Assembly: GCF_021729015.1 (NCBI RefSeq)
Contig: NZ_JAJQQZ010000002.1
Location: 248,001-312,000 of the forward strand
Direction of reading: 5' to 3'
Source of the DNA: Halobacterium rubrum
Lineage (GTDB): Archaea > Halobacteriota > Halobacteria > Halobacteriales > Halobacteriaceae
Length of the DNA: 64,000 nucleotides
The position numbers and the translations under genes were made by a program. How positions within the stretch are numbered: position 1 is the first letter of the stretch; every line of letters begins with the position of its first letter. This document shows positions 1 to 64,000 of this stretch, piece by piece. The notes beneath the pieces are model-generated. The model was not told the DNA's origin. It saw only the letters and a list, made by a program, of their open reading frames with translations, and did no database searches.

Positions 1-444
1 CTGGAACTGGTCGGCGAACATCCGGGGCGTCGTCGTCGACGCGTCGCCGAGCGCGACGGCGAGCACCCCGAACGCCACGAACGACGTGAGGACGGTCGGC
101 AGCGTCCCCCAGCCCGCGACGACGAGTGTCTCGCCGAAGTCGCCGTCGTGGCCGACCACGGCGCGCGCGAGCAGGTGAAGGACGCCGGCGACGACGACCC
201 ACCCGATGGCGATCGCGAGCACGACACCGACGAGGTAGCCCGCGAGCGCACTCCAGACGGCGCCGCTCACGTCGCCACCGCCGCCGGCTGTCTCGAAGCG
301 GCGGACGACGAGGACGCCGAAGCCGACGAGGGCGACGACCAGCGAGAGCGCGGCGAGCGTGACGGCGGTGGCGGCAGGCCGCAGTTCGAAGCCGTTGCGT
401 TCGAAGTACTCGTGGGGGGCGACGACTGGCGTGCGGGGAGCCAT
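1..444 (-). CDS. Yip1-like membrane protein, C-terminus cut by window edge
   Basis: The reading frame starts at the ATG complementary to 442-444 and runs off the left edge, so only the first 148 residues are visible. After a short polar N-terminus ([14 protein letters not shown]) there are at least three hydrophobic segments, near residues 28-46, 64-88 and 108-130. The stretch between the second and third, with [18 protein letters not shown], resembles haloarchaeal YIP1-family membrane proteins, whose function is unknown. It is divergent from pth2. The family call rests on one short motif and is tentative; the membrane prediction is firm. Confidence 0.6.
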
Positions 445-527
445 GCGGCGTGCTGCGTCCGGCTCCGGCTTCCCGTTTTCGGCCGCGAGTAGCCAACGCT
501 ATGCCGGACCCACTCGTTGCCCCGGGC

Positions 528-866
528 ATGAAACAGGTCATCGCCGCCCGCACCGACATCGGGATGGGGAAAGGGAAACTCGCCGCGCAGGTCGCCCACG
601 CCGCCCTGAACGCCTACGAGTTCGCCGACGACCGCGCGGTCCGGCAGTGGAAAGACGAGGGCCAGACGAAGGTCGTCGTGAAGGTCGGCAGCGAGCGCGA
701 GCTCTACGAGCTCTCCGAGGAAGCCAAGCGCAAGGGGCTGCCTACCGGTCTCATCTCGGACGCCGGCCGCACCCAGCTGGAGCCGGGGACGCCGACGGCG
801 CTCGCCATCGGTCCCGCTCCCGACGCCGACGTCGACCAGATTACGGGCGACCTCTCGCTGTTCTGA
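528..866 (+). CDS. pth2: Peptidyl-tRNA hydrolase, archaeal Pth2 type
   Basis: Releases tRNA from peptidyl-tRNAs that drop off the ribosome. The N-terminus [17 protein letters not shown] and the following AAQVAHAAL helix are the Pth2 signature, and the [18 protein letters not shown] segment completes the fold. Starting at 528 gives 112 residues, the usual length of the family. An in-frame ATG at 501 would add nine residues (MPDPLVAPG) and cannot be excluded, because neither site has a clear TATA box at the leaderless distance. Its 3' end overlaps the convergent carotenoid oxygenase gene by 26 bases. Confidence 0.93.
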
Positions 867-2328
867 GCGCGGCGTCCGGGTAGAACTGGCCGTGGAAGTC
901 GAACGGGAGCACGTGGGGGAGCCACGCCCTCGCACGCTCTGCGAACGTCTCGCCGTCAAGCACGAGCAGGAACGACTGCTCCCGCTCGGGGTCGAGGACC
1001 ACCGACAGCACCACGCCGTCGCCCTCGCCGCCGCCCGGGCGGGGGACGAACACGGGCTCGCCGCAGAACGTCCCCGGCTCTCGCCAGACGGCGGTCTCTC
1101 GCCGCCAGCAGTCCACGCGAGCGGGATGGTTCGGCGCAGCCTCGGCGTCTCCCGTCCGCGTCGCGTAGACGTACCGTGAGGGGCGGCCGCGCCGCCGCTC
1201 GTCGAACCGGGGCAGCGAGAGTCCGCCGGTGGCGAGCGTCTGGAACGTCGCCCGGCCCGGACTCGCGGTGTCGCCGTCCAGAGGAACCCGGTACCGCCGG
1301 AGGTCGCCAGCGAGCGTCGTCACGGAGCCCGCGCGGAGCGCCGACAGCGAGAGGTCGCCGAGGACGCTCGCGTCCTCGAACGCGACGAGGTCGACGACGA
1401 GGCTGTCGCCGCGCCGGAACGCGTTGGCGTGGTGGAACGTGAAGAACGCGGGCGCCGTCGGCGCCGCCACGACCTCGCCGGTGTCCCGGGAGACCACGAC
1501 GAATCGCGCCGGGCGGTCGGGCCGCCAGTCGAGCGCGTCGAGGAAGGAACTCGGGCCGCCCGGGCGAAGCAGCCCCCAGACGTCGACGTAGAGGGGGCAG
1601 GCCGCGACGACGACGTGCTCGGGCGTCAGCGCGAAACTGTGGACGTAGACGGCGTCCGAGAACCGGACGCGAGCGACGACCTCGCGGGCGGTCTCGCCGG
1701 CGGCGCGCTTCGTGACGACGTACGTCGGCCGCCGCCCGAAGCGCACGTGGAGATTGAACGTCGCGCCCGAGTCCGGGTCGACGACCGGGTGCGCGCAGGC
1801 GAGGTGGCCCGAGCGCTCGTCGTCGAACGCCCAGCTCCCCTGGGTCTCCAGCGTCTCCGGGTCGAAAGCGACTCGCTCGGGCGCCTCGGTCAGCGCGAGA
1901 AAGGAGTCGCCCGCCAGCGTGACGTTCACGTTCGTGTTGTCGGTCGCCTCCGGGAGCAGTGTCGCCCGGAGCCGCTCCAGCAGGGAGCCGGCCGCACCCG
2001 TGCCGAACTGGCCGGCATCCAGTCCACCGTCGTCGACAACGGCCCGGTACTCCTCGGTCCGCAGGAACCGGTTCGAGTACCGGACCGTGCCGTCGCCCGG
2101 GAACGCGAACCGCCGCAGCATCGCCAGCCCGTCGAACCAGTGCTCGAAGGAAGCGTCGTCTGTATCCGCCGGCCTCTCGTGAGACTCGGAGTCGCCCGCC
2201 TCGAACTTTCCCGGGCCGTTCCGCAGCAGCGCCCCGGACAGCCACCCCGGCAGGCTCCCCTCGACCGGGAGTTCGACGTCGTCGTGTTCGGTCTCGCAGG
2301 ACGTGAAGCCGACTCGGTAGTCCGGCAT
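841..2328 (-). CDS. Carotenoid oxygenase (RPE65/CCD family)
   Basis: Predicted Fe(II)-dependent oxygenase that cleaves a carotenoid or apocarotenoid double bond. The 495-residue length fits the family. All four iron-binding histidine regions are recognisable: [31 protein letters not shown] and the C-terminal FDFHGQFYP. The N-terminal [20 protein letters not shown] is the usual first strand of the propeller. The start is the ATG complementary to 2326-2328; the frame stays open upstream only as a GC-rich shadow of truD. Substrate and product are not visible from sequence. Retinal formation is one possibility, since a halorhodopsin gene lies near 50 kb, but haloarchaea usually make retinal with the unrelated Brp/Blh enzymes. 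Confidence 0.88.
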
Positions 2329-2412
2329 CCGGTCCGTCCTTCGAGCGCCGGTAGCATAGCCGTGGCGGGGAACCGCCCGGGTTAAGCCACCGGCCCACCG
2401 AGTACTCGAGGA

Positions 2413-3774
2413 ATGCGCGAGGCACACCCGGTCGAGCGAGCCGTCGAGATGGAGTACTACGCCAGCGACAGCGACGGCACGGGCGGCCGGCTCCGCGAGT
2501 CCCCCGAGGACTTCCGCGTGCGCGAGCTCGAGGCGTTCGACACCCAGCCCGTCGACGCGCCGACCGGCGACTACCCGTGGCTCGTCGTGCGCGCGACGCT
2601 GCGCCGCTGGGACACCAACGACTTCGCCCGCGAGCTCGCCAACAGCGTCGGAATGAGCCGCGAGCGCGTGACGTGGGCGGGGACGAAAGACCGCCACGCC
2701 GTCACCACCCAGCTGTTCGCCGTCCGCGACCTCGACGCCGACCAGCTGCCCGAGATCCGGGACGCCGACATCGAAGTCGTCGGGCGGGCGGGTCGCGGCC
2801 TCGAGTTCGGCGACCTCGCCGGCAACGCCTTCGAGATCGTCGTGCGGGAGCCCGACGCTCCCGAGCAGGCCGAGGCTGTCGCCGACGACCTCGCCGGATT
2901 CGCCGGCGGTGAGGTGGCCGGCTCGCGGGCTTCGCCCGCTCCCTCGTCCCGAGACGCGTCGCGTCTCGCGGTCGGCGTGCCGAACTACTTCGGTCAGCAG
3001 CGCTTCGGCAGCAAACGCCCCGTCACCCACGAGGTCGGGCTCGCCATCCTGCGGGACGACTGGGAGGGCGCCGCGATGGCGTACCTCGGCGACCCCACCG
3101 AGCACGAGCCCGAGGACTCCCGGGCTGCACGCGAGTACGTCGAGAACACCCGCGACTGGGAGGGCGCCTTAGAGGAGTTCCCGCAGCGCCTGCGCTACGA
3201 GCGCACGATGCTCCACGAGCTCGTGGACGGCGGCAGCTTCCGTGACGCCGTCGAGACGTTCCCGTCGAACCTCCAGCGGCTGTTCGTCAACGCCGCCCAG
3301 TCGTACGTCTTCAACCGGATACTCTCCGAGCGCATGGAGCGCGGGCTGCCGTTCCACGAGCCGGTCGCCGGCGACGTCGTGTGGTTCGCCGACAGTGACG
3401 CCGCCGCCGAGGTCGCCCAGCCCGACTCCTCGCGCGAACAGCGCGTCACCGAGTCCCGCGTGGACGTGATGGCCCGGCACTGCGAGCGCGGCCGCGCGTT
3501 CGTCACCGCACCCCTCGTCGGCACCGACACCGAGTTCGCCGACGGCGAGCCCGGCGACATCGCCCGCGGCGTCCTCGACGACCTCGACCTCGCGCCCGCC
3601 GACTTCGACCTCCCCGGGAACTTCGACTCCCAGGGCACCCGCCGCGCGATTCTCCTCCAGCCGGACCTCGCCATCGACCACGACCCGCTGACCTTCGAGT
3701 TCGCGCTGCCCTCCGGCAGCTACGCCACGGTCGTCCTCCGCGAGTTCCTCAAGACCAGTCCGCTGGAGCTCTGA
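2413..3774 (+). CDS. truD: tRNA pseudouridine(13) synthase TruD
   Basis: Converts U13 of tRNAs to pseudouridine. The catalytic aspartate is in [15 protein letters not shown], the hallmark of the TruD family, followed by the [10 protein letters not shown] and [12 protein letters not shown] motifs. Length is 453 residues. The gene is divergent from the carotenoid oxygenase, and the T-rich patch GGGTTAAGCC about 27 bases before the ATG suits a leaderless start. The odd feature is a low-complexity segment at about residues 168-186 ([17 protein letters not shown]), just before the conserved VPNYFGQQ. It is encoded by two adjacent DNA palindromes and looks like an in-frame insertion (see the repeat at 2925-2968). 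Confidence 0.95.
2925..2968. repeat. Paired hairpin element inside truD
   Basis: Two inverted repeats with 3-base loops. The first is GCGGGC-TTC-GCCCGC at 2925-2939 (6-bp arms). The second is CGAGACGC-GTC-GCGTCTCG at 2950-2968 (8-bp arms). They are separated by 10 bases. The 44-bp block stays in frame and adds an alanine/serine/arginine-rich loop to TruD. The geometry matches the pairs at 15138-15189 and 58692-58743. Confidence 0.8.
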
Positions 3775-3894
3775 GGTCCGCCGGCCTCGTCGGAGCTTTC
3801 GAGTGTCGCCGACCACAGCGGAAGACGAACAGCGGAACCAGTTTCCTCCCGAGAAACACCGTCCTTTTGCGCGGCGAACCGCTTCTCTCGGCGT

Positions 3895-4617
3895 ATGGAG
3901 TGTTCGCGGTGTGGCACGCCCCTGGAGAAGCCGGCCGACTACTGTCTGGTGTGCCGGACCGGGAACTGCGACGCGGTGGTGGCGGACTGCAGTCGGGAGC
4001 GCGCGACGCTGACGTTCCTCGACGACGAGGACGTCGTGGGCCGGACCGACGTGACGACGGTGCCGGAGGACGGCGCGGAGACGGGCGTCGTTGAACTCCG
4101 GAACTTCGCGGGCCGAGTGGCCGACGAGATCCGCAGAAAACGCCCGGAGGACGTCTTCGTCGCGGGCGACCACGAGGTCATCCGGGCGGTGCGCGCGGAC
4201 CTCCACCACGACGTCTACCGCGTCGAGCCCGACGACCCCGTGCAGTCGGTGCTCGACCGGCGCGGCGACCGCGTGCTCGAGGTCGTCGAGAAGCCCGCGC
4301 GAGAGAAGATCGGTGGCCGGCACTCGACGCTCATCGGCGACCGCGACGGCCAGCAGGCCATCCGCACGGTCGCCGCGCACCCCAACGTGAAGAAGGTCAT
4401 CCCGGGCCCAATCGACGCCGGCGGCTCCGGCTCCCGCACCGGCGTCCGCGCGAAGGTGACGAGAGCCGACAACAACGGCAACCTCCGGCTGCTCGTGCGA
4501 GACGGCTCCAGCGTCCAGGAGAACCGCGTCGTCACGACGGCGATGAGCCGCGAGACCGGCGAGCGCGTCCGCGAAGACCTCAACGGCGCGCTCTCCGAGG
4601 AAGCCCTCCGGGAGTAG
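3895..4617 (+). CDS. Zinc-ribbon protein, probable DUF2103 family
   Basis: A 240-residue protein opening with a zinc ribbon, CSRCGTPLEKPADYCLVC, with two CxxC knuckles at about residues 3-6 and 17-20. The body contains a conserved run HSTLIGDRDGQQAIRT and a glycine-rich PGPIDAGGSGSRTGVRAK segment. I associate this arrangement with the uncharacterised archaeal DUF2103 family. The function is unknown; the metal site and basic C-terminal half suggest nucleic-acid binding, which is inference only. The ATG at 3895 follows a T-rich CCTTTTGCG about 28 bases upstream, consistent with its own leaderless promoter. Confidence 0.7.
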   Translation: MECSRCGTPLEKPADYCLVCRTGNCDAVVADCSRERATLTFLDDEDVVGRTDVTTVPEDGAETGVVELRNFAGRVADEIRRKRPEDVFVAGDHEVIRAVRADLHHDVYRVEPDDPVQSVLDRRGDRVLEVVEKPAREKIGGRHSTLIGDRDGQQAIRTVAAHPNVKKVIPGPIDAGGSGSRTGVRAKVTRADNNGNLRLLVRDGSSVQENRVVTTAMSRETGERVREDLNGALSEEALRE

Positions 4618-4630
4618 CGCTCGCAGTCCT

Positions 4631-4653
4631 GTGCCCTCCCTTCGGTCGGGCAC
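4631..4653. repeat. Intergenic hairpin, 10-3-10 geometry
   Basis: GTGCCCTCCC-TTC-GGTCGGGCAC lies 13 bases after the zinc-ribbon gene. Eight of ten arm positions pair and the loop is three bases. It may act as a terminator structure, though no T-run follows, or be a degenerate single copy of the hairpin type found in pairs elsewhere in this window. The rest of 4618-4824 shows no gene; it holds the rpl37ae promoter (TTTATGTA at 4793-4800). Confidence 0.5.
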
Positions 4654-4824
4654 ACAGCTCACGGGTCGCTACGCTCTCACGACTCGGTAGCCTCGCCGTT
4701 CGACCAGTCCGTGCTCTCCCGCCGGTCGAGCACGCGCTCCCCGCTCGTTCAGTCCGTCCCCTGGTTACACTCGGGGACGCGACTCGTAGCGTTTATGTAC
4801 GCGACGGCGGTAGACGCTGCCACT

Positions 4825-5124
4825 ATGGCTAACCAGAGCTCCACCGGGAGCGCCGGCCGGTTCGGTGCGCGCTACGGGCGCGTCTCGCGCCGCCGCGTCT
4901 CCGACATCGAGGGCACGATGAACGAGAACCACGCCTGCCCGGACTGCGGCTCCGAGTCCGTCTCCCGACAGGGGACGGGCATCTGGCAGTGCGGCAAGTG
5001 CGACTACAAGTACACGGGCGGCGCGTACCAGCCCCAGACGCCGGGTGGCAAGACGGTCACGCGCTCGATCCGCACGGCACTCGGCGAGAACGCCGACGGC
5101 AGCAGCGACGACGACAGCGAGTAA
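4825..5124 (+). CDS. rpl37ae: 50S ribosomal protein L37Ae
   Basis: Large-subunit protein with one structural zinc ion. The 99-residue product has the N-terminal basic segment [12 protein letters not shown] and a C4 zinc site formed by CPDCGSES and [15 protein letters not shown]. The acidic tail (DGSSDDDSE) is a haloarchaeal addition. ATG at 4825 is 28 bases after a clear TTTATGTA box, so the message should be leaderless. It is the first gene of a compact run with rpoP, pcc1 and probably the prefoldin gene. Confidence 0.97.
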
Positions 5125-5129
5125 CTACG

Positions 5130-5264
5130 ATGTCGTACAAGTGCTCGCGCTGCAAGCGGGACGTCGAACTCGACGAATACGGCGGCGTGCGCTGTCCGTA
5201 CTGCGGCCACCGCGTGCTCCTGAAGGAGCGCAGCCGCGACGTGAAGGAAGTCAGCGTCGAGTAG
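5130..5264 (+). CDS. rpoP: DNA-directed RNA polymerase subunit P (Rpo12)
   Basis: A 44-residue zinc-binding subunit that anchors the Rpo3/Rpo10/Rpo11 side of archaeal RNA polymerase. The four ligands are in [10 protein letters not shown] and [11 protein letters not shown], and the length is typical. The gene starts five bases after the L37Ae stop, so the two are almost certainly co-transcribed. Confidence 0.96.
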
Positions 5265-5271
5265 CAGGGAC

Positions 5272-5535
5272 GTGCCGTCGCACTCGACGGAGCTCGTTTT
5301 CCGGTACGACTCGCCGGCCGTCGCGTCCGTCGTCGCAGCGAGCGTCACGGTCGAGGCGGGTGACATCGAGGGCGACCGCAGCCGGGCCGCCGTCGACCGC
5401 GACGGCGACACCGTGACGGTGACCGTGAACGCCACTGACCTGACGGCGCTGCGCGCAGGCCAGAACACGTGGCTGACGCTCGTCGAAGTGGCCGAGCGCG
5501 TCGCGGACGCCGCAGCCGGCCCGCCCAGCGAGTAG
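5272..5535 (+). CDS. pcc1: KEOPS complex subunit Pcc1
   Basis: Dimerisation subunit of the KEOPS complex, which makes t6A37 in ANN-decoding tRNAs. The 87-residue protein has the Pcc1 pattern: a first strand (ELVFRYDSP), an acidic middle strand, the NATDLTALRAGQNTWL turn, then a final helix (VEVAERVADAA). The start is GTG, seven bases after the rpoP stop. The order L37Ae-RpoP-Pcc1 is common in archaea and supports the assignment. Confidence 0.88.
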   Translation: MPSHSTELVFRYDSPAVASVVAASVTVEAGDIEGDRSRAAVDRDGDTVTVTVNATDLTALRAGQNTWLTLVEVAERVADAAAGPPSE

Positions 5536-5652
5536 CCGCGCGGTCGCAGCGTCGAAGACGCCGCTGTTGGGGTGGAGACGCCGCGACGGGCAGCGTCCAG
5601 GTGCGCGACTACAAAGCGGGGGTTTTTCCGTCGGGCGCGCCACCGAAGAGGT

Positions 5653-6027
5653 ATGCAGGGTAACCTACCGCCGGAAGCGCAGGAGAAACTCGAGAAGCTT
5701 CAGGACCTTCAGGAGAAGGCCCAGAACGTCACCGCGCAGAAGCAGCAGGCCGAACAGCAGCTCTCCGAGGCCGAGACGGCGCTCGACGCGCTCGGTGACA
5801 TCGACGAGGACACGACGATGTACCGCGAGGTCGGCGAGCTCCTCGTGGAGACCGGCTACGACGACGCCCACGACGACCTCGACGAGAAGGTCAACGACCT
5901 CGAAATTCGCGTCGAGACCCTCCAGAAGCAGGAGGACCGCGTGCAGGAGCAGTTCGAGAGCCTCCAGGAGGAGCTCCAGGACATGCTCGGCGGCGCCGGC
6001 GGCGCAATGGGCGGCCCGAGCGCGTAA
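5653..6027 (+). CDS. pfdB: Prefoldin subunit beta
   Basis: Forms, with the alpha subunit, the hexameric prefoldin chaperone that hands unfolded proteins to the thermosome. The 124 residues are nearly all coiled coil: an N-terminal helix (about 5-50), the beta-hairpin linker around [13 protein letters not shown], and a C-terminal helix (about 75-110). A glycine-rich tail follows ([12 protein letters not shown]). The ATG at 5653 is chosen because the conserved N-terminus begins there. The gene is followed after three bases by a DUF3194 gene, a frequent archaeal pairing. Confidence 0.94.
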
Positions 6028-6030
6028 CGG

Positions 6031-6273
6031 ATGCCGACCGACGAGGCGGTCGTCGAGACGGCCGCCGAGGCCGCCGAAGGCCTCGTGCTCGACCGGCTCA
6101 AGACCAGTGACGTGGACGACCTCGACATCACGGTGACGTTCGAGGACGGCGTGCTGGACGTGGACGTCTACGTCCGGGCGCCGGACGCCGACGCCGACGT
6201 GGAGCAGGCCGCCGACGACGCCGCGCTCGCCGCGCAGGCGGCCGTCGACGACCTGTTCGACGAGGACGAGTAG
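6031..6273 (+). CDS. DUF3194 family protein
   Basis: A small acidic protein of 80 residues whose ATG lies three bases after the pfdB stop, so translation is probably coupled. It has a helix, two short beta strands (DLDITVTFEDG and LDVDVYVRAPD), and a final helix rich in alanine and aspartate. This is the pattern of DUF3194, an archaeal family regularly encoded next to prefoldin beta. Function is unknown; the linkage suggests a role in folding or ribosome-related protein handling. Confidence 0.82.
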   Translation: MPTDEAVVETAAEAAEGLVLDRLKTSDVDDLDITVTFEDGVLDVDVYVRAPDADADVEQAADDAALAAQAAVDDLFDEDE

Positions 6274-6415
6274 GCGACGGGAACGCCACCGACGACGGCG
6301 ACGAGGGCAGTAGTTTCTCGCCGTTCGCTGCACTCGCCAGCCGTGTCTGTGGTCGTGGTGGCGGTTGTCGGAGCCAGTCCGGAGCCAGCGTTTGGGGTGC
6401 CGGCTGGCCGGCTCG

Positions 6416-8287
6416 CTACGTCAGGAAGAAGACGAGGACGCTGATGGTGACCGTGGCGAGAACCGCCAGCCCCGCGACGGCGCCGCCCATCGCGATGACG
6501 GCGTTGGCGTGGCTGGCCAGCGTCTCCGTGCGGTCGTTGCCGAAGACGGTGACTTCCGCGCGCTCGCTGGCCATGCCGGCCTCGACGGGTTCGAGATCGT
6601 CGACGGCTTCCTCGGTGAGGTCGAGGACGACGTCGGTGAGGTCGTCCCAGTCGATGGCGCCACCGACCTGGTTGCTGGACTCCACGGTGTTCACGATGTG
6701 GGTGTCCGTCGTCATGATCTCGCCGTGGCCGACGCCAGCAGCGGCGACGGCGTCCAGCAGTTCCTCGCGCAGCCCGGGCTCCATGTTGTTCCCGTCGACG
6801 AGCACGTACGCGGTGCGGTCGCCGCCGGTCTCGACGACGGAGACGCGGACGCCGAGGGGGCCGATGCCGTCGCTGGGGCGCCACGGCGTGCGGTCCCACG
6901 CGACGCCCATACGGAGCACGTGTTCGTCGGCGTCCTCGAGCTCGCGAGCGGCGGCGCCAGCGGCCTGAATCATCTGGAAGGACCGCTCGCTGCCCGGGTA
7001 GACGTGACCGAGGTCGTCGCCATCGAGACCGTTGTTACAGTTGTGGGCGTCCGCGAGCAACACGTCGTCCATGCCCTCCACGCGGGCTTCGGCGGCCGCG
7101 GACAGGCCGACGGCGTACTCGACGTCGTCGGCGAACCCGGGCGCGTACGTCGACACGAGCAGGGCCTTGTCGTCGAACGCCTGCCCGAGCAGTTTCGCTT
7201 CGCCCTCCTCGACGCGCACCGGCCCGGTTGCGGTCTCGGTGTACTCGATTCGGTCGTAGGCGTCGGCGGCGGCGTCGACGAGCGTGTCCACCTCGCGCTC
7301 GGTGACGAGGTTGAAGTCGTGGCCGGCGGTCGCGTGCGGCGGGAACGCCAGCCCGGTGGCGGATTCAGCGACGCGCTGCGGGAGGTTCCCGCCGCCGATC
7401 TCGCCCATCGGCCCCGGGTGGATCATCGGGAGGACGAAGCGGGCTTTCTCGGTCTCGTCGCTCGTCCGCCGGAACGACAGGACAGTCACGGGGACGACGG
7501 CCTCCTCGCCGATCTGCTCGAAGAAGTCCTCGAGCTCCCGGGTGCCCTCGGCGATGTGGCCGATGAAGCCGCCGACGAAGTCCAGCACGCTGACGCCGAG
7601 GCTGCGCTTCCACGGCCGGTCGATGACGACGACGAGGCCGTAGGCGACGCCGCCGTACAGCGCCGTCATCGCGGCGAGCAACAGGAAGTCGCGTGGCGCG
7701 AACGCGTACTGGATCTCCGGGGGTGCGTGCGAGGGCCGCGCGAGGAACGCGCCGAGCAGCGACCCGCCGACGGCCAGATAGTTCAGCGTGCCGCCGTAGA
7801 CGAACAGCAGTATCCCCGCGGTCGCGGTCTGGATGCTCGCCGGCACCGCGGACACGGGCAGCGAGTTCCGGGACACCGCCAGAATCACGAGGAACCGGAT
7901 GGCGAACACGAGCGCGAGCGCGGCGATGAGCGCGTCGAAGACGAAGTTCTGGCCGAGCCGCGGGACGAGGATGGCGACGACGCCGGCGAGCACGAGCACG
8001 ACGACAACGACGACCTCGCAGGCGACCGCGAGCAGCGACGACCGGTTGTACGTGAGCTGGCCGCCGAAGTAGCGGTCGACCGGCGTCGTGGCGAGGCCAG
8101 CGACGGCGGTCGGGACGCCGATGAAGAACACGCCCTGCCAGGCGTCCTCCATGACGTACTGGCTGTCGAAGGCCGCGATGCCCGCCAGCGCCGCGACGAC
8201 CAGCGAGAGCGCGACGCTCGTGTACCAGCGGGGCGCGCGGAAGATGTACTTCGAGAGGCTCGCCAGTTCGCCCTGGGTCTCGGTCAT
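6416..8287 (-). CDS. DUF2070 family membrane protein
   Basis: A 623-residue protein with seven or eight hydrophobic segments in residues 25-230 and a large soluble C-terminal half. The soluble part has the conserved MIHPGPMGEIGGGNLPQR and ADAHNCNNG motifs, whose His, Asp and Asn residues look like a metal or phosphate site. One or two membrane segments close the protein (about 575-620, ending LVFFLT). This is the archaeal DUF2070 family, uncharacterised. The start MTETQGELASLSKYIF is the ATG complementary to 8285-8287, nine bases after guaA ends, so the two form a likely operon. Confidence 0.87.
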   Translation of the reverse strand: MTETQGELASLSKYIFRAPRWYTSVALSLVVAALAGIAAFDSQYVMEDAWQGVFFIGVPTAVAGLATTPVDRYFGGQLTYNRSSLLAVACEVVVVVVLVLAGVVAILVPRLGQNFVFDALIAALALVFAIRFLVILAVSRNSLPVSAVPASIQTATAGILLFVYGGTLNYLAVGGSLLGAFLARPSHAPPEIQYAFAPRDFLLLAAMTALYGGVAYGLVVVIDRPWKRSLGVSVLDFVGGFIGHIAEGTRELEDFFEQIGEEAVVPVTVLSFRRTSDETEKARFVLPMIHPGPMGEIGGGNLPQRVAESATGLAFPPHATAGHDFNLVTEREVDTLVDAAADAYDRIEYTETATGPVRVEEGEAKLLGQAFDDKALLVSTYAPGFADDVEYAVGLSAAAEARVEGMDDVLLADAHNCNNGLDGDDLGHVYPGSERSFQMIQAAGAAARELEDADEHVLRMGVAWDRTPWRPSDGIGPLGVRVSVVETGGDRTAYVLVDGNNMEPGLREELLDAVAAAGVGHGEIMTTDTHIVNTVESSNQVGGAIDWDDLTDVVLDLTEEAVDDLEPVEAGMASERAEVTVFGNDRTETLASHANAVIAMGGAVAGLAVLATVTISVLVFFLT

Positions 8288-8296
8288 GGCGGAGCG

Positions 8297-8848
8297 CTAC
8301 GCGCAGACGTCGACGAAGTTCTCGAAGACCTCCTCGCCTTCCTCGGTGTGTGCGACCTCGGGGTGCCACTGGACGCCGTAGATGTCGCGGTCGGCGTCGC
8401 CCATCGCTTCGACGCCGCAGATGTCGCTCTCGGCGGTGCGCGTGAAGCCGTCGGGGACGGTGACGACTTCGTCGGCGTGGCTCGCCCACACCCGGGTCTC
8501 GGGCGCGAGCGACCCGACGACGGGGTCGTCTTCGTCGGTGATGCGGACGTCGACGTCGGCGTAGCCGCCGTAGTCGCCGGACTCGACGCTGCCGCCGAGT
8601 TCGTCCGCGACGAGCTGGAGCCCGAGACAGATACCGAGGACGGGGACGTCGAGGTCGAGGTACTCCCGGCAGTGGCCGACGTCGTCCATGTCGGGGCCGC
8701 CGGAGAGGACGAGGCCGTCCGCGTCGATGTCCTCGGGTGGGGTCGTGTTGTCCACGAGGTCCACGTCCACCCCGTCCATGTCCCGGAGCAGCCGGTGCTC
8801 CAGGTGGGTGAACTGCCCGTGGTTGTCGACGACGAGGATTCGCGTCAT
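8297..8848 (-). CDS. guaAA: GMP synthase glutaminase subunit GuaAA
   Basis: Class I glutamine amidotransferase that supplies ammonia to the separate ATP-pyrophosphatase subunit converting XMP to GMP. Visible features are the SGGPDM oxyanion region, the nucleophile cysteine in GICLGLQLVADELGG, and the catalytic His-x-Glu in GVQWHPEVAHTEEG. The length of 183 residues fits the split archaeal enzyme. The start MTRILVVDNHGQ is preferred over an upstream in-frame ATG because a GTTTTTAC box lies about 28 bases before it. The partner subunit is not in the window. Confidence 0.94.
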   Translation of the reverse strand: MTRILVVDNHGQFTHLEHRLLRDMDGVDVDLVDNTTPPEDIDADGLVLSGGPDMDDVGHCREYLDLDVPVLGICLGLQLVADELGGSVESGDYGGYADVDVRITDEDDPVVGSLAPETRVWASHADEVVTVPDGFTRTAESDICGVEAMGDADRDIYGVQWHPEVAHTEEGEEVFENFVDVCA

Positions 8849-8916
8849 TGGCGCCGGGTAGGCAACAGCGGCGTAAAAACCCACTCGTTCGCTGACAGGG
8901 CGTGCCGGCGGCGGGA

Positions 8917-8982
8917 TTTAGGTGCGTGGCCCGCGAGGAGCCGTGCATGGATTCGCGCGAGCGCCCGGGGGAGGTCGCGTGA
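8917..8982 (+). promoter_or_regulatory. Promoter and possible 11-codon leader ORF before hyuA
   Basis: A TATA-like GGGATTTAGG (core about 8915-8921) is followed, at the exact leaderless distance, by ATG at 8947. That ATG opens an 11-codon frame reading MDSRERPGEVA. Its TGA stop (8980-8982) overlaps the GTG start of hyuA (8979-8981). A purine-rich GGGGGAGGTC lies inside the mini-frame, just before that GTG. The layout fits a leader peptide coupled to hyuA translation, but an in-frame GTG at 8943 is an alternative hyuA start. Confidence 0.45.
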
Positions 8983-11138
8983 CTGCGAACGGCTGGAGAG
9001 ACGACGGTGCCGGCAGTGACGGCAGCAGCGACGCCGCCGACGACGCCGGTGGTGACGGCGGCAGCGACGACGACGGCAGCGGCAGCGACCGTGTGCGCGT
9101 GGGGGTCGACGTCGGCGGGACGTTCACCGACGTGGTGTCCGTCCGGGAGGGCGCTGTCCACGTGGAGAAGACGCCATCGACGCCGGAGAATCCGGCCGAG
9201 GGCGCAGTGACCGGGCTGGCGGCCGCCAGCGACGCGGCGGGGTTCGCGCCGGGCGCCGTCTCGTTTCTGAGCCACGGGACGACCGTCGCGACGAACGCCG
9301 TACTCGAGGGCGAGTGGGCGGACGCCGCGCTCGTGACGAACGAGGGGTTCCGGGACGTGCTGGAGATCGGCCGGCAGGCCCGGCCGGACATCTACGACTT
9401 CGACGCCGAGAAACCCGAGCCGGTCGTCCCCCGCAACCGGCGGGTCGAGGTGCCGGGTCGACTCGACGAGCGCGGCGCCGTGCTGGACCCACTGGACGAG
9501 GACGCGGTTCGCGCGGTCGGCCGCGAGCTCGCAGCCGATGAAGGGGTGGACAGCGTCGCCGTCTCGCTTTTGTACAGCTTCGAGGACGACAGCCACGAGC
9601 GCCGGGTCGCCGACCTGCTCCGTGCGGCCGGCGTCGACGCCCCCGTCTCGCTGTCCAGCGACGTGCTGCCCGAGATACGGGAGTACGAGCGCACGCTCGC
9701 CACGGCGCTGAACGCCGCCCTCGTCCCCGTGATGGCCGACTACCTCGCCGGGCTCGAGGCCCGGGTGCGGGAGTTCGGCGTCGACTCGGGGCTGCGGCTG
9801 ATGGGGTCGGGCGGCGGCCTGCTGGCCGCCGACACCGCCCGCGAGCGCCCGGTCGAGACGCTGCTATCCGGGCCGGCCGCGGGCGTCCGGGGCGCGTCGT
9901 TCGTCGCCGAACAGTGCGGGCTCGCCGACGCGCTCACGATGGACATGGGCGGCACGTCGTGTGACGTCTCGCTCGTCCGCGGCGGCGAGCCGGTGGTCGC
10001 GACGGACGTCGCCGTCGGCGACTACGCCGTCGGCGTCCCGACGGTCGACGTGCACGCCGTCGGCTCGGGCGGCGGCTCCGTGGCGTGGGTGGACGACGGC
10101 GGCGCGCTCCACGTCGGCCCGAAGTCCGCCGGCGCCGACCCGGGCCCGGTCTGCTACGGCCGGGGCGGCGGCCGGCCGACGACGACGGACGCCCACTACC
10201 TGCTGGGCCGCATCGACCCCGACCGCTTCCTCGCCGACGACCTCGGCGCCGACGAGGCCGCCGTCCGGGAGGCGTTCGCGCCCGTCTGCGACCACCTCGG
10301 CGCCACGCCCGAGGACGCCGCCCGGGGCGTGCTGGACGTGGCGAACGCGAACCTCCGGCGCGCGCTCCGCGAAGTCTCGGTGGAGCGCGGCCACGACCCG
10401 CGGTCGTTCGCGCTCGTCGCGTTCGGCGGCGCCGGCCCGCTGCACGCCTGCCGACTCGCCGCCGACCTCGGGATGCCCCGGGTAGTCGTGCCGCGCGCGG
10501 CGGGGGTGCTGTCGGCGCTCGGTCTGCTCGTCAGCGACGTACTCCACGACCACGGCGTCTCCCGTGTGAGGCGTGTGGAGGACATCTCCCCCGATGTCGT
10601 GACCGGAGCATTCGCCGGCCTCCGGGAGGACGCCGTCGACCGGCTGGCCGACGAGGGCGTCCCGCCGGCCCGGCGGCGGTTCGAGCGCCGCGCCGACCTC
10701 CGGTACGCCGGCCAGTCGTTCGACCTCTCGGTGCCCGTGCCGGACGGCGACCTCGACGAGTCGGCGGTCGGGTCGCTAGTCGAGCGATTCCACGACCGCC
10801 ACGCCGAGCGCTACGGGCACGCCGACCGCGGCGAGCCGGTGGAGCTGGTGACGCTTCGGCTGCGGGCGCGCGGCGTCGTCGACCCGCCGGCATTCGACCC
10901 GCCAGCCGCCGGGACGACCGCCGCCGACGCAATCCGAGCGGAGCGCCCGGTCGCCTTCGACGGCACGGTCGCCGAGACGCCGATTTACGACCGGAGCCGG
11001 CTGCCCGCCGGCGCGAGCGTCGACGGCCCGGCGGTCGTGGAGGACGACGCGACCACCGTCGTGGTCCACCCGGGTCAGACCGCGGACGTGGACGACCACG
11101 GCCACCTCGTCGTCGACACTGACGGGGGTGAGGCGTGA
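8979..11138 (+). CDS. hyuA: Hydantoinase/oxoprolinase subunit A
   Basis: ATP-using subunit of a hydantoinase/5-oxoprolinase-type cyclic amidohydrolase. The protein of about 719 residues carries the actin-like ATPase motifs GVDVGGTFTDVV, FLSHGTTVATNAVLEG, SGPAAGVRGASFVA, DMGGTSCDVSLV and LVAFGGAGPLHACRLA, in family order. A Ser/Gly/Asp-rich linker of about 35 residues precedes the first motif and is unusual. The GTG at 8979 is chosen for the GGGGGAGGTC ribosome-binding sequence just before it. The stop overlaps the hyuB start, so A and B are translationally coupled. Hydantoin, 5-oxoproline or a related lactam could be the substrate. Confidence 0.9.
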   Translation: MTANGWRDDGAGSDGSSDAADDAGGDGGSDDDGSGSDRVRVGVDVGGTFTDVVSVREGAVHVEKTPSTPENPAEGAVTGLAAASDAAGFAPGAVSFLSHGTTVATNAVLEGEWADAALVTNEGFRDVLEIGRQARPDIYDFDAEKPEPVVPRNRRVEVPGRLDERGAVLDPLDEDAVRAVGRELAADEGVDSVAVSLLYSFEDDSHERRVADLLRAAGVDAPVSLSSDVLPEIREYERTLATALNAALVPVMADYLAGLEARVREFGVDSGLRLMGSGGGLLAADTARERPVETLLSGPAAGVRGASFVAEQCGLADALTMDMGGTSCDVSLVRGGEPVVATDVAVGDYAVGVPTVDVHAVGSGGGSVAWVDDGGALHVGPKSAGADPGPVCYGRGGGRPTTTDAHYLLGRIDPDRFLADDLGADEAAVREAFAPVCDHLGATPEDAARGVLDVANANLRRALREVSVERGHDPRSFALVAFGGAGPLHACRLAADLGMPRVVVPRAAGVLSALGLLVSDVLHDHGVSRVRRVEDISPDVVTGAFAGLREDAVDRLADEGVPPARRRFERRADLRYAGQSFDLSVPVPDGDLDESAVGSLVERFHDRHAERYGHADRGEPVELVTLRLRARGVVDPPAFDPPAAGTTAADAIRAERPVAFDGTVAETPIYDRSRLPAGASVDGPAVVEDDATTVVVHPGQTADVDDHGHLVVDTDGGEA

Positions 11139-12910
11139 TGGTCGACGCCGTCACGCTGGAGGTCGTGCGCAACGCCTGCGAGTCCATCGCCGAGGAGATG
11201 AACGCCGACCTCGTGCGGACGGGCTACTCGCCGAACATCAAGGAGCGCCGGGACTGCTCGACGGCGCTGTTCGACGCCGACGGCGACCTCGTCGCGCAGG
11301 CGGAGACGATGCCCGTCCACCTCGGCGCGATGCCGTTCTCCGTCGCGGCGGCCGTCGACGCCTTCGACGGCGACCTCGCGCCGGGCGACGCCGTCCTCCT
11401 CAACGACCCGTTCCGTGGCGGCGCCCACCTCCCCGACCTCACGCTCGTCTCTCCCGTGTACGCCGAGCCCGAGTCCGGCGGCAGCGACCCGGAGCTCGTG
11501 GCGTACGCCGCGAACCGCGCGCACCACGCCGACGTCGGCGGGTCGACGGCCGGCTCGGTCGCCGCCGACTCCACGGAGATCTACCAGGAGGGCCTGCGGA
11601 TTCCACCAGTCAAGCTCGTCGAGGGCGGCGAGGTCGACGAGGACGTGCTGGCCCTGCTGCTGGCGAACACCCGGACGCCCGACGAGCGCCGGGGCGACGT
11701 GCGCGCCCAGCGAGCCGCCAACGAGACGGCCCGCGAGCGCGTCCACGACCTCCTCGACGAGCACGGCGCCGGCGGGCTCGCGGCGGCCTTCGACGAGATT
11801 CAGGACTACTCCGAGCGCCGGATGCGCGCCGAACTCCGCGAGCTACCCGACGGCGCGTTCTCGTTCGCGGACGTCCTCGACAGCGACGGCCGCGGCGCCA
11901 CCGACCTGCCGGTCGAAGCCGCCGTCACCGTCGACGGCGACGAGGTGTCCGTGGACTTCGCCGGCTCCGCGCCGCAGACCGAGGGGCCGGTGAACGCCGT
12001 CTTCGCCGTGACCGCCTCCGCGACCTACTACGCTGTTCGATGCGTCACCGACCCGGGGATTCCGCCGAACGCCGGCTGCTACCGGCCCGTCGCCATCGAC
12101 GCGCCCGAGCGCAGCATCGTGAACCCCGAGCCGCCGGCGGCGGTCGTCGGCGGGAACCTCGAGACGAGCCAGCGCGTCACCGACGTCGTGCTCGGCGCGT
12201 TCGCCGAAGCCGTCCCCGACCGCGTGCCGGCGGCCGGACAGGGCACGATGAACAACGTCACCTTCGGCGGCACCGACCCACGAAACGGAGAGCCGTACGC
12301 GTTCTACGAGACCGAGGGCGGCGGGTTCGGCGGTCGGCCAGAGGGCGACGGGCTGGACGCCGTCCACGTCCACATGAGCAACACGATGAACACGCCCGTC
12401 GAGGTGCTGGAGACGGCGTACCCGCTGCGGGTCCGGGCGTACGCGCTCCGGCCGGACTCGGGGGGCGCGGGCGCCAGCCGCGGCGGTCTCGGCCTTCGGC
12501 GGGACGTCGAGGTCCGCGACCACGAGGCCCGGTTCAGCCTGCTCGCCGACCGCCACCGCAACGCGCCCTACGGGCTGGCTGGCGGCGAACCCGGCACGCG
12601 CGGCGAGGTGCTGGCGTTCGAGGACGGCGAGTACGGCGCCGACGGCCACGACGGCGAGGACGATGAGGACGAGCACGGGGAGCGCCTCCCGGAGAAGTGC
12701 GTGCGCGTCCTCTCACCGGGGACCGTCGTGAGCATCCGAACGCCGGGCGGCGGCGGGCACGGCGACCCCGGGGAGCGCGACGCGGACGCCGTCTGCCGGG
12801 ACCTCGCCCTCGGGAAGCTCACCCGGGAGTACGTCCGAGAACACCACCCGGGAGTGCTGGACGACGACGCCGGCGGACGGCACAACACCGACGGCGAGGC
12901 AGACGAGTAG
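11138..12910 (+). CDS. hyuB: Hydantoinase/oxoprolinase subunit B
   Basis: Partner of HyuA in the ATP-dependent opening of a cyclic amide. The 590-residue protein begins with the family N-terminus TLEVVRNACESIAEEM, then has SPNIKERRDCSTALFD, VLLNDPFRGGAHLPD, NRAHHADVGGSTAGSV and the glycine-rich GQGTMNNVTFGG and TPGGGGHGDPGERD near the C-terminus. The His and Asp clusters are those expected for the metal and active site. An acidic insertion (GHDGEDDEDEHGER, about residue 505) is a haloarchaeal addition. The ATG shares a TGATG overlap with the hyuA stop. Confidence 0.92.
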   Translation: MVDAVTLEVVRNACESIAEEMNADLVRTGYSPNIKERRDCSTALFDADGDLVAQAETMPVHLGAMPFSVAAAVDAFDGDLAPGDAVLLNDPFRGGAHLPDLTLVSPVYAEPESGGSDPELVAYAANRAHHADVGGSTAGSVAADSTEIYQEGLRIPPVKLVEGGEVDEDVLALLLANTRTPDERRGDVRAQRAANETARERVHDLLDEHGAGGLAAAFDEIQDYSERRMRAELRELPDGAFSFADVLDSDGRGATDLPVEAAVTVDGDEVSVDFAGSAPQTEGPVNAVFAVTASATYYAVRCVTDPGIPPNAGCYRPVAIDAPERSIVNPEPPAAVVGGNLETSQRVTDVVLGAFAEAVPDRVPAAGQGTMNNVTFGGTDPRNGEPYAFYETEGGGFGGRPEGDGLDAVHVHMSNTMNTPVEVLETAYPLRVRAYALRPDSGGAGASRGGLGLRRDVEVRDHEARFSLLADRHRNAPYGLAGGEPGTRGEVLAFEDGEYGADGHDGEDDEDEHGERLPEKCVRVLSPGTVVSIRTPGGGGHGDPGERDADAVCRDLALGKLTREYVREHHPGVLDDDAGGRHNTDGEADE

Positions 12911-12924
12911 CCCGGACGGCTCGT

Positions 12925-13470
12925 TCAGGTGTCGCTGTCGCCGTCACCGCCGGGACCGTCGTCGAAGCGTTCTGCGGCGGACTCGAACCCGAGTTCGGCC
13001 TGCTCGTCGCTCCGGCGGCGCTCGGCAGCGGCGATGGCTTCCGGGTCGGGGTTCACGTCGTCGTCGACGCGCGCCCACGAGTCGTGGACCTTCGCGTGAC
13101 ACCACCGGCAGAGGTAGACGGTTATCTCGTGGCCGACGTCCTCGTCGCTGTCGTACGCGAGGTGGTGCTCCTCGAGCAGCGGCCGGTCGTCGTCGCTGTG
13201 GGCGCGCCGGCGCTCCGCGAGCCCGCAGCGCACGCACTCGCGGTCGCGCTGCCGACACCGGTAGTGCGGACAGTCCGCCCACGCCCAGTCGCCGTCGGCG
13301 ACCGGACACCGGAAGTCGTCGTCGCGGCGTTCGGCGGCGAACTCGCGGTCCTGCTCCGGGAACTCGAAGGCGTACCGGCACTTGCCGTCGTCGGTGGCGT
13401 GGTCGCAGACGCCGGCGTGCTCGTAGGGGTCCTCGACCCCGACGGCGGTCCCGGTCGGCGTCTTCTTCAT
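12925..13470 (-). CDS. HNH-type zinc protein, haloarchaeal
   Basis: A 181-residue cysteine-rich protein. Toward the C-terminus it has an HNH-like arrangement: CVRCGLAERR, then LLEEHHLAYDSDED, then YLCRWCHAKVHDSW. An earlier run of cysteines (CDHATDDGKC, FRCPVADGDW, DCPHYRCRQRDREC) may form a second zinc site. This suggests an HNH nuclease-like fold, but the genome context gives no DNA-processing partner and the protein may simply bind zinc. The start MKKTPTGTAVG is the ATG complementary to 13468-13470. The gene converges on hyuB. Confidence 0.68.
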   Translation of the reverse strand: MKKTPTGTAVGVEDPYEHAGVCDHATDDGKCRYAFEFPEQDREFAAERRDDDFRCPVADGDWAWADCPHYRCRQRDRECVRCGLAERRRAHSDDDRPLLEEHHLAYDSDEDVGHEITVYLCRWCHAKVHDSWARVDDDVNPDPEAIAAAERRRSDEQAELGFESAAERFDDGPGGDGDSDT

Positions 13471-13530
13471 CGTCGACGTGTCGTGGCTGCGCGGGGTAAC
13501 GCTTTTCGCCGCCCGCGTGCGACTGCGACC

Positions 13531-13884
13531 GTGCACGTCCGCCACGACCCCGGCGACGGCGAGGACGTCCGGACGCTCGCCGGCTCCGTCGACACGGCCG
13601 ACTCGTTCCTCTCGCAGGCCCGCGGGCTGATGTTCCGCTCGTCGATTCCCGACGACTACGCGCTCGTGTTCCCGTTCGGCGAGCCGTCGGTGCGGGACGC
13701 CCACATGGTGTTCGTGCCGTTCGACATCGACGCCGTCTGGGTCGAAAACGAGGAAGTCCAGCACGTCGAGACGATGTCGGCGTGGACCGGACGCGCGGAA
13801 GCGCGCTGCGACACGCTCGTCGAACTGCCGGCGGGCGCCGCAGACGGCGTCAGCGTCGGCGACCGCGTCTGGGTCGACGACTAG
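13531..13884 (+). CDS. DUF192 family protein
   Basis: A 117-residue protein with the DUF192 pattern: FLSQARGLMFRSSIPDDYAL near residue 28, a central aromatic and hydrophobic block (AHMVFVPFDIDAVWVE), and a C-terminal ELPAGAADGVSVGDRV. The family is an uncharacterised small beta fold common in archaea and bacteria. The start is GTG at 13531, placed exactly 27 bases after a CTTTTCGC box, so the transcript should be leaderless. The final codons overlap the convergent HtrA gene by four bases. Confidence 0.87.
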   Translation: MHVRHDPGDGEDVRTLAGSVDTADSFLSQARGLMFRSSIPDDYALVFPFGEPSVRDAHMVFVPFDIDAVWVENEEVQHVETMSAWTGRAEARCDTLVELPAGAADGVSVGDRVWVDD

Positions 13885-14951
13885 TTCTCCGAGCGAACGC
13901 CGAGTTCGACGTCCACCGTCCGGCGCTCGCCGTCCCGCAGGAACTCGACGGTGACCGTGTCCCCGGGACTGGTCTGGAGTGCAAGCAGGCTGAGCAGCTG
14001 CTCGAAGGTGTCGACGTCGGTGCCGTCCACGGACAGCACCACGTCGCCGCCGACGCGGACGCGCTCGCCGTCCACGAACGCGGTGTCGTCGCTGCCCTCC
14101 AGCAGGTCCGCCGACGGCCCGGTCGAGTCGACCGACACCACCAGCAGCCCCCGAGGTTCGTCGAGGCCGTTGGCTTCCGCGACGGCCGGCGTCACCGCCG
14201 TGAACGCCAGCCCGACGTAGGAGTGCTCGTACTCGCCGTCCGCCACGAGACTCGGAATCACTCGCTCGGTGAGCGCCGCCGAGATGCCGAACCCGATGTT
14301 GTCCCCGCCGCCGGAGTTGATTACTGCCACCACCTCGCTGTCCAGCGACATCAGCGGCCCGCCGCTGTTGCCCGGGTTCACGGCAGCGTCGGTCTGGACG
14401 GCGTCGGGAATCCGGTAGCCCGTCGGCGCCGGAATCGCGCGGTCCGTCCCACTCACAACGCCGGTCGTCACCGACCCGCTGAGCGCGAACGGGTTCCCGA
14501 TGGCGACGACCTCCTGGCCGACCACCGGCTCGCTCGACTGCAGCGGGAGTGGTGACGCCGCAGCCGGCGGGTCCGGGACCTCGACGGCGGCCAGGTCGCT
14601 GTTGGGGTCCGCGCCCAGCACCGACCCCGTCCGCCACTCGCCGTCGTTGAACCGCAGGTCGACCTCGCTGGCCGCACCGACCACGTGCTCGTTGGTCACC
14701 ATCACCGAGTCGTCGTACACCCACCCCGTCCCCTGCCCGGTGTCGGCCTGCACCAGCACCACGGAGTCGACGCTCTCCCGGTACACCTCGGTGTAGACGC
14801 TCTCCGCGCCGGACTGCGTACTCGTTGCCGGGTCACTCGTCGTCGCTTCATCCGTCGTCGCGTCCTGACTCGTCGGCGCCCCGCTGCAGCCAGCTACTCC
14901 GGCAACCAGCGCGCCCGCCCCCAGCCGGAGAACGTCGCGTCGGCTCGGCAT
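13881..14951 (-). CDS. HtrA/Deg-like serine protease, Tat lipoprotein
   Basis: Predicted exported quality-control protease. The N-terminus is a Tat signal (MPSRRDVLRLGAGALVAG) with a lipobox around VAGCSG, so the mature protein would be lipid-anchored outside the membrane. A Thr/Ser-rich linker follows. The trypsin-like domain has all three catalytic residues: His in VTNEHVVGAA, Asp in ADPNSDLAAVEV and Ser in NPGNSGGPLMS. A C-terminal PDZ domain spans about residues 255-350 (VGGDVVLSVDGTDVD). Length is 356 residues. It converges on the DUF192 gene; the tRNA-Ser region lies upstream. Confidence 0.92.
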   Translation of the reverse strand: MPSRRDVLRLGAGALVAGVAGCSGAPTSQDATTDEATTSDPATSTQSGAESVYTEVYRESVDSVVLVQADTGQGTGWVYDDSVMVTNEHVVGAASEVDLRFNDGEWRTGSVLGADPNSDLAAVEVPDPPAAASPLPLQSSEPVVGQEVVAIGNPFALSGSVTTGVVSGTDRAIPAPTGYRIPDAVQTDAAVNPGNSGGPLMSLDSEVVAVINSGGGDNIGFGISAALTERVIPSLVADGEYEHSYVGLAFTAVTPAVAEANGLDEPRGLLVVSVDSTGPSADLLEGSDDTAFVDGERVRVGGDVVLSVDGTDVDTFEQLLSLLALQTSPGDTVTVEFLRDGERRTVDVELGVRSEN

Positions 14952-15082
14952 GGAGTCTGTCACTACCCGTCTGTACGGGCGAATACCGGGAATAGCTTCG
15001 GGACGCCGCACGCAGTGCTGGTGGCCGGACAGTGCGGGACAGGGCGAGAGAGCCACGGCTCGACGTCGCGAGTTCCGGAGAA

Positions 15083-15103
15083 CGCCGAGGAGGAGATTTG
15101 AAC
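15083..15103 (-). repeat. Partial tRNA-Ser 3'-end copy (att-like)
   Basis: These 21 bases are identical to 15285-15305, the 3' end of the tRNA-Ser gene, 202 bp away. Weaker similarity continues about ten bases into the 3' flank (GTTCCGGAGAA against GTTCCAGAGAAG). Such duplications are typical attachment-site remnants left when an element integrates at a tRNA gene. Confidence 0.75.
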
Positions 15104-15137
15104 CAGAGCGAGACGGTCGCTCCCTCCGGTCGCCGTC

Positions 15138-15189
15138 ATCAGAAATCGAGGATTTCTGATTGCCTCGAAAATCGCGTAGCGATTTTCGA
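15138..15189. repeat. Paired 10-3-10 hairpins, 52-bp module
   Basis: Two perfect inverted repeats. The first is ATCAGAAATC-GAG-GATTTCTGAT (15138-15160). The second is TCGAAAATCGC-GTA-GCGATTTTCGA (15165-15189). Four bases separate them and the total is 52 bp. The same total length and geometry recur inside etfA (58692-58743), with unrelated arm sequences. Confidence 0.88.
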
Positions 15190-15284
15190 ACGCTGCGTCT
15201 CGCAGGGCTCAAATCTCCCTCGTCGACACGCTACCGCACGACCAGCGACATAGCCGTCGTTGGCCGGTGCAGGTTCCAGAGAAG

Positions 15285-15369
15285 CGCCGAGGAGGAGATT
15301 TGAACTCCTGAGTCCGTGTGGACAGTTGCTCTCGAAGCAACCGCCTTGGCCAGGCTAGGCTACCTCGGC
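15285..15369 (-). tRNA. tRNA-Ser (anticodon CGA)
   Basis: Read on the minus strand, the 85-base gene has a GCCGAGG/CCTCGGC acceptor stem with discriminator G. The anticodon loop is TTCGAGA (anticodon CGA, decoding UCG) on a GGTTGC/GCAACT stem. The long variable arm GTCCACACGGAC and the GGAGTTCAAATCTCC T-arm are those of a serine tRNA. No CCA is encoded. A TATA-like ACTAAACTC about 29 bases upstream (about 15394-15402) should drive it. There is no intron. Confidence 0.95.
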
Positions 15370-15470
15370 TCGTTCGATGCGAGGCCGTCCGCGAGTTTAG
15401 TGGTTTCGGTTCGGCAAACGCGCGTCGTGCTAACCGGTAACGATAAACCGGCAGCGGGGAACGTCGTGGT

Positions 15471-16423
<953 letters not shown>

Positions 16424-16427
<4 letters not shown>

Positions 16428-16918
16428 TCGCGGAGGACGTACGCCAGTAGCGTCCCTCCGAACAGCAGCGTGAGCAGCGCGGTCAGCGGGAGGCTGCTCG
16501 GTCCGAGTGTGTAGACCACCAGTGCGACCGCCGCGACGACCAGCGACAGCGCCGCCGTCGAGAACACGTGGACGACGACGGACTGCGTGACGCGGCCGTC
16601 TCGGCCGACGTCGACGCCGAGGCCGACGGCGTGTTCGGCGGCGTCGTACGCGACCACGGCGCCGACGCCGCCGACGAGCGCGTACCCCGGGTCGATGCCG
16701 GTCGCCGCGCCGAGGATGACGCCGACGGCCAGCGCCGCGGCGCCGACGGAGACGAACCGGCGGTTGCCCTGGAGGCCGCCGCCGACGACGAGGAGCGCGC
16801 CGGCAGCGCCCGCGGCGAGGCCGGTGCTGGAGCCCAGCGTCGGCACCAGTGCGACGACCGCCGCGACGGCCGCGGGGAGGACGGCGCGCGTCGGCGGGCG
16901 GGCGTCGAACTCGCTCAC
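16424..16918 (-). CDS. Small membrane protein of the MoxR/DUF58 cluster
   Basis: A 164-residue protein with five or six hydrophobic segments and little else: AVVALVPTLGSSTGLAAG, then GAAALAVGVILGAATG, and a C-terminal ALLTLLFGGTLLAYVLRD. The start is GTG (complement of 16916-16918), reading VSEFDARPPTRAV and overlapping the DUF58 stop by four bases, so it is the last gene of that operon. Small proteins like this recur in haloarchaeal DUF58 clusters (I recall the label DUF7519, not verified). Its role is probably structural within the same membrane complex. Confidence 0.72.
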
Positions 16919-18180
16919 GCCGACCACCCCCGTTCGGCGTCGGCGACCGCCAGCGCCAGCGAGTCGTCGGCGCCCCAGTCGATGACGCGGACGCCCGCGG
17001 CGCGCAGCGACCGGATGCGGACGGCGCGCTCCATGCGCGCGAACTGCTGGCCGAGCGTCTCCGAGCCGGTGACGTCCGGCGACACCACCGTCACCGGGTG
17101 GCCGCTGGCCTCCAGACGGCGGACGTACTCGGCGGCGTCGTCGTCGACGAGCGGCGAACAGAACACCACCTGTGCGTCGTCGGGGAGGTGTTTGCGGAGC
17201 CGGCGGAACACGAGCGCGCCGAGGAACCGGCGGTCGGGCGCCGACACCGAGAAGCCGCGGTCGCGCGCCAGGAGTTCTTCGAGGCGCGCGCTGTGTTCGC
17301 GGCCGAGACCTGGTGCGAGCCACGCCCAGTGCGGGCCCAGCGACGCCACGCCGACCTGGTCACCGGAGTCGAGGAGCGCCGACGCGACACCGCCCGCGGC
17401 TTCGACGCCGTACTCGACCGCGTTCGTACCGTCGGCGTCACCGACGTGGGCGGCGCGCCGGGTGTCGACGACCGCGACGACGGTGGCGGCTCGCTCCTCA
17501 CGGAACTGGATGGTGGCGAGTTCGCCGTCGCGGGCGAGGCGCTTCCAGTCCACTCTGCTCAGGGGGTCGCCCGAGCGGTACTCGCGGGTCGCGTGGAACT
17601 CCACGCCCGAGCCGCCCGTCGACGTCGGGACGCGACCGACGCGCTGGACGGTCTGCTCGCGCAGCGGGAACGACTCCAGCGCGGGGAGGTCCGGCACGCA
17701 CGCCAGCGCCGTGTCGGCCGGGACCGAGGTCCGCGTCTCGTGGCTGCCCGTGACGTCGCGGGCGACCATGTCGACGGTGCCGAACTGGTGGTCGCCCCGG
17801 GCGGCTTCTACGGTGTAGGTGACCGTCGCCGACTTGCCCGCTCGGAGCGCGGTGGCGAGCCGGGGCGTGCCGTCGACGACAGCCAGCGTGTCTGGGACGC
17901 CGTCGATCAGCCGGAGGTCCGGGAGGAACGACCCCTCGTTGGTCACCGTCAGCGTCACCTGGACCTCGTCGCCGCGCTCGGGATCGTCGTCGGACACCGA
18001 CCGTTCGACGGTCAGCGACGGCGTCGGTGGCGTGAACAGCTTCGCGTAGCCGGCGACGGCGGCGCCGAACACGCCGAGCACGAGGACGCCGGGGACGCGC
18101 GTCGTGGCGCCGATGGCGATCGCGACGAGGGACAGCGCGACCGCGCCCCGCCAGCGGTGGGTCTGCTCGGACACCATCAC
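16915..18180 (-). CDS. DUF58 domain protein
   Basis: A 421-residue membrane-anchored protein. Two hydrophobic helices lie near the N-terminus (about residues 12-46), then a beta-rich extracellular-type domain with SVSDDDPERGDEVQVTLTV. The DUF58 signature GVEFHATREYRSGDPLSRVD and WKRLARDG follows at about residues 193-220, then a von Willebrand-like region (TVVAVVDTRRAAHVGD). Such proteins are thought to be clients or partners of MoxR ATPases. The start overlaps the upstream gene by four bases. Confidence 0.9.
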   Translation of the reverse strand: MMVSEQTHRWRGAVALSLVAIAIGATTRVPGVLVLGVFGAAVAGYAKLFTPPTPSLTVERSVSDDDPERGDEVQVTLTVTNEGSFLPDLRLIDGVPDTLAVVDGTPRLATALRAGKSATVTYTVEAARGDHQFGTVDMVARDVTGSHETRTSVPADTALACVPDLPALESFPLREQTVQRVGRVPTSTGGSGVEFHATREYRSGDPLSRVDWKRLARDGELATIQFREERAATVVAVVDTRRAAHVGDADGTNAVEYGVEAAGGVASALLDSGDQVGVASLGPHWAWLAPGLGREHSARLEELLARDRGFSVSAPDRRFLGALVFRRLRKHLPDDAQVVFCSPLVDDDAAEYVRRLEASGHPVTVVSPDVTGSETLGQQFARMERAVRIRSLRAAGVRVIDWGADDSLALAVADAERGWSA

Positions 18181-18758
18181 TGCTCACCTCCCTCGATGCC
18201 GGTGATGCGCTGGAGCTCGCGGACGACGTGCTGGGCCTGCCGCTCGTAGACCGGGTCTGCGCTGACGATCGACGTGACGACGTCGGTCGCGGGCGAGTCC
18301 ACGTCCTCCGCGAAGAACGCAGCGGCCGTCGTGTCGTCGGTCCACGTGCCCTCGTCGAGCTGGCGCTCTGCCTCCTCGGGAGCGAGCCCGCGGGCGTCAG
18401 CGAGCGCGCGCACGGTCACGGCCCGGAGGCGGTCACTGAACTGCGCGCTGCCGGCGCCGGCGTTCCGGATGCCGGCGCCCTCCCGGAGGCGGGCGTCGAT
18501 GTCTTCGCCCGGCCGCGGCGCCTCGACGCGCGGTTCGAGGGTCTCGTTGCGGTCCTCGTCGTCTGTCTCGTCCCGGAAGTCGGTGTGGCGGCGAGCGGTC
18601 CCCTCCGCGAGCGCGAACGCGGCTGCCAGCCCGGCAACGATAATCGTCGGGAGCGGCGGGAACCCGATGACTGCGGCCAGTCCTGGTTCGGCCGCGATGG
18701 CGAACCCGACGGCGGCGAACAGCAGTCCGAACAGCAACAGGAAGCGCCGGAGCATCAC
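18177..18758 (-). CDS. Membrane protein of the DUF58 operon (DUF7269-like)
   Basis: A 193-residue protein with two N-terminal membrane helices (RRFLLLFGLLFAAVGFAIA and FPPLPTIIVAGLAAAFAL) and a soluble helical domain. The latter carries DRLRAVTVRALADARGLAPE and EERQLDEGTW-like motifs. The C-terminal half is acidic. It sits between DUF4129 and DUF58 genes with four-base overlaps on both sides, so the three are translationally coupled. I recall the label DUF7269 for this position but cannot verify it; no enzyme motif is visible. Confidence 0.7.
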   Translation of the reverse strand: MMLRRFLLLFGLLFAAVGFAIAAEPGLAAVIGFPPLPTIIVAGLAAAFALAEGTARRHTDFRDETDDEDRNETLEPRVEAPRPGEDIDARLREGAGIRNAGAGSAQFSDRLRAVTVRALADARGLAPEEAERQLDEGTWTDDTTAAAFFAEDVDSPATDVVTSIVSADPVYERQAQHVVRELQRITGIEGGEQ

Positions 18759-19720
18759 TGGTCACCTCCGGCGTAGCGGTCCTCGATGGCACGCAGCGCG
18801 TCGACGGCGCGCTGCTCGCGGTCGGCAGTCGGGTCGGCGCCGCCGTACCGGACCTCGCGGAACAGGTCCGTGAGGTCGTCGACGTGGACGGCGTCAATGC
18901 CGGCGTCCCGGGCGGCCGTCGCGAACTCGCGGGGCGTGCTCGTCTCGGGGTCGGGGACGTCGACGTGGTCGGTCATGTCCCGCCACGCGCGGTACACTTC
19001 GTTCTCCACGTCGGCCTCGTTCTCGATGCGGTCGGCGGCCTCACCGGCTGCGGCACCGACGGCCGACAGCGCGTCTCGGTCCGCCGGCTCTGGCGTCTCG
19101 GCGACGTCGACCGGCTCCGCCTCCGCCTCGTCGTCGCCGCTCGCGCGGTACGCCAGCAGCGCGAACAGGACAGCGACGACGACGAGCACGGCAAAGAGAA
19201 CGGTCGGCGAGAGCAACTGGTTGGCGGCCTGCCCGCCGACCTCACCGCCGAGGTCGCCCGAACCGGAACTGTTGGCCATCTCGGGGAGGAGAGCTGCGTC
19301 CTGCGAGGGCTCTTCGGGGCCGGTGCCGCAGTCGGTGAGCACGAAGTACAGCGGCGCGAGGAACAGCGTCAGCGGTCCGACGACCGCAACCGCGTACAGC
19401 AGGCCGTCGCGGCGCTTCAGGCCCCAGGTCAGGCCGCCGAGCACGACGGCAGCGGCGCCGAGGAACGTCGGCGACAACAGGAACGGGACGCAGGCGCCAG
19501 AGATACTGATTGGTTCACCGGTCATGGGGACTGACGGAGCGCTGGACTCGGCGTCGCTCTCGTCGTCGCCGGACTGGTCGTCTGTACCCGATTGGATTGC
19601 GCTGCCGGCGCCCGAGCCCGCGCCGGCGTCTGCCTGGGGGTTGGCGAGCGTCGCTGCCGCGACAGAGACGGCGAGGACACAGAGGAGGGCAATCATCAGG
19701 GCGCGTACGTTACGGTCCAC
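18755..19720 (-). CDS. DUF4129 domain membrane protein
   Basis: A 321-residue protein starting with a signal-like helix (MIALLCVLAVSVAAATLA). A low-complexity Gly/Ser/Asp stretch follows, then two or three membrane segments (about 75-130 and 175-200). A C-terminal cytoplasmic DUF4129 domain closes the protein, recognisable from VYRAWRDMTDHVDVPDPETS and STPREFATAARDAGID. DUF4129 proteins go with MoxR/DUF58 pairs and often transglutaminases. The start is GTG at 19720 (DRNVRALM follows), because a GAAATATACTTTC box lies 29 bases upstream, the leaderless distance. Confidence 0.82.
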   Translation of the reverse strand: MDRNVRALMIALLCVLAVSVAAATLANPQADAGAGSGAGSAIQSGTDDQSGDDESDAESSAPSVPMTGEPISISGACVPFLLSPTFLGAAAVVLGGLTWGLKRRDGLLYAVAVVGPLTLFLAPLYFVLTDCGTGPEEPSQDAALLPEMANSSGSGDLGGEVGGQAANQLLSPTVLFAVLVVVAVLFALLAYRASGDDEAEAEPVDVAETPEPADRDALSAVGAAAGEAADRIENEADVENEVYRAWRDMTDHVDVPDPETSTPREFATAARDAGIDAVHVDDLTDLFREVRYGGADPTADREQRAVDALRAIEDRYAGGDQ

Positions 19721-19856
19721 TGTCCCGCGGTTATCCACTCGAAAGTATATTTCTTGCGAAGGTTTCACCCGGCACGCGGTCACACCCGCAGACGGCAGTA
19801 GTATTCTCTGTTCTAATTACTAAATTTTATATCTGTGAGAGAGGCAATCGGGCGTA
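19721..19856. promoter_or_regulatory. Divergent promoters: DUF58 operon and pilus operon
   Basis: An AT-rich spacer of 136 bases. On the minus strand, GAAATATACTTTC (19741-19753) serves the DUF4129 gene. On the plus strand, AAATTTTATATCTG (TATA core 19825-19832) serves the pilus ATPase, whose ATG is 28 bases from the box centre. The boxes are about 80 bases apart, so one regulator bound between them could control both envelope operons. Confidence 0.7.
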
Positions 19857-22025
19857 ATGGCTCAGCAGGTCGACGCCGTTCCCGCGCCCGAGCCCCCGGA
19901 CAGCCCGGACGCGTGGTACGCGCCCGACGTCCGCTCGCAGTACGAGGTCCACCCCGGTGTCGTCGTCACCGTCAGCGAGACGCGCGACGGCAACTTCGCG
20001 TACGACGCCCGGTGTCCCGTCCTCGGCGCGAGCGACGACCGCGCACTGGACAGCGTCCGAGAGTACTTCGCGGACGCCCAGCTCTCCCGGCCGAGGACGC
20101 GGGAAGGCACTCGCGAGCGCGTCGCCGACGGGCTCGCCGAGAAACACCGCCAGGTCGTCGCGCGGCTCACCGACTGCTCGCGCGCCGCCCGGCGCCGCGT
20201 GGAGTTCCACGCGCTCTGTGAACTGCGGGGGCTCGACGAACTGACTCCACTCGCACTGGACGACGACGTCGAGGTCGCAGACGCGAAACGCGACAGCCTC
20301 GCCGTCCACACGAGCGAGTACGCGCCCGCAGAGACCGACCTCCCCGCCGACCCGCCGCACCTCGACCGCTTCCTCTCCGAGCGGTTCGCCCGCTACACCG
20401 TCCCGTTCCGCGACTTCCAGATTCCGGTCGTCGTCTACCGCGAGCACGTGCTCGGCCGGGACGCCTTCGACACGAAGTACGCCGTCCGCGAGCCCGACCG
20501 CCTCCCGGGCGACGACGAACTGGTCGCCGAGTGCAAGGAACGCATCTGGGAAGCCAGCGTCTCCGACGTCCTCGGGGACGACCGGGACCGCACCCAGTTT
20601 GTCGCCGAACGCGCACGCACCCTGCTCTCCCGGCGGCTCACCGTCCGGAACACGCGAGCGTGGCTCGACGCCACTCGCCACCGCGTTCGGGCCGCGCTCG
20701 CCGAGTACGACCTCGCCGTCCCGCCGGTCGGCCGGCGGTTCAGCGACGACCGACTGGACGACCTCACCTACTACGTCCTCCGGGACTTCGTCGGCGACGG
20801 CGAACTCACCGTCCCAATCCGCGACCCGCACCTCGAGGACGTCGAAGCGAACCGCCTGGGGGAGCGCGTCAAAGTCGTCCCGCGCGGTGGCCTGCGCGCA
20901 CACGGCGACCGCCTCCCGACCAACCTCGTGCTCGACGACGAACAGCGGTTCGTCAACCTCGTCACGCAGCTCGCCGCGCGGGACGGCGTCGAGCTCAACG
21001 CCTCCAATCCGTCGGCGAAGGTGAACCTCGAACCGGCCGAAGTGACCGACGACGTCACGATTCGGTGTGCGGTCGCGCTCCCCGCCATCAGCGAGGACGG
21101 CCCGCACGTCTCCATCCGGAAGCAGGCCGCCGACGCGCTCACGCCGGTCGACCTCCTCGAGCGCGACAGTCTCACCCCCGAGGTCGTCGCGCTGCTCTGG
21201 ATGGGCTACGAACACCACGGCGTCGTCCTCTACTCCGGCCCCACTGGCGTCGGGAAGACGACGCTCATGAACGCCCACATGCCGTTCGTGCCCTTCGACG
21301 ACCGGCCCATCAGCATCGACGAGGGCAGCCGGGAGGTCCGGCTCCCACACGAGACCGGCGTCTCCCTGACCACCCGCGACCACGAGCGCGAGTTCAAGCG
21401 CGTCTCGATGGCCGACCTGATGACCGAGACCAATTATCTCAATCCCGACGTGGAGGTCATCGCCGAGATCAACACCCGGGAGAGCTTCGAGAGCTTCGCG
21501 CAGGTCCTCAACACCGGCCACGGCGTCGTGGGCACCACCCACGCCGAGGACGTCGAGACACTCGTGAATCGGGCGGTCGAGCAGGGCGTCCCCGCCTACC
21601 TCCTGCGGGAGGTCGACCTGGTCGTCTTCCCCCGGCACGTCGACGGCGACCGCTACGTCGGCGAAGTCGTGGAGTTCGTCGACGACCCCGACGACGCCAC
21701 CGAAACCATCCAGAAGGACGGCGGCGCGGTCCACTTCCGGCGCGTCGCCGAACGAGACGCTGACGCTGGTGGAGCAGGCGATGGCGACGACAGCAACTAC
21801 TCGTTCCGGGGCGTCGAGGACGTGCGGTTCTTCGACCACCTCGCCGCCCGCACCGACCGCTCCGTCGACGCCGTCCGCGAGGAGTTCGAGCGGAAACGCC
21901 GGTACGTCGAGTACCTCCACCGGGAGAACGTCAGCGACTTCGAGGAGCTGTTCGGGCTGCTGTCGGACCTCCGAACCGACGAGACCGCGACCGTCGAACG
22001 CCTCCAGCGGAGGGTCGACGAGTGA
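19857..22025 (+). CDS. Type IV pilus/secretion ATPase, PilB-like (TadA/GspE family)
   Basis: A hexameric ATPase expected to power assembly of a pilus-like filament at the cytoplasmic membrane. Of 722 residues, about the first 280 form an N-terminal domain. Walker A is YSGPTGVGKTTLMNAH at about residue 460, followed by the Asp box (VEVIAEINTRESFES) and His box (GHGVVGTTHAEDVETL). The Asp box lacks the usual GExR order, so this is a divergent member. A C-terminal helical extension (about 640-722) is rich in Arg and Glu. It heads a seven-gene operon and overlaps the next gene by four bases. Confidence 0.9.
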   Translation: MAQQVDAVPAPEPPDSPDAWYAPDVRSQYEVHPGVVVTVSETRDGNFAYDARCPVLGASDDRALDSVREYFADAQLSRPRTREGTRERVADGLAEKHRQVVARLTDCSRAARRRVEFHALCELRGLDELTPLALDDDVEVADAKRDSLAVHTSEYAPAETDLPADPPHLDRFLSERFARYTVPFRDFQIPVVVYREHVLGRDAFDTKYAVREPDRLPGDDELVAECKERIWEASVSDVLGDDRDRTQFVAERARTLLSRRLTVRNTRAWLDATRHRVRAALAEYDLAVPPVGRRFSDDRLDDLTYYVLRDFVGDGELTVPIRDPHLEDVEANRLGERVKVVPRGGLRAHGDRLPTNLVLDDEQRFVNLVTQLAARDGVELNASNPSAKVNLEPAEVTDDVTIRCAVALPAISEDGPHVSIRKQAADALTPVDLLERDSLTPEVVALLWMGYEHHGVVLYSGPTGVGKTTLMNAHMPFVPFDDRPISIDEGSREVRLPHETGVSLTTRDHEREFKRVSMADLMTETNYLNPDVEVIAEINTRESFESFAQVLNTGHGVVGTTHAEDVETLVNRAVEQGVPAYLLREVDLVVFPRHVDGDRYVGEVVEFVDDPDDATETIQKDGGAVHFRRVAERDADAGGAGDGDDSNYSFRGVEDVRFFDHLAARTDRSVDAVREEFERKRRYVEYLHRENVSDFEELFGLLSDLRTDETATVERLQRRVDE

Positions 22026-23869
22026 CCAGCGGCGACACCCTCGGCGTCGTCGACCGCGTGCTGTACGCGCTGTTCGCGCGGCAGGCCGACCGCGACCGCC
22101 ACGACCCCGACCGCAAGCGCTACCGCGCCACCCGCCTCGACCCCGGGTTCGACGTCTTCCTCGCGCGGGTGTACGGCGCGTCCTGGCTCGCGTTCGCGGC
22201 GGTCGCCGCGACCGCCGCGGCCGCCGGGGTCGCGCTCGGCGTCGGCCCACTCGCGCCTGTCGCCGAGGCCCTGCCGGCGAGTCAGCCGACGGCCGTCTGG
22301 CTGGCTGTCGGTGTCCCGCTCGGGCTGGTCGTCAAACGCGCTACCGTGTGGGCGGGCGGTCACTACCTCGGCTGGCGAGCGCGCACGAGACGGTCGGACA
22401 TTCAGGCGACACTGCCGGGCGCCGTCCGCTACCTCTCCGTGCTCGCCTCCGGCACGACCGAGGAGCGTGCCCTCCTGGCGCGCGTCGCCGACCGCCCCGC
22501 CGCCTACGGCGAGACCGCCGCGGCGTTCCGGAGCGTGCTCAACACTGCCGAGCTCACCGGGAGCGTCGACCGCGGCCTCCGGGTGGTCGCCCGCGACACC
22601 CCGAGCCGGGACGTGCTCGCGCCGTTCCTCCTGAAGCTCCGCGAGCACGCCGCCCAGGGGCCGGACGCTGTCGCGCAGTACCTCGAACTCGAGTCGCGGA
22701 TGCTGGCGAACAACCGCGAACGCAGCCGCGAACGGGCGGCAGGGTTCCTCGAGCTGGTCGCCGAACTGTTCATCGTCTTGCTCGTGTTGCCCGCGCTGCT
22801 GGTCATCGTCGCCACGGTATTGAGCGTGCTCGCGCCCGGCCTCGGCGCGCCGGTCGCCACGCCAGCCGGGACGACGACCGTTCGCGCGCTCCTCGTCTAC
22901 GGGAGCGCGGTGTTCGTCCTCGTCGTGGGCGCGCTCGCCGCGTGGCTCGTCGGCGAGATGCGACCCCGGGGGTTCGCGTGGCACGGCCACAGCCGGTCGA
23001 CGGGACTCGGGGTCGCCGTCAACGCCGCCCGGAATCCCGCAGACGCAGCCATCGTGGCCGTCCTGCCGGCCGCAGCCGTCGGCGTCTGGCTGGCCGACTG
23101 GCACCTGCACTCCGCGAACGTCGCGCTCCTGTCGTACGTGGCGTTCGCCGTGCCCGTCGGCGCCGTCGCGGCCCGCCGCGCCCGCATCGACGACGCGAAA
23201 GACCGCGAGATACAGGACTTCGTCCACGCCGTCTCCGGCCACGTCAGCCTCGGCCGGCCGTTCGGCGACGCCGTCTCGCGCGTCGCCGACGACGTCGACC
23301 TCGGGCCGCTGAATCCGGACGTCGACGACCTCGCGTTCAACCTCGCGGTCACCACCCACGAGGAAGACGTCCGGGCGGCTGCCCTCCAGCGGTTCGTCGA
23401 GCGCGTCGACACCCAGCTCGCCGCCCAGACCGTGGGGCTGGTCTCGGGCGCGCTCGACGCCGGCAGCGACGCCGACGCCGCCTTCGAGGCCCTGCAGGCC
23501 GAAGTGGGGCGGCTGTACCACGAGAAGCGCGCGCTGCGCTCCCGGCTGCTGGTCTACGTCGCCGTCGGCTGGACGACCGCCCTGCTGGTCGTCGGCATCA
23601 CGGTCGCCGTGAACCTCGCCGTCCTCGACAGCTTCGCACAGCTCTCGGCGGTCTCGAACGCCGCCAACGCCGGCGGACTCGCTATCGACCCGGGCGCCGT
23701 GGACCTCGACCGCGACCGGTTCCGGTTCTACGTCGTCACGCAGGCGACGATGCTGTCCTGTGGCTGGTTCGCTGGCGCCGCGAACCGCGGCCGCTACGAC
23801 GGCCTGCTGCACTCGGGGCTGCTGGTCGCCGTCGCCTACGTCGTCTTCGCCGGGGTGGGGATGCTGTGA
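22022..23869 (+). CDS. Type II/IV secretion F-type membrane protein (TadC/PilC-like)
   Basis: Platform protein of the pilus-like machine. The 615 residues include about nine hydrophobic segments and two copies of the F domain. The first is seen at VRYLSVLASGTTEERALLAR and LKLREHAAQGPDAVAQYLE. The second is around IQDFVHAVSGHVSLGRPFGD and QTVGLVSGALDAGSDADAA. Haloarchaeal versions are usually fused double domains like this. The start is GTG inside the ATPase stop (GTGA overlap), and the stop overlaps the next GTG, showing tight coupling. Confidence 0.88.
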   Translation: MTSGDTLGVVDRVLYALFARQADRDRHDPDRKRYRATRLDPGFDVFLARVYGASWLAFAAVAATAAAAGVALGVGPLAPVAEALPASQPTAVWLAVGVPLGLVVKRATVWAGGHYLGWRARTRRSDIQATLPGAVRYLSVLASGTTEERALLARVADRPAAYGETAAAFRSVLNTAELTGSVDRGLRVVARDTPSRDVLAPFLLKLREHAAQGPDAVAQYLELESRMLANNRERSRERAAGFLELVAELFIVLLVLPALLVIVATVLSVLAPGLGAPVATPAGTTTVRALLVYGSAVFVLVVGALAAWLVGEMRPRGFAWHGHSRSTGLGVAVNAARNPADAAIVAVLPAAAVGVWLADWHLHSANVALLSYVAFAVPVGAVAARRARIDDAKDREIQDFVHAVSGHVSLGRPFGDAVSRVADDVDLGPLNPDVDDLAFNLAVTTHEEDVRAAALQRFVERVDTQLAAQTVGLVSGALDAGSDADAAFEALQAEVGRLYHEKRALRSRLLVYVAVGWTTALLVVGITVAVNLAVLDSFAQLSAVSNAANAGGLAIDPGAVDLDRDRFRFYVVTQATMLSCGWFAGAANRGRYDGLLHSGLLVAVAYVVFAGVGML

Positions 23870-24585
23870 CGGGCGACGGCCGCGCGCAGTCGAACGTCGT
23901 CGGCGTCGCCATCCTGCTCGGCGTGACCGTGGTCGCGCTCGGCGCGCTGACGGCGAGCGTCGGCACGGTCGTCGACCAGCACGCCGCCGCCAGCGACACC
24001 CGGCGGGTCGCCAGCGACCTCGACGACGCCCTCGAACCCGTCGAGACCACGGGCGTCCACCGCGGCGACGTGGCGTTCACCGACGGCGAACTCGACGTCG
24101 TCGACCGGGAAGTCCGCGTGCTGAACACGAGCGGCGTCGTCGCCACCGTGGACGCGAACGCCGTCCGCTTCTCCGCGGGCAGCCGCGGCGTCACGTACCT
24201 CGCCGGCAGCCTGCTCGTGTCCGGCGACGGCTGGGCGACGACCCGCAATCCGGTCGCGGTCGCGGCCGACCCCGACGTGCTCGTCGTGAGCGTGCCAGCA
24301 CTCCGCGGCGACGTCTCGCTGGCCGCCAGCGGCGGCGGGCACGGCGTCACGCGCACGGTCCGGTCGAACGTCACCCACCACCGGCGGCCCCTCGGCGACG
24401 GCGGCTACCGGGTCGCCGTCGAGACCGAACACGTCGACGCCGTCGCCGGCCAGTTCGAAGCGAAGGGCGCGACGACTACGACCCGGGACTTCGACGGCGA
24501 CGGCGTCCCGAGCGTCGTCGCCAGCTTCGACGGCGTGCGCACGGGCTACCTCGTCGTCCACGAGACGGAGGTGTCGGTGCAGTGA
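23866..24585 (+). CDS. Pilin-like protein 1 of the pilus operon
   Basis: A 239-residue protein with a short polar leader (MTGDGRAQS), then one hydrophobic helix (NVVGVAILLGVTVVALGAL), then a beta-rich domain with no further membrane segment. That is the type IV pilin or pseudopilin layout, with processing likely before the helix. Only about nine residues precede the helix, shorter than classical archaeal class III signals. The GTG start overlaps the previous stop. It is the largest of the five pilin-like products and may be the major subunit, which is inference. Related haloarchaeal proteins carry DUF72xx labels. Confidence 0.7.
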   Translation: MTGDGRAQSNVVGVAILLGVTVVALGALTASVGTVVDQHAAASDTRRVASDLDDALEPVETTGVHRGDVAFTDGELDVVDREVRVLNTSGVVATVDANAVRFSAGSRGVTYLAGSLLVSGDGWATTRNPVAVAADPDVLVVSVPALRGDVSLAASGGGHGVTRTVRSNVTHHRRPLGDGGYRVAVETEHVDAVAGQFEAKGATTTTRDFDGDGVPSVVASFDGVRTGYLVVHETEVSVQ

Positions 24586-25064
24586 CGGGGCGCGCTCGGG
24601 CGGTCACGCCGGCAGTCGGGAAGGCCCTCGAAGCCGGCATCGTCGTGCTGTTCGTCGCTGCCGTCTCCACCACGCTGTACGGCGGCGTGGTGCCGGACGC
24701 CCGGGACGCCGCAGGCGGCGAAGTGGGGGACCGGGCGCTGGAGCACGCGGCCGCCGAGGTCGAAGCGAGCGTGCCCCCAGCCGGCGAGACGGCGACCGTC
24801 GAGCGGCGCGTCTCGCTGCCCGAGAGCATCCGCGACCGCGGTTACCGGGTCGCTCCCGGGGCAGACGGCGACGCCCTCGTCCTGACCCACGAGCACCCGA
24901 GCGTCGGCGGGTCGACGCCGCTCGTGCTCCCGGACCGCGTGCGGGACGTCCGCGGCGAGTGGACTGCAGGCGGCGGTGGCGTGGTGCGCGTCGAACCCCA
25001 TCCCGACGGCGGACTCGTCGTCGTGCTGTCGAACGATGCGAAGGCCGGGGGTGACGGGTCGTGA
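24582..25064 (+). CDS. Pilin-like protein 2
   Basis: A 160-residue product starting at GTG 24582 within the previous stop. The leader is MTGRARAVTPAVGKA and the single hydrophobic helix is LEAGIVVLFVAAVSTTLYGG, with a glutamate near its start like the conserved Glu5 of bacterial pilins. The remainder is soluble and beta-rich (TATVERRVSLPESIRDRGYR). No catalytic motif is visible. A minor pseudopilin role is likely from context. Confidence 0.66.
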   Translation: MTGRARAVTPAVGKALEAGIVVLFVAAVSTTLYGGVVPDARDAAGGEVGDRALEHAAAEVEASVPPAGETATVERRVSLPESIRDRGYRVAPGADGDALVLTHEHPSVGGSTPLVLPDRVRDVRGEWTAGGGGVVRVEPHPDGGLVVVLSNDAKAGGDGS

Positions 25065-25726
25065 CCGGGGGTCGCGCGCAAGCGAACCTGCCCGCGCTCG
25101 CGGTAGCGCTGTTGCTCGTCGGCGCGAGCGTCGGCGTCGCGGTCGCACTCGCCGGTGGCGCGTTCGCGACGGCAGACACCGACCCCGAGAACGCCCGCGT
25201 CGCAGCGTCGCTCGCGGACCGGCTCGTCGCGCCTGACGGCCCACTCTCGGTGCGGGCGAACGTGCTCGCCGCGGACGCCGTCGAGAACGCGACGGGCGAC
25301 GACGTCTGCCCAGGCGACGTGGACTGTCGCGTCCGACTGGACGGCGACCCAGTTGCTTCCCGGGGAGACCCCGGAGGCGGCGAGACGGTACGGCGCATCG
25401 TTCTCGTCGCCGACGCCGAGCGCAGAACACTCGACCCGGGACTCCCCGCCGAGGACGCGGTGACGCTCCCGCGGCGCACCGCGAACGCGACGCTCACCGT
25501 CGACCCGCCGACCGGCACGCGAGTCACGACAGTCCGGGCGAACGACCGCGTCGTCCTCCACGACCCCGACGGGCTCGACGGCCGCTACGACCTCTCGCTG
25601 TCCCGGTACGACACCGTGACCCTCGCGTTCGACGCGAGCCGCGACCTCGGCGCCAGCGCCGTCGAAGTCGAGTACCGGGTCGAGAGCACGAGGAAGGCCG
25701 TCGTGGCGGTGACCGTCGATGCCTGA
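25061..25726 (+). CDS. Pilin-like protein 3
   Basis: A 221-residue product, start GTG 25061 overlapping the previous stop. A short leader (MTGGRAQA) precedes the helix NLPALAVALLLVGASVGVAV. The rest is an extracellular-type beta domain with two cysteines close together (DDVCPGDVDCRVRLDG), a possible disulfide. The leader and the following AQ-x-N pattern resemble pilin-like protein 1, so the two may share ancestry. Function is inferred from the operon. Confidence 0.66.
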   Translation: MTGGRAQANLPALAVALLLVGASVGVAVALAGGAFATADTDPENARVAASLADRLVAPDGPLSVRANVLAADAVENATGDDVCPGDVDCRVRLDGDPVASRGDPGGGETVRRIVLVADAERRTLDPGLPAEDAVTLPRRTANATLTVDPPTGTRVTTVRANDRVVLHDPDGLDGRYDLSLSRYDTVTLAFDASRDLGASAVEVEYRVESTRKAVVAVTVDA

Positions 25727-26165
25727 CGGCCCGACCCGCTGCCGGAGATGGAGACGAGCCGACCGCGGGCAGGTCTCGCTCCCGGCCGTCGAGGCGGCCG
25801 TCGGCGTGCTGTTCGTCGTCGCCGTCGCGGCGGCCTTCGCGTTCGGGACGCCCGCTGGCGGTGTCTCTCAGGAGGCACAGCTGGACGCGTACGCGAGGGA
25901 CGCAGCCACCGTCCTCGCGAACGAGCCGCCGCGGCACGCCGACAGCACGCGGCTCGCGGAAGTGGCGGCTTCCGAGGCGGCCTTCGACAGGGAAGCGGAC
26001 GCGCTCGAACGACGGGTCGACCGCATCCTCCCCGACAACCTCCTGTTCCGGGTGGCGACCCCGCATGGCGACGTCGGGCACGCCCGCCCGACGACAGTCC
26101 CGGCCGGTACTGCGACCGTCCCGACGGGCAGCGGCACGGTCACAATCTGGGTGTGGTACGCGTGA
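25719..26165 (+). CDS. Pilin-like protein 4
   Basis: A 148-residue product overlapping pilin-like protein 3 by eight bases. The basic leader MPDGPTRCRRWRRADRGQ is followed by VSLPAVEAAVGVLFVVAVAA, the membrane helix, again with a glutamate inside. The mature part is helical near residues 45-110, then ends in a short strand (TVPTGSGTVTIWVWYA). The strongly positive leader should keep the N-terminus inside, as in prepilins. It is a minor pilin candidate. Confidence 0.65.
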   Translation: MPDGPTRCRRWRRADRGQVSLPAVEAAVGVLFVVAVAAAFAFGTPAGGVSQEAQLDAYARDAATVLANEPPRHADSTRLAEVAASEAAFDREADALERRVDRILPDNLLFRVATPHGDVGHARPTTVPAGTATVPTGSGTVTIWVWYA

Positions 26166-26659
26166 AACAGCGCGGCCAGCTCGTACTCGTCGCCGCGGCG
26201 GTGGCCGCGCTCGCGCTCGTCCCCGTCGCCGCCGCCTACCTCCAGTTCGGGTACGCACCGGCGGTCGCCGAGCCGGACCCCGACCACGGCGAGCGGGTCG
26301 CCGGCGCGCTGGACCGGCTGGTGGACGAGGCGGCCGAGCGAGCGACTGGGGCGCCGTGGGCCGAGCGCACTGCCGCAATCGGGGAGTTCCGCGCGACGCT
26401 CGGGCCACAGGTGGCGACGCTGGAGCGCAGCCGGCTCGGGGACGCGGTCGCAGTTCGCGTGACAGAGAACGGGACGGCGGCAGCAGCCGTCGCCTGTCCG
26501 GGCGGCCCGGGGCGGGCGTTCGGTGCCTGCGAGCGCGACGGCGGGGTCGTCGTCCAGGAGCGCGCGAACGAGACTGTCGTGGTCGCGGCAGCCTACGACG
26601 TCCGAGTGACGACGTCTGACGGAACGACTGCGTTCACGCGAGTAATCCGACCGAACTGA
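26162..26659 (+). CDS. Pilin-like protein 5, last gene of the operon
   Basis: A 165-residue product starting at GTG 26162 (VKQRG) with the helix QLVLVAAAVAALALVPVAA immediately after four residues. The soluble part carries two cysteines (AAVACPGGPGRAFGACERDG) that could form a disulfide. It closes the operon that began with the ATPase. The protein has the shape of a minor pilin or pseudopilin; no other function is suggested by motifs. Confidence 0.66.
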   Translation: MKQRGQLVLVAAAVAALALVPVAAAYLQFGYAPAVAEPDPDHGERVAGALDRLVDEAAERATGAPWAERTAAIGEFRATLGPQVATLERSRLGDAVAVRVTENGTAAAAVACPGGPGRAFGACERDGGVVVQERANETVVVAAAYDVRVTTSDGTTAFTRVIRPN

Positions 26660-26950
26660 CAGTTCGTCCAGCCTAGACGACGGCGGCCGTCGGCTTGCGA
26701 CGCAGCGTCGGCTGCTGGCCGCCGTTACTCCGGGACGGCGACGGGTTCGGGAGTCCGACTGTGTGACGCTCGCGTCGGCCACAGGTCGCAGTGGCTGAAC
26801 TCCCGTTCGTCCGGCAGCGACAGTAAGACCGCGTTTCGGTCGCCAGCACGTGGAGCCGCGAGTCGTAATCGAAGCGTGTCGCGTCTGGGTCCGAGCTTAC
26901 TCGCGAATCGGGGTTATATAACAAAGCCAACAGATGTTGACGGCGATTCT
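26660..26950. promoter_or_regulatory. Spacer between pilus operon and giant surface gene
   Basis: About 290 bases without a convincing gene; short frames on either strand lack family features. The 3' part contains GGGTTATATAACAAAG with the TATA core at 26914-26920, 31-37 bases before the ATG of the giant gene, so that gene has its own promoter and a leader of only a few bases. The imperfect palindrome TTATATAA is part of this box. Confidence 0.6.
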
Positions 26951-29900
26951 ATGGGCACGCCACCAGACGAACGGCGAAGCGCATCGTCACAGACGAGCAG
27001 ACTACTCACAGTACTGGTCGTCGGCCTACTCGTCGTCGCCCCAATGAGCCTCGGGGTCGTCGGAACGACGACCGGCGCCACGGGCGCCGACGTGACCGGC
27101 GACGCCAACGACACGTCGGCCGCCAGTCCGGTACAGCAGACGCCGCTCGTCTCCGGGACGAACTCACTCACCGACGCGAACACGACGTTCGCGGGAGCGG
27201 ACGCGAACGACACGTTCGGGTCCGCGCTCGCACACGGCGACCTGAACGGCGACGGCGTCGAGGACGTCGTCGTCGGCGCACCGGAGAACGATTCGGCCGC
27301 CGGTAACAACTCCGGCGCGGTCTACGTGTTCTACGGCCCCGTCGAGGAGGGCGACATCGACGCGGAGTCCGCGAACGTCACGCTCCACGGCGTCGAAGCC
27401 GGCGACCGCGCCGGCTACGCCGTGGCCGCGGGCGACGTCGACGACGACGGCACGGACGACCTCGTCGTCGGCGCACCCCTCGAAGACACCAACGGACAGT
27501 CCGCCGGCACGACGTACGTCGTCGACGGCGGGTCCGGCCTCCCCGAGAACGCTTCGCTCTCGACCGCGGACCACGTGCTCCGCGGCGAAGCCGAGGGCGA
27601 CCGCGCCGGCTGGTCCGTCGCCGCCGTGAACCGGCCCGGCGGCGACGACGTGCTCGTCGGCGCACCCGGCAGCAACGCCTCCGCATCCAACGCGGGCGCC
27701 GCGTACGTCGTCTCCGACGCGGACCCCGGCGTCGACTCGCTGGCGAACGCGACCGCGATTCTCACCGGGGAAGGTGAGGGCGACTCGGCCGGCTGGGTCG
27801 TCGCCGAAGCCGGCGACTTCGACGGGGACGGCAGCCAGGACGTCCTCGTGAGTGCACCCCGGAACAACTCCACCGCCCCCGACGCCGGTGCCACCTATCT
27901 CCTCACGGAGAACGTCACCGGCACGGTCTCGCTCGCCGACGCGCACCTGAAGCTCCGCGGCGAGGCCGCCCGCGGCCGCGCCGGCTGGGACGCCGCTGAA
28001 GCCGGCGACGTGAACAACGACAGCTACGACGACCTCGTCGTCGGCGCGCCGTTCGCCGAAACCGAGGACAGCGAAACGAACGCCGGGATCGCGTACGTCG
28101 TCTACGGCGGCGAGGACGACGCCGGCACGGTGAACCTCTCCGACGCCGGCGCGACACTCGTCGGCAGCGGCGAGGACGACTACGCCGGCTACTCGGTCTC
28201 GTCGGCCGGCTCCGGCGACGTGACGTGTGACAACTACGCGGACGTACTCGTGGGCGCACCCGGCAACAACTCCAGCGCCGTCGACGCCGGCGCCGTCTAC
28301 GTCGTCGCCGGCAGCGAGTTCCCCGCGACCGAACGCAACCTCTCCACCGCCGACGCGACGCTCGTCGGCGAAGGCGAGGGCGACCGCGCCGGCACCGCCG
28401 TCTCCGACGCGATGGACGTGACTGGCGACGGCGACAAGGACGTCCTCGTCGGCGCGCCGCTCAACAACTCCAGCGCCGTCGACGCCGGCGCCGCCTACCT
28501 CATCGCCGGCGACTGTCCGGAGCCCGAACCCGAGCCCGAACCCGAGGACGTCATCGTCACCAAGGAGTGTGTCGACGAGCAGGGCGAAGTCACCGTCACC
28601 AACCCCAACGACGAGCGCGTCACCTTCACCATCGAGGGAACGGAATACGAGCTGGCCGCCAACGGCAACAGCGGTGACTCTATCACCATCGACGACCTCG
28701 ACGACGGCGACTACGACTGGAGCGCCACCACTGAGGACGGCGAACACGTCGGTGGCGGTGTCCTCACCGTCGACTGCGACGAACCCGAACCCGAGAACGT
28801 CATCGTCACCAAGGACTGCGACAACGAGCAGGGCGAAGTCACCGTCACTAACCCCAACGACGAGCGCGTCACCTTCACCATCGAAGGCGACAGCTACACG
28901 CTAGCCGCCGACGGTAACAGCGGTGACTCTATCACCATCGACGACCTCGACGACGGCGACTACGACTGGAGCGCCACCACTGAGGACGGCGAACACGTCG
29001 GTGGCGGTGTCCTCACCGTCGACTGCGACGAACCCGAACCCGAGGACCTCATCATCACCAAGGAGTGTGTCGACGAGCAGGGCGAAGTCACCATCACCAA
29101 CCCCAACGACGAGCGCGTCACCTTCACCATCGAAGGAACGGAATACGAGCTGGCCGCCAACGGCAACAGCGGTGACTCGGTTACGCTCGACGACCTCGAC
29201 GACGGCGACTACGACTGGAGCGCCACCACTGAGGACGGTGAACACGTCGGCGGCGGCGTCCTCACCGTCGACTGCGACGAACCCGAGCCCGAGGACGTCA
29301 TCGTTACCCTCGACTGCGACGACGAGCAGGGTGAGCTGACGGTGGTGAACCCCAACGACGAGCACGTCACCTTCACCATCGAGGGAGACAGCTACACGCT
29401 GGCCGCCAACGGCAACAGCGGTGACACCCTCGTCCTCGACAACCTCAACGACGGCAACTACGACTGGAGCGCCACCACTGAGGACGGCGAACACGTCGGC
29501 GGCGGTACCCTCACCGTCGACTGCGACGAACCCGACGACGTCATCGTCGACAAGGACTGCGACGACGAACAGGGCGAAGTCACCATCACCAACCCCAACG
29601 ACCAGAAGGTCACCTTCACCATCGAAGGAACGGAATACGAGCTGGCCGCCAACGGCAACGACGGCGACTCCATCACCCTCGACGATCTCAACGACGGCAA
29701 CTACGACTGGGACGCCGAAACCGAGGACGGTGAACACGTCGGCGGCGGCGTCCTCACCGTCGACTGCGACGAACCCGAGCCTGAGGACCTCATCATCAAA
29801 AAGGACTGCGACGACGAACAGGGCGGACTCATCGTCACCAACCCCAACGACGAGCGCGTCAACTTCACCATCGACGGCAAGACCTACACGCTGGCCGCCG

Positions 29901-32419
29901 ACGGCAACAGCGGTGACGTCGTCACCATCTCGGACCTCGACGACGACGACTACCAGTGGAACGCCACTACGGTTGAGGACAACGAACACATCGACGACGG
30001 CCTCATCACCGTCGACTGCGACGAGGAAGAAGAACCGGACCCGGTCACCATCGAGACGAAGTGCAGCGGCGAGTTCGACGGCCAGCTCATCGTCGTCAAC
30101 CCCAACGACGAGCCCGTCACATTCACCGTCGGTAGCAACTCGTACACCCTCGAGGCCAACGGCTCCACTGACGATTCGGAGATCATCAGCTTCCTCGATG
30201 ACGGCGACTACACCGTCGAGACAATCGCCGATGGCGAGGTCATCGACTCCCAGACTGTCGAAATCGACTGCGAAGAGCCCAGAGGGCCAACCGACACCCC
30301 GGTCGTCTCTGAAGACTGCGAACAGCTCACCCTCACCAACCCCAGTGACAGCCCGGAAGCCGTCGACTTCCGCATCCGCAACGACTCCGGCAGCTCCACC
30401 GTCGACAACGTCGCACCCGGCGAGAGCGTCACCATCGACGTCTCCGCCGACGACTACACCGTCGACGCCCGCTACGTCACTCAGGATTCGTTCGGCTCCG
30501 ACAACGTCACCGTCAACGGCCAGGCCCAGACCGACCTCACCGTCGAGGACTGCCGAGAACCAATCGACACTCCGGTCGTCTCTGAAGACTGCGAACAGCT
30601 CACCCTCACCAACCCCAGTGACAGCCCGGAAGCCGTCGACTTCCGCATCCGCAACGACTCCGGCAGCTCCACCGTCGACAACGTCGCACCCGGCGAGAGC
30701 GTCACCATCGACGTCTCCGCCGACGACTACACCGTCGACGCCCGCTACGTCACTCAGGATTCGTTCGGCTCCGACAACGTCACCGTCAACGGCCAGGCCC
30801 AGACCGACCTCACCGTCGAGGACTGCCGAGAACCAATCGACACTCCGGTCGTCTCTGAAGACTGCGAACAGCTCACCCTCACCAACCCCAGTGACAGCCC
30901 GGAAGCCGTCGACTTCCGCATCCGCAACGACTCCGGCAGCTCCACCGTCGACAACGTCGCACCCGGCGAGAGCGTCACCATCGACGTCTCCGCCGACGAC
31001 TACACCGTCGACGCCCGCTACGTCACCGACGACCAGTTCGGCTCAGACAACGTCACCGTCGACGGCCAGACCCAGGCGGAGCTCACCGTCGTAGCCTGCG
31101 AAGAAGAGCTCGAGCAGATTGGCGTCGATGCAGACTGCGAGGACGGCGACGGCGCCGTACACCTCTCGAACCCCAACGACGTCAAAGTCACCGTCACCAT
31201 CGGCGACGGCGAGGAAACAATTACCCTCGGACCCGAAGGCTCCGGCAACGCCGACAAAACTGTCTCCGGCCTCGACGACGGCACCTACGACCTGAGCGCC
31301 ACAACCACCAATGGAGACCAGTCCGTCGACATCCGGGACTCCGTCGAAATCAACTGCGACATCTCCGGCGCCATCGGCGTCGACAAGGAGTGCGAGGACG
31401 GTGACGGCACCCTCTACCTCTCGAACCCCAACGACGCCAAAGTCACCGTCACCATCGGCGACGGCGAGGAAACAATTACCCTCGGACCCGAAGGCTCCGG
31501 CAACGCCGACAAAACTGTCTCCGGCCTCGACGACGGCACCTACGACCTGAGCGCCACAACCACCAATGGAGACCAGTCCGTCGACATCCGGGACTCCGTC
31601 GAAATCAACTGCGACATCACCGGCGATATCGGCGTCGACAAGGAGTGCGAGAACGGTGACGGCACCCTCTACCTCTCGAACCCCAACGACGCCAAAGTCA
31701 CCGTCACCATCGGCGACGGCGAAGAAACGATCACCCTCGGCCCCAAAGACTCCAATAGCGCCAACAAAACCGTCTCCGGCCTCGATAATGGCAACTACGA
31801 CCTGAGCGCCACAACCACCAATGGAGACCAGGCCGTCGGCATCCGGGACTCCGTCGAAATCAACTGCGACATCACCGGCGATATCGGCGTCGACAAGGAG
31901 TGCGAGAACGGTGACGGCACCCTCTACCTCTCGAACCCCAACGACGCCAAAGTCACCGTCACCATCGGCGACGGCGAAGAAACGATCACCCTCGGCCCCA
32001 AAGACTCCAATAGCGCCAACAAAACCGTCTCCGGCCTCGATAATGGCAACTACGACCTGAGCGCCACAACCACCAATGGAGACCAGGCCGTCGACATCCG
32101 GGACTCCGTCGAAATCAACTGTGGTTTGCAGGCAGAAGATCTCTCGCTCAACGTCCAATTCGACGGATGTGGTAATGCTCAAATTACGCCATTAGATTCT
32201 GAGGATAATCCCATCTCTGAATTTGATGGCGCAATTGAACTGAATGTCCGTTACAATAATAGCAGCGGCGACACGAAAACAACGACCGTGGAGTTCACCG
32301 CGGCTGACCTGAATGGAGCGGGGAAGTTCATCCTAAATAAAAACGACCTCGATGAAACAGGGAATATCATATTATTGGACATAAATGATGAATATGTAAA
32401 TGAAAATAGCTGTGTCTGA
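26951..32419 (+). CDS. Giant secreted FG-GAP propeller and tandem-repeat surface protein
   Basis: An 1822-residue exported protein. Residues 16-38 form a signal helix (SRLLTVLVVGLLVVAPM). Residues about 73-522 hold seven FG-GAP repeats, each ending in a DxxVGAP-type motif (VEDVVVGAP, TDDLVVGAP, KDVLVGAP), as in the integrin-alpha propeller with Ca-binding DxDxDG loops. Then come about seven repeats of 82 residues (529-1110), three of 91 (1112-1387) and four of 85 (1390-1727). All share an NP(N/S)D turn, one cysteine near the start and one at the end. The C-terminal 95 residues are encoded by AT-rich DNA and have no membrane anchor or sorting signal. It is likely an adhesin or appendage-associated protein, given the pilus operon upstream. 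Confidence 0.88.
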   Translation: MGTPPDERRSASSQTSRLLTVLVVGLLVVAPMSLGVVGTTTGATGADVTGDANDTSAASPVQQTPLVSGTNSLTDANTTFAGADANDTFGSALAHGDLNGDGVEDVVVGAPENDSAAGNNSGAVYVFYGPVEEGDIDAESANVTLHGVEAGDRAGYAVAAGDVDDDGTDDLVVGAPLEDTNGQSAGTTYVVDGGSGLPENASLSTADHVLRGEAEGDRAGWSVAAVNRPGGDDVLVGAPGSNASASNAGAAYVVSDADPGVDSLANATAILTGEGEGDSAGWVVAEAGDFDGDGSQDVLVSAPRNNSTAPDAGATYLLTENVTGTVSLADAHLKLRGEAARGRAGWDAAEAGDVNNDSYDDLVVGAPFAETEDSETNAGIAYVVYGGEDDAGTVNLSDAGATLVGSGEDDYAGYSVSSAGSGDVTCDNYADVLVGAPGNNSSAVDAGAVYVVAGSEFPATERNLSTADATLVGEGEGDRAGTAVSDAMDVTGDGDKDVLVGAPLNNSSAVDAGAAYLIAGDCPEPEPEPEPEDVIVTKECVDEQGEVTVTNPNDERVTFTIEGTEYELAANGNSGDSITIDDLDDGDYDWSATTEDGEHVGGGVLTVDCDEPEPENVIVTKDCDNEQGEVTVTNPNDERVTFTIEGDSYTLAADGNSGDSITIDDLDDGDYDWSATTEDGEHVGGGVLTVDCDEPEPEDLIITKECVDEQGEVTITNPNDERVTFTIEGTEYELAANGNSGDSVTLDDLDDGDYDWSATTEDGEHVGGGVLTVDCDEPEPEDVIVTLDCDDEQGELTVVNPNDEHVTFTIEGDSYTLAANGNSGDTLVLDNLNDGNYDWSATTEDGEHVGGGTLTVDCDEPDDVIVDKDCDDEQGEVTITNPNDQKVTFTIEGTEYELAANGNDGDSITLDDLNDGNYDWDAETEDGEHVGGGVLTVDCDEPEPEDLIIKKDCDDEQGGLIVTNPNDERVNFTIDGKTYTLAADGNSGDVVTISDLDDDDYQWNATTVEDNEHIDDGLITVDCDEEEEPDPVTIETKCSGEFDGQLIVVNPNDEPVTFTVGSNSYTLEANGSTDDSEIISFLDDGDYTVETIADGEVIDSQTVEIDCEEPRGPTDTPVVSEDCEQLTLTNPSDSPEAVDFRIRNDSGSSTVDNVAPGESVTIDVSADDYTVDARYVTQDSFGSDNVTVNGQAQTDLTVEDCREPIDTPVVSEDCEQLTLTNPSDSPEAVDFRIRNDSGSSTVDNVAPGESVTIDVSADDYTVDARYVTQDSFGSDNVTVNGQAQTDLTVEDCREPIDTPVVSEDCEQLTLTNPSDSPEAVDFRIRNDSGSSTVDNVAPGESVTIDVSADDYTVDARYVTDDQFGSDNVTVDGQTQAELTVVACEEELEQIGVDADCEDGDGAVHLSNPNDVKVTVTIGDGEETITLGPEGSGNADKTVSGLDDGTYDLSATTTNGDQSVDIRDSVEINCDISGAIGVDKECEDGDGTLYLSNPNDAKVTVTIGDGEETITLGPEGSGNADKTVSGLDDGTYDLSATTTNGDQSVDIRDSVEINCDITGDIGVDKECENGDGTLYLSNPNDAKVTVTIGDGEETITLGPKDSNSANKTVSGLDNGNYDLSATTTNGDQAVGIRDSVEINCDITGDIGVDKECENGDGTLYLSNPNDAKVTVTIGDGEETITLGPKDSNSANKTVSGLDNGNYDLSATTTNGDQAVDIRDSVEINCGLQAEDLSLNVQFDGCGNAQITPLDSEDNPISEFDGAIELNVRYNNSSGDTKTTTVEFTAADLNGAGKFILNKNDLDETGNIILLDINDEYVNENSCV
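28535..30280 (+). repeat. Repeat family A: about seven 246-bp coding repeats
   Basis: Each unit encodes about 82 residues beginning like VIVTKECVDEQGEVTVTNPN and ending in LTVDCDEPEPE. Units start near 28547, 28795, 29043, 29293, 29535, 29785 and 30040. The first five are closely similar, the last is degenerate. Predicted to be a beta-sandwich with a cysteine in the first and last strands. Confidence 0.85.
30292..31110 (+). repeat. Repeat family B: three 273-bp near-identical tandem repeats
   Basis: Three units (from about 30292, 30565 and 30838) encode TPVVSEDCEQLTLTNPSDSP and the following 71 residues. Copies differ at only a handful of bases, even in third codon positions, so they arose by recent duplication or are being homogenised. 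Confidence 0.92.
31117..32130 (+). repeat. Repeat family C: four 255-bp tandem repeats in two sub-pairs
   Basis: Units start near 31117, 31372, 31627 and 31882 and encode IGVDKECEDGDGTLYLSNPN plus about 65 residues. Units 1 and 2 resemble each other most, as do units 3 and 4, indicating nested duplication. Units 3 and 4 carry more A and T in silent positions. Confidence 0.9.
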
Positions 32420-32447
32420 TAGTTGAAATAGTAACTATTCTTTTTAA
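32419..32447 (+). terminator. Hairpin plus T-run after the giant surface gene
   Basis: ATAGTT (32419-32424), an 8-base loop and AACTAT (32433-32438), then TTCTTTTTAA. The stem begins at the last base of the stop codon. A weak stem followed by a U-rich tract is consistent with archaeal intrinsic termination. Confidence 0.6.
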
Positions 32448-32849
32448 TTGAATTTAGTTGACGCGTTTTCTGAAGCCATACTATCTAAGCCATGCTACTG
32501 CTAGTTATTATTCCCACCAAAGATACTTCTATTTGCTATTTAATATTTTGAAACTGGCTTTGTTGGATGTTTTCGATTCGAGCGGCCATGCCATTGACAC
32601 GTGCTCCCACCAGCCGATGGCCAAGTTCGTAGAGGACGCGGGCGGAAAGGGAATGGAAGACGCCGCCAGCAAGTTCGACAGCGAGGTGGAGATCCGGGAC
32701 TACAAGACGATAATCGAAGGGCTTCGTCAGGCGAACGTCGGACGCTCCATTCTCCTCGGGTAAGAGGCCGAGACGAGTACCGGCAACCGGCCATGCCGAA
32801 CGACTTACCGAACGCAGCGTAGGATCCACCCTTGCCCGTCTGACCTAGA
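32420..32849. other. AT-rich island and gene fragment, no intact gene
   Basis: From about 32131 to 32585 the DNA is markedly AT-rich compared with the rest of the window, covering the last part of the giant gene and its 3' flank. GC-rich sequence resumes at about 32586. A frame from ATG 32619 to TAA 32763 (MAKFVEDAGGKGMEDAASK...) has normal haloarchaeal codon use. Its end, GLRQANVGRSILLG, resembles the C-terminus of zinc-type alcohol dehydrogenases or quinone oxidoreductases. It is too short for a whole gene, so it may be a remnant. This is a weak identification. Confidence 0.4.
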
Positions 32850-33377
32850 TTATTCCTCCCCGAACTCCTCGAACCCCCACTCCTCGGCGCGCTCGGTCGC
32901 TTCCTCCCTCGCGCGCTCCCGGATGGCGTCGATTTTCTCGTCGTCCTCGAGGAACGCTTCGACGGCGTCCATCGACTCGCCGCTGGCGGCGCGGTCGCTG
33001 GGAGCGGCGGCACGGGTGCGGTCGGCGAGGGCGGCGTCGCCCGCGAGTCGCTCCGCCGGCGTGCCGGGCGAGACGGCGAACTGGTCGGTCTCGGGGACGG
33101 GCGGGTCGCCGCCGGCGAAGCACTCGACGCGCAGCGGGCCGGGGACCGCGAGGTCCGCGAGCGCGGCGTCGCCACCGCGGCCGGTCCCGGCGTGCTTGAC
33201 GTGCGTGGGGACGCCGTCCGCGAACGCGAGGACGCCGGCGCCGCCGTCGTCGAGCAGCAGCGCGTCCTGTGGCGTGAACTCGGCGTAGCCCGTGAGCTCG
33301 CGGTCGAGAACGAGCTCGAGGGCTTCGGCGGCGTCCGCGGCGACGCGGGAGAACGTCACCGGTGTCTCCGTCGTCAT
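32850..33377 (-). CDS. Unknown acidic protein encoded with MinD
   Basis: A 175-residue acidic protein not assigned to any family I recognise. The N-terminal half is mixed alpha/beta (ALELVLDRELTGYAEFTPQD, LLLDDGGAGVLAFADGVP). A Pro/Ala/Ser linker follows, then a C-terminal amphipathic helix with many Glu and Arg (DEKIDAIRERAREEATERAE). The ATG overlaps the MinD stop by four bases, so it is co-translated with MinD and is a good candidate for its effector or localisation partner. Confidence 0.72.
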   Translation of the reverse strand: MTTETPVTFSRVAADAAEALELVLDRELTGYAEFTPQDALLLDDGGAGVLAFADGVPTHVKHAGTGRGGDAALADLAVPGPLRVECFAGGDPPVPETDQFAVSPGTPAERLAGDAALADRTRAAAPSDRAASGESMDAVEAFLEDDEKIDAIRERAREEATERAEEWGFEEFGEE

Positions 33378-34147
33378 GGCTGGTCGGGGACGACCGCGCT
33401 CCGGAACCGGTCGGCGACCGCGTCGGCGTCGCTGGCGTGGACGTCGAGCGCGTCGGCGGCCTCCCGGTACGCGGCGGCGGCGTCGCTGTCGGGGGCGTGC
33501 GCGAGCAGCGGTTCGCCCGCCCGCCGGGCGGCGCGCGCGGCGTCGTCCTCGGGGACGGCGGCGAGCGTCGGCCCCTCGAAGTACTGGTCGGCTTTCGCGG
33601 CGACGCGGTCGACGGCATCGCCGTCGGTCACGCGATTGAACAGGACGCCGGCGACGTCGGTGCCGTAGGAGGCGGCGTACTCCTGGACTTTCAGCGCGTC
33701 GGAGATGGCGGGGATGGTCGGCTCCACGACGAGCACGGTGCGGTCGGCCAGCACCACCGGGAGGACGGCGTCGCGGCTCGCGAGCGTGGCGGGGGAGTCA
33801 AGCAGGAGGACGTCGGTGTCGGCGGCGAGCTCGGCGACGACGTCCCGCAGCCGGTCGGGGTTCGCGGCGCGGAAGTCGCTCAGGCTGGTCCCGCAGGGCA
33901 CCACGCGCATTCCGTGGCGGTCGTAGACGGCGTCCGCGACCGCCGCGTCGGTGTCCGCCAGGAGCAGGTCGTGCAGCGTCACGTCGACGTCGGCCAGTCC
34001 CGCGTGGAACAGGAGGTTCGCCATCCCGGTGTCGGCGTCCACGACGGTGACGTCGTAGTCCTCGGCGAGCGCGAGACCGAGCGCGAGCGTGCTCGTCGTC
34101 TTCCCGGTGCCGCCCTTCCCGGACGCCACGGCGAACGCCTCAACCAT
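33374..34147 (-). CDS. MinD/ParA-family ATPase
   Basis: A deviant-Walker P-loop ATPase of 257 residues. Walker A is VASGKGGTGKTTSTLAL with the signature lysine, switch I is VVDADTGMANLLFHAG, and Walker B is DVLLLDSPATLAS. The membrane-targeting C-terminal amphipathic helix of bacterial MinD is not obvious. Haloarchaea carry several MinD paralogues that position motility and surface structures rather than the division ring. The first eight bases overlap the upstream receiver-like gene, and the last four overlap the unknown partner gene. Confidence 0.9.
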   Translation of the reverse strand: MVEAFAVASGKGGTGKTTSTLALGLALAEDYDVTVVDADTGMANLLFHAGLADVDVTLHDLLLADTDAAVADAVYDRHGMRVVPCGTSLSDFRAANPDRLRDVVAELAADTDVLLLDSPATLASRDAVLPVVLADRTVLVVEPTIPAISDALKVQEYAASYGTDVAGVLFNRVTDGDAVDRVAAKADQYFEGPTLAAVPEDDAARAARRAGEPLLAHAPDSDAAAAYREAADALDVHASDADAVADRFRSAVVPDQP

Positions 34148-34724
34148 CGTCGCTCCCCTCCGCCGGGTCCGGCTCCGGGTCGTCGGCGCCGTTGTCGGCA
34201 CCACTGTCCTCGGCGTCGACGCCGTCGTGGCCGTCGACGGTACCGTTGTCCTCGTCGCCTGCGTCGGGTCGGAGGGCGGCCGCGACGGCCCACCGGTCGT
34301 CCGGCAGGTCGGCGAGACGGCTGTCGGCGTCAGCTCGCGACTCCCGCAGCGCCTCGTCCGGCCGGCCGAGTTCCCGGTTCTTGCACTGCTCGTAGAGGTC
34401 GGAGACAGAGCGCCGGTACTCTGCGACCCGGCGGGCGCGGTCGACGGCTGCGCGGAGTGCGTCCGCGTCCCTCGACGGACACGTCACGTCCGCGTCTGTC
34501 TCCACAGCCCCCACGGAGACGACAGGGACGCCGCCGCCACCAGACCGAATCGCGGCCACGACGCCACCCGGGTCCGCGACCGCGTCCGTGTCTACGACGG
34601 CCACGTCCGGGTCGTGGCGCGCGAGGGCGTCACTGACCGCGTCGGCGTCGACGAGCACCGCTCCCGAGCCGAGGGCGTCCCGGAGTGTCCGCCCGTCGTC
34701 GTCGTCCGCGACCAGTAGTGTCAC
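34140..34724 (-). CDS. Receiver-like protein with HalX-type helix
   Basis: A 194-residue protein starting at GTG (complement of 34722-34724), 31 bases after a GAAAATATTTC box. The first 100 residues look like a response-regulator receiver: LLVADDDDG at the acidic pocket, DPDVAVVDTDAVAD at the phospho-acceptor strand, and VPVVSVGAVE at the next strand. The conserved lysine is not evident, so it may be degenerate. Residues 105-150 (RRVAEYRRSVSDLYEQCKNR) resemble a HalX helix. The tail is very acidic and probably disordered. It is the first gene of the MinD operon. Confidence 0.68.
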   Translation of the reverse strand: MTLLVADDDDGRTLRDALGSGAVLVDADAVSDALARHDPDVAVVDTDAVADPGGVVAAIRSGGGGVPVVSVGAVETDADVTCPSRDADALRAAVDRARRVAEYRRSVSDLYEQCKNRELGRPDEALRESRADADSRLADLPDDRWAVAAALRPDAGDEDNGTVDGHDGVDAEDSGADNGADDPEPDPAEGSDDG

Positions 34725-34997
34725 GTGCAGCGGATTCGCCGTGCCGGACGAAATATTTTCGCATTCGGGAAACGGAATCATGCTCGTGGGGAACGCTGCC
34801 GGCAGGCGCCCCGAACGCCGGCGACGGCACACCCGGGAGACCAACGGGCGCCGACGCCGTCGACGTGATTTCGACATCCGACTCCGGCGGGCGAGAGTCC
34901 TCCAGGCCACGGGTCGTCCGGGAAGCGTGAGCCCACCCGCTGTGGGCCGAGCGAGCGATTGTAACGGATTTATGAGCGTGGTGAGACAACGGCTGCT

Positions 34998-35969
34998 GTG
35001 AACCGACTCCGACGGACCCTCGGAGTGCTCCGGGACAACTGGCGGGACCCGTCGTTCTGGCTCGAGGGGCCGGACTTCGTCTGGCGGCACGTCCTCACCG
35101 CGCCGCTGCGGCGAGCCGGGTGGGCGTACCAGCGCCGCACCGGCGACGCCGAAGCCACCACGATCGGCGACGCGGACTGGGACAACTGCATCGTCCTCGA
35201 CGCCTGCCGGTACGACACCTTCGAGTCCGTCGCCGACCCCTCCTGGGACCTGCGACCGCGGCTCGCGGCCGGCTCGGACACCGGCCAGTACCTCGCGGCG
35301 AACTACCCGCCGTCGGTGACTGAATCCGACCTCGTGTACGTGAACTCGAACCCCCGGGTGGCGAACGAGCCGACCGGCGACTTCCACGAGATTCGCCACG
35401 TCTGGCAGGACGAGTGGAACGACGAGTACGACACCGTCATGCCCGAGGACGTCTGTGCGGCCGCCCGCGAGGCCGCCACTGACCACCCCGACAAGCGGCT
35501 GCTCGTCCACCTCGTCCAGCCACACATCCCCTACATCGGGCCGACCGCCGACGACCTCCCGAGCGGCGCCGCCATCCAGTCGATGCGGTCGGGCGACGCG
35601 GAGATGGACGACTCGAAGCCGTACGCCGCCGTGAAGGCCGGGCTCGTCGAGCCCGAGACCGTTCGGGCGGCGTACCGGGAGTCCCTCGAACTCGCGATGG
35701 AGCACGTCGAGGCGCTCGTCGACGACCTCGAGGGGAAGACCGTCGTCACGGCCGACCACGGCGACCTCCTCGGCGAGCGCGACGGCCGCTGGGTCGGCGA
35801 GTTCTCCCAGTGGGGCCACCCCGCGAACACGCCCGCGACGCCGCTGGTCAGAGTCCCGCTGGCGGTCCCGCCGTTCGACGAGCGGAAGACCGTCCGCGAC
35901 GGCACCGCCACAGACACCAACCAGACGGACCCCAACAGTGAACAGCTCGAAGCACTCGGCTACCGGTAA
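34998..35969 (+). CDS. Alkaline phosphatase/sulfatase-fold hydrolase
   Basis: A 323-residue protein of the alkaline phosphatase superfamily. The N-terminal nucleophile strand is NCIVLDACRYDTFES, where an Asp-Ala-Cys motif suggests metal and nucleophile positions. LVHLVQPHIPYIGP and TVVTADHGDLLGERDGRW give the other metal ligands. There is no signal peptide, though the N-terminus is basic. Such proteins in archaeal envelope clusters may hydrolyse or transfer phosphate or sulfate on glycans; the substrate is unknown. GTG at 34998 lies 27 bases from a GGATTTATG box. Confidence 0.8.
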   Translation: MNRLRRTLGVLRDNWRDPSFWLEGPDFVWRHVLTAPLRRAGWAYQRRTGDAEATTIGDADWDNCIVLDACRYDTFESVADPSWDLRPRLAAGSDTGQYLAANYPPSVTESDLVYVNSNPRVANEPTGDFHEIRHVWQDEWNDEYDTVMPEDVCAAAREAATDHPDKRLLVHLVQPHIPYIGPTADDLPSGAAIQSMRSGDAEMDDSKPYAAVKAGLVEPETVRAAYRESLELAMEHVEALVDDLEGKTVVTADHGDLLGERDGRWVGEFSQWGHPANTPATPLVRVPLAVPPFDERKTVRDGTATDTNQTDPNSEQLEALGYR

Positions 35970-36026
35970 CGACCCTCGCACTGCCACGACGCACCGGCGT
36001 CGGACACGGCACGCCCAGACTCGACA

Positions 36027-37052
36027 ATGAACCGGTCACAGGTCTGGTCGACGCTGGTCGGGTTCGGCGCCGCGGCGGCCGTGTTCGCGGTGATGTTCTG
36101 GATCATCGGCACGGGCGACATCCTCGACGCGCTCGGCCGCGCCAGCCTCCCGCTCGTCGGCGTCGCCGGCGGGCTGATGCTGGGCTGGGTCGTCGTACAG
36201 GGGGCCTCGCTCTGGGTCGTCTGGCGGATTCTGGACATCTCGGTGCCGGTGCGGTCGGCGGTGCTCGTGTTCGCGGGCGCGGCGTTCGCGAACAACCTCA
36301 CGCCGTTCGGACAGGCTGGCGGCGAGCCGGTCGCTGCTCTCCTTACGACGGACGTCTCGGACGCCGACTACGAGACCGCGCTGGCGGCTATCGCCGGCGC
36401 CGACGCGCTCAACTTCGTCCCCTCCACCGGTCTCGGGCTGGTCGGCAGCGCCACGTACGCCGTGTTCAGCACCGTTGGTCCGCGGCTCCAGTCGGTCGTC
36501 TGGGTCGTCGGCCTGTTCGGGCTGACTGTCGGCGCGCTCGCGCTCGCCATCTGGTACGTCCGGGACGCGCTGAAAGCCACCGTGGTGCGAGTCCTCACAC
36601 CGCCGCTGCGCCTGCTCGCACGCGTCGTGCCCCGGGTCTCTGTCCCGACGCCCGAACGCGTCGAGGACGGCGTCCGGGAGTTCTTCGCCTCCCTGGAGCG
36701 CCTCGCTGCCGACCCGAGACGGCTCGCGAGAGCGCTCGCGCTGTCCACGCTGGGGATGGTGTGTCAGGCGACCGCGATGTGGGTCATCTTCGCCGCGCTC
36801 GGCACCCCCATCCCGCTCTACGTCCCGTTCTTCGTCATCCCCGTCGGCACCATGGCGGGCATCGGCCCGACCCCCGGCGGCCTCGGCAGCATCGAGTCCG
36901 TCCACGTCGTCCTCCTCACGGCGATGACCGGCGCCACCGCCCCGCTGGTCGCCGCCGCCGTCGTCATCCACCGCATCGGCGGCTTCTGGCTGACGATGAC
37001 CGTCGGCGGCGGGTCCCTCGCCGTGCTCCGGGCGCGGGCACGAGACGCCTGA
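36027..37052 (+). CDS. Flippase-like membrane protein (LPG synthase TM/UPF0104 family)
   Basis: A 341-residue protein with eight or so membrane helices. The family signature NNLTPFGQAGGEPVAALL lies at about residue 90 and GTMAGIGPTPGGLGSIES at about 270. The fold is the membrane domain of lysylphosphatidylglycerol synthases, also found alone as suspected lipid or glycolipid flippases. The gene follows the phosphatase-fold gene by 57 bases, which suggests joint work on envelope lipids or glycans. Lipid specificity cannot be read from sequence. Confidence 0.86.
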   Translation: MNRSQVWSTLVGFGAAAAVFAVMFWIIGTGDILDALGRASLPLVGVAGGLMLGWVVVQGASLWVVWRILDISVPVRSAVLVFAGAAFANNLTPFGQAGGEPVAALLTTDVSDADYETALAAIAGADALNFVPSTGLGLVGSATYAVFSTVGPRLQSVVWVVGLFGLTVGALALAIWYVRDALKATVVRVLTPPLRLLARVVPRVSVPTPERVEDGVREFFASLERLAADPRRLARALALSTLGMVCQATAMWVIFAALGTPIPLYVPFFVIPVGTMAGIGPTPGGLGSIESVHVVLLTAMTGATAPLVAAAVVIHRIGGFWLTMTVGGGSLAVLRARARDA

Positions 37053-37166
37053 CGCCCCGCGACGACAGGCCAGCGACCAGTAGTGCCCACGCTCGCCGTC
37101 GATTCCCGAAGTTCGGGCACGCGAACCGGCTTTATTCGTCGGCGGCCCCGACTCCCCACCGACCGG

Positions 37167-38036
37167 ATGGCGTCCACTCGCCACCCGCTCCCGGACTGGC
37201 TCGGGCCCGCAGCCGCGGTCGCGCGCTGGACTGTCCACAGCAACCTCCTCGTCTCGCTGGCCGCCACCGGCGCCGCCACCACGACCAGCGTGCTCGTCGA
37301 CGCCCCACTCGACCCGCTCGCGCTGTTCGTAGTGTTCGCCGCCACCCTGTTCGTCTACGGCGCCGACCGCGTCACGGACGCCGACGCCGACGCCGCAAAC
37401 CTCCCCGCTCGCGCCTCGTTCGCCCGCCGCCACGGCCGCCGCCTCCTCGCCGCCGGCGTGGTCCTCTACGCCGCCGCCGTCGCGCTCGCCGCCACCCGCG
37501 ACGTCCCCCACGTCGAGTTCGTCGCGCTCCCCGTCGTCGCTGTCGCCGTCTACTCCGGGCTGCGAGCCAAGCGCGTATTCCTCGTGAAGAACCTCCTCGT
37601 CGGCGCCGCCTGGGCAGCCGTCCCGCTCGGCGTCGGCGCGTACGCCCACCAGCTCGGCGACCCCCACGTCTGGCTGCTCGCGGGCTGGACGGGCGCCGTC
37701 ATCACCGTCGCTGCCGTCGTCTTCGACGTGAAAGACGTCGACGGCGACGCAGCCGCCGGCATCCGCACCGTCCCCGTCGTCTACGACCCCGCCACCGCCC
37801 GTCGCGCCGCGGCCGCCGCCAACGTAGTTCTCGCCGCCGCCGTCGCCGTTCTGGTCGCAGCCAGCGTGCTCCCCGCTCGCTTCCTCGTCCTGCTCGCCCT
37901 CCACGCCTACGTCGCGGCCTACGTCCCCTTCGCGACGCCCGACCGCAGCGCGCTCTTCTACGGTCTCGTGGTCGACGGCGAACACGTCGCGCTCGCAGTG
38001 CTGGCAGTCGCCCTAGACGCCGGCGGATTCCTGTAG
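37167..38036 (+). CDS. UbiA-family prenyltransferase
   Basis: A 289-residue integral membrane protein with eight or nine helices. The first aspartate-rich motif reads YGADRVTDADADAANLP and the second VVFDVKDVDGDAAAGIRTVP, the Mg-diphosphate sites of UbiA enzymes. Haloarchaeal members prenylate lipids, menaquinone precursors or carotenoids; which applies here is open. The ATG at 37167 follows a GGCTTTATTCG box by about 32 bases. It is the last protein gene before the tRNA-Tyr region. Confidence 0.84.
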   Translation: MASTRHPLPDWLGPAAAVARWTVHSNLLVSLAATGAATTTSVLVDAPLDPLALFVVFAATLFVYGADRVTDADADAANLPARASFARRHGRRLLAAGVVLYAAAVALAATRDVPHVEFVALPVVAVAVYSGLRAKRVFLVKNLLVGAAWAAVPLGVGAYAHQLGDPHVWLLAGWTGAVITVAAVVFDVKDVDGDAAAGIRTVPVVYDPATARRAAAAANVVLAAAVAVLVAASVLPARFLVLLALHAYVAAYVPFATPDRSALFYGLVVDGEHVALAVLAVALDAGGFL

Positions 38037-38359
38037 CCGCGGCCGTTCTCGACGTCGTTTACGCGGCTCTCAGAAAGTCGCGCTCCCAGACGTACGAGTG
38101 CGGACGGCGTTCGCAGGAGACGTCCGCCTGCCCAGAGTTGAACCGAGCCCGGACGGTGCCGCTCACTCGGCTCGCGAGCCTGCGGCTGCCGTCTTCAAAT
38201 CTACTCGGTTGGATTCGCGAAGGAAGTCCGCCCTCCCCGATTTGAACGCCGTGAGACGTGCTCGCTTCGCTGCGCGCGACTCACGAGCTCAATTCGGTTC
38301 GGGCGGACGTACGTCGCGCTCACGGGCTCACTGAGTTCGCGCGTTCGCGCAGAAGCAGT
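38037..38359. other. Gene-free stretch with tRNA-Tyr 3'-end relics
   Basis: No protein gene. It contains a degenerate tRNA 3'-end copy (38122-38144, GTCCGCCTGCCCAGAGTTGAACC), a perfect palindrome GGCTCGCGAGCC (38169-38180), a short inverted relic TTCAAATCT (38194-38202), and an exact copy (38225-38248). Further GC palindromes follow, such as GCGCGTTCGCGC near 38340. The pattern parallels the tRNA-Ser region. Confidence 0.6.
38225..38248 (-). repeat. Exact 24-bp copy of the tRNA-Tyr 3' end
   Basis: Identical to 38357-38380, which covers the last 21 bases of tRNA-Tyr and three bases of its flank. The copies are 132 bp apart. A second, diverged copy is at 38122-38144. Stacked copies suggest repeated integration and loss at this tRNA. 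Confidence 0.8.
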
Positions 38360-38432
38360 CCGCCCTCCCCGATTTGAACGGGGGACAAGTCGATCTACAG
38401 TCGACTGCTCTACCGGTCTGAGCTAAGGGCGG
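38360..38432 (-). tRNA. tRNA-Tyr (anticodon GUA)
   Basis: Read on the minus strand, the 73-base gene folds with acceptor CCGCCCT/AGGGCGG, an anticodon arm GTCGA-CTGTAGA-TCGAC (anticodon GUA) and T-arm CCCCGTTCAAATCGGGG. No CCA and no intron are encoded. A TTAAATTTC box about 30 bases upstream (38457-38467) is a suitable promoter. The 5' CC start is characteristic of archaeal tRNA-Tyr. Confidence 0.95.
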
Positions 38433-38538
38433 ATGCACCCAAACGTAGGCCGTGGTCGAAATTTAAGGGTTGTCATTCGGGCCGGGAGACAGCCGTCGGA
38501 CACGCCCAGGGATTTAATAACCCGGGGGCTGGTACTGT

Positions 38539-39138
38539 ATGACAATCGCCATGTCGAAAGTCACGTTCCGCGCGGACGACGACCTCGTCGCCGCCGTCGA
38601 GGACCTCGACGCCTCGAAGAGCGAGGTCATGCGGGAGGCGCTCCGCACGTACCTCGCCCAGCACGGCGAGCCCGCGGTCGGGAACGGTGGCGGCGGCGGC
38701 GACGCCGGGTCGCTGGACGCGGTGGTAGCGGACCGCGTGGACGAGCTCGTCGAGGACGCGCTCGGCGACCGCCGCGCCGGGGGAGACACCCACGCTTCGG
38801 CGGGTCGTGGGCGGGACGTGAACGTGAATATCACGGTCGAGTCGCCGGCCGCCACGAGCGTGGAGGCCGAGCGGACGGCAGCCACCGAGAGCGATCCCGT
38901 AGCTGCGGGCGGCGACCGTCACCCGGACCGCCAGCAGAACAGTCCGGCCGCTGACGGGTCGTGCAACCAGTGCGGGTCGACGCTGTCTGGCGACCATGTG
39001 TACTGTCCGAACTGCGGGGAGAAGGCGACACATCGCGTGTTCTGCGAGTGCGGCGACGAGGTGCGGGCTGACTGGTCGTTCTGTCCACACTGCGGTCGGC
39101 GAACGGCGTCGGCGGACGCTCTCGACCGGCAGGGGTAA
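38539..39138 (+). CDS. cdrL: CdrL: ribbon-helix-helix regulator with zinc ribbons
   Basis: A 199-residue DNA-binding protein. Residues 7-45 form a ribbon-helix-helix (KVTFRADDDLVAAVEDLDAS, then KSEVMREALRTYLAQHG). A long polar linker follows. The C-terminus holds a double zinc ribbon (CNQCGSTLSGDHVYCPNCGE and FCECGDEVRADWSFCPHCGR). Position and layout match CdrL of Halobacterium salinarum, described with CdrS as controlling the division gene ftsZ2. A GATTTAATAA box (38511-38520) precedes the ATG; an in-frame ATG at 38551 is an alternative. The stop codon lies inside a GTAAGAC motif. Confidence 0.85.
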   Translation: MTIAMSKVTFRADDDLVAAVEDLDASKSEVMREALRTYLAQHGEPAVGNGGGGGDAGSLDAVVADRVDELVEDALGDRRAGGDTHASAGRGRDVNVNITVESPAATSVEAERTAATESDPVAAGGDRHPDRQQNSPAADGSCNQCGSTLSGDHVYCPNCGEKATHRVFCECGDEVRADWSFCPHCGRRTASADALDRQG

Positions 39139-39294
39139 GACACCTGTTTACACCGCCGTTAATTATTTATCCCAAGGCAGTGTGGGTTGTCGTACGTAAG
39201 ACGGTCGTCTTACACGGGACCGCCGGACGGCGTGGCCCCTTCGCGCCGGGCCGGCGGTGTAAGACACGAGAGCGGGAGACCGGGTCCGTCTTAC
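39135..39294. promoter_or_regulatory. cdrS-ftsZ2 promoter with GTAAGAC-type operators
   Basis: TAATTATTTAT (39160-39170) is a strong TATA-like box. Four GTAAGAC or GTCTTAC elements surround it: 39135-39141 (with GTTTAC at 39146-39151), the 18-bp perfect palindrome GTAAGACGGTCGTCTTAC at 39196-39213, GTAAGAC at 39259-39265 and GTCTTAC at 39288-39294. The last pair is inverted with a 22-base spacer. Ribbon-helix-helix dimers bind such half-sites, so CdrS or CdrL binding is likely. The message would have a leader of about 120 bases. Confidence 0.75.
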
Positions 39295-39313
39295 CAACAC
39301 GGGGATACCAAAT

Positions 39314-39481
39314 ATGGAGCGTGTGACACTCCGGATTCCGGAACAACAGATCGACGAGGTGGAACAGATGGTCGAACGGGGGAAGTTCCCCAACCGCAGC
39401 GAGGCGATTCGCTCGGCCGTTCGCGAGATGATCGACGAACAGACGGACCAGACCGGTCCGAAGAACTGGGCGAAGGTGTAG
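39314..39481 (+). CDS. cdrS: CdrS: short ribbon-helix-helix regulator
   Basis: A 55-residue protein that is little more than one ribbon-helix-helix: the strand [20 protein letters not shown], then the [17 protein letters not shown] helices, ending GPKNWAKV. It lies four bases before ftsZ2 and downstream of cdrL, exactly the arrangement described in Halobacterium salinarum, where CdrS adjusts ftsZ2 expression and cell division. It is probably co-transcribed with ftsZ2. Confidence 0.9.
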
Positions 39482-39485
39482 ACAG

Positions 39486-40670
39486 ATGCAGGACATCGTC
39501 CAGGACGCCCTCGACAACGCCGAAGCGGAACAGCGCGAGATGGACGCCGACGGCGACGGCGACGAGTTCGGTGACCCCCGAATCGTCATCGTCGGCGCTG
39601 GCGGCGCCGGCAACAACACGGTCAACCGGCTGTACAACATCGGCGTCGAGGGCGCCGACACCGTCGCCATCAACACGGACAAACAGCACCTGAAGATGAT
39701 CGAGGCCGACACGAAGATCCTCGTCGGGAAGTCCCTGACGAACGGCCTCGGCGCGGGCGGCGACCCCTCGATGGGCGAGCGCGCCACCGAGATGGCGCAG
39801 GGTACCATCAAGGAGGTACTCGGCGACGCCGACCTCGTGTTCGTGACCGCCGGCATGGGTGGCGGCACGGGCACCGGCGCGGCGCCGGTGATCTCGAAGA
39901 TCGCCAAAGAACAGGGCGCCATCGTCGTCGGCATGGTGTCGACCCCGTTCAACGTCGAGCGCGCCCGCACCGTCAAAGCCGAGGAGGGTCTGGAGAAGCT
40001 CCGCGAAGAAGCGGACTCCATCATCGTCCTCGACAACAACCGGCTGCTGGACTACGTCCCGAACCTGCCCATCGGCAAGGCGTTCTCCGTGATGGACCAG
40101 ATCATCGCGGAGACCGTCAAGGGCATCTCGGAGACGATCACCCAGCCCAGCCTCATCAACCTCGACTACGCCGACATGACCGCCATCATGAACCAGGGTG
40201 GCGTCGCCGTAATGCTGGTCGGGGAGACCCAGGACAAGAACAAGACCAACGAGGTCGTGAAGGACGCGATGAACCACCCGCTTTTGGACGTCGACTACCG
40301 CGGCGCGAGCGGCGGTCTCGTCCACATTACCGGTGGTCCGGACCTCACGCTGAAAGAGGCCGAGGGCATCGCAGACAACATCACGGAACGGCTGGACGCG
40401 AGCGCGAACGTCATCTGGGGCGCCCGCATCCAGGAGAACTACAAGGGCAAGGTGCGCGTCATGGCCATCATGACGGGCGTGCAGTCCGCGCAGGTGCTCG
40501 GCCCGAGCACGCAGAAGCAGGCCGACAAGTCCCGGGAAGAGCTCCAGGACGTCGACGCGTCGACCGAGCGCGCGACCGAGGACACCACCGCGGGCGGCTT
40601 CGGCGGCGCGCACTCCGACGGCGGCCAGGACGAGGTCGAGCAGGAGAACGGCCTCGACGTCATCCGGTAA
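39486..40670 (+). CDS. ftsZ2: Cell division protein FtsZ2
   Basis: Tubulin-family GTPase that drives constriction of the haloarchaeal division ring. The 394 residues include the nucleotide-binding loop [20 protein letters not shown] (GAGGAGNN core), the tubulin signature [16 protein letters not shown], and the T7 catalytic loop [11 protein letters not shown]. There is an N-terminal helix ([16 protein letters not shown]) and a C-terminal disordered tail ending in QENGLDVIR. CdrS immediately upstream marks it as the FtsZ2 paralogue rather than FtsZ1. Confidence 0.95.
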
Positions 40671-40836
40671 GCCGCCACGCGCGGTCCCTTTTCACTGTCC
40701 GTCTCGCTGCCCGGCCAGTGTCGGCGCTCCCGCAGTCTCCGGTTTTCCGTTCTCCAGGTGCTTCGCTTCGACGCTGTGCGTCGCACTCACAGTTCCCCCC
40801 TGGGAGAGCGACAGAAAAAGACGATATCGGCTCGTC
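40671..40836. other. Convergent spacer ftsZ2/ncsA with hairpin
   Basis: No gene. It contains CGACGC-TGT-GCGTCG at 40769-40783, a 6-bp stem with a 3-base loop, within a wider imperfect fold from about 40750. It probably serves as a terminator region for both facing genes. Confidence 0.45.
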
Positions 40837-41805
40837 TTACACCGACTCGACGGCGTCGAGCAGCCCGCACTTCCGGCAGCGGTCCTGCGTCGTGGGGGCG
40901 CCACACGCCTCGCACTCGCCGACCGCCTCGCTGTCTTCGTCGCCGCCGTACTCGTCGGCGGCGAGGCTCGCCAGCTCCTCGTAGCCCGCCATGATTGAGT
41001 GGCGGGTCCCCGGGTGGTTCTCTTCGAGCTCGAGCAGGAGGTCCTGAATCTCGCCGCGGAACGCCTCGCTGGCGTGCGGGCACTCCTCCATGTGGACCGG
41101 GAGGTCCCGGAGCTGGGCGTACAGCGCGACCTCCTTCTCGGGGACGTCCCGCAGCGGTTTCGCGCGCGGAATCATCCCGTCTTTCTCGTTGCGCTCCCCG
41201 AACGGCCCGAGGCTCGCGTCGAAGTGTTTGGCGACCTGTTCGACGTTCCCCTCGAAGACGTTCATCAGGGCGGTCTCGGCCTCGTCGTCGAGGTTGTGAC
41301 CGGTGAGGAGTTTGTCCGCGTCGTACTCGTCGGCGTACCGCGCGAGCACGTCCCGCCGGAACACCCCGCAGTACGCACAGGGCGCCATGTCCAGGGGATC
41401 CTCCTCGGCGACGTCGTCCATCTCGACGTCGAACTCCTCGCGGTAGGTCGCGACCTCGTGGCGGATGCCGTGCTCGGCGACGAGTTCCTCGCAGGCGTCG
41501 AGGCTCTCGTCGCGGTAGCCCTCGATGCCCTCGTGAATCGTGAGCGCGACCAGTTCGACCCGCGGGTCCTCCTCGAAGGTGTCGTGGAGGATGTCCGTGA
41601 GGACGACGCTGTCTTTCCCGCCGGACAGTCCGACGACCCACGTATCCGGGTCCTCGGGGGTGGCGTCGGCGGGCAGCATGTCGTCCTCGCGGACGCGCCG
41701 CCGCACGCGGCGCTCCACGCTCTCGAGGAAGTGCGGCTCGCAGAGGTGGGCGCCGGAGTAGGCGGCGTGCATCACCGCGTCGCGGTCGCACTTCGTGCAG
41801 TCCAT
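40837..41805 (-). CDS. ncsA: tRNA 2-thiolation protein NcsA
   Basis: Adenylates and thiolates U34 of Lys, Glu and Gln tRNAs, using the ubiquitin-like SAMP2 as sulfur carrier in haloarchaea. The 322-residue protein has an N-terminal zinc finger (CTKCDRDAVMHAAYSG), the PP-loop VVGLSGGKDSVVLTD, the cysteines of PCAYCGVFRRD, the TGHNLDDEAET motif and a C-terminal zinc finger (CEACGAPTTQDRCRKC). The ATG (complement of 41803-41805) is preferred to a GTG three codons upstream because the zinc finger starts there. Confidence 0.92.
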   Translation of the reverse strand: MDCTKCDRDAVMHAAYSGAHLCEPHFLESVERRVRRRVREDDMLPADATPEDPDTWVVGLSGGKDSVVLTDILHDTFEEDPRVELVALTIHEGIEGYRDESLDACEELVAEHGIRHEVATYREEFDVEMDDVAEEDPLDMAPCAYCGVFRRDVLARYADEYDADKLLTGHNLDDEAETALMNVFEGNVEQVAKHFDASLGPFGERNEKDGMIPRAKPLRDVPEKEVALYAQLRDLPVHMEECPHASEAFRGEIQDLLLELEENHPGTRHSIMAGYEELASLAADEYGGDEDSEAVGECEACGAPTTQDRCRKCGLLDAVESV

Positions 41806-41987
41806 CGGCCTCACGTAGCAGCGTCGGTTGTTTCACCGTTTCGGGACGCGCGCGAGCAGCGACTCGTAAATCACATACCGGGATAGCAAATCGCGGTGCG
41901 GCGGGCGGACCCGGGACACAGATTCGCTCGCAGGGAAGCACGGCCGCTGGCCGACGTGGTGGAGCGCGGGCAGAGGAAACAGCGCTG

Positions 41988-43364
41988 TCAGGCCGTCTCG
42001 TCGTGGAACCAGGCGGTGAGCGTGCGCGTGGCCTGCTTCTCGACGCCGTAGGGGACGAAGACGAACGGGATCGGCGAGTCGAAGGCGCGGTCGCCGTACA
42101 GCCCCCAGTCGCCGACCGAGCGCGTGGTGCCGCCGTACGCGATGGGGATGTCTTCGAGGGCCTGGGGCTCGTACTCGGGGACGTAGGACTGCTCGATCCA
42201 GACCTCGTGGACGGGGACGCCGAGTTCCTCGGCGAGGCTGGCTTCGAGGCGGTCGGCGTGCTCGGAGAGCCAGTCGCCGAAGTCGTCGATGTCGGCGTCG
42301 ACGCGGTCGGCGTACGCGATGCGGTGCTTCCAGCACGTCTCCGGGAACTCGCGGCCGCGGAAGCGGTCGTAGAGGTCGGCGAGCGTCGAGTCGGGGTGGT
42401 CGCGCGCGGCGACCCGGAGGCGTTCGAGGATGGTGTTGTCGTCGATGCCGCCCTCGAGGACGGCGTCGATGGTCACTGGGGGGTCGTCGCTGAGCGCGTC
42501 GAGTTCGTCCAGCATGTCCCGGAGGAGCGCGTGGGCGTACACCGACTTGTGGTGCTGGGTCACCCACATGTACAGCGCGATGCGGCCCTCGAGGTAGTTC
42601 CCGATGGTGGAGAGAGCCTTGTCCGAGAGCGCCAGCCCCTCGTCGGGGTGGGCGGTGTAAGACGCGACCATGCGGGCGGTGTCGAAGCTGAGGACGTCGG
42701 CGCCGGTCATCTGGTTGTCCCGCGTGATGTAGTCCAGGCGGTCGACGTCGATTGGGGAGTGGAGTATCTGGGCGGCGACGCCGTGCTGCCAGCGGCCGCC
42801 GCGCTCGTACGCGAGGCTGTAGCCGAGGACGTGGGCGCACACCTCGTGAGGGGCGACGTCCATCGATTCGAGGGCGTCGGCGAACTCTCGGCAGACGAGC
42901 AGGCAGCCGAACAGCTCGTGCGGGCTGGCCTCCCGGAGCGGCGCGTCGCCGACGCCGGCGTCCGCGAACGTCTCTTGGAGGGCGTAGTCGGCGAGTCTGT
43001 CGAGCAGCTCCTGCCGGTCGAGGTAGCGCTCGCCGAGGTGGGAGAACGGTGGGTGGCCGACGTCGTGCAGGAGCGCCGCGCACTCCAGCGTGCGCTGGAT
43101 GTCGTCGAGCTCGGCGGTGGTGGCGTCCTGGTAGAAGTACCGCTGCTCGCGGAGGTTCTCGAAGACGGTCTTCGCGAGGTGGTAGACGCCGATGGAGTGC
43201 TCGAAGCGCGTGTGATTCGCGCCCGGGTAGACGAGGTTCGTCGCCGACAGCTGGCGGACGTGCCGGAGCCGCTGGAACGGCTTCCGGTCGACGATGCCGT
43301 CGAGGAGCGCCGCGTCGAGTTCGACGTAGCCGTGGACTGGGTCCTTGAGTTGCGTGGTTGGCAT
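41988..43364 (-). CDS. HD-domain phosphohydrolase (SAMHD1/dGTPase-like)
   Basis: A 458-residue protein with the conserved N-terminus KDPVHGYVELDAALLDGIVD, the first histidine in HTRFEHSIGVYHLAKTV, the HD pair in ECAALLHDVGHPPFSHLGE, and the second aspartate in DVDRLDYITRDNQMTGADV. These are the ligands of SAMHD1-type dNTP triphosphohydrolases, so a dNTPase role is likely. The C-terminal 120 residues (about YGGTTRSVGDWGLYGDRAFD) are less conserved. It is not obviously in an operon; 182 bases separate its end from the ncsA start. Confidence 0.85.
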   Translation of the reverse strand: MPTTQLKDPVHGYVELDAALLDGIVDRKPFQRLRHVRQLSATNLVYPGANHTRFEHSIGVYHLAKTVFENLREQRYFYQDATTAELDDIQRTLECAALLHDVGHPPFSHLGERYLDRQELLDRLADYALQETFADAGVGDAPLREASPHELFGCLLVCREFADALESMDVAPHEVCAHVLGYSLAYERGGRWQHGVAAQILHSPIDVDRLDYITRDNQMTGADVLSFDTARMVASYTAHPDEGLALSDKALSTIGNYLEGRIALYMWVTQHHKSVYAHALLRDMLDELDALSDDPPVTIDAVLEGGIDDNTILERLRVAARDHPDSTLADLYDRFRGREFPETCWKHRIAYADRVDADIDDFGDWLSEHADRLEASLAEELGVPVHEVWIEQSYVPEYEPQALEDIPIAYGGTTRSVGDWGLYGDRAFDSPIPFVFVPYGVEKQATRTLTAWFHDETA

Positions 43365-43449
43365 GGCTGGGGGTGAACGATGGTCCGGCGAGCGGACCGC
43401 TCGGAGATTGTCGGACGGACGGCGGGCAGCGGCCTCCGTCTTTCGGTCT

Positions 43450-44835
43450 TCAGGCGTAGGCCTCGAACTCCCGACCGAACGCGGCGAAGTACGCGACGCC
43501 GGCGAGCCCGACGACGGTCGCGAGCGTGAACGACAGTTCGGGTCCGGCAGTCAGGGTGGCGTCGACGACCGGAACCGGGGCCGTCCAGTCGCCCTGATAG
43601 AGGACGCCGCCCAGCGCGGCGCTCGGGATGACGACGGTGTTCCGGACGAGGTAGTACGTGCCCGTGACGCGGCCGCCGGCGTCCTGCTCGGCGGGCCCGA
43701 CGATGAGCGCCTTGTGCGCGGGCAGTCCCGCGAACCGTAGCCCGGAGTACGCGAACAGCGCGACGAGCGCCCACTGGTCGGCGGGCGCGTTGACGAGCAA
43801 CACCGGAAACGTCGCGTAGACGAGGAAGCCGAGGCCGACCACGGGCTTGAGGCCCGTGCGTTCGGCGAGCTTCGACACGGGGACCTTCGTGAGGATGGCG
43901 ACCGCCATCTCGACGGACAACAGCACGCCGAAGAACGCCGCCGGGGGCAGCGAGACGCCGAACCCCGTGAAGCCGACGTCGAGGTATCGCGTCACGACGA
44001 CGACGAAGAACACGTACACCATCCCGTTCGCGAACCGGATGAGGGTGTCCGCGAGCAACAGCGGGCGCAGCGTCTCGGGCATCGCTGCGAGGTCACGCCT
44101 GATGGCGTCCAGTCCCTCGAAAGAGTCGCCGATGGTGTCTTCGGATGCGTCGTAGAGGGAGTGCTGGGCGACAGTCGCGACGGCCGCGAACCCGGTCGCG
44201 AGCAGGAGCACGTACTGGAACCCCAGCTGGAACTCGTAGACGGCGAGCACGCCGGCCGCGATGGCGGGCCCGAGCAGGAAGCCGACGCGGCGGAAGATCT
44301 CGGTGCTCGCGAACCCCATCGCGAGCCGGCCCGGGTCCACGGACTGCTTCACGATGGCGAACGTCGCGCCGAGCCCGAACGACTTCCACGCCTGCGTCAG
44401 GAACAGCCCGACGAACACCCACACCCACGCGCCGACCGCCCAGCCACCGAGGTCCAGCGGCCCCAGTGCGACCTCGGGGACGACGAACCCGGGCAGCATC
44501 GGGGCGGCCGCCCACACGAGGAACCCCACCGTCGTCACGACTGCGAACGCCGTCAGCGCCACCCGGGAGCCGACCCGGTCGGAGAGCGCGCCGCCCGGGT
44601 AGGGGTAGACCGCCGAGATGAGGTTGCCGAGACTGCCGTACAGGCCGACGACGGCGCCGCCGGCGCCGAGCGTGAAGATGTACTCGGGGACGTACCGCGT
44701 GGTCATCTGGAAGGCGAGGCTGAACACGAGCATCGCCACCGACAGCACGAGCACGTCCGGCTCCAGGGCGAAGAACTGCCGGTAGGAGTCGAACGCGTCG
44801 ACCTCCCCGGGCTCCTCGGCGGCGCCGTCTGCCAT
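43450..44835 (-). CDS. MFS transporter
   Basis: A 461-residue protein with twelve predicted membrane helices. The loop between helices 2 and 3 has the major facilitator motif A in the form GALSDRVGSRVAL, and a second, weaker copy (VSKLAERTGLKPVVG) sits between helices 8 and 9. The long cytoplasmic loop between halves contains the amphipathic segment GDSFEGLDAIRRDLAAMP. The substrate is not predictable. The start MADGAAEEPGEV is chosen at the ATG complementary to 44833-44835; upstream in-frame codons are in the divergent promoter. Confidence 0.87.
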   Translation of the reverse strand: MADGAAEEPGEVDAFDSYRQFFALEPDVLVLSVAMLVFSLAFQMTTRYVPEYIFTLGAGGAVVGLYGSLGNLISAVYPYPGGALSDRVGSRVALTAFAVVTTVGFLVWAAAPMLPGFVVPEVALGPLDLGGWAVGAWVWVFVGLFLTQAWKSFGLGATFAIVKQSVDPGRLAMGFASTEIFRRVGFLLGPAIAAGVLAVYEFQLGFQYVLLLATGFAAVATVAQHSLYDASEDTIGDSFEGLDAIRRDLAAMPETLRPLLLADTLIRFANGMVYVFFVVVVTRYLDVGFTGFGVSLPPAAFFGVLLSVEMAVAILTKVPVSKLAERTGLKPVVGLGFLVYATFPVLLVNAPADQWALVALFAYSGLRFAGLPAHKALIVGPAEQDAGGRVTGTYYLVRNTVVIPSAALGGVLYQGDWTAPVPVVDATLTAGPELSFTLATVVGLAGVAYFAAFGREFEAYA

Positions 44836-44930
44836 ACCAGGGACCACGCAGGGCGCCCACGTTACTCCTCGGGTTCGGGAGCCACCGGCGTTGCACAACG
44901 GTTTTCGGCACACGCCCGCTAACGGGGTGT

Positions 44931-45578
44931 ATGGACCGCGACGCCGCCGTCGACCGCGTCGAGGCGCTGCTCGACACGGTCGTCGACGACGAGATGCCGG
45001 TGCCCGTCCGCGAGGTCTGGGTGTACGGCGACGTGGCGCTCGGCCTCGACCCCGTCGACCGCCTCGACGTCTACCTCACGAAGGACGTCCTGCTGCGGGG
45101 CGACGACGCCGACCGCGCCGACGAGTTCGAACGCGAGTACGGCGTCGCCGGCGTCGGGAAGACGGTGCGAGCGTCCTGGGCCGACGCCCACCCCGAGCAC
45201 TTGCGGGCGAACGAGAACGGCCACGTCGCGCCCGAGCGCTGCCTCGCCGCGCACCTCGTGGACGACGACGAACCCATCCACCTCGAAGTCTGCAACGCCG
45301 GCTTCGAGGACAACGTCACGCAGCGCCTGGAGGGCGCGCTCGCCACCGAGACCTACGAGCACGTCCTCGACCCGCGCGGCGTCTGCCTCTACGCTGACGG
45401 CCAGCGCGGCGAGGACGCCCTCCAGAAGCTCCGGGACGGCGAACTCGTCTTCCCGACGTTCCCCGAGGCGCTGGAGATGCTGGGCGCCGAGGAGGACGAA
45501 GCCGAACTGGCCGCCGACGCGGTGAAAGAGCGCCGCGAGCGCGCGACAGGCGCGACGGTACGCGGCGACGTAGTTTGA
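44931..45578 (+). CDS. Conserved haloarchaeal protein, nucleotidyltransferase-like
   Basis: A 215-residue acidic protein. VREVWVYGDVALGLDPVDRL followed by DVYLTKDVL resembles the first strand-turn-helix of a nucleotidyltransferase fold, but the glycine-serine and catalytic aspartate pair are not convincing, so activity may be absent. The C-terminal part (ERRERATGATVRGD) is basic. I do not recognise a named family with confidence. It has its own leaderless-type promoter (GGTTTTCGG about 28 bases before the ATG). Confidence 0.62.
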   Translation: MDRDAAVDRVEALLDTVVDDEMPVPVREVWVYGDVALGLDPVDRLDVYLTKDVLLRGDDADRADEFEREYGVAGVGKTVRASWADAHPEHLRANENGHVAPERCLAAHLVDDDEPIHLEVCNAGFEDNVTQRLEGALATETYEHVLDPRGVCLYADGQRGEDALQKLRDGELVFPTFPEALEMLGAEEDEAELAADAVKERRERATGATVRGDVV

Positions 45579-45690
45579 AGTACGATAGCGGGACCACCCC
45601 CGGTGTGTACTGACTCGACGCCGGCCGGGGGCGGCGGGAGCGCGGCAGTCCCGGTCGGAGCGACCGCCGCCTGTTCGCCACTGTCGGGCG

Positions 45691-46788
45691 CTACTGTTCG
45701 GTGTCGAAGCCGTCTTCGAACCGGAAGGTGCCGTTGCGCTGGACGACTTCCCCGTCGACCTCGATGAACGAGTCCTCGCTCATGTCGACGATCATGTCCA
45801 TGTGGACGGCGGAGTCGTTGAACTCGCGGTCCTCGGGCACGCACTCGTCGATGGCGGCGCCGACGGCGAGGTGGACGGTGTCGCCCATCTTCTCGTCGAA
45901 CAGCATGTTGTACGTGAACCGGTCGATGTCCCGGTTCATCCCGATGCCCAGCTCGCCCAGCCGTCGGGCGCCGTCGTCGGTGTCGAGGATGCTCTCGAGG
46001 ACGTCCTCGTTCTGGTCGGCGGCGAAGTCCACGACCTCGCCGTCCTCGAACGTCAGCGAGACGCCGTCGATCTCGTTGCCCTGCCGCATCAGCGGCTTGT
46101 CGAAGTACACCTCGCCCTCGACCGAGTCCGGGACCGGCGACGTGAACACTTCGCCGGCCGGCATGTTCCGGTCGCCGTCGTCGTTCAGCGCCTGCATCCC
46201 GTCGACGCGCATCGTGAGGTCGGTCGACTCGCCGGAGACGATGCGCACCGATTCGGCGGGGTCGAGCAGCTCGACCATCTGGGCCTGGAACTCGCTCTGC
46301 TCGGCCCAATCCTTGTTCACGGCGTCGTAGACGAACTGTTCGTACGCGCCAGTGCTCATCTCGGCCTGCTGTGCGCCGGCGGCCGTCGGGTGCGTCGTGA
46401 TGACCCACCGGGTGCCCAGCCGCTCTTCGAGAATCGGCTGGTGGGCGCGGCTGCCCGCCTGCGACTTCGCCGGCGGCACGTCGCTCGTCTCGAAGGCGTT
46501 GGGCCCGCCGCCGACGAGGAACACCACGTCGGTCTCTTCGATCGCGGCGAGGTCGTGGGCTTTCGTCGTGTAGTCGTCCTCGTCCATCGCTCGCGCGTAC
46601 GCCCGGGACGCCTTCGGGAGGCTCCACGTCAGCGACGGCCGGGCGCCCCGCTCACCGAGGGCCTCGTACAGTGCGACGACGAGGTCTTCGGCCTGCTTGC
46701 TCGCCGTGATCTGGACCATGTCGCCTCGCTGCACGTCGGCGCAGTGGTCCACGAGAATCTCCGCGTGCTGGCGCACTCGCTCGTCCAT
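45691..46788 (-). CDS. M29-family aminopeptidase
   Basis: A 365-residue thermophilic-type metalloaminopeptidase. The metal-binding region is visible in EVFTSPVPDSVEGEVYFDKP (GEVFTSP motif) and in the C-terminal NEDVLESILDTDDGARRLGE, LGIGMNRDIDRFTYNMLFDE, GDTVHLAVG and SAVHMDMIVDM segments. The Glu, His and Asp residues in these are the usual two-metal ligands. It has no signal peptide, so it acts in cytoplasmic peptide turnover. A CCTTTTCGG box about 29 bases before the ATG suggests leaderless transcription. Confidence 0.9.
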   Translation of the reverse strand: MDERVRQHAEILVDHCADVQRGDMVQITASKQAEDLVVALYEALGERGARPSLTWSLPKASRAYARAMDEDDYTTKAHDLAAIEETDVVFLVGGGPNAFETSDVPPAKSQAGSRAHQPILEERLGTRWVITTHPTAAGAQQAEMSTGAYEQFVYDAVNKDWAEQSEFQAQMVELLDPAESVRIVSGESTDLTMRVDGMQALNDDGDRNMPAGEVFTSPVPDSVEGEVYFDKPLMRQGNEIDGVSLTFEDGEVVDFAADQNEDVLESILDTDDGARRLGELGIGMNRDIDRFTYNMLFDEKMGDTVHLAVGAAIDECVPEDREFNDSAVHMDMIVDMSEDSFIEVDGEVVQRNGTFRFEDGFDTEQ

Positions 46789-46841
46789 GCCCGGACCGAG
46801 ACAGCGACCGCCGAAAAGGGTTTCCTGAACGACTCCTCGGT

Positions 46842-47654
46842 CTACTCGCTGTCACGTGGCACCGCGCCGACCGTCACGTAGAACGGCACGGTCTCGCGGC
46901 GCACGTACTCGCCGGCCTGCATCTGCGCGACGACTTCCCGCCCCATCTCGCGCCACGCCGCCCGCAGGTCGTCGTAGGCGTCGTCGGCGAGCCCGCCGGC
47001 GGCGAGTTCGGGGCGCTGGTCGGCGAGCCGGTCGGCCGTCGCCTTCCGCGCGGCGGCCTCTAGTGCGGCGTCGTCGTAGGGCGGCTCGGTAACTCTGGTG
47101 TGGTCGTAGCGCGTCGTCGAGACGTCCACGAGCCCTGCGTCCTCGAGGAGGTCGGCGGCGTCGGCGCCGAGCGCGACGTCCGTCTGCACACCGTCGACGT
47201 AGAACTGGCGGGCGCGCGCCGACAGCGTCGTCTCCGAGTCGACGGTCGAGTCGACCGTGACGGCGCCGTTGTCGGGTTCGACGGCGGCCACGAGGTCCGT
47301 GGAGACGCGAGCGAACTCGCGGACGGCGGCCGCCGGGTCGGGCAGATTGATGAGCAGTGCCTGACAGGCGACGAGGTCGCAGGCGTCGTCCCGTACGGGC
47401 AGTCGGGTGGCGTCGCCCGCGAGCCGGTGGTCCGCGTCGGCCGCGTGCCCGAGCAGGCCCGGGTCCGCGTCCAGCGCCACGACCTCGGCGTCGGACTCCT
47501 CGGCGAACACGGCCGCCAGCTCGCCGGTGCCGGCGCCGACGTCCAGAATCCGCGAGCGACCGGCGAGGTCCAGCGACGCGAGCGCGTCGCGGTCGCTCCA
47601 CATGCCGCGGCGCGTCTCCGTGAGGTAGTCGGCGCTGAACTCGCGCACGGACAC
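46842..47654 (-). CDS. Class I SAM-dependent methyltransferase
   Basis: A 270-residue methyltransferase with motif I ILDVGAGTGELAAVFAEE, the acidic residue after the second strand (VVALDADPG), and motif III-like DLVACQALLINLPDPAAAV. The C-terminal domain is helical and acidic. The small-molecule or protein substrate is unknown. The start is GTG (SVREFSADYLT follows), about 25 bases after a CAGTTTTTCG box. Confidence 0.85.
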   Translation of the reverse strand: MSVREFSADYLTETRRGMWSDRDALASLDLAGRSRILDVGAGTGELAAVFAEESDAEVVALDADPGLLGHAADADHRLAGDATRLPVRDDACDLVACQALLINLPDPAAAVREFARVSTDLVAAVEPDNGAVTVDSTVDSETTLSARARQFYVDGVQTDVALGADAADLLEDAGLVDVSTTRYDHTRVTEPPYDDAALEAAARKATADRLADQRPELAAGGLADDAYDDLRAAWREMGREVVAQMQAGEYVRRETVPFYVTVGAVPRDSE

Positions 47655-47828
47655 AGCGAAGGGGGGAAGGGGCGAAAAACTGACGGGTCGGGGCGGCCGT
47701 CCGCCGCGCGCTCCCGGGGCGCCATGGCAGGCGGGAGCGTGGGATGGCAGGCGGGCGGACGCACTCGAACCGTGGGACGGCTCGGACTTAGTTCCGGCCC
47801 AGACTGAAACGCGTCTTTGACCGTGGGG

Positions 47829-48662
47829 TCACTCGCGGAGGTCGCGGACGCGGTCGATGTTCCACGCGAATCCCTTGCCGTCCTCGTTCGGCGTCTCCAG
47901 CACGAGCGGGACGTCGTGGTCGGTGATGCCGTCGTGGTTCACGAACGCACGCATCCCGTCCTCGCCGATGAGCCCCTCGCCGATGTGGGCGTGTTCGTCC
48001 TTGTTGGTGCCACACTCGTGTTTGGAGTCGTTGAGGTGGACGCAGGCGAGGTCGTCGAGGCCGACGACGTCGTCGAACTCGGCGAGCGTGTCGTCGACGG
48101 CCGCGGGCGTCGAGAGATCGTAGCCGGCAGCGAACATGTGAGCGGTGTCCAGACAGACTTCGAGGTCCTGCTCGGACTCCGCGAGGACGTACGCGAGGTG
48201 TTCGAAGTCACCGCCGAGTTTCGTGCCGGAGCCGGCGTCGCTCTCGACGAGGACGGTGACGTCGTCGGGAACGTCGAGTTCGTCGAGCGCGCTCACGGCG
48301 TTGTCCAGACCCTGGTCGACGCCGGCGCCCGTATGCGCGCCCAGGTGGACGTTCACGTACGGGATGTCGAGTTTGTCGGCGGCGTCGACCTCTTTCTGCA
48401 TGCTGTCGACGGACTTCTCCCGGAGACCGTCCTTGGGCGTGCAGAGGTTCACGAGGTACGACGAGTGGATGACCCAGGGACCGTCGAGGTCGCCTGCCGT
48501 CCCTTCGCGGAACGCGGCCGCCTCGTCGTCGCCGACGTTCGGGTCCTGCCAGACCTGCGGCGAGTGCGTGAATATCTGGCCGCAGTTCCCGCCGACGTCG
48601 AGTTCGTTCTCGACGGCGTTGTCGACACCGCCAGCGATGGAGACGTGTGCACCGACGCGCAT
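47829..48662 (-). CDS. nfo: Endonuclease IV (AP endonuclease)
   Basis: Cleaves DNA at abasic sites in base-excision repair, using three zinc ions. The 277-residue TIM barrel shows the N-terminal [17 protein letters not shown], the IFTHSPQVW strand, [15 protein letters not shown], the zinc ligands in [15 protein letters not shown] and [20 protein letters not shown], and the terminal [11 protein letters not shown]. All are in family order and length is normal. It is divergent from the peroxiredoxin gene, both having roles in oxidative damage. Confidence 0.95.
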
Positions 48663-48744
48663 ACCCTACCCTGCGACCGGGCCGACTTAGCGGCTTCGGA
48701 GACGGACGCAACGCCTATGCGTCGCTGGGAGTGTAGGAGGCGGT

Positions 48745-49278
48745 ATGGCTTCCGACGACGCGCTCTCGGTGGGGGACGAGGTCCCCGACGTGGCCGCAGA
48801 ACTCGTGCGTGCAGACGGCAGCACTGAGACCACGCGGCTGTCGGAGCTGTACGCGGACGGCCCGGTGCTGGTCGTGTTCTACACGAACGACTTCAGTCCG
48901 GACTGCGTGGACGAGTGGTGTTCCTTCCGCGACTACGGCTGGTTCACGTCCACCAGCGACGTCTCCGTCGTCGGGTCGAGCAAGTCCCGCGTGGCGACCC
49001 ACCGGAAGTTCATCGACTACCTCGACATCGACTTCCCGCTGTTCTCCGACCGCGACCTCGCCGTGTCGGACGCGTTCGGCGTGAGCTACCGGACCTTCAA
49101 GGTGTTCCCGCGCTCGAAGCGCTCGGTGTTCCTCGTCGACGAGGACGGCGTCGTCCGGTACCGCTGGGTGGGCGACCACCCGCTGGATCCGACGCGGGAC
49201 CAGCCGCCACTGGACGAGATCAGGGAAGCCGTCGAGGAGCTCTCGCCACAGGAGCCGGAGACGTTCGGGTTCGACTGA
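48745..49278 (+). CDS. Peroxiredoxin-like (AhpC/TSA) thiol protein
   Basis: A 177-residue thioredoxin-fold protein. VLVVFYTNDFSPDCVDEWCS carries the likely peroxidatic cysteine with a resolving cysteine five residues later, as in PrxQ/BCP enzymes. VSVVGSSKSRVATHRKF and FPLFSDRDLAVSDAFGV follow in the usual order, and SVFLVDEDGVVRYRWVG closes the core. It would reduce hydrogen or organic peroxides. A GCCTATGCG box lies about 29 bases before the ATG. Confidence 0.88.
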   Translation: MASDDALSVGDEVPDVAAELVRADGSTETTRLSELYADGPVLVVFYTNDFSPDCVDEWCSFRDYGWFTSTSDVSVVGSSKSRVATHRKFIDYLDIDFPLFSDRDLAVSDAFGVSYRTFKVFPRSKRSVFLVDEDGVVRYRWVGDHPLDPTRDQPPLDEIREAVEELSPQEPETFGFD

Positions 49279-49289
49279 GCGGCCCGAGG

Positions 49290-50102
49290 TCAGGCGTCGG
49301 TCGGGTCTGTTCGCTCGCGGGTCCAGTCGTCGGTCGCGTACTTCGCTGCCGCGAGCTCCCGGGCCGCCGCGAGCTCGTCGTCGGTCCACTCGCCGACGGT
49401 CGCGCCACACCACGACTGGAGTGCGTCCGCCAGCGTCTCGACCGCCTCATCGCGGCCGATGCCGGCCTGCTCGCGGATGCTCGTCACGCGCTCTCGGAAT
49501 CTCGCCTCGTCGACCCCCGGGTCGGCGAACACGCCGAGGTGGTCGTCGACGGCGAGGTCGTAGGACAGCGAGCCGTGCTGGATGACGGCGTCCCGGGTGC
49601 GGTACTGGGCGTTCCCGGCGATCTTCTTGCCGCCGGCGACCATGTCGTGGGCGGGGTGGAGCGCGCGCAGGTAGCACGCCGGCTCGTGGAGCGCCGGGTA
49701 CTCCTCGTCGACGAACGCGGCGTCGACGCCCATCTCGTGGAAGGCGTCGAGAATCGGCTCGCAGAGCAGGTCGTAGCACTCCATGAGGTCGCCCGGGAGC
49801 TCGTCGGCGGGACCGACGACTGTGTAGGAGATGTCGGCGTGCTCGTCGTGGTAGATGCCGCCGCCGCCAGTCTGTCGGCGCGTCACGTCGACGCCGGCCT
49901 CGTCGGCGTCCGTCCAGTCGACGGAGTCGGCAGCCTGCCGGTACCCCATCGAGAGCGTCGACGGCGACCACGTGTACGCCCGAACCGTGCGGGGCCCGCC
50001 GTCGGCCGCCGTCTGCGCGGCGACCTCCTCCAGCGCCATCTGCATGGGCCCGCTGCGAGCCTCCTCGCGAATCAGTCGCCACTCCCGGTCGGCAAGAGCC
50101 AT
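49290..50102 (-). CDS. Lipoate-protein ligase A family protein
   Basis: A 270-residue biotin/lipoate transferase-fold protein. RRQTGGGGIYHDEHADISY is the substrate-binding loop, and AGGKKIAGNAQYRTRDAVIQ includes the catalytic lysine. The C-terminal accessory part (about 200-270) is short and helical. The enzyme would attach lipoate or octanoate to 2-oxoacid dehydrogenase or glycine cleavage proteins. It converges on the peroxiredoxin gene with an 11-base gap. Confidence 0.9.
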   Translation of the reverse strand: MALADREWRLIREEARSGPMQMALEEVAAQTAADGGPRTVRAYTWSPSTLSMGYRQAADSVDWTDADEAGVDVTRRQTGGGGIYHDEHADISYTVVGPADELPGDLMECYDLLCEPILDAFHEMGVDAAFVDEEYPALHEPACYLRALHPAHDMVAGGKKIAGNAQYRTRDAVIQHGSLSYDLAVDDHLGVFADPGVDEARFRERVTSIREQAGIGRDEAVETLADALQSWCGATVGEWTDDELAAARELAAAKYATDDWTRERTDPTDA

Positions 50103-50205
50103 ACCACACGTTTCGCTGCGAGTGGCAAAAGCGGTTCGTCACCCCGCGGCAGCCAGTCGCCGCGGGCAGGTCCGGACGTTCGACCGGGAAACTGCCCTGA
50201 TTTGG

Positions 50206-50244
50206 TCCGGGTTATATGTGGGTGTGCCAAGTCATGTCATTCGT
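50206..50244 (+). promoter_or_regulatory. Halorhodopsin promoter
   Basis: A TATA-like GGGTTATATGTG (core 50212-50217) lies about 30 bases before the ATG at 50245, giving an almost leaderless message. No clear copy of the Bat-type upstream activator element of the bacterioopsin promoter was seen. Confidence 0.6.
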
Positions 50245-51075
50245 ATGTCTGGATCAGGCGTGGAGTTCGCGGCGCAGGCATCGCTACTGACCGCACAGTC
50301 AGACGTCGTCTCCGCGATACGGGACGACGCCCTGCTGAACTCGTCGCTGTGGGTGAACGTCGCGCTCGCCGGCGTCGCCGTCCTGCTGTTCGTGTACATG
50401 GGCCGGAACGTCAGGGGCGGCCGCGCGCGGCTCATCTGGGGGGCGACGCTGATGATTCCCCTCGTGTCGATATCGAGCTACCTCGGCCTGCTGTCGGGGC
50501 TCACTGTCGGCTTCCTCCAGATGCCGGCCGGACACCCTCTCGCCGGCGAGGAAGTGCTCAGCCAGTGGGGCCGGTACCTCACGTGGGCGCTGTCGACACC
50601 GATGATACTGCTCGCACTCGGCCTGCTCGCCGACGTGGACCGTGGGAGCCTGTTCACCGTCATCGCGGCGGACATCGGAATGTGCGTGACCGGGCTGGCG
50701 GCAGCGATGACGACGTCCTCGCTGCTGTTCCGGTGGGCGTTCTACCTCGTCAGCTGTGCGTTCTTCGTGGTCGTCCTGTACGCCCTCCTGACGGAGTGGA
50801 CGGCAGCCGCCGAAGACGCGGGGACTGCCGAGATTTTCCAGACACTGCGCGTGCTCACCGTCGTGCTCTGGCTCGGCTACCCCATCATCTGGGCCGTCGG
50901 CGTCGAGGGGCTGGCGCTCGTCGAGTCCGTCGGCCTGACGTCGTGGGCGTACTCGCTGCTGGACATCTTCGCGAAGTACGTGTTCGCGTTCCTGCTGTTG
51001 CAGTGGGTCGCGGACAACGAGCGGACGGTGGCGTCGGCAGGCAGCACACTCGGCGCCGCACCCGGCGACGACTAG
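50245..51075 (+). CDS. hop: Halorhodopsin, light-driven chloride pump
   Basis: A 276-residue seven-helix retinal protein. The third helix, WGRYLTWALSTPMILLALGL, has Thr, Ser and Ala at the positions that are Asp85, Thr89 and Asp96 in bacteriorhodopsin; this TSA set defines a chloride pump. The retinal lysine is in LDIFAKYVFAFLLL of helix seven. Helices A-B (NVALAGVAVLLFVYMG and RLIWGATLMIPLVSISSYLG) and the FRWAFYLVSCAFFVVVLYAL helix are very close to the Halobacterium salinarum protein. This is the best single indicator of the genus. It imports chloride in light to help osmotic balance. Confidence 0.97.
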   Translation: MSGSGVEFAAQASLLTAQSDVVSAIRDDALLNSSLWVNVALAGVAVLLFVYMGRNVRGGRARLIWGATLMIPLVSISSYLGLLSGLTVGFLQMPAGHPLAGEEVLSQWGRYLTWALSTPMILLALGLLADVDRGSLFTVIAADIGMCVTGLAAAMTTSSLLFRWAFYLVSCAFFVVVLYALLTEWTAAAEDAGTAEIFQTLRVLTVVLWLGYPIIWAVGVEGLALVESVGLTSWAYSLLDIFAKYVFAFLLLQWVADNERTVASAGSTLGAAPGDD

Positions 51076-51614
51076 CGGGTGGAGGGTGCCCCGCACTCGG
51101 GCCGGTCGGTCGAGCGCTAGACCGACTGGCCGACGGCTCATCTCGCGCGAGAACAGCCGGCCAGCAGCGCGACGAGCATGTTGGATGCCGCGACCACCCG
51201 GTAGCTGACTGACGGCTGCTGTGACGACGCCCCTAGTGGAAACAGCTGGCAATCACTTCCTCGACAGTTCGCTCGCGGGAGACGCCGACGGGCCAGTGAC
51301 ACCTGCGCCTGCGACGAGCACCGGCCAGCAGGCCGGCCAGTTCGCGGCCGCGGCGGTGAATCCCGTATTTGCGCCGGCTCGGCGCGGCTTCCTCCCCGTC
51401 TACCCGCGGCGTGGGTTGGGGCATCCCCAGTTTCTATATCGCGCATTAGGATTTATCAGGGATTCGCAGTGGTCACAGAATCGGCGCTGCAATCGCCAGA
51501 CCGGTGGAATGCGGCCGAACCCACGTTTCTTTAAGTCGGGGTGGTTGTCTCGGCTGGGGCGGGTGAGTGCCCCTCCACGGGGCTTATACCCGACGGCCGA
51601 CTACGCTCGGGCGA
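51076..51614. other. 539-base spacer between hop and rio2
   Basis: No convincing gene. A minus-strand frame at 51233-51424 (63 residues, Arg-rich, ending VEEVIASCFH) lacks family features. The last 200 bases contain two promoter-like boxes (CTATATCG near 51434 and GATTTATC near 51449) and, at 51583-51589, CTTATACCC, which serves rio2. A T-rich CACGTTTCTTTAAGTCGG lies near 51520. The stretch could hide a small RNA, but nothing more definite is visible. Confidence 0.45.
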
Positions 51615-52517
51615 ATGGTGCGGAACGTCGCCGACGAAATCGCGGACCTCGACCCGGAGGACTTCCACCTGCTGTCGGGCGTCGAGCACGGGATGCGGTT
51701 CTCGGAGTGGGTGAGCCGGGAGAAACTCCCGGAGTTCGCGCGACTCACGCCAGAGGAGGTGGACTACCGACTCGAGCGGATGCTCGACAGGGAGTTCCTC
51801 GAGCGCAAGACCATCCAGTACGAGGGCGTCCAGCTCACGTTCGCGGGCTACGACGTACTCGCGCTGCACGCGTTCGCCGAACGGGACACCGTCGAAGGGT
51901 TCGGTTCGCCGCTCGGCGTCGGCAAGGAGAGCGACGTCTACGAGGTGCAGTCGTTCCGGCCGATGGCGCTAAAGTTCCACCGCGAGGGCTACACGCAGTT
52001 CCGGGAAGTCCACCGGGGCCGGGACTACACGAGCGAGAAGGAACACACGTCCTGGCAGTACACCGCGCGCAAGGCCGCCGAACGCGAGTACGACGCACTG
52101 GAGACACTGTACCCCACGGTGAACGTGCCGCGGCCGGTCGACCACAACCGCCACGCCATCGTTATGGAGAAAGTCGACGGCACTGAGCTCTCGAAGGCGA
52201 AACTGGAGCCGGCGCAGGCCAGCGGCGTCCTCGATCTGATTCTGCGGGAGGTGGCTACCGCCTACCGCGAGGGGTACGTGCACGCGGACGTCAGCGAGTA
52301 CAACGTCTTCGTGAACGAGGACGGCGTGGTGCTGTTCGACTGGCCGCAGGCGACGCCGGCCGACCACGAGAACGCGCGCGAGCTGCTGGACCGCGACGTC
52401 GAGAACATCGTGCGGTACTTCCAGCAGAAGTACCCAAGCGACGTCCCGGACGTCGACCTCACCGCCGTCGCCGACGCGGTCGCGAGCGGCGAGTTCGGCA
52501 GCGTCGACGACTACTGA
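51615..52517 (+). CDS. rio2: RIO2 serine/threonine protein kinase
   Basis: Atypical kinase involved in late maturation of the small ribosomal subunit. An N-terminal winged helix (about residues 1-80, RNVADEIADLDPEDFHLL) precedes the RIO domain. The ATP loop is GVGKESDVYEV, the catalytic loop is YVHADVSEYNVFVNEDG, and the metal-binding aspartate is in VVLFDWPQATPADH. Length 300 fits archaeal RIO2. The ATG at 51615 follows CTTATACCC by 28 bases, so a leaderless transcript is expected. Confidence 0.94.
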   Translation: MVRNVADEIADLDPEDFHLLSGVEHGMRFSEWVSREKLPEFARLTPEEVDYRLERMLDREFLERKTIQYEGVQLTFAGYDVLALHAFAERDTVEGFGSPLGVGKESDVYEVQSFRPMALKFHREGYTQFREVHRGRDYTSEKEHTSWQYTARKAAEREYDALETLYPTVNVPRPVDHNRHAIVMEKVDGTELSKAKLEPAQASGVLDLILREVATAYREGYVHADVSEYNVFVNEDGVVLFDWPQATPADHENARELLDRDVENIVRYFQQKYPSDVPDVDLTAVADAVASGEFGSVDDY

Positions 52518-52637
52518 CCTCGTCCTGTGGGCTCGGTGACGGCGTAGCGACTGCTCCGCGTCGCTTCGATATACCGTATGTCGCGATAGTAAACAAGTCG
52601 GTGTGAGGGTTTTCCGGCTGGAGTGCGACGCTGTCGT

Positions 52638-53012
52638 ATGAGCGACGCGGAGCGCTGTGACGACGACAGCGACGAGAGCGCCAGCGGAGACGACGGGTGC
52701 GCTCGGGTCGTCGTCGAGCACGGCGAGGACACCACGGAGATCGCTGCGACGGCGGGCGAACCGCTCAGGGACGCACTGCTCGCGGCCGGGCTGTCGCCGT
52801 ACTCGACGGTGACGGCGCGCGCGAACTGCGGCGGCCGCGGGCTGTGTGCCACCTGCGGCGTGCGACTGCGCGACAGCCGCGAGCCCGAGCACTGGCACGA
52901 CCGGCTGGCTGCCCGGTTCGGGTACCCGCGGCTGTCCTGCCAGCTGTCGGTCGAGGACGGCATGGTCGTCGAGTTGCTCCCCGAGAAGCGCGTGTGGGGC
53001 GGCCGCGAGTGA
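52638..53012 (+). CDS. 2Fe-2S ferredoxin-like protein
   Basis: A 124-residue protein with a plant-type [2Fe-2S] domain. The three close cysteines are in ARANCGGRGLCATCGVRL and the fourth is in YPRLSCQLSVEDG. A hydrophilic Asp/Ser-rich leader of about 25 residues precedes it. The domain order (beta-grasp, then PLRDALLAAGLSPYS) is normal. Partners are unknown; it is not next to an oxidoreductase. A partial hairpin (52546-52565) lies between it and rio2. Confidence 0.86.
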   Translation: MSDAERCDDDSDESASGDDGCARVVVEHGEDTTEIAATAGEPLRDALLAAGLSPYSTVTARANCGGRGLCATCGVRLRDSREPEHWHDRLAARFGYPRLSCQLSVEDGMVVELLPEKRVWGGRE

Positions 53013-53088
53013 GGGCCGCGACACAGCTACCCACGCGCATTTATATCGTGGGCCCGGTAACGTCGGGCTAACTCGGGGGACTTCACGC

Positions 53089-54789
53089 ATGGAACGCACT
53101 GCTGCGGCGACCGTCGCCCTCCTGCTCGTCGTCGCCGGCGTCGCCGCGACACCGCTGGCTGCCGCCGACCCGAACGACGAGTCGGCGTCGTTCGGTAACG
53201 ACGGCTACGTGACGGTCGTGCGCGGGGACGACGTCGACATCTCGGTGAGCCACTCGACGAACGCCAACCTGACCATCGGGAGTCAGTCCGACGGCTTCGA
53301 GGTGCGCGTGCCACTCGGCGGGTCGGGGACAGACACGGTGACCCTGCAGACGTACAACACGACGTCTGCGGACCCCACCGACTTCCTCTCGGTCGGGAGC
53401 GCCGAGCTCGTGAGTTCCCCGATCGACCAGTCGCTCGAACCCGGGAAGTACCGGCTGTCGGTGACCATCGACGGCGTCGAGCAGGCCGCCGGGACGCTGG
53501 AAGTCCTGCCGCGCGGTGAGACCACGGGGACGGCTGGCATCGCGCCCGACGACCTCGACTTCGAGGAGCAGGACGTCGGGGGCGTCCTCGGCAGCGTCAG
53601 CGACCGGGACACCGTCGCGCGCGACGACTACGCCGCCGTCGTGGTGAACGAGAGCGGGCTGGGGTGGGCTCTGCCGGAGTCCAGCACCGACGCCCGGCTG
53701 GACAGCGCGATCGAGGCGGAAGTCGTCGAGATCGACCCCGAGCCGAACACCGTCGCGGAGACGTACTCTGGCGGCGAGGTCCACGTCGTCTCTGACGTTG
53801 GCGAGTCCGACGAGTTCGCCGTGTTCTGGGACGCCGACGTGGCGCCACACCGGAACTCGAACAACACCTACGAGTTCCGGGTGACGCTGACTTCGTCGAG
53901 CAATCTGGTCGAGGAAGACGAGGTTCTCGTGCGCGAGCGCGTGACAGTTGTCAGGCCGGACGTCGAGCTGTCGGCGAGCCCGTCGTTCGCGCTGGCGCCG
54001 TGGGACGACCGGCAGTTGCGCGTGGAGGGGCAGACAAACCTCGCGCCGCAGACGACACTGGACGTTCGGGCGCTCCAGGAGACTCCACAGGCGAAGCTCT
54101 GGCGCAACGTCGTCGAGGTCGGGGCGGACGGGTCGTTCACCACGGACTTCTCGTTCTCGACGGCGGCGGTGCCCAGCGAGTTCCCGCTGTGGGTGCTGAA
54201 CTACCGGGGCGAAAGCGAGGAGACCGTCGAGCTCACGGAGGCGGAGGGGTCGCTGTCGTTCGCCGACCAGCAGGTCGACCAGGGGGCGGTGACTGTGGAG
54301 AACGTCTCGCTGTCCCACGGCGGGTTCGTGGAAGTGGTCCGGTCGAACAACAGCAGCACGCTCGGGGTGTCCAGACAGCTCGGCGTCGGTGACCACGGGA
54401 ACGTGAGCGTGCCGCTCGTGGACCGCCTCGGCAACGAGACGGTGCTGACGGCGAGGGCCGTGGCGGACGCGAACCGCAACGGGACACTCGACGACAGCGA
54501 CGCGGCGTACCGGGTCGACGGAGCAGTCGTCGAGGCGAACGCGACCGTGAGTCCGGAGCCCGAACCCGCGAACGACACCACGACGGTGACGAACGAGACG
54601 ACCACGGAGCCGGGCAACGAGACGGCGGCGCCGACGACCACGCAGCGGAGCCTCGACACGGAGGAGTCGGTGCCGCTGACGCCGAATCAGGCCGGTGGGG
54701 GAGGGTCCGCTGGTGGAACGATGCCGCTATCGCCGGTGCTGGTCGCGGTGGCGCTGGCGGCGGCCGCGGTGCTCGCGGGGCGACAGTGA
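53089..54789 (+). CDS. Secreted surface protein with C-terminal membrane anchor
   Basis: A 566-residue exported protein: signal helix ATVALLLVVAGVAATPLAAA, beta-rich ectodomain, then a Thr/Glu/Asn-rich stalk (about 505-545) and a final hydrophobic helix (LSPVLVAVALAAAAVLAG) followed by RQ. VTVENVSLSHGGFVEVVRSN looks like the conserved region of haloarchaeal DUF7282/BGTF surface proteins. The usual PGF C-terminal motif is absent, so the anchor is probably not processed by an archaeosortase. Many N-x-S/T sites suggest N-glycosylation. A TTTATATC box at 53039-53046 precedes the ATG by about 45 bases. Confidence 0.8.
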   Translation: MERTAAATVALLLVVAGVAATPLAAADPNDESASFGNDGYVTVVRGDDVDISVSHSTNANLTIGSQSDGFEVRVPLGGSGTDTVTLQTYNTTSADPTDFLSVGSAELVSSPIDQSLEPGKYRLSVTIDGVEQAAGTLEVLPRGETTGTAGIAPDDLDFEEQDVGGVLGSVSDRDTVARDDYAAVVVNESGLGWALPESSTDARLDSAIEAEVVEIDPEPNTVAETYSGGEVHVVSDVGESDEFAVFWDADVAPHRNSNNTYEFRVTLTSSSNLVEEDEVLVRERVTVVRPDVELSASPSFALAPWDDRQLRVEGQTNLAPQTTLDVRALQETPQAKLWRNVVEVGADGSFTTDFSFSTAAVPSEFPLWVLNYRGESEETVELTEAEGSLSFADQQVDQGAVTVENVSLSHGGFVEVVRSNNSSTLGVSRQLGVGDHGNVSVPLVDRLGNETVLTARAVADANRNGTLDDSDAAYRVDGAVVEANATVSPEPEPANDTTTVTNETTTEPGNETAAPTTTQRSLDTEESVPLTPNQAGGGGSAGGTMPLSPVLVAVALAAAAVLAGRQ

Positions 54790-54880
54790 CCCCGGCAGTT
54801 TATGTACAGCGGGTGTGCTCCTTGCAGGTGAACGACCGCTGCATGACCGGACTGGTGCGACACACGGGGGCGGGTCGGTG

Positions 54881-55870
54881 ATGTTCGAGGAGATGCCCGA
54901 GTCGTCGTTCCCCGAGTTCCTCGCGGACTTCTGGGGCGAGAAGGGCTGGGACACGTCGGTGACCGCCAACGACGACGGCACGTACCTGGTCGCCGGGGAC
55001 AAGGACAGCGGCACGCGCGGCCTCATCGGCGTGCGCCCCGACGCCGACACGGAGGTAGACGCCTCCGAGGTCGAGGACTTCGCGGCGTTCTGCGACCGGA
55101 AGGGCGTTGACGTGCGCGTGATGGCGACCCGCGGGCGGTTCACGACCGGCGCGCGGAGCGCGGCGGATTCGGCGGACGTCCACCTGCTTGACCCGAACGA
55201 GCTGGCGACGTCCGTCCGCGACGAGGGCGCGGAGCACCTCGTCGGCGAGCACGACGGCGGTGGCGACGGCGACGGTGGCGGCGGCCTGCTCGGCCAGTTG
55301 CCGGCGCTGCCGGTGTCGGTGCCGGCGGGGGTTCCGGTCGTCCCGATTCTGGTGGCGGCGATGGTGGTGGCGGCCGCCGTGTTCGTCGGGCCGACACTGC
55401 TCGGGTCGGTGCCGTTCGTCGGCGGTGGCGGCGGCGACGGTGGCGGCGGTGCGGACGGGCCCACAGTGACGGCGCTGTCGCTGTCCGACGCCAACGAGAC
55501 GGCGGCGACCGTGCAGTGGGATGCGCGGACGCAGACCGAGCTGGGGAACTACTCGGCGCCCGACGGCCAGACGTTCGTCGTCGTGCAGTTCGAGGCGTCG
55601 GCGGCCGGCAACGAGACGGTGGCGCTGCGTGACAGTCACTTCGCGCTGGCGGTCAACGACTCGTTCCGGTCGGTGCAGTCGTTCGAGAACGCCAGCGACT
55701 CCTTCCGGTCGACCCAGCTCCCGAAGCCGGTGCCGGGGAACGGGTCGGCGCGCGGCGTCGTCGTGTTCCTGGCGCCCGCCGACTTCGACGGCGCGACGGT
55801 CGTCGAGACTTACGAGGGGCCGGGGCTGCGCTTCGAGCGCAGCCACGACCTCGCGTTCGACGTGGAGTAG
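54881..55870 (+). CDS. Membrane protein with Mrr-like N-domain and DUF4352-like C-domain
   Basis: A 329-residue protein in three parts. Residues 1-115 resemble the restriction-endonuclease fold of Mrr-type proteins (FPEFLADFWGEKGWDTSVTA at the start, SADVHLLDPNELATSV at the end). The expected D/E-x-K pair in the core strand is not evident (YLVAGDKDSGTRGLIGVRP is the nearest). A glycine-rich linker and one membrane helix (VVPILVAAMVVAAAVFVG) follow. Residues 195-329 are an outside beta domain (TVTALSLSDANETAATVQWD) like DUF4352. The combination is unusual; the N-domain may sense rather than cut DNA. Confidence 0.65.
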   Translation: MFEEMPESSFPEFLADFWGEKGWDTSVTANDDGTYLVAGDKDSGTRGLIGVRPDADTEVDASEVEDFAAFCDRKGVDVRVMATRGRFTTGARSAADSADVHLLDPNELATSVRDEGAEHLVGEHDGGGDGDGGGGLLGQLPALPVSVPAGVPVVPILVAAMVVAAAVFVGPTLLGSVPFVGGGGGDGGGGADGPTVTALSLSDANETAATVQWDARTQTELGNYSAPDGQTFVVVQFEASAAGNETVALRDSHFALAVNDSFRSVQSFENASDSFRSTQLPKPVPGNGSARGVVVFLAPADFDGATVVETYEGPGLRFERSHDLAFDVE

Positions 55871-56011
55871 TTCCGAAGTTCTTAACCCCCGGCGTGGAGT
55901 AGCAGTGGATAACTCGCTGGCGGCGGGCTCCAGTGGGCTCCTGAGCACTCAGGACGGGATGTGATTCTCGGGCGACCGAGAATTGAACCACGCAACGCCC
56001 GCGGACAAACT

Positions 56012-56599
56012 ATGGCACGAAGCTTCTACTCCCACATCAAGGAAGCCTGGCGGGACCCGGACGACGGGAAGCTCGCCGAGCTGCAGTGGCAGCGCAAGCA
56101 GGACTGGCGGAAACAGGGCGCCATCGAGCGCGTCGACCACCCGACTCGGCTGGACAAGGCCCGCGAGCTGGGCTACAAGGCCAAGCAGGGCGTCGTCGTC
56201 GTGCGCGTCAGTGTCCGGAAGGGTACCGCCCGGAAGTCCCGTTTCAAGGCGGGCCGCCGGACGAAGCGCCAGGGCGTCAACCGCATCGGTCGCGCGAAGA
56301 ACCTCCAGCGCATCGCCGAGGAGCGCGCGAGCCGGAAGTACGTGAACCTCCGCACCCTGAACTCCTACTGGGTGGGTGAGGACGGCTCGCAGAAGTGGTT
56401 CGAAGTGATTCTGCTGGACCCCGAGCACGGCGCAATCGAGAACGACGACGACCTGAACTGGATCTGCGACGACAGCCACAAGAACCGCGCGTTCCGCGGG
56501 AAGACGAGCGCGGGTCGCCGCGGCCGTGGCCTGCAGAACCGCGGGAAGGGCACGGAGAAGGACCGTCCGTCCCAGTCCAGCGGCAAGCGGAAGAAGTAG
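56012..56599 (+). CDS. rpl15e: 50S ribosomal protein L15e
   Basis: A basic 195-residue large-subunit protein. It opens with MARSFYSHIKEAWRDPDDGK and contains RKQGAIERVDHPTRLDKARE, VVVVRVSVRKGTARKSRFK and the very basic TSAGRRGRGLQNRGKGTEKD near the C-terminus, all as in archaeal L15e. The ATG at 56012 is preferred over an upstream in-frame codon because the conserved N-terminus starts there. Confidence 0.97.
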   Translation: MARSFYSHIKEAWRDPDDGKLAELQWQRKQDWRKQGAIERVDHPTRLDKARELGYKAKQGVVVVRVSVRKGTARKSRFKAGRRTKRQGVNRIGRAKNLQRIAEERASRKYVNLRTLNSYWVGEDGSQKWFEVILLDPEHGAIENDDDLNWICDDSHKNRAFRGKTSAGRRGRGLQNRGKGTEKDRPSQSSGKRKK

Positions 56600-56693
56600 C
56601 ATCACGTTCTCCCCGTTTTTGCGCGTCGAGTAGCGGTCGCGCTGGCGTCGGGTGACCGGTCAGGAGTGCCGGCGCCGGCTTCTGGTTGCCGCT

Positions 56694-56708
56694 AGTATAT
56701 AATTAACG
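56694..56708 (+). promoter_or_regulatory. Promoter of the Fix/Etf operon
   Basis: TAGTATATAATTAAC contains an excellent archaeal TATA core (56696-56706). The first gene starts at 56756, so the leader would be about 25 bases. This is the strongest-looking TATA box in the right third of the window. Confidence 0.7.
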
Positions 56709-56749
56709 ACCCGCACAGTTTTGTGGGCGGGCGAGAACCGTGTTGGTAG

Positions 56750-57085
<336 letters not shown>

Positions 57086-57087
57086 CG

Positions 57088-57942
57088 ATGCGGACCGTCA
57101 CCCTCACCAAGGGCGTCCCGGACTTCCGGGAGGGACAGGTGTCCTTCGACGAGGACGGCCACCTCGAGCGCGGGGACACGCCGACCGTGATGAACCCGAA
57201 CGACGAGCCGGCGCTGCGCGCGTCTCTCCAGGCGAAAGTACGGAACGGCGGCACGGCGAGCGTGATGAGCATGGGGCCGCCGGGGTACGGCGACGTGCTC
57301 CGGGAGGCGATGGAGTCGGTGTACGCCGACGACCTCTACCTGCTGTCGGACCGCGAGATGGCGGCCGCGGACACGTGGGCGACCGCCATCACCGTCGCGA
57401 CGGGCATCCAGAACATGGACGAGGAGCCGGACCTCGTGTTCGCGGGGTTCAAGACCGCCGACGGGGAGACCGGCCACACCGGCCCGCAGACAGCGTGGTG
57501 TCTGGACTGGCCGCTGGTCACGCACGTCGTCGCGCTCGACGTCGACACCGAGGCGGGGACGCTGCGCGCCAAGCGCCTCGTCGAAGGCGACGCCGACGAG
57601 ATCGAGACCGTGGAGGCGCCGCTGCCGGCGTTCGTCGTCACCGACCCCGAGTTCGAGCCGTCGTACCGGCGCGCCGAACACCGCCTGACACACAAGGACC
57701 TCCGGGAGGAGACCCGGCAGCGCGCCGGGGAGCACGAGGACCACATGACCGTCTGGGACCACAGCGACCTGAACCTCGACCCCGACTTCATCGGGCTGGA
57801 CGGCTCGCCGACCATCGTCTCGGGCGTCGACCCGATTCCGAAGGCGCCAGCCGAGCGCGACGCCACGATGGTCGACCCGTCGGACCCGGAGGAGATGGCG
57901 GGGGTCGTCGACGAGATGTCGCGGTTCGCGGGGGGTGACTAG
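57088..57942 (+). CDS. fixA: Electron transfer flavoprotein beta subunit (FixA)
   Basis: Beta subunit of the electron-transfer flavoprotein, 284 residues. It carries VMNPNDEPALRASLQAKVRN near the N-terminus, MGPPGYGDVLREAMESVYAD and VTHVVALDVDTEAG, and the conserved TWATAITVATGIQNM region. The family binds a bifurcating FAD in FixA-type proteins. The ATG is eight bases after GGGGAGGG, a good ribosome-binding sequence; a GTG six bases upstream is too close to it. Confidence 0.93.
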   Translation: MRTVTLTKGVPDFREGQVSFDEDGHLERGDTPTVMNPNDEPALRASLQAKVRNGGTASVMSMGPPGYGDVLREAMESVYADDLYLLSDREMAAADTWATAITVATGIQNMDEEPDLVFAGFKTADGETGHTGPQTAWCLDWPLVTHVVALDVDTEAGTLRAKRLVEGDADEIETVEAPLPAFVVTDPEFEPSYRRAEHRLTHKDLREETRQRAGEHEDHMTVWDHSDLNLDPDFIGLDGSPTIVSGVDPIPKAPAERDATMVDPSDPEEMAGVVDEMSRFAGGD

Positions 57943-57944
57943 CG

Positions 57945-59657
57945 ATGGCGCTTGACCCAGGCGAGTACGACATCTCGGAGCTCGGCCCCGCGATTCAGGA
58001 CGTCGAGGACGTCGACGAACTCGAGGACATCCTCGAGGCGGAGAAGGCCGGCGAGAACCGGGTCGGTGCGAAACAGCTCGTCGAGTCCCGCATCGAGAAG
58101 TTCCGCGAGGACGGCGAGGACGGCGGCGACGGCGACTTCGACCCGACGGAGATGAGCCCCGCCGACATCGCGAACGCGCTCCAGGACGTCGACAGCGTCG
58201 ACCGTCTCAAAGAGATTCGCGACATGGAGGAGGCGGCCGGGAGTCGGGACAACGTCCTCCGCCTCATCGACAAGCGCGTCGACTCAATCCAGGGCAGCGA
58301 CGAGGAGACGGTCGTCGACCGGGCGCCGCCCGAGGAGCGCCACCCCGACCTCGACCACCCGACCGCCGACAAGCAGTACGTCGAGGACCTTGAGGACGGC
58401 ACGTACCGCGACATGTGGGTGTACTGCGAGACGACCGACGGCGAACTGCTGGACGTCTCCCGTGAGATGCTCGGGAAGGCCCGCCGGCTGATGGACGGCT
58501 ACAACGACGAGTACGGACGGGACGAGCGCGTCGTCGCCGTGCTGCTCGGGGACGGCGTCGCGGACCTCACCGACGAGGTGGTCGAGCTGGGCGCCGACGT
58601 CGTCGTCTACCAGGACGACCCCGAACTCGCGCGGTTCCGGCACAAGCCGTACACGGAGCTGTTCGCGGGGATGGCCCGGGCGGGCGGTGCGCTCGGGCGG
58701 CAAAGCCGCCCGAGAAACGACGAGGCCGGTGAGACCGGCCTCGCTCTGGACGAGGAGCCCGACGCCGGGGATTCGTCGTGGCGGGACTACGACGAGCCCC
58801 GGTACGTGTTGTTCCCGGCGACGGACGACGGCCGGGACCTCTCGGCGCTCGTGCAGGGCGAACTCGACTCCGGGCTGGCGTCGGACTGCTCGGGGCTGTA
58901 CATCGAGGACACCGTCATCTCGAACCCAGCGAAGACCGGCCGGGAGGGCGACAAACGCGAGTTCGAGGCCGTCCTCCACATGAAGCGCCCGGACTTCTCG
59001 GGGTTCGAGTACTCGACCATCCTCTGTCTGGACAACCCCACGCGGGAGTTCCACCCGCAGGGCGCGTCGGTCATCCCGGGGAGCTTCGAGGCGCCGGACC
59101 CCGACCCCGCCCGGGAGGGCGAGGCCTACGAGTACGACTTCGCGCTGCCCGAGGACTGGTTTCGGGTCGACGTCACGGAGCACGACGAACTCGACTCTGG
59201 CGTGGACCTCACCGGCCACGACGTCGTGGTCGGGCTCGGGCGCGGCATCGGCGACGACCCGACAGCGGGGATGGAGCTCGGCCTCGAACTGGCGGACGCC
59301 TTCGAGGACGCCGCGCTCGGCATCACCCGGGGCATCGTCACGTCCTCGTACGACTTCGAGGGGCACGTCGAACAGTACGCCCGCGAGGAGCGCCAGATCG
59401 GCGAGACCGGGCAGGTCGTGGAGCCGAAGCTGTACGTCGCGGCGGGCATCAGCGGCGCCATCCAGCACAAGGTCGGCGTCGACGAGGCCGACACCATCGT
59501 CGCCGTGAACACGGACCCCGACGCCGACATCCGGGACTTCTCGGACTACTACGTCGAGGGCGACCTCTTCGAGGTGTTGCCGGCGCTGGTCGACGCGCTG
59601 GAGTCCGGGGAGCTGGACGAGGCGGCGCTGGCCACCGGAGGTGGTGACGATGACTGA
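57945..59657 (+). CDS. fixB: Electron transfer flavoprotein alpha subunit (FixB), extended
   Basis: Alpha subunit of the Etf, 570 residues, far longer than the usual 310-330. The FAD-binding C-terminal domain is intact (VVGLGRGIGDDPTAGMELGL, QIGETGQVVEPKLYVAAGIS, IQHKVGVDEADTIVAVNTDP). The N-terminal 130 residues contain two similar helical units, one at about residues 8-50 (AIQDVEDVDELEDILEAEKA) and one at about 72-115 (ALQDVDSVDRLKEIRDMEEA). A third oddity is a loop at about 249-268 made by two DNA hairpins (see 58692-58743). It begins two bases after the fixA stop. Confidence 0.92.
   Translation: MALDPGEYDISELGPAIQDVEDVDELEDILEAEKAGENRVGAKQLVESRIEKFREDGEDGGDGDFDPTEMSPADIANALQDVDSVDRLKEIRDMEEAAGSRDNVLRLIDKRVDSIQGSDEETVVDRAPPEERHPDLDHPTADKQYVEDLEDGTYRDMWVYCETTDGELLDVSREMLGKARRLMDGYNDEYGRDERVVAVLLGDGVADLTDEVVELGADVVVYQDDPELARFRHKPYTELFAGMARAGGALGRQSRPRNDEAGETGLALDEEPDAGDSSWRDYDEPRYVLFPATDDGRDLSALVQGELDSGLASDCSGLYIEDTVISNPAKTGREGDKREFEAVLHMKRPDFSGFEYSTILCLDNPTREFHPQGASVIPGSFEAPDPDPAREGEAYEYDFALPEDWFRVDVTEHDELDSGVDLTGHDVVVGLGRGIGDDPTAGMELGLELADAFEDAALGITRGIVTSSYDFEGHVEQYAREERQIGETGQVVEPKLYVAAGISGAIQHKVGVDEADTIVAVNTDPDADIRDFSDYYVEGDLFEVLPALVDALESGELDEAALATGGGDDD
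58692..58743. repeat. Paired 10-3-10 hairpins inside fixB, 52-bp module
   Basis: CTCGGGCGGC-AAA-GCCGCCCGAG (58692-58714) and CGAGGCCGGT-GAG-ACCGGCCTCG (58721-58743), both perfect, separated by six bases. The block stays in the fixB frame and encodes LGRQSRPRNDEAGETGLALD. Total length and loop size equal the tRNA-Ser copy at 15138-15189, while the arm sequences differ. Confidence 0.9.
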
Positions 59658-61311
59658 GCACGAGCACTACGAGGCGGTCGTCGTCGGCGCGGGCCCGGGC
59701 GGTGCGGCGGCGGCGGCGACGCTGGCGGCCAACGACGTGGAGACGCTCGTCCTCGAGCGCGGCGTCGACGCCGGGTCGAAGAACGTCAGCGGCGGCCTGC
59801 TGTTCGCCGAGGAGGACGCGCCCTACACCATCGGCGACCTCTTCCCCGAGTTCCGGGACGCTGCGTCCGAGCGGCCGGTCACGGAGTCGTACATCCACAA
59901 CGTCGCCGGCGACAAGGTTCACACCATCGACCTCGACCGCGTCCACCACGAGGGGACGGCGTGGTGTGACTCGGTGTTGCGCCGGCGGATGGACTCGTGG
60001 CTCGCCGAGCGCGTCCACGAGCTGACCCGGGAGACCGGCGGCGGCCTCCTCACCGAGGTGCGCGCGAACGGCCTCCTCAGAGAGAACGGGGAGATTGTCG
60101 GGGTCACGTGTGACGAGCTCGACCCCATCCGTGCGGACGTCGTCGTCGCGGCCGACGGCGTGAACTCGGAGCTGGCGCGGGACGCCGGCCTGATGGACTA
60201 CGCGGAGCCCGACGAGTACTTCCAGGGCGTGAAGGCCGTCGTCGACCTCCCCGACGGCGCAATCGAGGAGCGCTTCGACGTCCCCGAGGGGAAAGGAGCG
60301 TCGCACCTGTTCGCCGGCGACCTCTTCGACGGCGTGCGCGGCGGCGGCTTCCTCTACACGAACGAGGACACGCTCTCCATCGGCACGGTGTTCCATCTGG
60401 ACTCGCTGGCCGAGGAGCGCGCCGAGCCCCACGAGCTGCTGGACAGCCTGCTGACGCACCCGCTGCTGGCGCAGTGGGTCGACGGCGACGACGACGAGGT
60501 GGAGTACTCGGCGAAGCTCGTGCCGGACTCGAAGCGCGCCGCCCACCCGTCGCCCCACGAGGACCGGCTGTTGCTGGTGGGGGACGCCGCCGGCCAGATG
60601 CAGGCGCAGGGCCCCATCATCAAGGGCATGAACCACGCCGTGTCCGCCGGCGGGCTGGCCGCCGAGGCGTTCGTGGAGTCCCGCACGCGCGGGAACGTGA
60701 CCGCCGGGGAGCTCTACGAGCAGAAGCTCCACAGAGAGGGCGTGATGGACGACCTCCGGCCGACGCGCTACCGGGCGTCCAGCGCCGTCACCGAGCACGA
60801 CGCCGTCGAGCGGCTGACCGACGCCGTCGTGGACTCGCCGCTCGGCCGGGTCGGGCTGCGCGCGCTGGAGGGGACCGTCCAGCGGCTGTTCAACTCGCCG
60901 TTCGTACTCGGGACGATTCCCGACACGAAAACCTCCTACGTGACGATTCCGCGAGTCCTCGCCGAAGAGCTCGGCGAGCGGATCGAGGGCGAGTCGGACG
61001 TGGAGCCGCCGAGTCTGGCCGACCGCATCGGCGACCTGACCTACGACACGGACATCGGCAACCCCCACATCGAGGTGGTCGACGAGTCGTACGAGGCCAG
61101 CGGCACGGCGGTGACGGCGTGTCCGGTGAGCGCCGAGGGCTTCGGCGGCGGCTGCTACCGCTCGGAGACCGTCCAGTCTAACGGCGACGAGGAGCGCGTC
61201 GTGAGCCTCGACACGCAGCCCTGCGTGGAGTGTGGAACGTGTGCGGTCGTCGCGGAGACCGACTGGGAGCACCCCCGAGGCGGGAAGGGCGTGGAGTTCA
61301 GGGAGGGCTGA
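59650..61311 (+). CDS. fixC: FixC flavoprotein fused to a FixX-like ferredoxin
   Basis: An ETF:quinone oxidoreductase-like flavoprotein of 553 residues. The FAD fold starts VVVGAGPGGAAAAATLAAND and continues with KNVSGGLLFAEEDAPY and LLLVGDAAGQMQAQGPIIKG. The C-terminal 80 residues contain TACPVSAEGFGGGCYRSETV and LDTQPCVECGTCAVVAETDW, which match a FixX-type ferredoxin fused to FixC. It would pass electrons from the Etf to quinone. Good spacing follows GGAGGTGGTG, and its start overlaps the fixB stop by eight bases. Confidence 0.92.
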   Translation: MTEHEHYEAVVVGAGPGGAAAAATLAANDVETLVLERGVDAGSKNVSGGLLFAEEDAPYTIGDLFPEFRDAASERPVTESYIHNVAGDKVHTIDLDRVHHEGTAWCDSVLRRRMDSWLAERVHELTRETGGGLLTEVRANGLLRENGEIVGVTCDELDPIRADVVVAADGVNSELARDAGLMDYAEPDEYFQGVKAVVDLPDGAIEERFDVPEGKGASHLFAGDLFDGVRGGGFLYTNEDTLSIGTVFHLDSLAEERAEPHELLDSLLTHPLLAQWVDGDDDEVEYSAKLVPDSKRAAHPSPHEDRLLLVGDAAGQMQAQGPIIKGMNHAVSAGGLAAEAFVESRTRGNVTAGELYEQKLHREGVMDDLRPTRYRASSAVTEHDAVERLTDAVVDSPLGRVGLRALEGTVQRLFNSPFVLGTIPDTKTSYVTIPRVLAEELGERIEGESDVEPPSLADRIGDLTYDTDIGNPHIEVVDESYEASGTAVTACPVSAEGFGGGCYRSETVQSNGDEERVVSLDTQPCVECGTCAVVAETDWEHPRGGKGVEFREG

Positions 61312-61751
61312 TGACCGCAGACCCGGAGCGCAGCGGCGAGCCGGCCGGGAAGACGGACCCGGAGTCGGCCGACCGGTCGGCGCACTGGGAGCGCGTGCGG
61401 CGGCTGGCGTCGCGCGCGCGGCGCGACCGGGAGTGTTTCGACCCGCCGGCGGACCCGCCTGACGAGGAGCGCGCGATGACGTACCTCCGGGAGGGCGTCG
61501 GCCCCGCCATCTCCGTCTACGTGGAGGGACGGACTGGCGGGAGTCTGGCGGCGTTCAGCGAGGTGGAGGTGTCGCTGCTGGAGGACGCCGTCTGCACGTG
61601 GCTGGCGCTGTACGCGCGCTGCTACGGGGTCGAGCGCGACGTCGACGTCTCGATCCGGCAGGCCGCGGAGCTGCTGGTGGACACGCGGAACGTCGCCGAC
61701 GTCGCGGCGGTGCTGACGCGCGTCCCGGACGACGACAGCGGGGCACGGTAA
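61311..61751 (+). CDS. Unknown haloarchaeal protein of the fix operon
   Basis: A 146-residue acidic protein with a polar N-terminus (about 1-45) and a helical C-terminal part (VEVSLLEDAVCTWLALYARC, DVSIRQAAELLVDTRNVAD). No cofactor motif is visible; two cysteines in the middle helix are the only notable residues. It starts inside the fixC stop (TGATG overlap) and closes the operon, so it is expected to serve the flavoprotein complex, by inference from position only. Confidence 0.7.
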   Translation: MTADPERSGEPAGKTDPESADRSAHWERVRRLASRARRDRECFDPPADPPDEERAMTYLREGVGPAISVYVEGRTGGSLAAFSEVEVSLLEDAVCTWLALYARCYGVERDVDVSIRQAAELLVDTRNVADVAAVLTRVPDDDSGAR

Positions 61752-61794
61752 CACGTGACAAAAGACTAAATACTCGGATTCTGTACGGTCGATT

Positions 61795-62529
61795 ATGAAG
61801 AATCAGGAGCGTCGGCTGGACTTCGGGCACGAGGACCGGGAACGACTGTACAACTACGTGGAGCGCCACGGCGAGTGCTCGTTCGACGACCTCGAGTCCG
61901 GCCTCCGCCTGGACCCGCGGGGCATCCGCCACCACGTCGCCATCCTCCGGCGCGACGGCTACCTCACCGTCGAGGACGGCACAATCGCCATCGCGTTCGA
62001 CGACACCGCGGCGGAGGAACACCGCGCGAACGACGTGGAGTTCGTCGTGCGGCCGGCCCGGCAGGCCGACCTCGCCGGACTGGTCGGCGCCATCCGGCAG
62101 GTCGCCGACGAGGGCAGTTACATCGAGGCCGAATCCGTCGCGGACGTCGTCGACCACGAGGACGTCCTGCTGCGACACAACGAGGTCGAGGAACGCATGT
62201 TCTTCGTCGCCACCGTCGGCGACGACGTGGTCGGCTGGGTGCACCTCGCGGGCTCCGAACTGGAGAAACTCTCACACACCGCGAAGCTCACCGTCGGCGT
62301 CATCGAGACGTACCGCGGGCACGGCATCGGCAGCCACCTCCTCGAGCGCGGCCTCGAGTGGGCGGCGAGCCGGGGCTACGAGAAGCTGTACAACAGCGCG
62401 CCGTCGACCAACGACGCGGCCATCGAGTTCCTCGAGGACCGCGGCTGGGAGATCGAGGCGCGGCGCGCGGACCACTACCGCCTCGGCGACGACTACGTCG
62501 ACGAGGTGATGATGGCCCGCCGGCTCTGA
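61795..62529 (+). CDS. Winged-helix/GNAT acetyltransferase
   Basis: A 244-residue two-domain protein. Residues 10-65 form a winged-helix DNA-binding domain (DRERLYNYVERHGECSFDDL and LRLDPRGIRHHVAILRRDGY). Residues 80-244 are a GNAT acetyltransferase with the acetyl-CoA loop TYRGHGIGSHLLERGLEWAA. Such fusions may modify a protein or small molecule and regulate genes at once. A GACTAAATACTCG box near 61768 lies 27 bases before the ATG, so the transcript is leaderless and separate from the fix operon. Confidence 0.85.
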   Translation: MKNQERRLDFGHEDRERLYNYVERHGECSFDDLESGLRLDPRGIRHHVAILRRDGYLTVEDGTIAIAFDDTAAEEHRANDVEFVVRPARQADLAGLVGAIRQVADEGSYIEAESVADVVDHEDVLLRHNEVEERMFFVATVGDDVVGWVHLAGSELEKLSHTAKLTVGVIETYRGHGIGSHLLERGLEWAASRGYEKLYNSAPSTNDAAIEFLEDRGWEIEARRADHYRLGDDYVDEVMMARRL

Positions 62530-62533
62530 GCGG

Positions 62534-62695
62534 ATGCAGTGCGCGGAGGACGGCTGCGACCGGCCGGCGGCCGTCCGCGTCCACGACCCCCGGGGGCGGG
62601 ACCGCGACGTCTGCCTGCCGCACGGCCGCAGCCTCGCCCAGCAGCCGGGCGTGGTCGCGGCGCCCATCGAGGACGCGGACGCCGAGTGGCCGTAG
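62534..62695 (+). CDS. Small zinc-finger-like protein, 53 residues
   Basis: A short reading frame four bases after the acetyltransferase stop. MQCAEDGCDRPAAVRV, then RDVCLPHGRSL, place Cys, Cys, Cys and His where a small C-x4-C...C-x2-H zinc site could form, like the many CPxCG-type microproteins of haloarchaea. The C-terminus is acidic (APIEDADAEWP). Coding is supported by the spacing, the codon pattern and the cysteine arrangement; function is unknown. Confidence 0.68.
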   Translation: MQCAEDGCDRPAAVRVHDPRGRDRDVCLPHGRSLAQQPGVVAAPIEDADAEWP

Positions 62696-62745
62696 GGCGC
62701 TGGATTTCGGCTGGAGACGCGCCAGTTGAGGCTCCGGGCCAGCTG

Positions 62746-63261
62746 TCACTCGTCGTCGAGCAGTTCCCGCTCGATGCCGGGGTCGCCGCCGGTCGCGTCG
62801 GAGACACCGCGCGTGAGCACGTCGAAGACGACGACCAGCGGCCACAGCACCAGGCCGACGTACCGCATCGGCTTCGCGACGCGGAGCGCCCACGAGTCGG
62901 CGTTCGCCAGCCCCCAGGACTTCGGGAGAATCTCGCCGCCGACGAGCACGAGCGTCGTCGCCGCCAGCGTCGTCCCGGCGACAGCGAGCTCCGGCGGCAG
63001 GTACGCCACCAGCAGCACCGTGAGGATGCTCGATATCGCGATGTTCACGACGTTGTTCCCGACCAGAATCGTCACGAGCAGCCGGTGTGGGTCCTCCCGG
63101 AGGTCCACGAGGTCCTCACCCCGGACGTCGTCGGCCGCGAGTTCGGCGATGCGGTCGTCGGACAGCGAGAACAGCGCGATCTCCGTGCTGGAGAAGAACG
63201 CCGACACCGCCAGCAGGGCGGCGACGACGACGAGCGACGTGATGACGGCCGTTTCGACCAT
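62746..63261 (-). CDS. CNNM-like (DUF21) membrane protein without CBS domains
   Basis: A 171-residue membrane protein equal to the transmembrane DUF21 domain of CNNM/CorC-type proteins. FFSSTEIALFSLSDDRIAEL, HRLLVTILVGNNVVNIAISS and LVLVGGEILPKSWGLANADS are its signatures. There are about four helices. The cytosolic CBS pair and CorC domain found in most homologues are missing; the protein ends soon after the last helix (GIERELLDDE). Either this is a naturally short form or the other domains are separate. It may transport or sense Mg. Confidence 0.84.
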   Translation of the reverse strand: MVETAVITSLVVVAALLAVSAFFSSTEIALFSLSDDRIAELAADDVRGEDLVDLREDPHRLLVTILVGNNVVNIAISSILTVLLVAYLPPELAVAGTTLAATTLVLVGGEILPKSWGLANADSWALRVAKPMRYVGLVLWPLVVVFDVLTRGVSDATGGDPGIERELLDDE

Positions 63262-63351
63262 GTGAGCGGCGACGGCGGGCAGTCACAAAAGCCGTGGGTC
63301 GGCGCGGCGCCGGCACGAACACTTTTGCCGCGGACGACGCGTCCTGTCCGC

Positions 63352-64000
63352 ATGGAGACCGTCGAGGGGGTCGCGCTCTGGGTGCACGTCGCGGCCGGCG
63401 CACTCGCGCTCGTCGCGGGCGGCCTCGCGCTCGCCACGGAGAAGGGCGGACAGCGCCACGTTCGGGCGGGGCGCGTCTACGTCGGGTCGATGGCCGTCGT
63501 CGTGGCGACGGTGGTCCCGCTGTTCGCCGTCGACCCGACGACCTTCCGGACGTTCCTGTTGCTCGTGGCGGTGTTCAGCGGGTACTTCGTGCTGTCCGGG
63601 TACCGCGCGCTCGCCCGGAAGCGCCCCGGAGACGCCCCGGAGGCGGTCGACTGGGGCGGGGCCGTCGTCGCCGTCGCGGCGTCGCTGGCGCTCGGCGGCT
63701 GGGGCGCCGGGCTGCTCGCCGGCGGCGACCCGTTCGGCGTCGTGATGGCGGTGTTCGGAACCATCGGCGCGCTCGTCGGCGCGGCCGACCTCCGGGCGTT
63801 CCGGGCGGGCGCCGACCGTCTGTGGCTGGTCGACCACCTCTCCCGGATGGTCGCCGGCTACGTCGCGACGGTGACCGCCGTCGCCGTCGTGAACGCCGGT
63901 CCGGTGCCGTCGGTGGTGGCGTGGCTGGCGCCGACGGCGGTCGGCGTCCCGCTCATCTGGTACTGGCAGGCGGCGTACGGGGACGCTGGACCGCTCGCCG
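63352..64000 (+). CDS. Multi-spanning membrane protein (DUF2306-like), 3' end cut
   Basis: The frame starts at ATG 63352 and runs off the right edge after 216 residues. Helices are visible at about 8-28 (LWVHVAAGALALVAGGLALA), 43-60, 68-88, 103-125, 133-150, 166-186 and near the end. A conserved GRVYVGSMAVVVATVVPLF loop follows the first helix. The pattern recalls DUF2306 or related haem-free integral membrane proteins. A CACTTTTGCC box 30 bases before the ATG gives a leaderless start. Function is unknown. Confidence 0.68.
   Translation, partial: METVEGVALWVHVAAGALALVAGGLALATEKGGQRHVRAGRVYVGSMAVVVATVVPLFAVDPTTFRTFLLLVAVFSGYFVLSGYRALARKRPGDAPEAVDWGGAVVAVAASLALGGWGAGLLAGGDPFGVVMAVFGTIGALVGAADLRAFRAGADRLWLVDHLSRMVAGYVATVTAVAVVNAGPVPSVVAWLAPTAVGVPLIWYWQAAYGDAGPLA

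What the first reader, a model, noticed from the sequence alone, without database searches (positions are those of the whole stretch)
15138..15189. Paired 3-base-loop hairpins as a defined 52-bp module beside tRNA-Ser
Two perfect inverted repeats (10- and 11-bp arms, 3-base loops GAG and GTA) sit back to back in 52 bp. The same geometry, with unrelated arm sequences, occurs inside fixB and, in a shorter form, inside truD. Constant spacing with variable arm sequence argues for selection on structure, or for a generating mechanism such as template switching or a small mobile element, not for a copied sequence family. I know of no named haloarchaeal element with this description.
Basis: seen in the sequence. 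Interest (0 to 1): 0.75.

Follow-up and report, generated by a model that had tools for sequence, protein, structure and literature searches.

The report
Hairpin mobile element in haloarchaeal genes
The 52-bp twin hairpin beside the tRNA is one copy of a roughly 60-bp mobile DNA element found across salt-loving archaea, which also sits in frame inside ordinary protein genes and adds a similar ~20 amino acids to each, something previously known mainly from Rickettsia bacteria.

Summary
The hairpins form one 59-bp element, 15134-15192: CGTC - hairpin - TGCC - hairpin - ACG. A covariance model finds it in 13/13 Halobacterium and 57/59 Halobacteriales genomes, rarely outside the order. Ends and spacer are conserved; arms vary by paired changes (330 double changes, shuffled mean 102) with almost no G-U pairs. 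It is mobile: a tnpB copy with it and a sister copy without it differ by exactly 60 bp. Four of five strong copies in this genome lie in protein genes. In Halobacterium it adds a recurrent peptide (DVRKTTxSSSAAHQNAxRSED) to NAD kinase, a MinD-like ATPase, a DUF84 NTPase and others; one copy of the wrong length breaks a gene. The fixB and truD hairpins are also in-frame insertions; fixB's belongs to a second peptide-coding family. The window copy sits inside a palindrome built from the tRNA-Ser 3' end. It works like Rickettsia palindromic elements and CGTC-tagged REP dimers, unreported in archaea in the papers I could search. What mobilises it is not established.

The parts
15134..15192 (+). 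Complete two-hairpin element (element B): CGTC - hairpin 1 - TGCC - hairpin 2 - ACG
   Evidence: Covariance model R1, 82.3 bits, E 2.2e-27; relatives in 13/13 genus and 57/59 order genomes
15138..15160 (+). Hairpin 1: ATCAGAAATC-GAG-GATTTCTGAT
   Evidence: Perfect 10-bp inverted repeat, 3-base loop
15165..15189 (+). Hairpin 2: TCGAAAATCGC-GTA-GCGATTTTCGA
   Evidence: Perfect 11-bp inverted repeat, 3-base loop
15083..15227 (.). Host structure (element A): a long nested palindrome made of a tRNA-Ser 3'-end copy, a core stem and an inverted T-arm copy; element B is inserted in its centre
   Evidence: RNAfold of the - strand -76.6 kcal/mol, z -6.3; congeners G012, G002, G001, G007 and G010 carry such a palindrome without B at the same tRNA-Ser, G004 and G006 lack both
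15083..15103 (-). Direct 21-bp copy of the 3' end of tRNA-Ser (T-arm and acceptor strand)
   Evidence: Identical to 15285-15305
15204..15218 (+). Inverted copy of the tRNA-Ser T-arm, pairs with 15092-15104
   Evidence: Inverted repeat I1, 92% complementary
15284..15369 (-). tRNA-Ser (CGA), intact
   Evidence: ARAGORN; Rfam RF00005, 54 bits
58692..58743 (+). Two-hairpin insertion inside fixB (ORF 57945-59657), in frame, 18 codons; member of a second family with peptide GRQSRPRNDEAGETGLA
   Evidence: Absent from fixB of G005; related copy in an S9-peptidase-like gene of G011 and G009
2925..2968 (+). Two-hairpin insertion inside truD (ORF 2413-3774), in frame, 19 codons longer than H. salinarum truD
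   Evidence: Absent from H. salinarum, CBA1126 and KA-4; H. bonnevillei has an insert at the same place with a compensatory stem change

Best explanation
Positions 15134-15192 are one copy of a non-autonomous, roughly 53-65-bp mobile palindromic element of Halobacteriales, built as a head-to-head pair of CGTY-tagged hairpins with 3-base loops. SHOWN: it is a dispersed, recurrent sequence family; copies are present or absent at matching sites; at the one exactly resolved site it inserts whole (60 bp), with only a 2-3 bp (A)CG shared at both ends; it lies both between genes and inside them; copies inside genes keep the reading frame and encode a recurrent hydrophilic peptide; a copy of the wrong length is seen breaking a gene; the arms are kept complementary with almost no G-U pairs. 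INFERRED: it is copied through a single-stranded hairpin intermediate by a recombinase acting in trans (an HUH/Y1 enzyme of the IS200/IS605 or RAYT type is the leading candidate, about 0.45), it inserts without regard to genes, and selection removes the copies that shift the frame or damage the protein. The conserved ends and hairpin bases would be the recognition signal; free loops and apical stem variation with paired changes would reflect recognition of shape plus hairpin-templated correction of one arm by the other. At this locus the element landed in the centre of a second palindrome derived from the 3' end of tRNA-Ser; no effect on the tRNA is implied.
For: Family and spread: R1 hits in 13/13 genus genomes, up to 81 matches per genome with both strands counted, 57/59 order genomes and all 27 genera, but only 22/119 across the phylum, 20 of those in the order. 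Structure: 330 double-changed cells against 102 in shuffles, covariation 0.508 against 0.155, 0/500 shuffles; 3-base loops 120/128, C-G closing pair 118/128, CGTC 54/64, AACG 51/64. Mobility: G009 tnpB copies with and without it, net 60 bp; the tRNA-Ser palindrome with and without it; the DUF84 NTPase insert present in this genome and absent at that site in nine congeners. In-frame hosts by Pfam: NAD kinase, DsbH-like, methyltransferase, MinD-like, DUF2797, YjeF/NAD(P)HX dehydratase, TnpB, PAS kinase, FolD, DUF84. Solved FolD, MinD and YjjX sequences lack the segment. Length is 2 mod 3 in 16/16 gene copies against 9/20 others, Fisher p 0.0006. A 60-nt copy frameshifts a macro-domain-like gene in G001. 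Orthologous copies keep stems and change loops.
Against: No mobilising enzyme is demonstrated. This genome and G012 have no Y1 transposase hit yet carry copies, and the copy-number correlation with Y1 genes in the genus is weak (Spearman 0.55, p 0.053, n 13). No transposition was observed directly. R1 was built from BLAST-selected copies and its calibration is short, so E-values are rough. Coding status of several copies rests on a GC-by-codon-position heuristic, and the length test used copies sorted by that heuristic with two known gene copies added by hand. The window copy itself is not in a conserved gene, and the palindrome around it varies between species, so its own boundary is known only to 58-59 bp.
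Confidence: 0.85

Rival explanations
1. Ordinary structured RNA: a terminator or tRNA-processing element downstream of tRNA-Ser, selected for its RNA fold.
For: It lies downstream of the tRNA on the tRNA's strand and the 151-nt region folds far better than shuffles (z -6.3).
Against: No Rfam match besides the tRNA. G004 and G006 have the same tRNA-Ser and neighbouring gene without any of it, and G012/G002 have the palindrome without the module. Copies lie inside protein genes. G-U pairs are nearly absent from the stems, unlike an RNA under selection.
Confidence: 0.04
2. De novo hairpins made repeatedly by replication template switching, with no copied element.
For: Arms differ between copies, are perfectly complementary and are joined by 3-base loops; hairpin-templated correction would give exactly the paired changes seen.
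Against: Unlinked copies share CGTC, CAGAA/TTCTG, GGGC and AACG, and the same encoded peptide; template switching cannot place the same unpaired ends at unrelated sites. Net insertions of 54-60 bp are absent in relatives.
Confidence: 0.05
3. A terminal-only remnant (PATE) of an IS605-type transposon: the fused end palindromes left after core deletion, as in Haloquadratum walsbyi.
For: PATEs of 52 bp with palindromes and no target duplication are described in haloarchaea (PMC3119063). Element B is often found in or beside tnpB and near IS605-like right ends.
Against: In G009 the element interrupts tnpB of an IS whose sister copy lacks it, so there it is a passenger, not the IS end. No autonomous IS with these two hairpins as its ends was found. 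B has two different hairpins and 3-bp complementary ends.
Confidence: 0.2
4. Chance palindromes in GC-rich DNA.
For: The truD pair alone is near the shuffled level at arms >=6 (4 observed, 0.7 expected).
Against:: large excess over dinucleotide-preserving shuffles, and sequence homology between copies.
Confidence: 0.01

Closest known systems
Rickettsia palindromic elements (RPE; [quoted passage not shown]
   Same: Palindromes inserted in frame in many unrelated protein genes.
   Different: Archaeal host; about 60 bp instead of ~150 bp; two hairpins with 3-base loops; arms vary by paired changes while the ends stay fixed; spread over an order instead of one genus.
CGTC-tagged REPs, including RPE-4, RPE-6 and Neisseria dRS3 (Di Nocera 2013, PMC3733652)
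   Same: CGTC tag at the foot of a palindrome, predominance of head-to-head dimers, intragenic copies encoding 20-30 residues, stem variants, no dedicated transposase.
   Different: Reported only from five bacterial phyla; stems 8-9 bp and loops 4-5 there, about 10-11 bp and 3 here; here the second tag is usually CGTT, the spacer is only a few bases, and the unit is found as a dimer.
PATEs and SMRs of Haloquadratum walsbyi (Dyall-Smith 2011, PMC3119063)
   Same: Haloarchaeal, tiny, without a transposase gene, palindromic or with inverted repeats, no target duplication; SMRs often insert inside other mobile elements.
   Different: PATEs derive from IS605 ends; SMRs are about 80-110 bp with prominent terminal inverted repeats. 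In-frame insertion in protein genes is not mentioned in the passages I read.
REPINs / BIMEs with RAYT transposases
   Same: Two inverted palindromes forming one replicating unit (from general knowledge and PMC3733652).
   Different: GTAG tag and a linked RAYT gene there; neither is seen here.

Membership tests
CGTC-tagged REP superfamily (families CGTC-1 to -4) | Unpaired CGTC (or TGTC/CCTC) at one foot of the palindrome | tested here: met
   54/64 copies start CGTC; the other end is AACG (CGTT on the reverse strand) in 51/64, GACG in 5/64
CGTC-tagged REP superfamily (families CGTC-1 to -4) | Stem of 8-9 bp, loop of 4-5 bases | tested here: not met
   Median arm 11 (up to 2 mismatches allowed), loop 3 in 120/128 hairpins
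[quoted passage not shown]
   First pair A-U in 16/72, second pair U-A in 49/72
CGTC-tagged REP superfamily (families CGTC-1 to -4) | Short tail, consensus CCA | tested here: inconclusive
   Spacer TGGC / TGGGCTG; CCA is present on one strand, but tail and spacer overlap
CGTC-tagged REP superfamily (families CGTC-1 to -4) | Mostly head-to-head dimers; intragenic copies; no linked transposase | tested here: met
   Tags face outwards in the copies shown; intragenic copies; present in genomes without Y1_Tnp
Rickettsia palindromic elements | Palindromic insert in frame in unrelated protein genes with a recurrent peptide | tested here: met
   Ten Pfam-named hosts, recurrent peptide, absent from homologues
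Rickettsia palindromic elements | Sequence homology to a known RPE | not tested
   No RPE sequences were compared; homology is not claimed
MITE | Terminal inverted repeats shared with a transposon, and a target-site duplication | tested here: not met
   Ends complementary over 3 bp only (CGT/ACG); only (A)CG, 2-3 bp, shared at the one exact empty site
PATE (IS605-derived) | Near-terminal palindromes matching those of an IS605-type transposon | tested here: inconclusive
   Copies near and inside IS605-type elements, but as a passenger in the case resolved; no parent IS found

The most novel reading that the evidence does not exclude
Halobacteriales carry several unrelated families of two-hairpin palindromic elements (CGTC/AACG type, TCATCA-spacer type, GGCCGTGCGAACG-spacer type, fixB type) that share only geometry - two C-NNN-G triloop hairpins in about 50-65 bp - and are copied by one shape-recognising machinery acting on single-stranded DNA, so that shape more than sequence is what is inherited, while proteins across the order are continually lengthened by selfish peptides.
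Probability: 0.3. Interest if true: 0.9.

Novelty: new variant of a known kind. Interest (0 to 1): 0.77.

Why it matters
[quoted passage not shown] An order-wide archaeal case in free-living, genetically tractable Halobacterium makes open questions testable: what copies REP-like palindromes that have no transposase, why arms change in pairs, and how often selfish DNA supplies new protein sequence. It also explains lineage-specific 15-25 residue inserts in conserved haloarchaeal proteins, which could otherwise be mistaken for functional insertions.

Tried and rejected
Rfam scan of the locus: only the tRNA. Phage collection: no match; plasmids: partial matches, one inside a tnpB gene. Viral contigs pattern scan: four exact pattern hits, but none forms the whole element and the contigs have 49-57% GC, so I take them as chance. 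A link to Y1 transposases: in G009 tnpA lay near copies, but this proved to be the element inside a passenger tnpB; the genus-wide correlation is weak. Own-genome BLAST with the whole region found mainly tRNA ends and single hairpins. Literature searches for archaeal REPs or RPE-like elements found none, but subscription journals are largely missing from the library.

Full report
WHAT IS THERE. The window is from a Halobacterium genome (G000); the congener G006 appears to be H. salinarum DSM 3754, because the truD search names a contig of the same length, 544,557 bases. The two perfect hairpins are at the stated coordinates. Read with their flanks they form 15134-15192: CGTC ATCAGAAATC-GAG-GATTTCTGAT TGCC TCGAAAATCGC-GTA-GCGATTTTCGA ACG. 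The fixB pair (58692-58743) and the truD pair (2925-2968) are also real.

IS IT CHANCE? No. Requiring two 3-base-loop hairpins with arms of at least 7 bp and a gap of at most 12, 864 kb of this genome hold 6 pairs against 0-2 in shuffles, and 400 kb of congener G011 hold 17 against 0-1. The excess of single 3-base-loop hairpins is almost entirely in those closed by C-G, i.e. C-NNN-G: 151 observed against 67 expected, while G-closed ones are near expectation, 91 against 84.

IT IS A COPIED FAMILY. BLAST with the region showed that its central 59 bp recur at unlinked places in other genomes. A covariance model from nine copies hits 13/13 Halobacterium genomes, with 1 to 81 matches each (the palindrome is often counted on both strands), and 57/59 genomes across the order, all 27 genera. 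In a sample of 119 genomes from the phylum only 22 hit, 20 of them in the order and two in one other family. Over 72 distinct aligned copies, 93% of cells are paired, 330 cells carry changes on both sides against a shuffled mean of 102, and G-U pairs are almost absent. The alignment was fitted to the model, which favours the structure, but controls with slid partners fall to 31-47% paired. Ends are CGTC (54/64) and AACG (51/64), and loops are 3 bases in 120/128 hairpins, of many sequences. So shape and ends are conserved, apical stem sequence varies in pairs, and loops are free. The scarcity of G-U argues for a DNA-level, not RNA-level, constraint (inference).

IT MOVES. In G009 two copies of the same IS carry the element in tnpB and a third, 90-93% identical, does not; the difference is exactly 60 bp with ACG at both junctions. 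In this genome the DUF84 nucleoside-triphosphatase gene carries a copy that the orthologues in nine congeners lack at that site. At the tRNA-Ser locus, G012, G002, G001, G007 and G010 have a like palindrome without the element, and G004 and G006 have neither.

IT SITS IN PROTEIN GENES. Of five strong copies in this genome, four lie in genes: DUF84 NTPase, a PAS-domain kinase, FolD, and the 3' end of a GNAT-like acetyltransferase gene where the element supplies the stop codon (the GNAT name is from sequence inspection). In congeners it lies in genes for NAD kinase, a DsbH-like protein, a methyltransferase, a MinD-like ATPase, DUF2797, TnpB and others, and further out in the order in a YjeF/NAD(P)HX dehydratase gene. 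In conserved genes the orientation and frame are mostly the same, giving [D/G]VRKTTxSSSAAHQNAxRSED; near the C-terminus of tnpB the other orientation occurs. Solved FolD, MinD and YjjX sequences align with the segment skipped: FolD residues 264|288 against 238|240 of 3p2o, MinD 61|81 against 52|52 of 1g3q. AlphaFold2 on a five-sequence alignment puts residues 63-77 of the NTPase, within the insert, at pLDDT below 50, between a helix and a strand, as expected of a tolerated loop, though the alignment is shallow. Among copies from five genomes, 16/16 in coding frames have a length of 2 mod 3, which leaves a net insertion divisible by 3 once the shared CG is discounted, against 9/20 of the rest (Fisher p 0.0006). 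A 60-nt copy in G001 splits a macro-domain-like gene by frameshift (gene name from sequence inspection). So insertion itself does not respect frame; survival does (inference).

STEMS VERSUS LOOPS AT THE SAME SITE. L109/L110, an orthologous DUF2797 insert in G002 and G012, differ only in loops, while flanks differ by about 10%. Three copies at one tnpB site in different genomes have identical stems and loops ACA/TTT/AGA and ACA/ACA/ATA, with tnpB upstream only 77-80% identical. Where stems do change at one site, both arms change: truD in this genome and H. bonnevillei, CGAGACGC/GCGTCTCG against CGGGACGC/GCGTCCCG, and the S9-peptidase-like insert of G011 and G009, GAGGCC/GGCCTC against GGGGCC/GGCCCC.

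FIXB, TRUD AND OTHER FAMILIES. The fixB module is an 18-codon insertion absent from G005. It does not match R1, but has an 85% identical relative in an S9-peptidase-like gene of G011, in the same frame, with a further relative in G009. TruD here is 19 residues longer than in H. salinarum. A further pair with CGTC/GGGC/ACG frame but unrelated arms lies in a gene that reads as a tRNA-G10-methylase-like protein (name from sequence inspection). G011 has at least two more two-hairpin families. Geometry is therefore shared between sequence families that I cannot connect by sequence.

THE tRNA. The window copy is in the centre of a 145-bp palindrome made of a 21-bp copy of the tRNA-Ser 3' end, a core stem, and an inverted T-arm. 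Such palindromes recur downstream of tRNA-Ser, Thr, His, Lys, Arg and Met genes in the order, often with a 21-24 bp copy of the local tRNA end. Their number at this tRNA-Ser varies from 0 to 2 among congeners. They look like scars or tandem copies of tRNA-end-targeting integration (inference), and are a separate phenomenon.

MECHANISM. Shown: whole-unit insertion, no long target duplication, tagged hairpins facing outwards, no transposase in the element. The nearest precedent for such traits is HUH/Y1 (IS200/IS605, RAYT) chemistry on single-stranded hairpins. Against: this genome has no Y1 hit, a lack also reported as a linked gene for bacterial CGTC REPs (PMC3733652). A past or plasmid-borne enzyme, or a host repair route, remain possible. 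I rate an HUH/Y1 enzyme acting in trans at about 0.45.

COMPARISON. It works like Rickettsia palindromic elements and like head-to-head CGTC-tagged REP dimers. I do not file it as a member of CGTC families 1-4, because stem and loop sizes differ from their definition, and sequence homology to RPEs was not tested. Papers searched mention no archaeal example, with the caveat that subscription literature is mostly absent.

Noticed in passing
15083-15227; also L024, L026, L029, L034, L039, L042, L044, L003, L002: Palindromes built from the 3' end and inverted T-arm of whichever tRNA they follow (Ser, Thr, Arg, His, Lys, Met), with a common core AGACGGTC...GCTGCGTCT, 0-2 per site in congeners; possibly tiny tRNA-targeting integrative units.
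   Followed up: partly
L243, L244, L245 (G011:C1:60001-120000), L262: Arrays of 3-base-loop hairpins with spacer GGCCGTGCGAACG, a further repeat family.
   Followed up: no
L103, L104, L116, L165:2339-2400, L281, L282: Another two-hairpin family of the form CGTGGTT-CGAGAGA..-TCATCA-CGA..-AACG, tagged at both ends.
   Followed up: no
L188, L189 (DUF84 gene of G004 and G007): A different in-frame insert at another place of the same NTPase gene (CAVEHRETAGNASGGTAS), with degenerate palindromes: probably an old insertion.
   Followed up: partly
L266:1203-1324, L280:1294-1415: Two overlapping or adjoining elements in one gene, giving an insert of about 40 residues.
   Followed up: partly
L173:1210-1460: One small protein gene of G011 carries two separate in-frame copies encoding nearly the same peptide.
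   Followed up: partly
16888-16986: ARAGORN calls a tRNA with a four-base anticodon on the - strand inside a long protein-coding ORF; probably false.
   Followed up: no
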